Source: a virus
Virus record (IMG/VR): IMGVR_UViG_3300025108_000178
Coordinates: 1-35,801 of that record
Reading direction: 5' to 3' (one strand)
Length of the DNA: 35,801 bases
The notes beneath the pieces are model-generated. The model saw only the letters and a list, made by a program, of their open reading frames with translations, searched no databases and was not told the DNA's origin. The position numbers and the translations under genes are program-made. Positions 1-35,801 of this stretch are shown here, in pieces (within the stretch, counting starts at the first letter, position 1; each line of letters starts with the position of its first letter).

Positions 1-75
1 GTAACAATTGCTAAAAAATTAGGTGTGCCACTAGAACTTTATGCGAAACAATTAAATATCACGAAGGAGAGATAA
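1..75 (+). CDS. C-terminal end of an unknown phage protein (partial)
   Basis: The first frame is open from the window edge to a TAA at 73-75 and gives 24 residues ending in LNITKER. The segment 'LGVPLELYAKQL' looks like a short helix-turn-helix-type or sigma-like ending. It lies four bases before the next start codon and shares the tight packing of the capsid genes, so it is probably the last part of a gene in the head-morphogenesis operon. Too little is present to assign a function. Confidence 0.6.
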   Translation, partial: VTIAKKLGVPLELYAKQLNITKER

Positions 76-79
76 GCAT

Positions 80-535
80 ATGACAGATAAAAAAATAGAC
101 TCCCGTGCGAGCCAAACAAAAGTTAAAGAACAGAAAAAAGTTTGGACTCCACCATCATCTTTAGATGCCCCACCCGCACCAGATGGTTTTAAACACAGGT
201 GGATAAGAGCTGAGTCGATGGGTTTTGATGATTCATCAAATATGTCGGCAAAGTTAAGATCAGGATTTGAATTAGTTAGATCTGATGAATATTCTGATGT
301 TGATTATCCAACTATTAATGACGGGAAATACAAAGGGGTTATCGGAGTTGGCGGCCTTTTGCTGGCAAGGATACCTAACGAAATTGTTAAGTCGCGCGAA
401 GAGTATTTTAAACAACAAACTCAAGACCGAAATGACGCGATCGAAAACGATTTAATGAAGGAACAGCATCCAAGTATGCCGATCAACAATGATCGACAGA
501 CTCGTGTAACCTTCGGTGGTACGAAGAAAAGTTAA
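80..535 (+). CDS. Conserved pre-capsid phage protein, function unknown
   Basis: This is a 151-residue soluble protein with no membrane segment. It has a Pro-rich stretch (PPSSLDAPPAPDGFKHRW, about residues 23-41), a central 'GVGGLLLARIP' segment near residue 90, and a charged C-terminal third ending in 'NNDRQTRVTFGG'. The start has a good ribosome binding site (AAGGAGAG). It sits just before the capsid genes, where scaffold, protease-partner or head-completion proteins are often found, and proteins of this style are common in uncultured marine phages. A scaffold or minor head role is an inference from position and charge, because no catalytic motif is visible. Confidence 0.8.
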   Translation: MTDKKIDSRASQTKVKEQKKVWTPPSSLDAPPAPDGFKHRWIRAESMGFDDSSNMSAKLRSGFELVRSDEYSDVDYPTINDGKYKGVIGVGGLLLARIPNEIVKSREEYFKQQTQDRNDAIENDLMKEQHPSMPINNDRQTRVTFGGTKKS

Positions 536-571
536 TTTTTTAACAATTCTTACCAACGGATAAATTAAATC

Positions 572-598
572 GTACTGGAGGCCTTTCGAGGCAGGTAC
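572..598 (+). promoter_or_regulatory. UUCG hairpin in the leader of the capsid-associated gene
   Basis: GCCT (581-584) and AGGC (589-592) can pair around a TTCG tetraloop. GTAC at 572-575 and 595-598 can pair outside an internal bulge. There is no T-run, so this looks like an RNA stability or processing element rather than a terminator. It lies just before the AAGGAGA ribosome binding site of the gene at 615. Confidence 0.35.
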
Positions 599-614
599 AT
601 AAGGAGATAAAACT

Positions 615-1184
615 ATGGCTAACAAAGACGCAGCGTTCGGTTTCAAACCTACAAGACATCTTACAGGTGGACAAATCAGAGCGGAAGAATATGCTATAGC
701 TGCAAACTACGGATCAGACATTTTTACTGGTCAAGTAGTTGAAGCAGTTACAGCAGGTGGTATAGAAGCAGCGGCAGCTGGAGACACTCAACAATTAGGT
801 GTTTTCGGTGGCGTGTTTTATACTGATCCAACAACAAGTAAACCTACATTTAAAGCTTATTATCCTGCAAGCACAAACGCTTCAGACATAGTAGCTACAG
901 TGTATGCGGATCCATATATTGTGTTCGAAGCACAACATGATGGTACAGGAACAGCAGCAATGAATCATGGTGGATTTGATTTTACAGGAGTAGGCGGAAG
1001 CACTCTTACTGGACAATCAACTTCAGAAATTGATACATCAACTGTTACTACATCAGGTGGTTTCAAACAAATCGGTATATCAAAAGATCCGGACAATAGT
1101 GATACAAGCTCGGCAAATGCGAATGCATATGTTGTATTTAATACTGGTGAGCATGTGTTTAAATTAACAACAGCACTAGGTTAA
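615..1184 (+). CDS. Small structural protein, probable capsid decoration/stabilising protein
   Basis: This is a 189-residue protein rich in Gly, Ala, Thr and Ser, without charged clusters, membrane segments or a signal peptide. It begins 'MANKDAAFGFKPTRHL' and has the low-complexity beta-type composition of virion surface proteins. The ribosome binding site AAGGAGATAAAACT precedes the ATG. It directly precedes the major capsid gene with only 23 bases between them, a frequent position for a decoration or head-stabilising protein. I recognise the general type from marine phage genomes, but the decoration role is inferred from size and place rather than from a motif. Confidence 0.7.
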   Translation: MANKDAAFGFKPTRHLTGGQIRAEEYAIAANYGSDIFTGQVVEAVTAGGIEAAAAGDTQQLGVFGGVFYTDPTTSKPTFKAYYPASTNASDIVATVYADPYIVFEAQHDGTGTAAMNHGGFDFTGVGGSTLTGQSTSEIDTSTVTTSGGFKQIGISKDPDNSDTSSANANAYVVFNTGEHVFKLTTALG

Positions 1185-1207
1185 TAGTTAGAATAGGAGA
1201 ATAAAAA

Positions 1208-2113
1208 ATGGCTATATCAAGATCACAACTAGTTAAAGAACTAGAGCCAGGTTTGAATGCACTATTCGGCTTGGAATATAAAAACTATGCAGATGAGCAT
1301 GCAGAAATTTTCGACGTAGAAAATTCTGACAGAGCTTTTGAAGAAGAAGTGATGTTATCTGGTTTCGCAAATGCTTCAGTTAAACCTGAAGGATCAAGCG
1401 TTAACTACGATACAGCACAAGAATCTTTCACTGCTAGATACACTCACGAAACGCTTGCTTTAGCGTTCTCAATCACTGAAGAAGCGATTGAAGATAACTT
1501 GTATGATAGACTTGCGTCTAGATATACAAAAGCATTAGCTAGATCAATGGCAAATGCTAAACAAGTTAAAGCAGCAAATGTATTAAACAATGCATTTGAT
1601 TCAAGCTTCACAGGTGGTGACGGCGTAGAACTTTGTTCTGCAGTTCACCCAATTGTGGCTGGAACGTTCAAAAATGAGTTGTCAACTGCAGCTGACCTTA
1701 ACGAAACTTCGTTAGAGCAAGCTCTTATTGACATCGCAGCAATGACTGATGAAAGAGGTCTAAAAATTGCAGCAAAAGGAGTTAAAATGATAATTCCTTC
1801 AGCGCTTCAATTTACTGCTGAGAGATTAATGAAATCTCAAGGTAGAACTGGAACTGCAGATAATGATATCAATGCAGTCGGTAGCATGGGAATGATCCCA
1901 CAAGGTTACGTAGTAAACCACTACTTAACTGATACTGATGCGTTCTTCATTAAGACTGATGTTCCTAACGGATTAAAAATGTTCGTTAGAGCACCAATCA
2001 AAACTGCAATGGAAGGCGACTTCGAAACTGGAAACGTAAGATACAAAGCTAGAGAGAGATATTCTTTTGGATTCTCAGACCCTAGAGGTATCTTTGGATC
2101 ACCAGGAGCATAA
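1208..2113 (+). CDS. Major capsid protein, Mu gpT-like, HK97 fold
   Basis: This 301-residue protein has the pattern of the Mu gpT-type coat family. The segment 'ETLALAFSITEEAIEDN' (about residues 80-96) is followed by a helical 'AKALARSMANAKQVKAANVL' stretch and then a 'VELCSAVHP' segment near residue 140. The C-terminal half carries 'GLKMFVRAPIKTAMEGDFETG' and 'VRYKARERYSFGFSDPRG', typical of the end of the coat. The length is usual for the family and no separate protease or delta domain is present. It starts behind TAGGAGAATAAAAA and is followed by a stable hairpin at 2126-2150. The product should assemble into the icosahedral head. Confidence 0.9.
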   Translation: MAISRSQLVKELEPGLNALFGLEYKNYADEHAEIFDVENSDRAFEEEVMLSGFANASVKPEGSSVNYDTAQESFTARYTHETLALAFSITEEAIEDNLYDRLASRYTKALARSMANAKQVKAANVLNNAFDSSFTGGDGVELCSAVHPIVAGTFKNELSTAADLNETSLEQALIDIAAMTDERGLKIAAKGVKMIIPSALQFTAERLMKSQGRTGTADNDINAVGSMGMIPQGYVVNHYLTDTDAFFIKTDVPNGLKMFVRAPIKTAMEGDFETGNVRYKARERYSFGFSDPRGIFGSPGA

Positions 2114-2125
2114 TCGTAATAATTT

Positions 2126-2150
2126 TGTGGCCGGACATAGTTCGGCCACA
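2126..2150 (+). terminator. Hairpin after the major capsid gene
   Basis: TGTGGCCG (2126-2133) pairs perfectly with CGGCCACA (2143-2150) around a nine-base loop, giving an 8 bp GC-rich stem in AT-rich DNA, 12 bases after the capsid stop codon. The T-tract after the stem is only TTG, so termination would be weak. It may instead protect the 3' end of the capsid message while allowing read-through into the next genes. Confidence 0.55.
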
Positions 2151-2171
2151 TTGTAATAAGAAAGTAGAAAT

Positions 2172-2429
2172 ATGAAAAAATTCCTAATAACTATCTGGGC
2201 CTATGATCATTATGCAAAATTTCAAGTTTTGTCTGAAGATAATGCCAATTCTCTCGAACAATCGATCCTTGACAAATTGGGAGAAAAGAGTATAAATTGG
2301 GAATATCTTGGTATATCATATGATAACCGAGTAAACAGAATAACCTATGAGGAGGTTGTTGATGATACAAGACCTATACAAACGAAAAAGGTCCTTGGAG
2401 TTGAAGTGGGAACAGGAGCATCTGTCTAA
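2172..2429 (+). CDS. Small hypothetical protein
   Basis: An 85-residue soluble protein (MKKFLITIWAYDHYAKFQVL...) that begins with a probable beta strand and carries 'WEYLGISYDNRVNRITYEEV' in the middle. There is no signal peptide or clear domain. Its 3' part contains the ribosome binding site and start of the next gene. It lies between the capsid gene and further structural genes, so a head-related or small accessory role is possible, but I do not recognise the family. Confidence 0.6.
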   Translation: MKKFLITIWAYDHYAKFQVLSEDNANSLEQSILDKLGEKSINWEYLGISYDNRVNRITYEEVVDDTRPIQTKKVLGVEVGTGASV

Positions 2430-2571
2430 TGGTAGATACACTCTTGAAATGGTCAGAATCGATGACAAAGTTAAACAAGTCATTACTGACATTAAGCTTG
2501 AAGAAGCTAAAATTGCTCACAGACAAAATAGCGTTGAAGGCGCTGCTCCACAAGTTTCTGTAGCTACTTAA
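2362..2571 (+). CDS. Small charged hypothetical protein overlapping the previous gene
   Basis: A 69-residue helical, charged protein (MIQDLYKRKRSLELKWEQEH...). An upstream in-frame ATG exists at 2347, but an ideal AGGAGG at 2350-2355 stands six bases before the ATG at 2362, so 2362 is the better start. The frame overlaps the previous gene by 68 bases. The predicted helix and the Lys/Glu pattern suggest a small coiled structure. It could be a minor head or chaperone protein, but no motif supports this. Confidence 0.65.
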   Translation: MIQDLYKRKRSLELKWEQEHLSNGRYTLEMVRIDDKVKQVITDIKLEEAKIAHRQNSVEGAAPQVSVAT

Positions 2572-2740
2572 TCAAAAGCTACATCGTTGGAAAAATCCAA
2601 TCCACATTACAGGCTCTCTTGCACTCTACTAAAAACTGTTGTATAAAAATCACACTATACAAATTAAAATAAGTTAAATGTAGACGCGTATAGTCGACAT
2701 CCCTAGGGACTACATTTAAGATATCTAGGAGGATATTAAT
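2572..2740 (+). promoter_or_regulatory. Non-coding region with several inverted repeats (structured leader)
   Basis: This 169-base gap holds four inverted repeats. TTGGA/TCCAA lies at 2587-2600. TTGTATA/TATACAA lies at 2639-2662 with a 10-base loop. TTAAATGTAG/CTACATTTAA (2674-2683 and 2710-2719) is a perfect 10 bp stem enclosing 26 bases. Inside that stem TCCCTAGGGA (2700-2709) is a perfect palindrome, with the small palindromes ACGCGT and GTCGAC nearby. TAGTC at 2691-2695 can also pair with GACTA at 2708-2712, so alternative folds compete. An AGGAGG ribosome binding site follows at about 2727. Confidence 0.5.
2619..2647 (+). promoter_or_regulatory. Sigma70-like promoter candidate before the second structural gene set
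   Basis: TTGCAC (2619-2624) and TATAAA (2642-2647) are separated by exactly 17 bases. The -10 matches five of six consensus bases and the -35 matches three. It lies in the largest non-coding gap of the capsid region, about 100 bases before the gene at 2741. Chance matches are common in AT-rich DNA, so this is a candidate only. Confidence 0.4.
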
Positions 2741-3247
2741 ATGGCAAATACAACTTTTACAGGTCCGGTACGATCTGAAAGTACACTTAAAACAATCAGT
2801 AAAAACTCTACTACTGGAGCAATTACTGAAGTAATTACTATGGGTGATGCACCAGTTGCATTAGGAGATGAAGACAAAACTCTTGATAACGCAACACACA
2901 GTGGAAGAACTCTTGTAGTTCCTGCACTTGCAGCTAACAGAACAATTACATTACCGGCACCAGTTGCTGGTGCACACTTTAAATTTATTTATGGTGGCGC
3001 TGCGGAAGAAGCAGAAAATTTAATTATAATAACACCGGGAAATACTAATTTCTTTATTGGTGGAGTTATTCATTTAGATTCAAATGCTGATAACGTATCT
3101 GTTTATTCTGATGGAAACTCTAACTCAAAACTAACTCTTACAGATTTTGGTTTATTTGAAATAAATATATTAGCTAAAGATTCTACTAACTACTATATTT
3201 GGGGTCAAGCAGAAGGCGCAGACGTGCCTGCATTTGCAGATCAGTAA
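2741..3247 (+). CDS. Structural protein, probable capsid/neck accessory
   Basis: A 168-residue, Ala/Thr/Gly-rich protein beginning MANTTFTGPVRSES. It contains the stretch 'SGRTLVVPALAANRTITLP', which predicts beta structure as in phage fibre and decoration proteins that line up hydrophobic strands around a 'TITLP' motif. It has no signal peptide or membrane helix. It is preceded by a long structured leader and followed by a strong GC-rich hairpin, so it forms a nearly separate transcription unit, as expected for an abundant virion protein. A head fibre or surface-decoration role is an inference. Confidence 0.7.
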   Translation: MANTTFTGPVRSESTLKTISKNSTTGAITEVITMGDAPVALGDEDKTLDNATHSGRTLVVPALAANRTITLPAPVAGAHFKFIYGGAAEEAENLIIITPGNTNFFIGGVIHLDSNADNVSVYSDGNSNSKLTLTDFGLFEINILAKDSTNYYIWGQAEGADVPAFADQ

Positions 3248-3257
3248 TACATAATTA

Positions 3258-3284
3258 TGTGGGGCTTCGGCCCCACAGTTTCTT
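3258..3284 (+). terminator. UUCG hairpin terminator
   Basis: TGTGGGGC (3258-3265) and GCCCCACA (3270-3277) form a perfect 8 bp stem closed by a TTCG tetraloop, followed by GTTTCTT. Five of the eight pairs are consecutive GC pairs, very unusual for this AT-rich DNA. It starts 10 bases after the stop at 3247 and precedes a new ribosome binding site. It probably acts as an intrinsic terminator or as a stable mRNA 3' end that sets the level of the upstream structural gene. Confidence 0.7.
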
Positions 3285-3301
3285 AATTAAGGAGGGAAAC
3301 A

Positions 3302-3721
3302 ATGGCAGACACAGTAACAGGACCAACTATCTTACAGCAAAACGATAAGAGAGTTGTTATTAAAATAGTAAACCAATCAGACGGATCAGGTGGAACTACA
3401 GTTTTTGGAGATGTATCAGCACTAGATGCTAGAGAAGACGGAACTGCAGTAGCTCATCTAGGACTACTTAGAGTTTGGTATTCATGTCAAGGTGGCGATG
3501 GAGGAGACTCTTACGCTAGATTAGATGAAGAAGACTCTGACGGAGATATTCCTATTATCGGATTAACTGGTGCAGGATATTGGGACTTTAGAGAATTTGG
3601 TGGAATACCAGCAGATAAATCTAGTAACAGTAATCAAAGCGATGTTAATCTTGTTGTACCAGGCGCAGCTGATTCTGGTAACATGTATACGATTATAGCA
3701 GAGTTTCAGAAAATTTATTAA
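3302..3721 (+). CDS. Small structural protein
   Basis: A 139-residue protein (MADTVTGPTILQQNDKRVVIKIV...) with a Gly/Ser/Asp-rich middle and predicted beta strands. There is no signal peptide or membrane segment. It follows an AAGGAGGGAAACA ribosome binding site and ends 12 bases before the next gene. The composition and location suggest a virion protein such as a neck or tail component, and proteins of this type are frequent in uncultured marine phages. No motif identifies its exact role. Confidence 0.7.
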   Translation: MADTVTGPTILQQNDKRVVIKIVNQSDGSGGTTVFGDVSALDAREDGTAVAHLGLLRVWYSCQGGDGGDSYARLDEEDSDGDIPIIGLTGAGYWDFREFGGIPADKSSNSNQSDVNLVVPGAADSGNMYTIIAEFQKIY

Positions 3722-3733
3722 GGAGGGTAACTA

Positions 3734-4489
3734 ATGGCCAATACAACTTCCGGCACAGTTACTTTCGACAAAACTTTTGCTGTAGATGATCTAATAGCAG
3801 AAGCATATGAACGTATAGGTTCACAAGTAACTTCTGGATATCAATTAAAATCTGCAAGAAGATCTTTAAACATTCTTTTTCAAGAATGGGGTAATAGAGG
3901 TTTGCACTACTGGGAAGTAGGTGAAACTAATATTGATTTAATTGAAGGCCAAGCTGAATATACTTTCTATAGAGCAAGTGGAGATGGAACAAGTTCTAGC
4001 ACAAATGCAACATCTGATGTTTATGGAGTTGCAGATGTTTTAGAAGCAACGTTTAGACAAAACAGAACACAGACTACTCAATCAGATGCAGCAATGACAA
4101 AAATTGATAGATCAACTTATTCTAGTTTGTCTGCAAAATTATCTAAAGGAACACCATCACAATATTTTGTTCAAAGATTAATTGATAAAACTACAGTTAC
4201 AGTTTACCCGACACCAGACTCAACAGCTGCATCTAAAGATATGCATATTTATTATGTAAAAAGAATACAAGACGCAGATTCTACTTATACAGATGCAACA
4301 GATGTACCATATAGATTTGTACCTTGTATGGTTTCAGGATTAGCTTTTTACTTATCACAAAAGTTTAATCCACAAGCATCACAACAATTAAAACTATATT
4401 ATGAAGATGAATTGGCAAGAGCATTAGCTGAAGACGGTTCTTCTTCTAGTACATACATAACCCCTAAAACTTATTACCCAGGAACTTAA
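3734..4489 (+). CDS. Head-tail adaptor/neck protein, P22 gp4-like candidate
   Basis: A 251-residue protein. Residues about 16-60 (VDDLIAEAYERIGSQ..., then LNILFQEWGNRGLHYWEV) form the two-helix start typical of podovirus neck or tail-accessory proteins that bind below the portal. The segment 'NIDLIEGQAEYTF' and the later 'YPTPDS...MHIYYVKRI' add the strand-rich middle, and a C-terminal helical part ends the protein. The stop overlaps the next start (TAATG at 4487). It should belong to the head-tail connector. The P22 gp4-type assignment rests on pattern and gene order, not a database match. Confidence 0.7.
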   Translation: MANTTSGTVTFDKTFAVDDLIAEAYERIGSQVTSGYQLKSARRSLNILFQEWGNRGLHYWEVGETNIDLIEGQAEYTFYRASGDGTSSSTNATSDVYGVADVLEATFRQNRTQTTQSDAAMTKIDRSTYSSLSAKLSKGTPSQYFVQRLIDKTTVTVYPTPDSTAASKDMHIYYVKRIQDADSTYTDATDVPYRFVPCMVSGLAFYLSQKFNPQASQQLKLYYEDELARALAEDGSSSSTYITPKTYYPGT

Positions 4490-5058
4490 TGGCACAAGCA
4501 AGAGGAAAATACGCAAAAGCAATATCAGACAGATCAGGAATGGAGTTTCCATACAGAGAAATGGTCAAAGAATGGAATGGTCATTTAGTGCATCAATCTG
4601 AATTTGAAGCTAAACATCCTCAATTAGAATTAAGATCAAGATCAGGAGATGCACAGAGTTTATATGATGCAAGACCTGCTAGAACTGAAAATGAAGTTGC
4701 AAGACCTTTAGGACCAAACCCTTTTCAAACGATTGCAGCATCATCAGGCATTATAAATGTGTTTGAAAAATCTCATGGGAGATCAACAGGTGATACTGTA
4801 AGATTTAGAGGACCTATTTATACAACATCAGATCCAGATGCTTTTCAAAATCCAGTTGGTTTTGATGGTGTTACAGGAACTAATTTAGCAAAAGCTGCAG
4901 GATATTCTATTACGGTTGGTAAAAGAGATTCAAGTGGTAATATTGCAAACACAACAGATTTCTATCACTTTACTGTAGACACAAACACTGCTACAACAGG
5001 TGGTATATCAGGAGGAGGCAATAGTTGTTCGGCTGGTCCAGCAACATTGACAGCGTAA
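4489..5058 (+). CDS. Conserved phage structural protein, function unknown
   Basis: A 189-residue protein. The N-terminal 60 residues are a conserved-looking block (KYAKAISDRSGMEFPYREMV, then WNGHLVHQSEFEAKHPQLE) followed by an Arg/Pro-rich linker. The C-terminal part contains 'SHGRSTGDTVRFRG', a surface-loop type segment seen in several virion proteins, and ends in a Gly/Ser-rich tail with two cysteines. The start codon overlaps the previous stop and the stop lies one base before the next ATG, so translation is probably coupled within the neck operon. I recognise it as a marine-phage type protein but cannot name the role. Confidence 0.7.
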   Translation: MAQARGKYAKAISDRSGMEFPYREMVKEWNGHLVHQSEFEAKHPQLELRSRSGDAQSLYDARPARTENEVARPLGPNPFQTIAASSGIINVFEKSHGRSTGDTVRFRGPIYTTSDPDAFQNPVGFDGVTGTNLAKAAGYSITVGKRDSSGNIANTTDFYHFTVDTNTATTGGISGGGNSCSAGPATLTA

Positions 5059-5059
5059 T

Positions 5060-5764
5060 ATGGCAGGATTAAGTGCATCAGGATTAAAAACACAAATAAG
5101 AAGTTACACAGAAGTTAGTTCTACTGTGTTATCAGATAGTGTATTAGAAAATATTATTTTAAATGCACAATACAGAATTTTTAGAGATGTGCCTATTGAT
5201 GCAGATAGAAAAACATCTACAGGTAATTTTACATCTGGAACAGGAACTGTGACTGTACCAGCTGGAGCCGTATTTATTAGAGCAGTGCAGGTTTACACTG
5301 CAACTGGATCTACATATACTGGTGCTAATACATACTTAGAAAAAAGAGATTTAACATTTTTAGAAGAATATATTTCAGCAACTACATCTACTGGGACACC
5401 AAAATATTACGCTATGTTAGACACAGGAGCAACTGGAGAGAGTTCATCAAACTCTGGATCTATAATTGTGTCACCAACACCAAGTGCAACATTTGCTTAC
5501 AAAATACATTACAACGCAGCTCCAGCTTTATTGGAAGACAATGATACTAATTATATTAGTTTAAATTTTCCAAATGGTCTGCTATATTGTTGCCTAGCAG
5601 AAACTTATGGGTTTCTAAAAGGTCCAGCTGACATGCTGCAATTATACGAACAAAAGTATCAACAAGAAGTACAAAAATTTGGAGGAGAACAAATAGGTAG
5701 AAGACGAAGAGATGACTATACAGATGGAACAGTCAGAATCCCTGTTAACTCACCAACACCTTAA
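5060..5764 (+). CDS. Neck/tail adaptor protein
   Basis: A 234-residue protein starting MAGLSASGLKTQIRSYTEVSS. It has an N-terminal helical segment, a Gly/Thr/Ser-rich beta middle, and a C-terminal helical part 'LAETYGFLKGPADMLQLYEQ' ending with a basic 'GRRRRDDY' stretch. Such a helical C-terminus with 'YEQKYQQE' is typical of tubular adaptor proteins of short-tailed phages (T7 gp11-like in design). It is directly linked to the preceding and following genes. The role as adaptor between portal and tail is inferred from architecture and order. Confidence 0.65.
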   Translation: MAGLSASGLKTQIRSYTEVSSTVLSDSVLENIILNAQYRIFRDVPIDADRKTSTGNFTSGTGTVTVPAGAVFIRAVQVYTATGSTYTGANTYLEKRDLTFLEEYISATTSTGTPKYYAMLDTGATGESSSNSGSIIVSPTPSATFAYKIHYNAAPALLEDNDTNYISLNFPNGLLYCCLAETYGFLKGPADMLQLYEQKYQQEVQKFGGEQIGRRRRDDYTDGTVRIPVNSPTP

Positions 5765-5775
5765 GGAATTAAATT

Positions 5776-8700
5776 ATGGCATCAAGTTATTCAGATCTAG
5801 GTATTGAACTAATGGCAACCGGCGAAAATGCCGGTACATGGGGGGATAAAACTAATACCAACTTACAAATTGTAGAAAAAGCAATCGCTGGTTATGTAGA
5901 AAAATCTATTGCTGGCGGTGCAGCAACAACAGCTTTATCAATTACAGACGGTGATACTACTGAGTCAACATCTGTTGCAAGACACGCAGTTATAAAACTA
6001 ACAGGAACTATTACAGGTAATCAAATTGTAACTGTTCCAGACTCAATTGAAAAAGTTTACATTGTGGTAAATGGTACAAGTGGTGCCTACACTGTACAAT
6101 TTAAAACTGCATCAGGAACAGGTATAACTTTTGGTACAACTGATAAAGCAGCTAGATTATTATTTTCAGATGGAACAAACATTGTTGATACAGGATTTTC
6201 AACTTCTGTTGCTGCTGACGATATTTCTACAGGTGATGCCGCAGTTACACTTGCAACGTCTAGCGGTGATATAACTGTAGATGGGCCATCAGATATTATT
6301 TTAGACGCTGATGGTGGAGATATATTTTTTAAAGATGGTGGCACAACATTTGGTAGTGCTACAAACACATCAGGAAATTTAATAATTAAATCAGGTACAA
6401 CTACTGCTGTAACTTTTAGTGGTGCTAACGCAACAGTTGCTGGAAACTTGTCTGTTGGTGGAGACTTCGATGTTACAGGAAGTCTTGATTTCAGTGATGC
6501 TAATATTACAAACGTTGGATCAATAGCTCTTGATACAATTACAAATGATGGCACAGACATTACTTTAGACTCATCAGGAGACATAGTTTTAGATGCAGAT
6601 GGAGCTAATATAACTTTAAAAGATGGTGGCACAACTGTCATTGATTTTGTATTAAACGGATCAACAGATGTAACTTTAGATGCACCAGGAGATATTAAAT
6701 TTGATGCTGATGGTGGTGATTTTAATTTTTTAGATGGTGGCACAGAAATTTTAAGAATATCTAATTCATCTAGTGATGTAATTATTAAGCCAATTGTTGA
6801 TGCTAAAGATTTAATATTTCAACAAAGAGATGGAACAGAAGTTGCAAGAATTGAAGACAACGGTACTTTCAATGTTGTAACAAGTAAACTAGCTATAAAT
6901 GGTACAGCAATTACATCAACAGCAGCTGAACTTAATATTTTAGATGGTGTTACATCTACAGCGGCGGAACTTAATATTTTAGATGGTGTTACATCAACAG
7001 CAGCTGAATTAAATATTTTAGATGGTGTTACATCTACAGCAGCTGAATTAAATATTTTAGATGGTGTTACATCTACAGCAGCGGAATTAAATTTAGTTGA
7101 TGGAATTACAGCAGGAACAGTGTCTGCCTCAAAAGCAGTTATTGTAGATTCTAATAAAGATTTAACAGGTTTTAGAAATTTAACAATATCAGGAGATCTT
7201 ACAGTATCTGGTGATGACATTACCATGGGTACAAACACTGCAGGTAATTTATTAATTGCAGATGGTACAAACTTTAATTCAGTAGCAGTAGGTTCACTAT
7301 CAGAAATATCTACAGTTGCTGATGATGATGTATTTTTAGCAGTAGATACTTCAGGTGGTGGACTTAAAAAAATTGCAAGATCATCAATAGTTTCAGGGCT
7401 TGCTACATCTTCTGCATTATCAAATGTTGCAGATGATAGCACACCTCAATTAGGTGGCAATCTTGATATGAATGGTAACGATATTGTTACTACATCAAAT
7501 GCAGATTTAGAATTAGCCCCTAATGGTACAGGGCATGTAACTGTTAGAGGTAATACAAATTCAGGTGCTATACAATTTAATTGTGAATCTAATTCACATG
7601 GCCAACAAATAAAGGCACAGCCACATTCTGCAGGTGTTACAAATGTTATGTTATTACCAGATGGTGCTGATTCAACTTTAGTATCTCTTGTAGCTACACA
7701 GACTTTAACAAATAAAACATTAACAACACCAGTTATTGCAGAAATAGATTCTGGTTCTACTATTACACTTGATGCAACTACGGACATTGTTCTTGATGCA
7801 GATGGTGGAGATATATTTTTTAAAGATGCAGGAACAACTTTTGGTAGTGCCACAAATAATAGTGGAGAACTTCTTATAAAATCAGGTACTACAACTGCTA
7901 TGACATTTAGTGGTGCTAATGTAACACTAGAAGGTAACTTAACTGTATCGGGAACAACAACTACTGTAAACTCAACAACTGTAAATCTAAATGACCACAA
8001 TATTGTATTAGATAGTGGTAATAGCACAGGTGCAGTTGTTAATGGTGCAGGTATTACGATAGAGGGTGGTAGCGGTGATGATGCTACGTTTACCTATAAT
8101 ACAACAGGTCCTAAGTTTGAATTAAAACTAGGTTCAAGCCATGAAGATTTACAGGTTGATCAACTTATTGCAGGATCACTAGATATTTCAGGAAACGTAG
8201 ATGTAGATGGAACTTTAGAAACAGATGCTTTATCAATAGCTAGTACAACAGTAACATCAACAGCAGCTGAATTAAATATATTAGATGGAGTAACATCAAC
8301 AACAGCAGAATTAAATATATTAGATGGTGTAACATCAACAGCAGCAGAGCTTAATATATTAGATGGTGTAACATCAACAGCGGCTGAATTAAATATATTA
8401 GATGGAGTAACATCAACAACAGCAGAATTAAATATATTAGATGGTGTAACATCAACAGCAGCAGAGCTTAATATATTAGATGGTGTAACTGCAACAGCAG
8501 CAGAGATTAATTTAATAGATGGTGGAACTGCAAGAGGAACTACAGCAGTTGCAGATGGTGACGGTATTCTTCACAATGACGGTGGCACAATGAGAATGAC
8601 TAGTGCCGCTACGTTTAAAACATATTTTCAAGCAGGTATTTCTTCAGCAGCAGATGACATAACAGCTGGTGATGCAGCGGTAAATATCACAACCTCATCA

Positions 8701-9306
8701 GGTAATATTACAATCGATGCAGCTGCTAATGATACCGATATTATATTTAAAGGTACTGATAATAGTTCTGACATTACTATGCTTACTCTTGATGGTAGTG
8801 ATGCTGGAACAGCTATATTTAATCATGATATTAAACTAGCTGATAATAACAAAGCTATCTTTGGTGATAGTGGTGATTTAGAAATTTATCATGAGGGTAG
8901 TCATTCTTTTATAGATGATACTGGAACTGGTAGACTTTATCTAAGAGGTAATGATGGAGTTTACATTCAAAGATATACTGGCGAAGATATGATAAAAGCC
9001 ATCGCTAATGGTGCAGTTAATCTTTATTATGATAACAGTATAAAATTAGCAACAACATCTGGTGGTGTTGATGTAACTGGTAGCATATTACCTGCTGCTG
9101 ATGATACACATGATCTTGGTTCTTCATCTAAACAATGGAGAGATATATACACTGGGGATATAAATTTAAATAATACTAAAACAAGAGATAATGAAGTTGA
9201 TGGAACAAGAGGTTCATGGACTATTCAAGAGGGTTCAAACGACTTGTTCTTACTAAACAGACTTAACAATAAAAAATATAAATTTAAATTAGAGGAGATA
9301 AGCTAA
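5776..9306 (+). CDS. Large repetitive tail fibre protein
   Basis: A 1176-residue fibre-type protein. The N-terminus (MASSYSDLGIELMATGENAG, then TWGDKTNTNLQ) is a block often found at the virion end of marine phage fibres. The middle consists of repeated beta units such as 'DIILDADGGDIFFKDGGTTF', present near residue 173 and again near residue 670, and two arrays of a 13-residue repeat TSTAAELNILDGV (five copies from 6913, seven from 8254). The end, 'DDTHDLGSSSKQWRDIYTGD' and then 'KKYKFKLEEIS', is a conserved fibre terminus. No catalytic motif is visible. It should form a trimeric receptor-binding or linking fibre. Confidence 0.85.
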   Translation: MASSYSDLGIELMATGENAGTWGDKTNTNLQIVEKAIAGYVEKSIAGGAATTALSITDGDTTESTSVARHAVIKLTGTITGNQIVTVPDSIEKVYIVVNGTSGAYTVQFKTASGTGITFGTTDKAARLLFSDGTNIVDTGFSTSVAADDISTGDAAVTLATSSGDITVDGPSDIILDADGGDIFFKDGGTTFGSATNTSGNLIIKSGTTTAVTFSGANATVAGNLSVGGDFDVTGSLDFSDANITNVGSIALDTITNDGTDITLDSSGDIVLDADGANITLKDGGTTVIDFVLNGSTDVTLDAPGDIKFDADGGDFNFLDGGTEILRISNSSSDVIIKPIVDAKDLIFQQRDGTEVARIEDNGTFNVVTSKLAINGTAITSTAAELNILDGVTSTAAELNILDGVTSTAAELNILDGVTSTAAELNILDGVTSTAAELNLVDGITAGTVSASKAVIVDSNKDLTGFRNLTISGDLTVSGDDITMGTNTAGNLLIADGTNFNSVAVGSLSEISTVADDDVFLAVDTSGGGLKKIARSSIVSGLATSSALSNVADDSTPQLGGNLDMNGNDIVTTSNADLELAPNGTGHVTVRGNTNSGAIQFNCESNSHGQQIKAQPHSAGVTNVMLLPDGADSTLVSLVATQTLTNKTLTTPVIAEIDSGSTITLDATTDIVLDADGGDIFFKDAGTTFGSATNNSGELLIKSGTTTAMTFSGANVTLEGNLTVSGTTTTVNSTTVNLNDHNIVLDSGNSTGAVVNGAGITIEGGSGDDATFTYNTTGPKFELKLGSSHEDLQVDQLIAGSLDISGNVDVDGTLETDALSIASTTVTSTAAELNILDGVTSTTAELNILDGVTSTAAELNILDGVTSTAAELNILDGVTSTTAELNILDGVTSTAAELNILDGVTATAAEINLIDGGTARGTTAVADGDGILHNDGGTMRMTSAATFKTYFQAGISSAADDITAGDAAVNITTSSGNITIDAAANDTDIIFKGTDNSSDITMLTLDGSDAGTAIFNHDIKLADNNKAIFGDSGDLEIYHEGSHSFIDDTGTGRLYLRGNDGVYIQRYTGEDMIKAIANGAVNLYYDNSIKLATTSGGVDVTGSILPAADDTHDLGSSSKQWRDIYTGDINLNNTKTRDNEVDGTRGSWTIQEGSNDLFLLNRLNNKKYKFKLEEIS
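6913..7107 (+). repeat. Five tandem 39-base repeats in the fibre gene
   Basis: Five in-frame units of 39 bases each encode TSTAAELNILDGV, the last one degenerate (NLVDGI). Units differ at synonymous positions (for example gcagct, gcggcg, gcagca), so the array is not freshly expanded. It forms a regular beta or coiled linker in the fibre shaft. Confidence 0.9.
8254..8526 (+). repeat. Seven tandem 39-base repeats with a duplicated 117-base trimer
   Basis: Seven in-frame 39-base units encode TST(A/T)AELNILDGV, the last one degenerate (TATAAEINLIDGG). Units 1-3 (8254-8370) and units 4-6 (8371-8487) are the same three-unit block, with the order A, T, A at the fourth residue. By my reading they differ at one base, gcagct against gcggct. 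This points to a recent duplication of a whole trimer. Confidence 0.9.
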
Positions 9307-9815
9307 TGGCTATTATATCAAATGGAACTACAGTTATAGATGCTGGAAGTATATCAGCAGCAGGAAAAGTTTTACAGGTGGTTTCATCGACAAAAACTGA
9401 CACTTATGCAAGTAACCCAAATAATTCTTACGTTGATATTGGTTTATCAGCTGCAATTACTCCAGCATCATCATCAAACAAAGTTCTTGTACAAATATCT
9501 TTAATGGGTCAAGGTCTTACAGCAGTGAACGTAGCAAACTTTAGATTGCTAAGAGGTTCAACAGTTATTTATCTAGGAGATGCTGATAGTAGTAGAGGTA
9601 GAGGATTTTCTACTGGTATGACAATTGAGGAATATTCTCAAGAAAGTAATAGTGGGACTTTCCTGGATAGTCCATCAACCACTTCAGCGACAACGTATAA
9701 AGTTCAAACTAGAAGTAACAATACAGTTTATATTAATAGAGCATCAACCAGTCAAAATGATGAAGGTAACTTTAGAACAGCATCAACAATTACACTTATG
9801 GAAATAGGAGCTTAA
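9306..9815 (+). CDS. Fibre tip-like/receptor-binding structural protein
   Basis: A 169-residue protein whose start overlaps the last base of the fibre stop codon. After a short N-terminal segment (AIISNGTTVIDAGSISAAG) it carries 'GKVLQVVSSTKTDTYAS', followed by strands such as 'YVDIGLSAAITPASSSNKVL', a jelly-roll-like pattern common in terminal fibre domains of marine cyanophages and pelagiphages. A Ser/Thr/Asn-rich surface follows. Placed directly behind the fibre, it is likely a separate tip or receptor-binding subunit. The exact receptor cannot be deduced. Confidence 0.75.
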   Translation: MAIISNGTTVIDAGSISAAGKVLQVVSSTKTDTYASNPNNSYVDIGLSAAITPASSSNKVLVQISLMGQGLTAVNVANFRLLRGSTVIYLGDADSSRGRGFSTGMTIEEYSQESNSGTFLDSPSTTSATTYKVQTRSNNTVYINRASTSQNDEGNFRTASTITLMEIGA

Positions 9816-9824
9816 GGAGATATT

Positions 9825-10190
9825 ATGACAGACGTAGCAAAAGCAATAAAAGAATTAGATAGTACAGCAGGATTTGTAGTAGATGGAGAACCTACTAATG
9901 AAACAGAGTATAAATCTAATGTTAAATTTATTTCTGGTGCTGATGAAAATGGAGTTGCAGTTTTTAAAGATACACAAGATTTTACTTGGTCACAAGTTTC
10001 AGCAAAAAAAGCTGAACTACAAACTGCATATAACGCTAAAACCTATGCAAGAAAAAGAGAAAGATCTTACCCTAATTTAAAAAAATTTGCAGAAGCATAC
10101 TGTGAAAAAGAAATAAATGGAGACAGTACAAAATGGGATGCTTATAAAACAGCTTATAATAAAGTAAGATCAGATAATCCTAAGGAGTAA
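9825..10190 (+). CDS. Small tail-associated protein, possibly a fibre assembly factor
   Basis: A 121-residue acidic/basic mixed protein. The N-terminal half (VAKAIKELDSTAGFVVDGEP) is unremarkable. The C-terminal half contains 'YARKRERSYPNLKKFAEAY' and ends 'WDAYKTAYNKVRSDNPKE'. That arrangement (an 'R-x-YP' start followed by a helix and a W-containing end) resembles the small proteins found near fibre genes in many tailed phages, such as the Bacillus XkdW-type group. A chaperone or fibre-attachment role is suggested by size and position. No enzyme motif is visible. Confidence 0.6.
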   Translation: MTDVAKAIKELDSTAGFVVDGEPTNETEYKSNVKFISGADENGVAVFKDTQDFTWSQVSAKKAELQTAYNAKTYARKRERSYPNLKKFAEAYCEKEINGDSTKWDAYKTAYNKVRSDNPKE

Positions 10191-10193
10191 ATT

Positions 10194-12341
10194 ATGCTTC
10201 AAAAAGTTAAATTTGCACCAGGTTTTAATAAACAAGTTACATCTACCGGTGGTGAAAGCCAATGGGTTAGTGGTGACAATGTTCGTTTTAGATATGGTTC
10301 ACCTGAAAAAATAGGTGGTTGGTCTCAATTAGGGTCTGTTGATATTACAGGTCGAAACACCGCTATCCATCATTTTGTAAATACATCAGGTATTAAATAT
10401 GCAGCATTAGGCACAAACAGAATACTTTATGTTTATTCTGGTGGTATTTTTTATGACATACACCCAATTAAATCTACTACAACTTTAACATCAGCTTTTT
10501 CTACAACTAACGGTTCTTCAACTGTTACATTAACTTTTTCTTCAGCACATAATATCAATAAATTTGATATAATATTGTTAGATAGTTTTTCATCTATTAC
10601 TAATTCTAATTTTAGCGCTAGTAATTTTAATGACAATAAATTTATGGTAACGTCAATACCAACAGATACGACACTCACAATTGATACTGGATCTAATGAA
10701 TCGGGATCAGGAGCATCTACATCAGGTGGTATTCGTGTTAGACATTATTATCCTGTAGGACCAGCAATTGAAGTTGCAACAACAGGTTGGGGCCTTGGAT
10801 CATGGGGCGGGCAACAAGCAGGTCAGTTTACATCAACACTATCATCAGAAATAAATGCAAGTGTAACATCATTAACAATGGCAAGTTCATCTTCTTTCCC
10901 ATCTTCAGGAACAGTTATTGTAGGAACAGAATTAATTACATATACGTCAAATAGTGGGGGAACATTATCAGGTTTAACAAGAGGTGCTTCTGGTACGACC
11001 GCTGCAACACATTCTTCCGGTGCAACGGTAACTGATGCATCAAACTTTTTTTCATGGAATGCTGCAACATCAGGAGATATTGTAACTGCACCAGGTTTAT
11101 GGTCTTTAGATAATTTAGGTAATAAACTAATTGCAACAATTAATGGCGGTGAAACATTTGAATGGAATTCAAATCCAACAGATGCCAACAGCACAAGAGC
11201 AACAATTATAAGCGGTGCACCAACAGCTTCTGCATTTACTTTAGTATCAACACCGGATCGTCACTTAATATTTTTTGGAACAGAAACAACGATTGGAACA
11301 AAATCCACAAAAGATGAAATGTTTGTAAGATTTTCGTCTCAAGAAGATATTAATACTTATGCACCTAGTGCAACCAATACTGCAGGTACACAAAGACTTG
11401 CAGATGGATCAAAAATTATGGGAGCAATACGTGGTCGTGATGCAATTTATATTTGGACTGATACTGCATTATTTATTATGCGTTTTGTTGGTCCACCATT
11501 TACTTTTTCATTTCAACAAGTTGGTACTAACTGTGGATTAATAGGACAAAATGCAGCTGTTGAAGTTGATGGTGCTGCTTATTGGATGTCAGAAAATGGT
11601 TTTTTTAGATACACTGGTAAACTAGAATCATTACCATGTTTAGTTGAAGATTTTGTTTTTGACGATATTAACACAACTCCTAAACAACACATCAATGCAG
11701 GATTAAATAATTTGTTTGGTGAAATTATGTGGTTCTATCCAAGTTCAAGTTCAGAGACTGTAAATAGAATGGTTGCATACAATTATCTTGACTCAAGTCC
11801 CGAGAGACCAGTATGGACTAGTGGTACATTAGCTAGATCCGCATGGCAAGATTCTGCTGTATTTGGTAAACCTCATGCAACAGAATATGATTCAAGTGGC
11901 ACAACTGCAACAACAGATACTAATTATGTTTATGGTAATAGTGATGGTACATCAACTTATTACGAACATGAAACAGGATTAAATCAAGTTAAAGAAGGTC
12001 TGACAACTGCAATTACTGCATCAATTGAATCTGGAGATTTTGATATAGGTACTCAAGGGCTTGCTGGTGATGGTGAGTTTATGATGAAAATAAGAAGAAT
12101 TATACCAGATTTTTTAGCACAAACAGGAAATACTAGAGTTACATTAAATTTAAGAGATTTTCCAAATGATACACAAGCAAGCTCTTCCTTAGGTCCATTT
12201 ACAATAACATCAGGCACACAAAAGATAGATACACGAGCGCGTGCTAGATCAATCTCTTTAAAAATAGACAACACAAGCACAGGTCAGTTTTGGAAAGTAG
12301 GTACTTTTAGAATAGACTATCAACCAGATGGAAGAAGATAA
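10194..12341 (+). CDS. Large tail hub/nozzle protein, P22 gp10- or T7 gp12-like candidate
   Basis: A 715-residue protein beginning MLQKVKFAPGFNKQVTSTGG. Residues 23-45 (SQWVSGDNVRFRYG, then EKIGGW) are characteristic of tail proteins of short-tailed phages in marine genomes. A Ser/Thr/Gly insertion of about 75 residues (about 210-285) contains 'GTELITYTSNSGG' and 'LSGLTRGASGT', a small immunoglobulin-like or decoration-type module. The C-terminal half is beta-rich and ends with 'GQFWKVGTFRIDYQPDGRR'. Size and location between fibre genes and ejection proteins fit the tail nozzle or plug. The family name is an inference. Confidence 0.7.
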   Translation: MLQKVKFAPGFNKQVTSTGGESQWVSGDNVRFRYGSPEKIGGWSQLGSVDITGRNTAIHHFVNTSGIKYAALGTNRILYVYSGGIFYDIHPIKSTTTLTSAFSTTNGSSTVTLTFSSAHNINKFDIILLDSFSSITNSNFSASNFNDNKFMVTSIPTDTTLTIDTGSNESGSGASTSGGIRVRHYYPVGPAIEVATTGWGLGSWGGQQAGQFTSTLSSEINASVTSLTMASSSSFPSSGTVIVGTELITYTSNSGGTLSGLTRGASGTTAATHSSGATVTDASNFFSWNAATSGDIVTAPGLWSLDNLGNKLIATINGGETFEWNSNPTDANSTRATIISGAPTASAFTLVSTPDRHLIFFGTETTIGTKSTKDEMFVRFSSQEDINTYAPSATNTAGTQRLADGSKIMGAIRGRDAIYIWTDTALFIMRFVGPPFTFSFQQVGTNCGLIGQNAAVEVDGAAYWMSENGFFRYTGKLESLPCLVEDFVFDDINTTPKQHINAGLNNLFGEIMWFYPSSSSETVNRMVAYNYLDSSPERPVWTSGTLARSAWQDSAVFGKPHATEYDSSGTTATTDTNYVYGNSDGTSTYYEHETGLNQVKEGLTTAITASIESGDFDIGTQGLAGDGEFMMKIRRIIPDFLAQTGNTRVTLNLRDFPNDTQASSSLGPFTITSGTQKIDTRARARSISLKIDNTSTGQFWKVGTFRIDYQPDGRR

Positions 12342-12505
12342 TGGCTAGAATTGTACAATCATTAACACAACCCGATAGAGAGTATGATCAACAAACTCAA
12401 CAGTCTTTTGTAAGAGATGTGGATAGCATAGTGCAAAAATTAAATACTACCTATCAACAAGATTTAAAAGACGAAGCAGAAGCGGAGGCATATTTCTTTG
12501 GCTAA
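12341..12505 (+). CDS. 54-residue small protein overlapping its neighbours
   Basis: Its ATG starts on the last base of the previous stop (TAATGG). The product is a short helical, Gln/Asp-rich protein (MARIVQSLTQPDREYDQQTQ...) ending AEAYFFG. The frame ends at TAA 12503-12505, overlapping the TTG start of the next gene at 12498. Small proteins of this design sit at the same place in other marine phages. The helical, soluble character fits a small structural or chaperone subunit. The coding call rests on exact coupling, an open frame and conservation-like composition. Confidence 0.75.
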   Translation: MARIVQSLTQPDREYDQQTQQSFVRDVDSIVQKLNTTYQQDLKDEAEAEAYFFG

Positions 12506-12839
12506 TTCATTTGTAAATAAAAAAGTAGATTTAACTTCTACATCAGCTACAATATTGTATACTGTGCCATCAGCAACCACTGCTATTATAAAGTCTATAT
12601 TAGTATCAGAAGACTCTGGTAATGCAGATACTATAACGATCACTATTACTGATACATCAGATGCTGTATTTAGTTTATTTAAGACTAAATCAATATCAGC
12701 AAATGGCACAACAGAATTACTTACAGCGCCTTTAGTACTACAGGAAAGTGAAGTATTAAAAGTGACTGCAGCTACGGCTAATCGACTACATGTAATCTTA
12801 TCAGCGCTTGAATCTAAGCCTAGAGAAGTTACAACATAG
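12498..12839 (+). CDS. Small structural protein, TTG start
   Basis: A 113-residue protein starting with TTG at 12498, nine bases behind GGAGG (12484-12488) and overlapping the previous gene by eight bases. It is a compact beta-rich protein: 'SATILYTVPSATTAIIKSIL' is followed by 'DTITITITD', 'TELLTAPLVLQESEVLKV' and 'NRLHVILSALE'. The many Val/Thr/Ile strands and the lack of any enzyme motif suggest a virion surface or tail-tip subunit. It ends the tail gene block before the hairpins at 12848-12900. Confidence 0.7.
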   Translation: MANSFVNKKVDLTSTSATILYTVPSATTAIIKSILVSEDSGNADTITITITDTSDAVFSLFKTKSISANGTTELLTAPLVLQESEVLKVTAATANRLHVILSALESKPREVTT

Positions 12840-12847
12840 TCTTGATT

Positions 12848-12866
12848 TACTTGTTAAAAACAAGTA
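12848..12866 (+). repeat. Inverted repeat after the tail block
   Basis: TACTTGT (12848-12854) pairs with ACAAGTA (12860-12866) around a five-base loop. It is seven perfect pairs, lies nine bases after the stop of the gene at 12498 and precedes a second hairpin. It may contribute to termination or mRNA end protection. Confidence 0.45.
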
Positions 12867-12878
12867 TTAGTATAAATT

Positions 12879-12900
12879 CAGGTTAAATACCTGCCTTTTT
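12879..12900 (+). terminator. Rho-independent terminator candidate at the end of the tail block
   Basis: CAGGT (12879-12883) and ACCTG (12889-12893) form a five-pair stem with a TAAAT loop, followed by CCTTTTT (12894-12900). The stem is short but the T-run is good. It separates the neck/tail/fibre block from the large ejection-protein genes, which begin at 12924. Confidence 0.6.
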
Positions 12901-12923
12901 AATATAAACAAAATTTAACATAT

Positions 12924-14750
12924 ATGATTACAAGATCTCAAATGCGAAGACAACTACGTGCAAAAGGTGGCATCATGAATGCCGTGCCTAGACAAAAATA
13001 TGGTATTGGAGATTTTGTTAGAAAACTTATACCTAATGAATTAGCAGACATTGCAGTTAAAGCTGCACCGTTTGTTGCACCATTTAATCCTGGTATTGCA
13101 GCAGCAATGAGAGGTATTGGTCGTTATGATCAAAGAGGCAGTATCAGTGATGCACTTAAACAAGGTCTTGGAACTTATGTTGGAGGACAAGGTCTTAGAA
13201 TGTTAGGTGGAGCAGGGCCACAACAAAATTTTTTTGGAACAGCAGGTGATAGATTTACTTCTCCGTTAAATTCCTCAAGAACAACATCATTAAAAAATTT
13301 ATTTCAAAAAGATAAAGTAAATCCTTTTGAAGAAACTGCAAACGCAGGTAAAAAAATAGCAACAGGAAAAGGTGTAGGATTTATAAGAGACGCGACAGGA
13401 CTATTTAAAGACGTTCCAATACTAAAAAATTTACCTTCATTAGTAAAACAACAAATATTAGTTGGTGGAGCAACTAGTGCAGCAACATATCTTTATAGTG
13501 CTTTTATAGCAGAAGAGCCACCTCAACAAGAAGGTGAGACTATGGAAGAATATCTAGCAAGAAGAAAAGAAAACGTTGGTAAAAAAATGAGAAGTTATTT
13601 TGATAACTATTTTAAATTTGATAAAGAGTATTCTTCATTGGATGATGCAGGCAAAGATGCATTTGTTGCAAGATACAATATGATGTCAGGTGGACGTGCC
13701 GGTTATCAAACGGGTGGTATTACTATGGCAAATACACTTGCAGAAAACATGAGACGTAATTTAGCAAATCAACAAGCAGTATCACAACAGTTTCAAGCAG
13801 CAAGAAGCAGGCTACCAGGTTATGTTGCACCACAAAGAATAGCTGCACCTACACCAACACCTATAGAACCTGATATGCCAATATCTAAACCAGTTCAACC
13901 TCCAGGTGGGGATGTTCAACCTATATTACCAGTAATGCCTATTACACAACCGATAGAACCACCTGAAAAAATAATGCCTATGGAACCACCTAGAAAAATA
14001 ATTCAACCAATGCCTCCTATGGAAACTGATTTTTCTAAAAAAATAAATTGGCAACCAGGACAACCTGCTCCTGAAGGATTTAAAGTAGAAAAAATGTTAG
14101 GTGACGAATTTTTAGTACCTGATGATTCACAATACATGCCACCAACAGAAGAAGAATCTTTAATCGGAGGACCAGTGCCTCCAGTAAAAACAGACGAAGA
14201 AATTTTAACAGAGAGAGAATTAAATCCACCTACTCAACCAGGTTTTCTAAGCTACAACGACCCTTTACCTAAAGATCAATTATTATCTGGGTTTGAACAG
14301 TTTAAAAAAGATAACCCTGAAGTAATGCAAGGTGCTGGAACAGCGGCTATGGTTCCAGTTACATTACCAGGTGGATATAGTTATGATTTTACAGGTAGTT
14401 TAGAAGCAAATGCTTTTCGTAAATATCTAGAATCTATTAGACAGGCACCTTATCAAAGTAGAAGACAACCTGGAGATCTGGCTAAACTAAAAAGACTAGC
14501 AGGTGGTGGTATGCCTATGGGTGAGCCTAGAGTCAATCAAGGTGGTATCACAGAATTAGATTACAGAGCTAAAGGTGGATTCGTACCAGTTGGTATAAAA
14601 GAAAAAGCAGATGACGTTCCAGCAATGTTATCAAAGAATGAGTTTGTATTTACAGCGGATGCTGTAAGAGGAGCAGGCAACGGCAGTGTTGAAAAAGGAG
14701 CACAAAAGATGTATGATACAATGAAAAATTTAGAGAGAAGGGTTACTTAA
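12924..14750 (+). CDS. Large internal virion/ejection-type protein 1
   Basis: A 608-residue protein. Residues 1-250 are helix-rich with hydrophobic stretches (VKAAPFVAPFNPGIAAAMRG). A conserved 'GGRAGYQTGGIT' motif sits at 256-267. A new helical block starts at Met268 (MANTLAENMRRNLANQQAV), and a long Pro-rich segment (about 300-440) follows. The C-terminus 'GGFVPVGIKEKADDVPAMLS', with 'KNEFVFTADAVRGAGNG' after it, is a highly characteristic ending of internal virion proteins in marine phages. The two halves look like modules fused at the GGR motif. It probably acts in DNA ejection. The stop overlaps the next start. Confidence 0.7.
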   Translation: MITRSQMRRQLRAKGGIMNAVPRQKYGIGDFVRKLIPNELADIAVKAAPFVAPFNPGIAAAMRGIGRYDQRGSISDALKQGLGTYVGGQGLRMLGGAGPQQNFFGTAGDRFTSPLNSSRTTSLKNLFQKDKVNPFEETANAGKKIATGKGVGFIRDATGLFKDVPILKNLPSLVKQQILVGGATSAATYLYSAFIAEEPPQQEGETMEEYLARRKENVGKKMRSYFDNYFKFDKEYSSLDDAGKDAFVARYNMMSGGRAGYQTGGITMANTLAENMRRNLANQQAVSQQFQAARSRLPGYVAPQRIAAPTPTPIEPDMPISKPVQPPGGDVQPILPVMPITQPIEPPEKIMPMEPPRKIIQPMPPMETDFSKKINWQPGQPAPEGFKVEKMLGDEFLVPDDSQYMPPTEEESLIGGPVPPVKTDEEILTERELNPPTQPGFLSYNDPLPKDQLLSGFEQFKKDNPEVMQGAGTAAMVPVTLPGGYSYDFTGSLEANAFRKYLESIRQAPYQSRRQPGDLAKLKRLAGGGMPMGEPRVNQGGITELDYRAKGGFVPVGIKEKADDVPAMLSKNEFVFTADAVRGAGNGSVEKGAQKMYDTMKNLERRVT

Positions 14751-16063
14751 TGGAAAATATGATGATGGCTTCAGCGCCAGATGCAATGGATGAAAGAAAC
14801 CAGGTTATGGAATCAATAGCCATGAAACAATTTGGTAAACCTTTGAACGAATTAAGTGACGATGAAATTATTCAAATAGAAATGATGATAGACGAAATGG
14901 TTAAAAGAAAAGACCAACCAAGAAAAATGGCGTCTATGGACGAAAATGAAAGAGAGTTTATGAGACTTGTCGAAGAGTTTATGGAACAAGGTTTCAGTCA
15001 ACAAGAAGCAATTGAAGAAGCTAAAGATACACTTGAAAGACAAGCTATAGCTACAGGTGGTAGAGTTGGTCTTCAAACAGGCGGTATTACAGAATCAAGA
15101 ACACTTCCACCAGAGTTTGTAGAAGCAGCACAGAAAACATATCTAACTGATTTATCAAGACAAGCAGGTATACCAAGTATTACAACTGCAACAACTCAAC
15201 AACCTGGTGAGACTTCAGAACAATTTGCAAATAGAAAAGCACAAGCTGAACAGTTTGGTATTAGAAGAGCAGGGATGGCAGAACTTGCACCGCAAGTTGC
15301 AGCACAGGATCCTTATCAAGCAGCAGCATATGCACAAGCAACAGATCCTTCAACAGGCCTTGGCTCTTATCAACCATTTTTAACAAAAGCTGGAGCAGCG
15401 GCAGACGCAGGTACAGCGTTGACTGGAACAGGCGCAGGTACAGGAGCAGGATCAATTCAATCTTACATGTCACCTTACCAACAACAAGTTATTGACACAA
15501 CGATGCAAGACTTTGATCAACAAGCAAAGATCAGAGCAAATGAACAAGCAGCAGCTGCACTAGGTGTACCAGGTGCTTTTGGCGGTGGACGTGAAGGTGT
15601 ACAAAGAGCCCAGTATCAGGCACAAAGCGACCAGAATCGAGCACAAACATTAGCAGGTTTAAGACAAACAGGTTTTCAAAATGCAGCAAATAGAAGACAA
15701 CAAGATTTAGCAAACCAAATGGGTATTGCAAACCTACAACAAGGTTTAGGTGGAGCAGCACAAGACTTTAGCAGAGCACAAATATCTGGTCTTGGCACAT
15801 TAGGTTCAGCACAACAAACACAAAACCAAGCTATACTTGATGCACAAAGACAAGCAGCACAGATGGCTGTTCAAGATCCAAGAGACAGATTAAATATGTA
15901 TGGTCAAGGTATTGCACAAATAACACCAGGCGCAGGTGCGGTGCGTTTAGATCCAACAGCCGCTACAGCACCATCAGCTAGTCCGTTAGCACAAGCACTA
16001 GGATATGGATTAGCAGGAGCAGATATTTATGGAAGATTGTTTCCGAAAGGATTTGGTAACTAG
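14750..16063 (+). CDS. Internal virion/ejection-type protein 2
   Basis: A 437-residue protein with an acidic, Met-rich N-terminal region (about residues 1-95). The same motif as in the previous gene follows, 'GGRVGLQTGGIT' at 103-114. The rest is a Gln/Ala-rich helical body with 'LGVPGAFGGGREGVQRAQYQ' in the middle and 'AVQDPRDRLNMYGQGI' near the end. Long amphipathic helices with many Gln and Ala are typical of proteins injected with phage DNA. The N-terminus overlaps the previous stop. A channel or ejection role is inferred, and no lytic motif is visible. Confidence 0.7.
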   Translation: MENMMMASAPDAMDERNQVMESIAMKQFGKPLNELSDDEIIQIEMMIDEMVKRKDQPRKMASMDENEREFMRLVEEFMEQGFSQQEAIEEAKDTLERQAIATGGRVGLQTGGITESRTLPPEFVEAAQKTYLTDLSRQAGIPSITTATTQQPGETSEQFANRKAQAEQFGIRRAGMAELAPQVAAQDPYQAAAYAQATDPSTGLGSYQPFLTKAGAAADAGTALTGTGAGTGAGSIQSYMSPYQQQVIDTTMQDFDQQAKIRANEQAAAALGVPGAFGGGREGVQRAQYQAQSDQNRAQTLAGLRQTGFQNAANRRQQDLANQMGIANLQQGLGGAAQDFSRAQISGLGTLGSAQQTQNQAILDAQRQAAQMAVQDPRDRLNMYGQGIAQITPGAGAVRLDPTAATAPSASPLAQALGYGLAGADIYGRLFPKGFGN

Positions 16064-16821
16064 TGTCTAGAACTTTAAAAAGACCTATGTTTAGAAGAGG
16101 TGGCCAAGTTAATGATGGTATCATGACTGGGCTTACTGATAGAAAACAATTACAAAATGGAACTTTAAATCCAGAAATGATTAGAGGAACAACTCAAAAT
16201 ATCTTATCTGCAATGGATGAGTTTGCACCAATGCCTAAAACAAGATTACCTATTGGTCAGTTTGGTTTAGATATAGCAACAGGGACTCCTATAGGAGAAG
16301 CCTTAAAATCAGGTTATAAAACTTTTACAACACAAGACGATATGAGAAGAGCTGCAATGGCTAAAAGAAAACAAGCAGCAGTATCAGCAGCAATATCATC
16401 ACAGATGAATAAAAAAAATCAAAGTGTATTAACGGCAGAAAAAGAAGCAAGAGCAATGTTACCAAGAAATGCAACTCCTGATCAAATCAGAAAAAAGACA
16501 GCTGAACTACTTGGCATAAAATATGGCCCTGGTAAAACATATGGACCAGAAGCTAATTTAGAAAGAGCATTAGCTGATTATAGAAGACAATACGGTGATG
16601 GTAGCAAAGCATATAACCATGCTGCATTTGATACAAAAGTTGCACCAGCATTAAGAGAAGCAGGAAAAAATCCAAGATCAAACATTAAATTTAAAGATGG
16701 TAAATATAAAACAAAAGGTAAATCACCTGGAGTTTATATTGATGTAGAGAATGGAAAAGTAATTGAATTTGACGGCAACATAGCAAAAGAATTACCAGAA
16801 TATTCAGCATTACTTAGATAG
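16063..16821 (+). CDS. Internal virion-type protein 3, GTG start
   Basis: A 252-residue basic protein with a GTG start overlapping the preceding TAG (TAGTG). The N-terminus 'MSRTLKRPMFRRGGQVNDGI', followed by MTGL, is a short basic region with a 'GG' motif related to the GGR motifs of the two previous proteins. A helical central part with many Ala, Lys and Gln follows. The C-terminal 50 residues carry a Lys/Gly-rich stretch (KFKDGKYKTKGKSPGVYIDV) suggestive of a small beta domain. It precedes the largest gene and is translationally coupled to the previous one. The role is probably structural or ejection. Confidence 0.65.
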   Translation: MSRTLKRPMFRRGGQVNDGIMTGLTDRKQLQNGTLNPEMIRGTTQNILSAMDEFAPMPKTRLPIGQFGLDIATGTPIGEALKSGYKTFTTQDDMRRAAMAKRKQAAVSAAISSQMNKKNQSVLTAEKEARAMLPRNATPDQIRKKTAELLGIKYGPGKTYGPEANLERALADYRRQYGDGSKAYNHAAFDTKVAPALREAGKNPRSNIKFKDGKYKTKGKSPGVYIDVENGKVIEFDGNIAKELPEYSALLR

Positions 16822-16829
16822 GAGGATAA

Positions 16830-19800
16830 ATGGTGGAGATTATAGATCCAGAAGGCTTTACCTCCCTACGAGACGAAGAAATCAATAGTGAAAGAAGTGC
16901 AATCACCTCTGCTTTAGCGGGAGTTGCATCTGGTGTTATAAAAGTACCTGAAGGTGTTATATCTCTTGGTGCAGAATTAATTGATTTAGGTTTTGATACA
17001 GATCTTGCAGCAGATGTTGAACAAATGTTTGATAAAATAAATATATTTGAAGACATTGCAGATGATACAGCAATAGGTAGACTTACAGAAGGTTTAGTTC
17101 AAATAGGTGTACCAGGTGGTATAGGTTTTAAACTAGCTAGTAAAGCAATTAAAGCTAAAAAAGCTGGTAACTACATGAACATAAAAGGTACTAACCTACA
17201 GAAAGCTGCAAAGAAAGCAGATGATTTTAATAAAACTATTGGTAAAAAAAGATTTGCAGCAGGAGTTGCAGGTGGGGCAGCAGGTGAAGCATTTGTTGCT
17301 GATGTAGAAGAACTTGGAACTTTTGGTGATGTGTTTGAAGCTGGGCCAACAGACTTAGAAGAAGTAACCGATGAAGGTGGTAGAGAAGATGCATTTAAAA
17401 AATTAATGAACAGAACAAAGTTTGGTGCAGAGTCTTTATTAATAACACCTATTGTATATGGTGTAGGTAAAGGTATTAAGGCTGCAGCTTTACGTGGTAA
17501 AAACATAGAGTTTAGTAATTCAAAACTAGATAAATTTTTCAATAAAACATTTTCTGCATTAAGAGCTAGAGGTGCAAAACCACAATCAATCTTTGAAGCT
17601 AAAATGGCAGAAAAAGGTGCTACTATGGCTGATACCAACAGAGCTATGGAGTTAGTTAAGACAATAGATTCTGAAGTAGATAGTATGTTTCCAATGGTAA
17701 AATCTGTATTAGACAAATCATCAGACAAAAGAAAAGCTGACATATACAAAGAATTAAATGATATTTTATTTGAAGGTGAATTAAGTAAAGCTATTCCAAG
17801 CAGTGCAGCAGCTAGAACACACAAGTTTTTAAAAGACAATGGTGCAACAGACGAATCCATAGAAAATATATTTGAAGCAATAGGTGGTGCAAGAGAAAAA
17901 TTTGTAGATTTAATTAACGCATCATCAAACGCACCTAAAGATGTACAAACTTTAAAAACATTAATGGGTAAAAGAGTAAAAGATTATCTTGGTAGCACTT
18001 ATAGAATATTTGAAGATAAATCTGTGTTGCCTTTTTTAGCTTACACACCAACAGAAGAAGCAATCAAAGGCACAAAAGAATATTTTAAAAGATATGCAAA
18101 AGAAAATGGTAAAAACCTAACAGATTTTCAAGCACAAAGCATGGTTGACGCTGTAATTAAATCTGCAAAAAATCAAAAAGCACCTCCAGGTTTACCTATA
18201 AAATTTGCAAAAGGTACATTAGCAGAAGAGGGACCACAGATAGATAAATTTTTTAAAAGAGTTGTAACTGATGATATTAAACCAGAACGTTTGTTAGCTG
18301 AAACACCTGGTAAAGATAGAGCAGTTATAAAAAAATTGTTTGGTGAAATAGAAGACCCTAGATTCTCTATCTACAATAGTATGACAAAGTTATCTAACAT
18401 TGCTAGAAAAAATGAGTTGTTTGAAAATATTGCAAAACAAGATGATGCAATTAAAAAAGCAGCTACTGCAACTACACCGGGCGGATCAAGAGGTTTCTTT
18501 TTTGATGATGCATTAGAAGCAGCAGAAGCATTACCTAATCAAGAAATAGTAGAATTAGATAGATACATGACACCGTATTTTAAAGATGAGTTTACTGTTA
18601 ATCCATTAGCAGGTAAGTTTACAACCAAAGCTATTGCTGAAGGATTAGGAGATAGCACTAAAACTTTAAAATTTTTATTTGAACCTAGAGAAGGTGCAAC
18701 CGGTATTGAAAAAGGATTAACATGGGGATACAGAAATTTAGTATTGTTTCCAAAAGCAGCATCACAAGTTGCAAAAACAATTTTATCACCGCAAACACAT
18801 TTTAGAAATTTATTTTCTGCTACTGCTTTTTCTGCTGGTAATGGTATTTTATTTGAAAACCCTGCATTAGTTGGTAGAGCATTTAGAGATGCATTTGGTA
18901 AATTACAAGTAGGTACAAGATCAGCTGAAGCAAATGAAGCATATAGAGAATTATTAGAACTTGGTGTTGTAAACTCACAAGTACAATTAGGAGATATAAA
19001 AAATCTATTAACGGATACTCGTATGGGTGAAAATTTAAACATTGGAAAACCATTAGAGTCTATGATGAAAAAACTTACATCAGGAACGGGTAGAAAATTA
19101 AAATCAGGTATGAAATTTGCAGAAGATTTATATACAGCAGAAGATGATTTATTTAAAATAGCAAACTATGCTGTAGAGATGCAAAGGCTTAGAGGTGCAT
19201 ATACTAAAGCAGGTATAAAATTTACTGAAAGACAATTAAAAGAAGAAGCAGCTGATATTGTAAGAAACACTGTACCAAACTATGCTTATGTGTCAGATAC
19301 TGTAAGAGCTTTAAGACGTCTACCACTTGGAACGTTTATGTCGTTTCCATCTGAGATATTAAGAACAACAACTAATATTGCAAAACGTTCTATTAAAGAA
19401 ATACAAAACCCTGCATTAAGATCTATCGGTTTAAAAAGATTAGCAGGTATGACAACTGTATTAGCTGCAGCTCCATATGGAATACAAAAAGGATTTCAAG
19501 GTTTATACAATGTAACTAATGAAGAGTTACGTGCACTAAAACAATTTTTACCTGAGTGGTCTAAAAATTCTACTATTCTACCAATTAGAGATGAAGAAAC
19601 AGGTGAATTAAAATATATAGATTTTAGTCATGGTAATGCATACGATACAGCTATTAGACCTTTTCAAACTTTACTTAATAATATTCAACAAGGTATAGAA
19701 AATGAAGATGTATTAATGAAAGGTATTATGACTGGTATGGCAGAAGCAGCCGGTGAACTTGCATCACCATTTATATCAGAAGCAATTTATACTGAAGCAA

Positions 19801-20696
19801 TGTTAGATTTAATTGCAAGAGGTGGTAAAACTAGAGAAGGTAGACAAATTTACACTGAAGCACAAATGGAAAATGAACCAGGAACTGCAATTAAAAACAT
19901 GATTGAACACTTAGGAAAATCTATGTTACCTTTTTCTTACCCACAACTTACAAGATTGTATCAAGCAGCAGCTGACAAACCATCAGAGCGTGGAGAGTTT
20001 TTTGAATTACCAGATGAGTTAACAGGATTTTTAGGGTACAGACAAGTTAAGATAGATCCTGTTAGATCTATGGGTTTTAAAATTTCTGATTATCAAAGAG
20101 GTAACAGGGAAGCAAGAGCATTATTTACTGGAGGATCTGAGTCACTATTAAAAGGTGGACCTAAAACAGGAAGAGATGTTATTGAAAGATTTATTGTAGC
20201 TAACAAAGCTAAATTTAATAATGATAAACAAATGCGTTCAAATATTCAAGCTGCAGATATTTTGGGTACAGACATGGACGCTATTAGAACTGAGTTTAGA
20301 GAAAGACAATTAATTAATTTATATAATAGATTAGACAATGATATCTATACACCATTCTTTCCATCAGAAAACATACAAAGAGAATTTAGACAAATTGAAG
20401 AACGTATTGGTGTAGATAATCCATTTGAAGAAGTAAGAGATGTGTTAATTGAAATACAAGACGATTTAAGAGATTTATCTTTTGACGATGAATTTGATAT
20501 TAATATAGATGAATATTTACCACCTATTGATGACTTGTCACAAGCACCACTGCCACCAACACCAAACGTAGACCCAACAATGATACAACCGGTGCAACAA
20601 GCATCGTTAACACAGACAGGCTTAACACCATCAGAACAGGCATTGCTAAGTCCTGAAGAACAGGCTATAAGGTTAAGACAAAGGGGAATGGCATAA
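16830..20696 (+). CDS. Very large internal virion (ejection) protein, T7 gp16-like in position
   Basis: A 1288-residue protein starting MVEIIDPEGFTSLRDEEINS behind an AGGAGG. The N-terminus shows possible membrane-active segments ('ITSALAGVASGVIKVPEGVI', then 'SLLITPIVYGVGKGIKAAAL' near residue 205). Another hydrophobic stretch (GMTTVLAAAPYGIQKGFQ) lies near residue 875. Most of the chain is helical and charged. The C-terminal 70 residues are Pro/Gln-rich and acidic. Its length, its position after two smaller ejection-type proteins and its mixed soluble/hydrophobic character match the large internal core proteins of podoviruses. I see no lysozyme-type motif. Gene order and size are the main support. 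Confidence 0.6.
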   Translation: MVEIIDPEGFTSLRDEEINSERSAITSALAGVASGVIKVPEGVISLGAELIDLGFDTDLAADVEQMFDKINIFEDIADDTAIGRLTEGLVQIGVPGGIGFKLASKAIKAKKAGNYMNIKGTNLQKAAKKADDFNKTIGKKRFAAGVAGGAAGEAFVADVEELGTFGDVFEAGPTDLEEVTDEGGREDAFKKLMNRTKFGAESLLITPIVYGVGKGIKAAALRGKNIEFSNSKLDKFFNKTFSALRARGAKPQSIFEAKMAEKGATMADTNRAMELVKTIDSEVDSMFPMVKSVLDKSSDKRKADIYKELNDILFEGELSKAIPSSAAARTHKFLKDNGATDESIENIFEAIGGAREKFVDLINASSNAPKDVQTLKTLMGKRVKDYLGSTYRIFEDKSVLPFLAYTPTEEAIKGTKEYFKRYAKENGKNLTDFQAQSMVDAVIKSAKNQKAPPGLPIKFAKGTLAEEGPQIDKFFKRVVTDDIKPERLLAETPGKDRAVIKKLFGEIEDPRFSIYNSMTKLSNIARKNELFENIAKQDDAIKKAATATTPGGSRGFFFDDALEAAEALPNQEIVELDRYMTPYFKDEFTVNPLAGKFTTKAIAEGLGDSTKTLKFLFEPREGATGIEKGLTWGYRNLVLFPKAASQVAKTILSPQTHFRNLFSATAFSAGNGILFENPALVGRAFRDAFGKLQVGTRSAEANEAYRELLELGVVNSQVQLGDIKNLLTDTRMGENLNIGKPLESMMKKLTSGTGRKLKSGMKFAEDLYTAEDDLFKIANYAVEMQRLRGAYTKAGIKFTERQLKEEAADIVRNTVPNYAYVSDTVRALRRLPLGTFMSFPSEILRTTTNIAKRSIKEIQNPALRSIGLKRLAGMTTVLAAAPYGIQKGFQGLYNVTNEELRALKQFLPEWSKNSTILPIRDEETGELKYIDFSHGNAYDTAIRPFQTLLNNIQQGIENEDVLMKGIMTGMAEAAGELASPFISEAIYTEAMLDLIARGGKTREGRQIYTEAQMENEPGTAIKNMIEHLGKSMLPFSYPQLTRLYQAAADKPSERGEFFELPDELTGFLGYRQVKIDPVRSMGFKISDYQRGNREARALFTGGSESLLKGGPKTGRDVIERFIVANKAKFNNDKQMRSNIQAADILGTDMDAIRTEFRERQLINLYNRLDNDIYTPFFPSENIQREFRQIEERIGVDNPFEEVRDVLIEIQDDLRDLSFDDEFDINIDEYLPPIDDLSQAPLPPTPNVDPTMIQPVQQASLTQTGLTPSEQALLSPEEQAIRLRQRGMA

Positions 20697-23401
20697 TGTC
20701 TAGTGAAGATTTTAAATCATTAATAGTAACCGATCCAGATTTAATTGATGAAGGTATTGATGTATCTAATTTAAGAACACAAACAGATACAAATCCAAGA
20801 TTACTAGGTGCTATTGAAGACTATCCAGGCATATCATATGATCCTACATCATACAGTTATCTTTCTGATCTTAACAGATTATTTGCATCTGGTTTACCAA
20901 TAATAGACACATCACAACCTACAACACCAGCACCACCAAGTGGTGGCGAAGGAGGTGGAGGCACGCCTCCAGCAACAGGCGGCACACCAACACCTGATAA
21001 TAATGCAGGTTTTGATCCAGGTGTAACTCCAGGTCCTTCTGGGTTTATAGGTCTAGATCCAGAATATGATGTAAGTCCTTTTGAATATGATGATGCTCAA
21101 ACTTATGAACCACCAGCATCACCTTCAACATCTGATCCTTTTTTAGCATCAGGCGCAGCAGGTGGCGCAAGGCTTCCCTCAACATCTCCACAAGAAGGTT
21201 TTTTAGCTTCAGGCGCAGCAGGTGGAGCAAATCTTCCAACCGAACCTCAAGAAGGTTTTTTAGCTTCAGGAGCGGCTGGAGGCGCAAATCTTCCAACACC
21301 AACTTATGCAAACACAGGTGACCCAAATTTATTAGATTTAGCTGGAGGAGAAGCTGGAGGAGCTGATGGATTTGGAATTATAGAAGATGTAGTAACAGAA
21401 GAAGATCTAGCAGATAACACAAGTCTATTAGAAAAATTAGGTCTTCCTGCAAACTTTGATATTAAAAAAGCAGCCATAGAAGCTGGTATAAATTTAGTAG
21501 CTGGTGTTCCAATAACTTTAATTGCAAAAGCATTAGAAGCAATATTACCTGACAGAGATCCAAGACAAAATGCATTAGATGAATTTTATACTACTGGAGA
21601 AGGTGCACAATATATGAATCCAAGTAGTCCAAACTATATACCAGGTATGGAAAACTATAACACTGTATCAGGTAATCCTTTAGATCCTACATTTGGATTA
21701 CAGGAAGCATATCAAGATAGAATTGATACAATAGAAAATACATTAGCAAATAAATATGGCATGACTGCTGCTGAAATAGCAGATGTTAAAGCAGGTAGCT
21801 ACACAGGTGATGTAGACAGTGACTTATTAGACAGATTAGTTGATCTTGAAGATGCTAAGAAAAAAGAACAAGATATATTAGGTATAACAGAAGGAGTAAA
21901 AACTGGTATAAAAGCGGCAGATGATGACAAAGGTAGTGATATGTTAACGACTACACCAACAGGAGTCAATCCTTTTGCAAATATAGACACAGGAGTTGGA
22001 GAGTTTGACACTACACCAGTAACAGGCGTCACGCAACCAGGGACTATAGTTTCAGATATATTTGATACTTTTCCACCAGATTACATTGGCCCCAATGTTA
22101 CTGATGCAGAATTATATGGTGATGTTGACACTACACCAGATTTAGAGTTTGAAAATATTTATGAAGATGTAGATAGATTTGAAGAACCTGCACCAATGAC
22201 TTTAGCTGATGATAAATTAAACAAAATGACAGACGATGTAGATTTAGATGATTTTGAATCTTTAGTTACACCAATTGAACCACCAGAACTACCTGATGAA
22301 ACAGTAACAGGAATTAAAGGACCACCTTCTGAAATATCAGAACTACCTGATGAAACAGTAACAGGAATTAAAGGACCACCTTCTGAAATATCAGAACTAC
22401 CTGATGAAACAGTAACAGGAATTAAAGGACCACCTTCTGAAATATCAGACGATGTAGATTTAGATGAATTTGATACGGTTGGCTCTAATAGTTCACAACC
22501 GACAACAACAGAACTTAAAGATTCTGATTTTACAGCTCAAGACAAAAAAGATATTTTTGACAGAGAAAGAGAACTTGAAAATCAATACATGGAAGAAACG
22601 GGACAAGTCCCTAGAGAAGATCAGTTTTTAGGACAAGCTATAGATGAAATAGTAGCTAAAAAAACAACCACTTCAACATCTGTAACACCATTAGAAGATG
22701 ACTTTGAATCTTTAGTTGAACCAACAGAATCACAGGTGACGGAAGGAGGCGATGAAGCAGGTACAGACGATAGCTCTAATAAAACCACAGACGCTTCTGG
22801 AACTGAGGGAGAAGATCAGGATAGATTTGAGGATGACGCAGATGAGTTTAGTGATGAAGAATTTATGGCTGGTGACACAAGTACAGCAGCTCCTACTACA
22901 GGTGATAGCGGTTCAGATAGTTTTTTCGATGCTGTAGATACAGCAGCTGAAACTGCTTCTTATAGTAACCAAGATTCATATGAATCTGCAGCATATGATG
23001 CACCTTCAAAACCTGCAACTAAAAAAGATTATGGACCTTACAGCAGCGGTGGCGGCGATGGCGGTAACGGTGGTGGTGGCGGCGGCAAAAGTATAGTTTG
23101 CACAGCTATGTATCAAACAACAGGATTAGAGGATTGGTCTAAAGCTATGAAGATTTGGTATATATATCAAAAAAAATATTTAACTATACAGCATCAAGAA
23201 GGATATCATAAATTATTTAAACCTTTTGTAAAAGCTATGCACAAAAGTAATATTGTAAAAGCCATAGGTGCACATTTTGCAAAACATAGAACACAGCATT
23301 TAAAACATGTAATGTTTAATAGTAAACCTTCATTGCTAGGTAAAATATATAATAAAATACTAGAACCACTTTGTTATTGGGTAGGTAAAAATGCCAGGTA
23401 A
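20696..23401 (+). CDS. Large acidic repeat-rich virion protein with a conserved His-rich C-terminal domain
   Basis: A 901-residue protein. Residues about 75-115 are Pro/Gly/Thr-rich. Three 'FLASGAAGGA' units start at residue 149. A helical hydrophobic region 'AAIEAGINLVAGVPITLIAK' follows near 260. A triple 18-residue repeat (ELPDETVTGIKGPPSEIS) lies near 531-584, and a long acidic region runs to 780. A run of glycines (about 784-799) leads to a compact domain beginning 'KSIVCTAMYQTTGLEDWSKA' and ending 'ILEPLCYWVGKNAR', rich in His, Lys and aromatics. That ending recurs in marine phage proteins. The function is unknown. It may be an internal or tail-surface protein. Confidence 0.7.
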   Translation: MSSEDFKSLIVTDPDLIDEGIDVSNLRTQTDTNPRLLGAIEDYPGISYDPTSYSYLSDLNRLFASGLPIIDTSQPTTPAPPSGGEGGGGTPPATGGTPTPDNNAGFDPGVTPGPSGFIGLDPEYDVSPFEYDDAQTYEPPASPSTSDPFLASGAAGGARLPSTSPQEGFLASGAAGGANLPTEPQEGFLASGAAGGANLPTPTYANTGDPNLLDLAGGEAGGADGFGIIEDVVTEEDLADNTSLLEKLGLPANFDIKKAAIEAGINLVAGVPITLIAKALEAILPDRDPRQNALDEFYTTGEGAQYMNPSSPNYIPGMENYNTVSGNPLDPTFGLQEAYQDRIDTIENTLANKYGMTAAEIADVKAGSYTGDVDSDLLDRLVDLEDAKKKEQDILGITEGVKTGIKAADDDKGSDMLTTTPTGVNPFANIDTGVGEFDTTPVTGVTQPGTIVSDIFDTFPPDYIGPNVTDAELYGDVDTTPDLEFENIYEDVDRFEEPAPMTLADDKLNKMTDDVDLDDFESLVTPIEPPELPDETVTGIKGPPSEISELPDETVTGIKGPPSEISELPDETVTGIKGPPSEISDDVDLDEFDTVGSNSSQPTTTELKDSDFTAQDKKDIFDRERELENQYMEETGQVPREDQFLGQAIDEIVAKKTTTSTSVTPLEDDFESLVEPTESQVTEGGDEAGTDDSSNKTTDASGTEGEDQDRFEDDADEFSDEEFMAGDTSTAAPTTGDSGSDSFFDAVDTAAETASYSNQDSYESAAYDAPSKPATKKDYGPYSSGGGDGGNGGGGGGKSIVCTAMYQTTGLEDWSKAMKIWYIYQKKYLTIQHQEGYHKLFKPFVKAMHKSNIVKAIGAHFAKHRTQHLKHVMFNSKPSLLGKIYNKILEPLCYWVGKNAR
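21140..21301 (+). repeat. Three imperfect FLASGAAGGA units
   Basis: Units start at 21140, 21200 and 21257 (20, 19 and about 15 residues) and all encode FLASGAAGGA, then (R/N)LP. The second and third are more similar to each other. They differ by synonymous changes (gcaggt, gctgga), so they are older than the perfect repeat at 22286. Confidence 0.75.
22286..22447 (+). repeat. Three perfect 54-base tandem repeats
   Basis: Units at 22286-22339, 22340-22393 and 22394-22447 appear base-for-base identical and encode ELPDETVTGIKGPPSEIS. The array is flanked on both sides by DDVDLD(D/E)F. Complete identity at synonymous positions points to very recent expansion, or to an assembly-sensitive site. Confidence 0.9.
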
Positions 23402-23588
23402 GGAAAGCGCAATACAAAAAATAGAATCACACGAAAAGCTGTGTCGTATTATGCAAAAGCAAACCTACGATAGAATGAATCAATTACAAAACCATATAAC
23501 TAGAATTGAAAGAATACTTTTAGTTTCTATGGGTGCTGTTATGACAGGTATGGGTGGTGTTATTGTAGTCTTGTTACAAAAATTGTAG
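23391..23588 (+). CDS. One-helix membrane protein, holin-like (XhlA type) candidate
   Basis: A 65-residue protein with a polar helical N-terminus (residues 1-40, with His and Arg at regular intervals) and a single C-terminal membrane segment of about 21 residues (42-62, 'ILLVSMGAVMTGMGGVIVVL'), ending LQKL. This soluble-helix plus one-membrane-helix design is that of XhlA-like holin partners. It starts 11 bases before the end of the previous gene and closes the plus-strand late block. Release at the end of infection is a reasonable role. No endolysin is seen next to it. Confidence 0.65.
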   Translation: MPGKESAIQKIESHEKLCRIMQKQTYDRMNQLQNHITRIERILLVSMGAVMTGMGGVIVVLLQKL

Positions 23589-23614
23589 CGCTCATACGTA
23601 TATCCTATTTTTTC

Positions 23615-25045
23615 CTATATCCAAGCTTTTAATTCTTCTCCCATAACTTGACTTGCAATATTGACTTTTTTACGTAAAGCTTTTACAATTCTTTCATCTA
23701 CTGTATCTTCACACATTATATCTATGTATGTCATAGGTTTAGTCTGACCAATACGATCAATACGTGCTTCTGACTGTTGACGTTTTTCTAAATCATAACC
23801 ATTAGAATAGTAAATCATATTAGAAGCTGCAGTAAGTGTAATACCATATCCACCAGTTTGAGGTGTACCTACAAAGAATCTACATTTTTCATCATCTTGA
23901 AAACGTTTTATGTTTTGCTGTCTTTCATCTTGTGGTGTCAAACCATAGTAATCTACATAACAGTCAGGGCCAAACTCATCTACGAGTGCATCTATAATAT
24001 GTTTTACGTCACTTTGCCAATGAGCCCAGATAACAGCTTTACCTTCTATTTCACATAGCACATCAACCAACTCATTTAGTCTATTGCTTTTTAGTTGTTG
24101 AACAGTGCCATCATCTGCTTTGAAATGGCCACAAGTTATTTGTTGCAATCTCATTAACTGTGTCAATGCATTTGCAGTGGTAATCATCTTGCCATTTAAT
24201 ATTGCAAGTGCTTCTTTTTTCATCTGTGTATATACTTTGTTTTGATCCGGTGTAAGTTGTACAATACGTTTCATAAAAGTTTTCTTTGGTAGATCTAAAC
24301 AATCATCTTTTAATACACGGTAAGAAAAAGGTTTTAGTTTTTCTGATAGTTCAGCAAGGTTACGATAACCAACTACAATCTGTACCGATCGTCCACCAAA
24401 ATTTGCTGTCTTCATAATAGCGTATCTAGTTCTAAACGAGTAATAAGAATTATGATCCAAGAGCCAGGGGTCAAGGAACTCGCATTGTTTGTATAAGTCT
24501 AATGGTGATTTAGTTACTGGTGATCCTGTAAGTATTCTTTTATATTTTGCATTTACACCAAGTGACACAATATTTTTTGTACGTTTAGCTTCTGGATTTT
24601 TTATTGTAGTAGACTCATCTATTGCCATCATCGTGTTGTGTGAGTTTATAAATTTAGCTGCAAAATCAACACCTTTAGTTGTAGATAAAGCTTCAACATT
24701 CATACATAAAATATGTAGATCAGTTCCTGTTTTAAATAATGTATCTAAAGTTTTTTGTTGTTGTTTTGTAATATTTGCTTGCCACAATACGGACACTTTT
24801 TCTATATGATCTGGTAAGTGTGTAGGTATTTCAGAACTATACCAATTTTTGTATACACCTTTTGGTGCAATAATTAATACACCATTAATTTTACCTTTGT
24901 CATAAAGCATTGCAACATTGTCTATCAACACTTTAGATTTACCTGTACCCATTTCCATAAAATACGCAAAAGCTTTTTTCTCCCAAGACATTTCTAATGC
25001 TTTGAGTTGATGTGCGTATGGCTTAGTTTTAAATTTGTAATTCAT
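23615..25045 (-). CDS. SNF2-family helicase/ATPase, only minus-strand gene
   Basis: A 476-residue superfamily 2 protein with all the main motifs. The Walker A loop is MGTGKSK (32-38) and motif II is DEST (143-146, in place of DEAH). Motif III is TGSP (173-176), and motif VI is QSEARIDRIGQ (424-434) with arginines 428 and 431. It is short for a SNF2 protein and lacks extra domains. It should use ATP to move on double-stranded DNA, probably in replication or recombination. It points against every other gene, ends 26 bases from the convergent holin-like gene, and starts in a 57-base gap opposite the gene at 25103. Confidence 0.88.
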   Translation of the reverse strand: MNYKFKTKPYAHQLKALEMSWEKKAFAYFMEMGTGKSKVLIDNVAMLYDKGKINGVLIIAPKGVYKNWYSSEIPTHLPDHIEKVSVLWQANITKQQQKTLDTLFKTGTDLHILCMNVEALSTTKGVDFAAKFINSHNTMMAIDESTTIKNPEAKRTKNIVSLGVNAKYKRILTGSPVTKSPLDLYKQCEFLDPWLLDHNSYYSFRTRYAIMKTANFGGRSVQIVVGYRNLAELSEKLKPFSYRVLKDDCLDLPKKTFMKRIVQLTPDQNKVYTQMKKEALAILNGKMITTANALTQLMRLQQITCGHFKADDGTVQQLKSNRLNELVDVLCEIEGKAVIWAHWQSDVKHIIDALVDEFGPDCYVDYYGLTPQDERQQNIKRFQDDEKCRFFVGTPQTGGYGITLTAASNMIYYSNGYDLEKRQQSEARIDRIGQTKPMTYIDIMCEDTVDERIVKALRKKVNIASQVMGEELKAWI

Positions 25046-25066
25046 AATTTATTTTCTTCTTTCTAG

Positions 25067-25099
25067 TTGACAAGATATCAAATATAAAATAGAAGTCAA
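25067..25099. promoter_or_regulatory. Face-to-face divergent promoter candidate between helicase and replication block
   Basis: On the plus strand a perfect TTGACA (25067-25072) is followed after 17 bases by TAGAAG (25090-25095). On the minus strand TTGACT (complement of 25094-25099) is followed after 16 bases by TATCTT (complement of 25072-25077). The -10 of each lies on the -35 of the other, so both promoters probably cannot be bound at once. TTGAC and GTCAA form an inverted repeat around the region. The start codons at 25045 (minus) and 25103 (plus) are very near, so the plus transcript may have almost no leader. Confidence 0.45.
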
Positions 25100-25102
25100 G
25101 CC

Positions 25103-25459
25103 ATGAAAGAAAATATAGTTTACGTGATACAGGAAATACCAGGTACAAAAACAGGTAACCCAAAAATAAATATTATTGGTGCCGGTAAATACGGTAAGTT
25201 TAAATTTTTACTTCCTGAATTATCACAAATTATTTTTTCTCCTGGTCCACTAATTTTTAAATTAAGAAATCTATTAAAAGATTTTACACCAGAAGATTAT
25301 TTATTATTAACAGGTGATCCTGCAATTATTGGAGTTACATGTTCTATAGTTTCTGATATGACTAATGGTAAATACAATTTATTAAAGTGGGACAAACAAG
25401 AAAGACAATACTATCCAATAGAAATAAATTTATATGAAAGAGGAAATACAGATGAGTGA
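25103..25459 (+). CDS. Conserved phage protein at the start of the replication block
   Basis: A 118-residue soluble protein (MKENIVYVIQEIPGTKTGNP...). It contains 'KYGKFKFLLPELSQIIFSPG', then 'PEDYLLLTGDPAIIGVTCSI' and 'NGKYNLLKWDKQERQYYPIE', a pattern common in uncultured marine phages next to replication genes. There is no known catalytic motif. Its ATG is close to a promoter candidate with no ribosome binding site that I can see, so it may be translated from a leaderless message. It overlaps the next gene by eight bases. The function is unknown. Confidence 0.75.
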   Translation: MKENIVYVIQEIPGTKTGNPKINIIGAGKYGKFKFLLPELSQIIFSPGPLIFKLRNLLKDFTPEDYLLLTGDPAIIGVTCSIVSDMTNGKYNLLKWDKQERQYYPIEINLYERGNTDE

Positions 25460-26015
25460 AGATTTACAAAAAATGTTTGTTGAGGATGCACCTCAACAAG
25501 TAAACGAATTAAATAATGTTGAGTCATTATCTAGCCATGTTTTAGAATTACAAAAGCTAGAAGATGAAATTAAAATTGAAGAAGAAAGATTATCTAGAAA
25601 AAAACAACAAGCGGATAAACTTTCACAACAAGTAATACCAGAAATTATGGACTCTATGAAACTAAAAACTATGAAACTAAAAGATGGTTCTGCAATAGAG
25701 GTAAAAGAAATTTATAGCGCAACAATTCCTGTAGATAAAAAGGAAGGCGCATTTAACTGGCTTCGAAATAACGACTTGGGTGATTTGATTAAGAATGAAA
25801 TCACTGTTTCCTTTGGTCGAAACGAAGATAACAAGGCGAGCGAATACGCAAACCTTGCCGAGAGCAATGGGTACCAACCGGTTCAAAAGCTTAAAGTGGA
25901 ACCCATGACTCTCAAAGCACTATTCAGAGAGCGAGTCGAAAAAGATTTAGACTTACCTTCTGAACATTTTAATCTGTTTAAGGGAAACAAAACAAAAATA
26001 ACAAGGAACAAATAA
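25452..26015 (+). CDS. Coiled-coil conserved phage protein, replication block
   Basis: A 187-residue protein. An earlier in-frame ATG exists at 25434, but 25452 (MSEDLQKMFV) follows AGAGGAAATACAG and overlaps the previous stop, so I prefer it. Residues about 20-60 form a strongly charged helical coil (KLEDEIKIEEERLSRKKQQA). The C-terminal half (KLKDGSAIEVKEIYSATIPV, then ANLAESNGYQPVQKLKVEPM) predicts a mixed fold. The segment near 25740-25960 uses more CGA, GAG and CTT codons than its surroundings. I do not recognise an enzyme. A role as accessory to the replication proteins is inferred from position only. Confidence 0.7.
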   Translation: MSEDLQKMFVEDAPQQVNELNNVESLSSHVLELQKLEDEIKIEEERLSRKKQQADKLSQQVIPEIMDSMKLKTMKLKDGSAIEVKEIYSATIPVDKKEGAFNWLRNNDLGDLIKNEITVSFGRNEDNKASEYANLAESNGYQPVQKLKVEPMTLKALFRERVEKDLDLPSEHFNLFKGNKTKITRNK

Positions 26016-26016
26016 T

Positions 26017-26778
26017 ATGAATGAAGAAACAAGAGACGTAGTAAAACAAGAAAGTGGATCATTAGCAACTTTGGACTTCGTATCAGACTCAGGAATGGGT
26101 TTAGAGAACGTAGACAAACAAGATCTAGCTTTACCTTTTTTGAAACTGTTACAATCAGGATCAGATGAGACTAAAAAGAAACATGCAAAGTATGTAGAAG
26201 GCGCTGAAGCTGGTATGTTCTACAATACAGTTACAAAAAAACTGTATAATGGAGAAAAAGGAATAGAAGTTATTCCTGTATTCTACAAGATGACATATCC
26301 AGAGTGGGCACCTTTTGAAAAAAGAGAAGGTAGACCTATACATAATGACAGAGGACCTGGAATTATGTCGAAGGTAACTCAAAATGATAGAAACAAAGAT
26401 ATGTTAGATAATGGAAATGAAATTATCAAAACAGCGAATCACTTTGTAATTATTAATGGTGAGAGACCGGAGAAAGCTTTGATGACTATGAAGTCAACAC
26501 AGCTTAAGGTAAGTAGACAATGGAATTCTTTAATGGAGAATGAATTTGAAAACGATCCTAACACAGGAAAATCTTTACAAGCACCTACATTTTCTAGAAT
26601 TTATAAATTAAATTCTGTTGAAAACTCAGGTAGTTTTACTTGGCATGGTTACAATGTGTCTATGGTAAGAAAAGTAGACAATGCCGGCCTATATCAAATG
26701 GCTAGAGATTTTTATAACTCTTTGAAAAACAGTCAGCAAAAAGCTGCAGCTGTAACACAAGAGGAATCTAACTACTAA
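26017..26778 (+). CDS. Conserved phage replication-block protein, possible ssDNA-binding protein
   Basis: A 253-residue soluble protein. The segment 'KQDLALPFLKLLQSGSDET' (about 34-52), then 'GMFYNTVTKKLYNGEKGIEV' and 'IPVFYKMTYPEW' in the middle, and a polar C-terminal tail are shared with a widespread marine phage family in replication modules. The middle looks like a strand-rich OB-type or Erf-like core, and the acidic/polar tail (QQKAAAVTQEESNY) recalls single-strand DNA-binding proteins. No catalytic motif is seen. The ssDNA-binding role is an inference from neighbours and architecture. Confidence 0.55.
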   Translation: MNEETRDVVKQESGSLATLDFVSDSGMGLENVDKQDLALPFLKLLQSGSDETKKKHAKYVEGAEAGMFYNTVTKKLYNGEKGIEVIPVFYKMTYPEWAPFEKREGRPIHNDRGPGIMSKVTQNDRNKDMLDNGNEIIKTANHFVIINGERPEKALMTMKSTQLKVSRQWNSLMENEFENDPNTGKSLQAPTFSRIYKLNSVENSGSFTWHGYNVSMVRKVDNAGLYQMARDFYNSLKNSQQKAAAVTQEESNY

Positions 26779-26800
26779 TTCTACTCTTATGGAGCAGATA

Positions 26801-26830
26801 GGAGCGGCAAAGCGAGAGTGGAGCCGCTCC
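26801..26830 (+). promoter_or_regulatory. GC-rich hairpin in the primase leader
   Basis: GGAGCGGC (26801-26808) pairs perfectly with GCCGCTCC (26823-26830) around a 14-base loop (AAAGCGAGAGTGGA). Seven of the eight pairs are G-C, and CCCGGG follows at 26833-26838, so the region stands out in AT-rich DNA. It lies 14 bases before the chosen primase start and has no T-run. It may control translation of the primase, or be a protein-binding or replication signal. Confidence 0.5.
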
Positions 26831-26844
26831 GACCCGGGATCTTT

Positions 26845-28413
26845 ATGGTTGAAAAATTTATAGAATTATTTACTGGATACCAAGGCGACTTTGGTATTGC
26901 CGATATGTCTTCGGCACAATTAGACACTGACAAAAACAAACTCAAACCAAACTATGAGTGGGCTGGTAGACCAATTACACAAGGTGATTATAAAGATCAC
27001 ATTGAAGGTAAAATATCTATTGGTATACAACCATGTAGATTAGATAAAACAGTTCAGTTTGGTTGTATTGATATAGACTCAAAAGATTATTCAAGTTTTA
27101 AAGTTGAACATTATCTAGCATTGTTTCAACAATTTAAATTACCACTAATACCATTGTTATCTAAGAGTGGAGGATTGCATTGTTACTTGTTTTTAAAAGA
27201 ACCCATACCAGCTGTCGATCTGATCTCGGCGTTGAAGTCTTTTCTTCTGCCACTTGGATTAGATCCTGACACAGAGGTTTTTCCAAAACAGAAAGAATTA
27301 AAGGAAGATGACAAAGGCGAAATAAAACCAGGTAACTTTATAAACTTACCTTACTACAATAATGGTAGCACAAAAAGATATGCAGTTGATAAAGATAATA
27401 ACAAATTAGATTTAGAAAAATTTATAGAAGTTGCTAATCAAAGCAAGATTGGTAAACAAGAACTAGAAAAACTAGTAGATGAAACATACAGAAATATATT
27501 AATAGGTACAGATCCAGAGTTTGAAGATGGTCCACCATGTTTAGCATTGTGTTCAAAACGAAAACTAGATGATGGTAGAGATAGGTTTATGTATAACTAC
27601 ATGGTCTTTGCTAAAAAGAAATACAAAGACAAATGGCCAGATCAAGTTGCAAAAGCAAACTATAGTTATCTAGAAGACCCATGGGATAAAACAAAACTAG
27701 ATTCTAAAATAACTGCATGGAAAAAAGATACTGCAGGTCATACTTGTTATGAAGATCCAATACAAAGTAAATGCATGCGTACACTTTGTTTCTCAAGGCC
27801 GTTTGGTGTTAAGTCAGACAGTATTACAATGTTTCCTGACATCACAGATTTTGAAATTATAATGTATGCAGAACCAGAATATAGATTTAATGTTGTACTA
27901 CCTGATGGAACTAAAGAAGGTGTTGTTGCAAACCACAGAAGATTAATTACAAAACAAACTGAGTTGTTAGATTTGATATGGGAACAGACAGGTATCTACC
28001 ATGAACCATTAAAACCAAAAGATTTTAGAGCAAAACTAACAGAACTTAGAAAAGGTTCTACTAAGATATCACCGCCAGCAGGCACACAAATAGAAGATAG
28101 ATTGAATGAAGAACTATATCAATATTGTGTTAATGGGCCACGTGCAAAAAACAGAATACAAATCAACAGTGGTTCTTGTTTGACAGAAGAGGGTTTTCAT
28201 TTATTTAGATTTAATTCTTTCATAGATCACCTAGGATCTAGTTGGAAAATACCAGAGGAAAGAATAGCACAGAAACTAAAAGATAAATGTCAAGTTGAGT
28301 TCAACCATTCATTAAATGTAGATGGTAAAACAATTAAAGTATGTAGACTAAAACAATTACATATAGATAAGATAGAATATAAACCAGTTGAAAGAAAAGA
28401 GAGTAACTACTAA
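26845..28413 (+). CDS. AEP-type DNA primase (archaeo-eukaryotic primase superfamily)
   Basis: A 522-residue protein from the ATG at 26845 (a GTG at 26818 in the hairpin loop is also in frame). The catalytic pattern is clear: CIDIDS (74-79) gives the metal-binding DxD (Asp76, Asp78), SGGLHCYLF (108-116) gives the Ser/His motif (His112), and 'EVFPKQ' at 144-149 plus 'NLPYY' at 167-171 fit motif III. A later Cys cluster 'CYEDPIQSKCMRTLCFSRPF' may bind zinc, as in other phage AEP proteins. It should make primers for the polymerase. The domain resembles the TOTE-type primases, inferred by eye. The next gene starts on its last base. Confidence 0.75.
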   Translation: MVEKFIELFTGYQGDFGIADMSSAQLDTDKNKLKPNYEWAGRPITQGDYKDHIEGKISIGIQPCRLDKTVQFGCIDIDSKDYSSFKVEHYLALFQQFKLPLIPLLSKSGGLHCYLFLKEPIPAVDLISALKSFLLPLGLDPDTEVFPKQKELKEDDKGEIKPGNFINLPYYNNGSTKRYAVDKDNNKLDLEKFIEVANQSKIGKQELEKLVDETYRNILIGTDPEFEDGPPCLALCSKRKLDDGRDRFMYNYMVFAKKKYKDKWPDQVAKANYSYLEDPWDKTKLDSKITAWKKDTAGHTCYEDPIQSKCMRTLCFSRPFGVKSDSITMFPDITDFEIIMYAEPEYRFNVVLPDGTKEGVVANHRRLITKQTELLDLIWEQTGIYHEPLKPKDFRAKLTELRKGSTKISPPAGTQIEDRLNEELYQYCVNGPRAKNRIQINSGSCLTEEGFHLFRFNSFIDHLGSSWKIPEERIAQKLKDKCQVEFNHSLNVDGKTIKVCRLKQLHIDKIEYKPVERKESNY

Positions 28414-29849
28414 TGAGATATAAGGTAGTGGGTCCACCAGGCACAGGTAAGACAAGAAGATTGTTAAACGAAGTACAGAAGTATGTGGACAAAGGCACAC
28501 CGCTAAATCGTATAGGTTACTTTGCTTTTACTCGTAAAGCTGCGGGTGAAGCAAGAGATAGGTTTTTAAAAATAAAAACAGAACTTACAAAGAAAGATAT
28601 AAAATACTTTCAAACACTACACTCACTAGCATTTAATAGACTAGGTCTTAAAGAAGAAAACGTTATGCAAGATCTTAACTACAAAGCAATAGGTGATAGC
28701 TGTGGCATACAAATTAAATACGCGTCATATGAAACTAATAATTGGAATGGTATATTTTCATCTGACAGTGAGTATCTAGGGCTAATTAACTTAGCAAGAG
28801 TGAAACAAATATCTGTATTAGATCAGTTAGATTTAAACGAACACTTATCTAAAATTGAAAGAGACAAACTAGATGCAATAGAAAAAGAAATTAACAACTA
28901 TAAAAAAGTATATGGTCTTATAGATTTTACAGACATGATACAAAAATTTTTAGACACAAAAGATGTGCCAGAGTTTGATGTTATATTTGTAGATGAAGCA
29001 CAAGATCTGTCGCTAATACAATGGTCTATGATAAATAAAATAGAACAAGATACAAAATGTGATGTGTGGGTAGCAGGTGATGATGACCAAGCTATATTTG
29101 GTTGGGCTGGTGCAGATGTAGATTCTTTTATTGACTATGACGCAACAGAAATACCACTTACAAAGTCAGAAAGAGTGCCGAGTAGTATACAGAAAATTGC
29201 ATTAGATGTCATTGATAGAATACAAGATAATAGAATTGACAAAGAGTATTTTCCAAAGTCTGAATTTGGTGAAATTTACGAAAGATATAAACTATCAGAT
29301 ATAGATATGTCTACAGGTGATTGGTTAATACTTACAAGAACTAAATCATTATTAAAACCAATACCAACTTATTTAAAAAAGAAAGGTTTATTTTTTAATA
29401 CAACACAAGGAAATAGTATTGGTAAAAGTTTGTATGAGGATATACAATACTGGTCTCAATTACAAAAAAAGATCACTCTTCCTGATATACAATTACAAAG
29501 AATTAAAGAAAGAATAAAAGGACCAATGAATCTATCGTTGAAATGGTATGATGCATTTAACAATGTATCTGACAGTCAGATAACTTACATGAAGTTATTG
29601 TTACTTAACAATGAAGATCCAACAAAAGAAGCAAGAATAAAAGTATCAACGATACATGGTGCAAAAGGTGGTGAAGCAACTAACGTTGTTTTGTTTTTAA
29701 ACCACACATCAAATACACTCAAAGGAGCAAAAAAATCTATACAAAAACAAGATGAAGAATATCGTGTTTGGTATGTAGGTATCACAAGAACTATGAAAAA
29801 TTTATACTTAATAAAATGTCCAAACAAATCTAAGGAGTTTAAAATATGA
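28413..29849 (+). CDS. SF1 helicase, UvrD/Rep-like
   Basis: A 478-residue superfamily 1 helicase with GPPGTGKT (7-14, Walker A) and 'FAFTRKAAGEARDR' (motif Ia). It has VDEAQD (193-198, motif II), GDDDQAIFGWAGA (222-234, motif III), STIHGAKGGE (about 413-422, motif V) and 'YRVWYVGITR' near 450 (motif VI). The overall length is much shorter than UvrD (about 720 residues), with a small 1B/2B region, as usual for phage versions. It should unwind DNA 3' to 5' for replication or repair. It is coupled to the primase gene by a one-base overlap, so the two probably act together. Confidence 0.9.
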   Translation: MRYKVVGPPGTGKTRRLLNEVQKYVDKGTPLNRIGYFAFTRKAAGEARDRFLKIKTELTKKDIKYFQTLHSLAFNRLGLKEENVMQDLNYKAIGDSCGIQIKYASYETNNWNGIFSSDSEYLGLINLARVKQISVLDQLDLNEHLSKIERDKLDAIEKEINNYKKVYGLIDFTDMIQKFLDTKDVPEFDVIFVDEAQDLSLIQWSMINKIEQDTKCDVWVAGDDDQAIFGWAGADVDSFIDYDATEIPLTKSERVPSSIQKIALDVIDRIQDNRIDKEYFPKSEFGEIYERYKLSDIDMSTGDWLILTRTKSLLKPIPTYLKKKGLFFNTTQGNSIGKSLYEDIQYWSQLQKKITLPDIQLQRIKERIKGPMNLSLKWYDAFNNVSDSQITYMKLLLLNNEDPTKEARIKVSTIHGAKGGEATNVVLFLNHTSNTLKGAKKSIQKQDEEYRVWYVGITRTMKNLYLIKCPNKSKEFKI

Positions 29850-30064
29850 GCGACGATCCATACTTAAAACAAGTTTCAGGTACACATTATATGTACATGA
29901 AAATACAGCCAGCAGAATTTATAAACAAGAATAAATTGCTTTTTGCAGAAGGGAATGCTATAAAATATATATGCAGACACTCTCACAAAGGCGGAGTAGA
30001 AGACATAGATAAAGCTATACATTATTTAGAAATGATAAAGGAAAGAGACTACAATGCCGAGTAA
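29846..30064 (+). CDS. DUF3310-type small protein
   Basis: A 72-residue protein with the pattern of DUF3310: 'THYMYMKIQPAEFI' (13-26), then 'FAEGNAIKYICRHSHKGGVE' (33-52) and 'DIDKAIHYLEMI' (53-64). The family is common in phages beside replication and nucleotide genes, and its biochemical activity has not been settled. The start overlaps the end of the helicase gene (ATGA overlap) and the stop overlaps the next gene by eleven bases, so the genes form one operon. Confidence 0.8.
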   Translation: MSDDPYLKQVSGTHYMYMKIQPAEFINKNKLLFAEGNAIKYICRHSHKGGVEDIDKAIHYLEMIKERDYNAE

Positions 30065-30248
30065 ATCTATAATTAAAAAAACTATTAAAGTTGAAGATAA
30101 GTATACGTTTGACTTAGAGATATATCCTAGATTAGTTTCATGGGAAATATATCCTAAAGATCACCACGCTGCTTTGTATGCTTTTAGTAATAAAGATAAA
30201 CTAAATAAAATAATAGAAGAAGAACATGTTTATGAACCTAAAAAATAA
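30054..30248 (+). CDS. Small hypothetical protein
   Basis: A 64-residue basic/mixed protein (MPSKSIIKKTIKVEDKYTFD...), soluble, with predicted strands (DKYTFDLEIYPRLVSWEIYP) and a helical end. Its start lies eleven bases before the end of the DUF3310 gene. I do not recognise it. It lies between DUF3310 and DNA polymerase and is probably a small accessory of the replication block. Confidence 0.6.
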   Translation: MPSKSIIKKTIKVEDKYTFDLEIYPRLVSWEIYPKDHHAALYAFSNKDKLNKIIEEEHVYEPKK

Positions 30249-30249
30249 T

Positions 30250-32091
30250 ATGATATTTAAAGCACAAACAGAATGGGTTAAACCTACTGAGTTTCCAGAC
30301 TTAAGATTTTGTGATGAGATTGCAATTGATTTAGAAACACATGATCCAGAATTAAAAACTATGGGCTCAGGTTCTGTAGTTGGTAAAGGTAAAGTTGTAG
30401 GCATTGCAATTGCAACAGATGGCTATGCAGGGTACTTTCCATTCGACCACGAAGGTGGTGGTAACTTAGAAAAAAGTAAAGTAATTCAATGGTTTACAGA
30501 TATTTGTGCATCTAATTCTACTAAAATATTTCACAACGCAATGTACGATATCTCATGGATTAAAGCTATGGGTATAAAAGTCAACGGAAGAATTGTTGAC
30601 ACTATGATTGCAGCATCATTAGTTAACGAAAACAGATTTAGATATGATCTTGGATCACTGGGTTGGGATTATTGTGGTCAAGGTAAGAGTGAGGCAGAAC
30701 TAAACAATGCAGCAAAAGAATGGGGACTAGATCCTAAAGCTGATATGTGGAAGATGCCTGCAATGTATGTAGGTAACTATGCTGAACGTGATGCAGAATT
30801 AACTTTAGCACTTTGGAAAGTTATGCAAAAAGAAATTATAGACCAAGACCTTCAATCTATTTTTGATTTGGAAACGGATCTTTTTCCTTGCCTGGTCGAT
30901 ATGCGATTTCTTGGGGTGAGAGTGGACGTTCAAAAAGCTCATACACTGAAGCAACAACTAGCATCAGAAGAAGAAACATTACTCCAAAAAGTAGAAAAAG
31001 AAACAGGAGTACAAACTCAAATATGGGCAGCGCGATCGATAGCCAAAGTCTTTGATAAATTAAACCTGGAATACGAACGGACAGAAAAAACACAAGCGCC
31101 TTCATTTACTAAAAACTTTCTTTCTACTCATAAACATCCTTTAGTACAATGTATATCAAAAGCAAGAGAGATTAACAAGGCACATACAACATTTATAGAT
31201 ACTATTATAAAACACGAACACAATGGTAGGATTCATGCAGACATAAATCAAATTAGATCAGATACTGGTGGAACAGTAACTGGTAGATTTTCATATTCGA
31301 ATCCAAACTTACAACAAATTCCTGCTCGTAACAAAGACTTAGGGCCGATGATTAGATCCCTCTTTATTCCTGAGTCTGGTTGCGAGTGGGGATGCTTTGA
31401 CTACAGTCAACAAGAACCAAGACTAGTAGTTCACTACGCATCCCTTGATCAAGACGCAAGTGTCTTTGGCGTTAAAGATTCTTACCTACAAGATGACGCT
31501 GACTTTCATACAATCGTTGCTAAGATGGCAGACATACCAAGAAGTCAAGCTAAAGTAATTAATCTTGGTTTGTTTTATGGTATGGGTAAAGCTAAACTAC
31601 AGGCAGAACTTGGTGTATCAAAAGAAAAAGCAGAAGAACTATTTTCTATCTATCACGAAAGAGTTCCATTTGTAAAAAGTTTAACTAAATCTGTATCTAA
31701 CAGAGCACAGCAACGTGGACAGATAAGAACTTTACTTGGTAGATTATGCAGGTTTCATTTATGGGAACCTAATCAATTTGGTATACATAAAGCTTTACCA
31801 TTTGACCAAGCCCGCCAGGAATATGGAGCAGGCATCAAGCGTGCTTATACATACAAAGCTTTGAATAAATTAATTCAAGGATCTGCTGCAGATATGACTA
31901 AAAAATCAATGTTAGAACTGTATAAAGAAGGAATTGTTGCACACATACAAGTGCATGACGAGTTGGATATTTCTGTAGAAGATGATAAAAAAGCTAAACT
32001 TATAAAAGAAATTATGGAATCCGCAGTTGAACTTGAGATACCTAATAAGGTAGATTATGAAAAAGGGTCTAATTGGGGTGATATAAAATAA
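30250..32091 (+). CDS. polA: Family A DNA polymerase with 3'-5' exonuclease domain, Leu762 type
   Basis: A 613-residue polymerase (MIFKAQTEW start; ATGs at 30226 and 30232 are also in frame). Exonuclease motifs are DLE (Asp27, Glu29), HNAMYD (Asp100) and YAERD (Tyr177, Asp181). Polymerase motif A is DYSQQEPR (384-391), motif B RSQAKVINLGLFYG (431-444) and motif C HDE (569-571). In motif B the residue matching E. coli F762 is Leu439, where E. coli has Phe and T7 has Tyr. No 5'-3' exonuclease domain is present. It replicates the phage genome together with the primase and helicase upstream. Codon use is locally more GC-rich at 30840-31090 and 31320-31510. Confidence 0.93.
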   Translation: MIFKAQTEWVKPTEFPDLRFCDEIAIDLETHDPELKTMGSGSVVGKGKVVGIAIATDGYAGYFPFDHEGGGNLEKSKVIQWFTDICASNSTKIFHNAMYDISWIKAMGIKVNGRIVDTMIAASLVNENRFRYDLGSLGWDYCGQGKSEAELNNAAKEWGLDPKADMWKMPAMYVGNYAERDAELTLALWKVMQKEIIDQDLQSIFDLETDLFPCLVDMRFLGVRVDVQKAHTLKQQLASEEETLLQKVEKETGVQTQIWAARSIAKVFDKLNLEYERTEKTQAPSFTKNFLSTHKHPLVQCISKAREINKAHTTFIDTIIKHEHNGRIHADINQIRSDTGGTVTGRFSYSNPNLQQIPARNKDLGPMIRSLFIPESGCEWGCFDYSQQEPRLVVHYASLDQDASVFGVKDSYLQDDADFHTIVAKMADIPRSQAKVINLGLFYGMGKAKLQAELGVSKEKAEELFSIYHERVPFVKSLTKSVSNRAQQRGQIRTLLGRLCRFHLWEPNQFGIHKALPFDQARQEYGAGIKRAYTYKALNKLIQGSAADMTKKSMLELYKEGIVAHIQVHDELDISVEDDKKAKLIKEIMESAVELEIPNKVDYEKGSNWGDIK

Positions 32092-32450
32092 TGTTTTTAA
32101 TAAATACATATTTGGACAAAAGTAAAATACAAGGTGTTGGAGTTTTTTCAAACGAAAATGTTATGAAAGGACAAAAGATAAAAGAAATAAGACCTGAGTT
32201 TGAATTTAGATTTGATAAAACAAATTTACCAAAAATGCCTTTAGCATTTGCTAATTTTATTGAATCTCATGGGTATGAAAATAATAAATATGAATACGTT
32301 TTAAGTATTGATAATGAAAAATATTTAAATCATAGCACAAATCCTAATGTAGATGATGATGGAATAGCCTTAAAAAATATTAAAATAGGTGACGAAATTA
32401 CCATAGACTACAGAGATTTTGATGATAGCACTGAATCATGGCTTACTTAA
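32091..32450 (+). CDS. Small SET-domain protein (probable protein-lysine methyltransferase)
   Basis: A 119-residue protein formed entirely by a SET domain. 'IQGVGVFSNENVMKGQKI' (13-30) is the start of the SET fold. 'YLNHSTNPNVDDDGIALKNI' (78-97) carries the NHSxxPN motif (Asn80, His81), and GDEITIDYRDF (100-110) carries the final Tyr107 that lines the active site. No Cys-rich post-SET region exists. It should use S-adenosylmethionine to methylate lysine on an unknown protein, either of the host or of the phage. It starts on the last base of the polymerase stop. Confidence 0.87.
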   Translation: MFLINTYLDKSKIQGVGVFSNENVMKGQKIKEIRPEFEFRFDKTNLPKMPLAFANFIESHGYENNKYEYVLSIDNEKYLNHSTNPNVDDDGIALKNIKIGDEITIDYRDFDDSTESWLT

Positions 32451-33088
32451 ATGCAAACATACCACCAACTTACGCACAAATAAAAAAGGAGTACTTATAT
32501 GATCTTAAAAAACATCATGGAGAAGTTGAAGACTGCATTGTGTTTGGTCTTAGCGCTATTTCAGGTCGTGCTATTTTATTCCATGCGATTATGGAGAATG
32601 GCGCTGTCTTTTATCGTCTCCCGATATCTGCCTTCATTCAGAGAGGATTTAGACCGGAAGATGTTCCAAAACGTAGACTTGATGAACTTCAGCTTTGGAA
32701 TTGTTTTAGCTATTATCCTGCTGTTCATATTTGGGATTTATTAGCAGGTACTTCAGGTAAGTACATAGGCAAAGATAAAAAATGGCATCACGGTAAATAT
32801 TTATTTACCGTTGACTTTGCACATCCAGAGAGTAATATACTAGACGTCGAACATTCTGAAATACCGCACGAACATAAGTGCGCACACATAATTGCATTAA
32901 ATGATGGTAATTATGCAGCACAACCTAACAATAGATGTATATGGGATTTACCTTCTTTCACTGTGAAAGATAATATTCCTGACTGGAAAGTGCAAACTTC
33001 AGAATGGAACGTAGAAGATTCTGGACAATGGAAAACAGAAGACACCGACAAGTTCTTTTACGAAATTGAGGAGAAAAAAAATGATTAA
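32438..33088 (+). CDS. Conserved phage protein downstream of SET, function unknown
   Basis: A 216-residue soluble protein that starts 13 bases before the SET stop. The N-terminal block (MAYLNANIPPTYAQIKKEYL, then KKHHGEVEDCIVFGLSAI) and the following 'ENGAVFYRLPISAFIQRGF' are highly characteristic of marine phages. The middle carries many aromatics and histidines (WHHGKYLFTVDFAHPES; EIPHEHKCAHIIALND). The C-terminal 'DWKVQTSEWNVEDSGQWKTE' is Trp- and Glu-rich. The His residues could bind a metal. No known enzyme motif is seen, so I leave the function open. Confidence 0.8.
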   Translation: MAYLNANIPPTYAQIKKEYLYDLKKHHGEVEDCIVFGLSAISGRAILFHAIMENGAVFYRLPISAFIQRGFRPEDVPKRRLDELQLWNCFSYYPAVHIWDLLAGTSGKYIGKDKKWHHGKYLFTVDFAHPESNILDVEHSEIPHEHKCAHIIALNDGNYAAQPNNRCIWDLPSFTVKDNIPDWKVQTSEWNVEDSGQWKTEDTDKFFYEIEEKKND

Positions 33089-33182
33089 AAGAGTAATAAA
33101 CAGAGCAACAAATCTGTGGAGAAGATGGGTTGTAGCACCAATTAAAAAGATTTGGAGTTGGTTAATAAGCTGGATTAAATAA
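33081..33182 (+). CDS. 33-residue Trp-rich cationic peptide
   Basis: The sequence MIKRVINRATNLWRRW continues with 17 more residues to ...WSWLISWIK. It has eight Lys/Arg, no acidic residues and five Trp (13, 16, 25, 27, 31), with a Pro at 20 between two helices. A GAGGAG ribosome binding site (33068-33073) precedes it and its start overlaps the previous gene by eight bases. This composition is that of membrane-active peptides. It may be a small holin-like or host-toxic peptide, or a membrane-anchored subunit. No homologue can be named. Confidence 0.7.
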   Translation: MIKRVINRATNLWRRWVVAPIKKIWSWLISWIK

Positions 33183-33183
33183 T

Positions 33184-33345
33184 ATGACAGTGTGTAATAA
33201 ATGTTTTCACCCATGTCATTGTGGTGAAGACAAAGATTTACATGCAGATGAATATGGCATTTGCACCTGTGAAGGATGTGAATGCAAAGATAGTAATGTA
33301 GATAAAACATATGAAAACGAGGTTGAAAAAAGTAATGGAGGCTAA
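33184..33345 (+). CDS. 53-residue Cys-rich, probable zinc-binding protein
   Basis: The ATG follows the previous stop after one base. The protein has eight cysteines in two clusters: C4, C7, C11, C13 (with His9 and His12) and C27, C29, C32, C34, separated by 'GEDKDLHADEYGI', then an acidic C-terminus. The clusters are dense enough for two zinc or other metal sites. Similar small Cys/His proteins occur at this place in uncultured marine phages. A DNA- or protein-binding regulator, or a metal-binding role, is possible. Confidence 0.75.
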   Translation: MTVCNKCFHPCHCGEDKDLHADEYGICTCEGCECKDSNVDKTYENEVEKSNGG

Positions 33346-33349
33346 TAGG

Positions 33350-34030
33350 ATGAACTATTATTTCACAGGCATACTGATCGTTTTATTTTGTTTATTAGCA
33401 TTTATGAAACCAGCATATCCAGGTTCAACACAAACTAATACATCAGGATCTAATACTGCTATTGAAGGTGGTTACACATCTAGTGCTACTACAACATACC
33501 AATCTGGGTCTAGTTCTAATAGCACAACAACAAATAATTCTACCTCTAACACAAAATCAGCACCGCCAAGTGCAGGCGCACCATCTTATAATTCTATGAC
33601 ACAAGACGTTTGTGCCGTAGGCGGATCATTAGGTATTCAAACATTTGGTTTGGGTGTTAGTGGTGGTAAACATTTTATAGATAAAAATTGTGAAAGATTA
33701 AAACTAGCAAGAATATTAAATGACTTCGGTATGAAAGTTGCAGCTGTAGCTATACTTTGTCAAGACGAAAGAGTGTTTGAATCTATGATACAAGCAGGTA
33801 CACCTTGTCCTATAGACGGTAAAATTGGTAAAGATGCAAAAGCATTATGGTCTAAGTACGATCATGAAAGACCAGATTATGAAACATATATCAAACGTAT
33901 GAAAGATAGAGCAAAAGCTGACTTAGAAGCACAGAAACAAATGACAAAAGAATTAGAAGCTATGGATAAAGCTACAAAAAACGAACAAATTAAGGATAAA
34001 AAAAAGATAGAATGGAAAGACCCTAGATGA
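33350..34030 (+). CDS. Secreted conserved phage protein with Cys-containing C-terminal domain
   Basis: A 226-residue protein from the ATG at 33350 (GGAGG at 33337-33341). A signal peptide or anchor (MNYYFTGILIVLFCLLAFMK) is followed by a Ser/Thr/Asn-rich linker with 'GGYTSSATTTYQSGSS'. The C-terminal domain 'CAVGGSLGIQTFGLGVSGG' and 'NCERLKLARILNDFGMKVAA' then 'LCQDERVFESMIQAGTPCPI' has four cysteines. The last 50 residues are charged helix. Proteins of this layout are frequent in cyanophages and pelagiphages, and no function is known. It probably acts at the periplasm or on the virion. Confidence 0.75.
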   Translation: MNYYFTGILIVLFCLLAFMKPAYPGSTQTNTSGSNTAIEGGYTSSATTTYQSGSSSNSTTTNNSTSNTKSAPPSAGAPSYNSMTQDVCAVGGSLGIQTFGLGVSGGKHFIDKNCERLKLARILNDFGMKVAAVAILCQDERVFESMIQAGTPCPIDGKIGKDAKALWSKYDHERPDYETYIKRMKDRAKADLEAQKQMTKELEAMDKATKNEQIKDKKKIEWKDPR

Positions 34031-34125
34031 TAGATAGATTTGTATATAAATTTTTTGGAGCGTTGGATAAAATATGCGGAGTCATAGATAAATTATTTAC
34101 ACCTAAAAGACAGAAAAGAAAATGA
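34027..34125 (+). CDS. 32-residue small basic protein
   Basis: The sequence MIDRFVYKFFGALDKICGVI ends DKLFTPKRQKRK. The start overlaps the previous TGA (ATGA) and the stop overlaps the next ATG (ATGA). The exact coupling at both ends is the main argument that it is real. It has an amphipathic helix and a basic tail, so it may bind the membrane face. The function is unknown. Confidence 0.6.
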   Translation: MIDRFVYKFFGALDKICGVIDKLFTPKRQKRK

Positions 34126-34502
34126 GTAAACAACCACTTAACATATCAGAGTCGGCGGCTGTACAGATGCCGATGAAAACCGTAGCCTCATTGATAGTGC
34201 TGGTTGCAATGGGTGTGTTCGCATATACGGAGCTTACTTCGAGGTTAGTATCGTTGGAGACATCACGTGAGTTGTTTGAAAATGATTTACTTAAAAAAAG
34301 TGAACAGGTGCCCGTGGACCAGGAGCAACATTTTTTACTTGAGGATCTTTATAAGAGTGTCGAGAAGATGGAAGAAACTCAAGAGATGAACATGACAAAC
34401 AAAGTTAATATAGAATTTTTAAGAGATCAATTAGATCAAGCATTAAGAGATATTGAAGATTTAAAAGATAAAGTAAGAGCAAACGGTAACGGAGCACACT
34501 AA
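34122..34502 (+). CDS. Membrane-anchored coiled-coil protein
   Basis: A 126-residue protein with a polar N-terminus 'SKQPLNISESAAVQMPMK', one membrane segment (about 20-36, 'VASLIVLVAMGVFAYTE') and then a long charged helix to the end (RDIEDLKDKVRANGNG). The N-terminal 'ISESAAVQMPMKT' stretch is shared by many marine phages. The design of a short anchor and a long coil resembles spanin or holin-partner proteins, so a lysis or envelope role is plausible. No enzyme motif is present. Confidence 0.7.
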   Translation: MSKQPLNISESAAVQMPMKTVASLIVLVAMGVFAYTELTSRLVSLETSRELFENDLLKKSEQVPVDQEQHFLLEDLYKSVEKMEETQEMNMTNKVNIEFLRDQLDQALRDIEDLKDKVRANGNGAH

Positions 34503-34717
34503 TGCCAGAGTTGATCATAGCGCTACTTATGATTGTCAACGGAGAGATCAAGGAGCACAGAATACAAGAATCTATGTCCGACTGCTTGAAAGGGAAGAGG
34601 GTTGCAATGAGATCGAATAAAAATAATAACATTCAGTACCAGTGCATCAAGTCGATGGCCGAGCTCGAGTCGAACATCGATGGTTCAAAATCAATTAAAA
34701 AACTTATATTAAAATGA
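34502..34717 (+). CDS. Small protein with hydrophobic N-terminus
   Basis: A 71-residue protein starting MPELIIALLMIVNGEIKEHR, with a short hydrophobic segment (3-12) and two cysteines (28 and 48). The rest is polar and ends in Lys. The start and stop overlap both neighbours (ATG at the previous stop; ATGA with the next). The hydrophobic segment is too short for a sure membrane helix, so it could be a cleaved leader. The coding DNA is richer in GC (CTCGAG, TCGATG) than its neighbours. The function is unknown. Confidence 0.65.
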   Translation: MPELIIALLMIVNGEIKEHRIQESMSDCLKGKRVAMRSNKNNNIQYQCIKSMAELESNIDGSKSIKKLILK

Positions 34718-35801
34718 AATGGTTAGTTACTTTTTTAGTACTAACTCTAGTTATTCTTGGTGCAAAAGCAGAAGAAGTAACAACAGGTAATTTACTTCCA
34801 AATGCAGGTAATGGTGTAGACTGGGGGTCCACATCAACAGAACAAATTAATCCAGGCAGTTCCGGCACTGTAGAAAATGGTTCAACAATAAATGGATTTG
34901 ATGTAACTTGTCTAGCATCACAAGCTAATTGTGGATATAAGTATAGTGTTGGTGGCGACTTTGAAGTTACAGGCACAGCTACATTATCAGTTGATGACAT
35001 ACTACTAACAAACGATACTAGAACACAAGAGATGTTAGACAATGGTATAACTTTAAATAGTTATATTGATGTTGCAAACTGTGATAGCCAGCCAGGTAAT
35101 TGTGAAGGTAGATCAGGAAATGCAGACTCACACACAGTTACAATAGAATTAAAAGATTCATTAGGTAATACCTTATCTACAACTACACAAACAAGAACAG
35201 AGATAGTAGGGTTTCAAGGAAACTGTAATGGTTATCCATCATCTAAGTCTGGAAGTCAAACTGCAGACTGTGGACAATATAACGATCAAGTGATTTATAA
35301 TAACCATGGATCAAACAAAGTAGATTGGTCTTGGAGTGGTACAGACAACAACACAGGTTCAGGGCAACGAGGTGGCCCTAATTTATTAGGTGCAGCTCTT
35401 ACAATGACTTACGATACTTCTGTATTAGATGATGATATAGTAGATGAGATTGGTGAAGTGTTTGAAGATTTAGAAGACGTATTTGAATATATAGAGTTTG
35501 TAGAAATAGAACAAGTGTTTGAAGAGATGGTTACATTTTTTACTGAGCCACCTGTGCTAGAAGAAATGATGCCAGAAGAGGAATTATCTTTTGAACCTAT
35601 GTTGATGATGGTTGAAGAGATGCCTATGGAAGAAGAAGCTATGGCAGAAGAGATAATGGAAGAAATAGTCATGAAAGAAGAAGAGATGATAGAAGAAGAA
35701 GAGATGATAGAAGAAGAGATGATAGAAGAACAACAAGAAGAAATTATAGAAGAATCAAATGAAGAAGAAATTAAAGAAGAGAAACCTACTAGCGAGACTC
35801 C
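34714..35801 (+). CDS. Secreted protein with long Glu/Met-rich C-terminal region (partial)
   Basis: The frame is open from the ATG at 34714 to the window end, at least 362 residues, with no stop. Residues 1-19 (MKWLVTFLVLTLVILGAKA) form a signal peptide with a likely cut before EE. The following 210 residues are Asn/Thr/Ser/Gly-rich with eight cysteines, a probable disulfide-containing extracellular domain ('NCEGRSGNADSH', then 'GFQGNCNGYPSSKS'). From about residue 239 the protein turns very acidic, with repeated EEEMIE and EEM units. It may act outside the cell or in the periplasm. The C-terminus is missing here. Confidence 0.75.
   Translation, partial: MKWLVTFLVLTLVILGAKAEEVTTGNLLPNAGNGVDWGSTSTEQINPGSSGTVENGSTINGFDVTCLASQANCGYKYSVGGDFEVTGTATLSVDDILLTNDTRTQEMLDNGITLNSYIDVANCDSQPGNCEGRSGNADSHTVTIELKDSLGNTLSTTTQTRTEIVGFQGNCNGYPSSKSGSQTADCGQYNDQVIYNNHGSNKVDWSWSGTDNNTGSGQRGGPNLLGAALTMTYDTSVLDDDIVDEIGEVFEDLEDVFEYIEFVEIEQVFEEMVTFFTEPPVLEEMMPEEELSFEPMLMMVEEMPMEEEAMAEEIMEEIVMKEEEMIEEEEMIEEEMIEEQQEEIIEESNEEEIKEEKPTSET
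35679..35730 (+). repeat. Short in-frame gaagagatgatagaa repeats
   Basis: Three to four imperfect copies encode (E)EEMIE near the end of the window. They are part of the acidic region of the last gene and differ by one GAA codon. Confidence 0.6.

Follow-up and report, generated by a model that had tools for sequence, protein, structure and literature searches.

A virus contig of 35,801 bases (IMGVR_UViG_3300025108_000178; a genome fragment, referred to at its full length as the window) carries one gene for an SNF2-family helicase that lies antisense to its neighbors and is separated by 57 bp from the first gene of a replication block. Which promoters occupy this gap, and could they act as a switch between early and late phases, as the original prediction proposed?

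Gene Layout and Affiliation of the Phage

Every other long non-nested ORF in the window is on the plus strand, confirming the helicase as a lone antisense gene, and among the loci scored the flanking coding sequences were antisense to the helicase in 220/220 left flanks and 184/184 right flanks. Gene order follows that of HTVC023P-type relatives, running from structural and tail genes through a small ORF and the antisense SNF2 helicase to the replication block. The latter comprises Pam3 gp32/gp33/gp34-like genes, an AEP-type primase, a UvrD helicase, a DUF3310 protein, and DNA polymerase A, in that order. The main features are as follows.

23391..23588, plus strand: 65-aa ORF, last of the tail/structural block; phrog_38642 (unknown function); one C-terminal hydrophobic segment
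23589..23614, no strand assigned: convergent gap of 26 bp, without a terminator-like hairpin in a hairpin scan
23615..25045, minus strand: SNF2-family helicase/translocase coding sequence, 476 aa; PF00176 (5.9e-25), PF00271 (7.4e-10), phrog_62 (5.6e-126)
25046..25102, no strand assigned: divergent gap of 57 bp, putative overlapping two-way promoter, adjoining the helicase and gp32-like starts
25103..25459, plus strand: Pam3 gp32-like coding sequence, first gene of the replication block; PF23992 (8.3e-31)
25434..26778, plus strand: Pam3 gp33-like and gp34-like coding sequences; PF23984, PF23977
26818..32091, plus strand: remainder of the replication block, namely primase (AEP-TOTE), UvrD helicase, DUF3310 protein, small ORF, and DNA polymerase A

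The helicase product combines SNF2_N and Helicase_C domains with Walker A (GTGKS), DExx (DES), and motif VI (RIGQ), which identifies it as an SNF2 helicase/translocase; its best relative among solved structures is helicase 1z63 of the Snf2/Rad54 family (2.9e-23). Its closest annotated relatives are proteins of HTVC027P (67% identity), 023Pt_psg01 (64%), DSL-LC04 (52%), and HTVC023P (44%), and thus the window virus is an HTVC023P-type pelagiphage. Its hosts are SAR11-type ocean bacteria. All four relatives carry the helicase gene in the orientation and divergent position seen in the window, beside gp32-34, primase, UvrD, and PolA. In Pam3, by contrast, the helicase is co-directional with gp32, so its inversion is a property of the window lineage and DSL-LC04. 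DSL-LC04 differs from the window in having a PD-(D/E)XK nuclease gene behind the helicase; in its group (L087 and L171-L180) this nuclease is co-directional with the helicase, making the antisense unit a two-gene operon.

A survey of the HTVC023P-type group found a 13-gene core genome that includes helicases, and the window-type helicase (QGZ17868.1, gp87 of HTVC027P) was one of five conserved group markers (PMC9599517). HTVC027P has no RNA polymerase gene and depends on the host enzyme (PMC12753301). Elsewhere in the window, the primase (26818-28413, plus strand) matched PF22548 (2.4e-13), the AEP domain of TOTE conflict systems, and a 119-aa protein encoded at 32091-32450 (plus strand) matched the SET domain PF00856 (2.6e-07), which is unusual for a phage.

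Promoter Elements in the Divergent Gap

The following elements were located upstream of the two units.

25059..25064, minus strand: AGAAAG, weakly Shine-Dalgarno-like, within the helicase leader (~20 nt by prediction); the L017/L020 group has AGGAG on this side
25067..25072, plus strand: TTGACA, replication-side -35, conserved in relatives; its final base is also final in the helicase -10
25072..25077, minus strand: TATCTT with upstream TG (extended), helicase -10; 16-nt spacer
25090..25095, plus strand: TAGAAG, candidate replication-side -10; 17-nt spacer, 7 nt before the ATG; degenerate, without -7T
25094..25099, minus strand: TTGACT (AGTCAA on the plus strand), helicase -35

The helicase side, TTGACT-16-TATCTT with TG, is of sigma70 type, and the two sides together make up, by sequence, an overlapping divergent promoter. 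The original prediction had each -35 overlapping the opposite -10. This holds for TTGACA, which has one base (25072) in common with the helicase -10, and in part for TTGACT, since bases 25094-25095 are indeed common to both sites but the replication-side TAGAAG is a weak -10 without its last T. The two promoters had also been described as face to face within the gap. Their overlap stands; the description does not, as face-to-face promoters are normally convergent. Here the promoters point outward and would yield non-overlapping transcripts, and they are properly called "divergent overlapping."

A simple promoter scanner reported minus-strand sites only in this gap, its silence on the plus strand being due to the missing last T of TAGAAG. 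That silence and the absent -7T would also suit a window phage in which only the helicase promoter is real, the replication block being transcribed from elsewhere and the plus-strand TTGACA being a relic. We regard this as very unlikely, given that TTGACA is kept both by the window's subgroup and throughout 59 related gaps and that the aligned -10 reads TATATT, TATATG, or TATAGT in most relatives. The case for the interlock is nonetheless strongest for the relatives, the window's own replication-side -10 being degenerate, and with so poor a hexamer the window's replication-side promoter may have little strength or lie at another position.

Conservation of the Interlock

Comparison with related phages, as originally suggested, covered 66 distinct gaps next to the helicases closest to that of the window. 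The pair TTGAC[AT] ... [AT]GTCAA was kept at a distance of 27-32 bases, with the same interlock as in the window, in 59/66. Facing -35s of this kind arose in 0.027% of dinucleotide shuffles of the same gaps, and in 0.01% for the window's gap. A -10-like hexamer, defined as a match to TATAAT at 4/6 positions at least, was present at a spacing of 16-18 nt from the -35 on the replication side in 98% of cases and on the helicase side in 100% of the 59 relatives, other spacing bins yielding 3-63%. Sites scoring at least 10 on both strands were present in 43/66 gaps vs 1/460 random 75-bp windows from the same loci, and TTGACA-N0-3-TATA occurred 65 times in gaps vs 11 times elsewhere (925 kb). The helicase-side site was also considered as the strongest promoter of the phage, a description we rejected: it is often not the single best site in its locus, where a median of 3 better ones lie elsewhere.

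When gap type was placed on a tree of 122 helicases, its four states needed four changes, one above the minimum, the extra one being L012. Gap type thus mostly follows descent, and the 59 gaps are not independent events but show an arrangement conserved across a deep phylogeny (from the window to 023Pt_psg01, up to 0.95 changes per column).

The two -35s stand 27, 28, 30, 31, or 32 bases apart, while the 16-18 spacing within each promoter is kept. In the 28-base register the promoters are mirror images, as in L069, which has TTGACA-17-TATATT on both strands and where the terminal T of each -10 pairs with the terminal A of the other promoter's -35. Two bases can be common in the 27-base register, where the -10 is TATATG, or TAGAAG in the window's subgroup; at 31-32 the hexamers are adjacent and have no bases in common.

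The arms form an inverted repeat, e.g., TTGACAATATA ... TATATTGTCAA, and overlapping divergent promoters often carry operators, as in pLS20, so that the repeat might instead be the operator of a dimeric phage or host repressor, its likeness to promoters being secondary. This seems improbable to us. An arm-to-arm distance of 27-32 bases would be intolerable for a rigid dimer site, whereas the spacing fits sigma70 on each strand; moreover, the symmetry ends at the hexamers and the opposite -10, with differing flanks, and the arms are nearly confined to the gap between helicase and replication block. Because the arm distance shifts while the 16-18 spacing is kept, we read the element as two promoters rather than one dimer operator. 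The small size of the gap itself forces part of the overlap, which may thus reflect genome compaction rather than selection for exclusion.

Other Gap Types in Relatives

In HTVC027P and its relatives, and also in L012 and L014, the gap reads TTTACT ... TATATAAT ... AGTCAA with a shared -10. The two -10s are superposed, mostly at an offset of 2 or 4, and the -35s lie beside the opposite start codons. Bacterial bidirectional promoters usually take this form (PMC10268837, PMC12825309); the starts predicted for these gaps lie ~21-23 bp from each other. An overall palindrome was tried for these gaps and set aside, as 19-77 of 300 shuffles equaled it; since it is not clearly above chance, we read them as promoters only.

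The L012/L014 helicase is 89% identical to that of the window, yet these loci have the HTVC027P gap type with its shared -10, and their neighboring gp32-like gene starts MAKVYLVQE, as in the HTVC027P group. Judged from these sequences, this is a swap of a promoter/gene module between clades.

HTVC023P-like relatives (helicase ~44% identical) have a 70-bp gap with AAGGAGG, a strong Shine-Dalgarno sequence, before the replication gene, and the gap comparison found neither interlock in these gaps or in that of HTVC023P itself. They make up a third gap type (L091-L149), in which TTTGCA...AATATATT and AAGGAGGTTCTT are conserved before the replication gene.

A Probable Compact Bidirectional Promoter for Two Replication Modules

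The anatomy of the gap and the conservation of spacing and orientation across relatives probably reflect a single compact bidirectional promoter for host sigma70, which would co-express two replication modules in a ratio given by relative promoter strengths, rather than act as a temporal switch. The cores overlap almost completely, each -35 contacting or directly adjoining the opposite -10. Polymerase would bind in one orientation at a time, and initiations would be split between the two units. In the minus orientation it would produce the SNF2 helicase mRNA, with a short leader, from a predicted start at ~25065; in the plus orientation it would produce a leaderless replication-block mRNA starting at or next to the ATG (predicted start ~25102). 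Provided that both promoters fire, the ratio of helicase to replication block would then be set by the relative strength of the overlapping promoters.

The predicted transcripts differ in their translation starts. In 47/57 distinct window-type gaps, 6-8 nt lie between the end of the replication-side -10 and the ATG, and pairing of the bases upstream of this ATG with the anti-Shine-Dalgarno is poor (median +0.7 kcal/mol). Leaderless bacterial genes have a -10-like TANNNT ~12 bp before the start codon and no Shine-Dalgarno (PMC3160421); the window's TAGAAG lacks the final T of this signal. With a -10 so close to the ATG and no Shine-Dalgarno, a leaderless replication-block mRNA is predicted in most relatives. 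On the helicase side, 18-29 nt separate the -10 from the ATG, which predicts a leader of roughly 12-22 nt containing AGAAAG or AGGAG.

The proposal that use of one promoter would block the other is well supported by this anatomy and by the conserved spacing in relatives, which the original prediction itself had named as a criterion. Where cores overlap, a bound polymerase keeps out a second one; competition is slight at weak bidirectional promoters, but strong activation of one direction brings repression of the opposite direction (PMC12825309). With hexamers near consensus on both sides, as in many relatives, competition would be more likely here, and the near-consensus -35s on both sides of window-type gaps suggest higher activity than in the weak E. 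coli cases tested.

Under the definition of Warman et al. 2021, a bidirectional promoter reportedly has a shared -10 flanked by divergent starts that lie 7-25 bp from each other. HTVC027P-type gaps fall within it by prediction. The window gap does not, since its -10s are not shared and its predicted starts lie ~37 bp apart; in window-type gaps generally, each -10 touches the opposite -35 and the predicted starts are ~33-38 bp apart, outside the 7-25 bp range. The overlap is similar to that of Tn10 tetR/tetA, whose overlapping divergent promoters have starts a few tens of bases apart and are controlled through TetR operators, whereas the window gap is not known to have a regulator. With bacterial bidirectional promoters the window gap would have in common a short stretch of DNA, use by polymerase in either direction, exclusive binding, and two divergent mRNAs (PMC12825309; PMC10268837), and HTVC027P-type gaps fit them closely through their shared TATATA/TATAAT.

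The Convergent End and the Proposed Early/Late Switch

At its other end the helicase gene converges on the 65-aa ORF at 23391..23588, for which "holin" is a presumptive label. The original prediction saw no terminator here, and the hairpin scan agreed; the plus strand of the window's convergent end folds weakly (-7.5 kcal/mol, z -2.0). Terminator-like hairpins were likewise absent from this end in 68/72 distinct close relatives, whose convergent stop codons mostly overlap by 4 nt. Given overlapping stops and absent hairpins, antisense read-through in either direction is predicted to be possible. L033-L035 carry an additional gene here, co-oriented with the helicase and overlapping its end by ~10 nt; this ORF is 143 aa long and rich in lysine and tyrosine.

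Such read-through was part of the proposed switch, in which the promoters would alternate in time and helicase-strand transcripts would run antisense into the late genes. A convergent end without terminator-like hairpins and promoter cores that exclude each other by geometry speak for this model, and in pLS20 overlapping divergent promoters do act as a switch when a differential regulator exists (PMC4207663). The Pc/Pr promoters of that plasmid resemble the window gap in being overlapping, divergent, and of sigma type, with polymerase itself excluding the second promoter. They differ in that their switch depends on strong/weak asymmetry, the master regulator Rco, and DNA looping (PMC4207663), none of which was found in the window. 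An overlapping-promoter switch needs a regulator with a strong differential effect (PMC4207663), and no DNA-binding regulator was recognized among the window proteins scanned, the window being a fragment with unannotated small ORFs. In addition, both outward units are of DNA replication/repair type and would be expected in the same (middle) phase, the promoters point outward, and the antisense gene persists in HTVC023P-like relatives, which have no interlock. We therefore consider an early/late switch unlikely.

Significance for Pelagiphage Gene Expression

Beyond the co-expressing bidirectional promoter that we favor, a stronger version can be put forward only tentatively, namely that in these deeply conserved, interlocked core hexamers polymerase occupancy alone fixes the ratio of a leaderless and a leadered mRNA, and that mutual exclusion itself has been selected. 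Were this true, sister phages would have reached the same end by a shared -10, so that exclusion, not just compactness, would be under selection. We found no published account of the exact reciprocal -35/-10 interlock in the literature searched, which left out most subscription papers.

Pelagiphages infect SAR11, a group ranking among the most abundant bacteria of the ocean. The conserved 57-bp element could be assayed as a reporter, which would make the timing and balance of genes in pelagiphages without their own RNA polymerase testable, and the two natural interlock geometries, apparently doing the same job, would be useful for asking whether polymerase competition has been selected.
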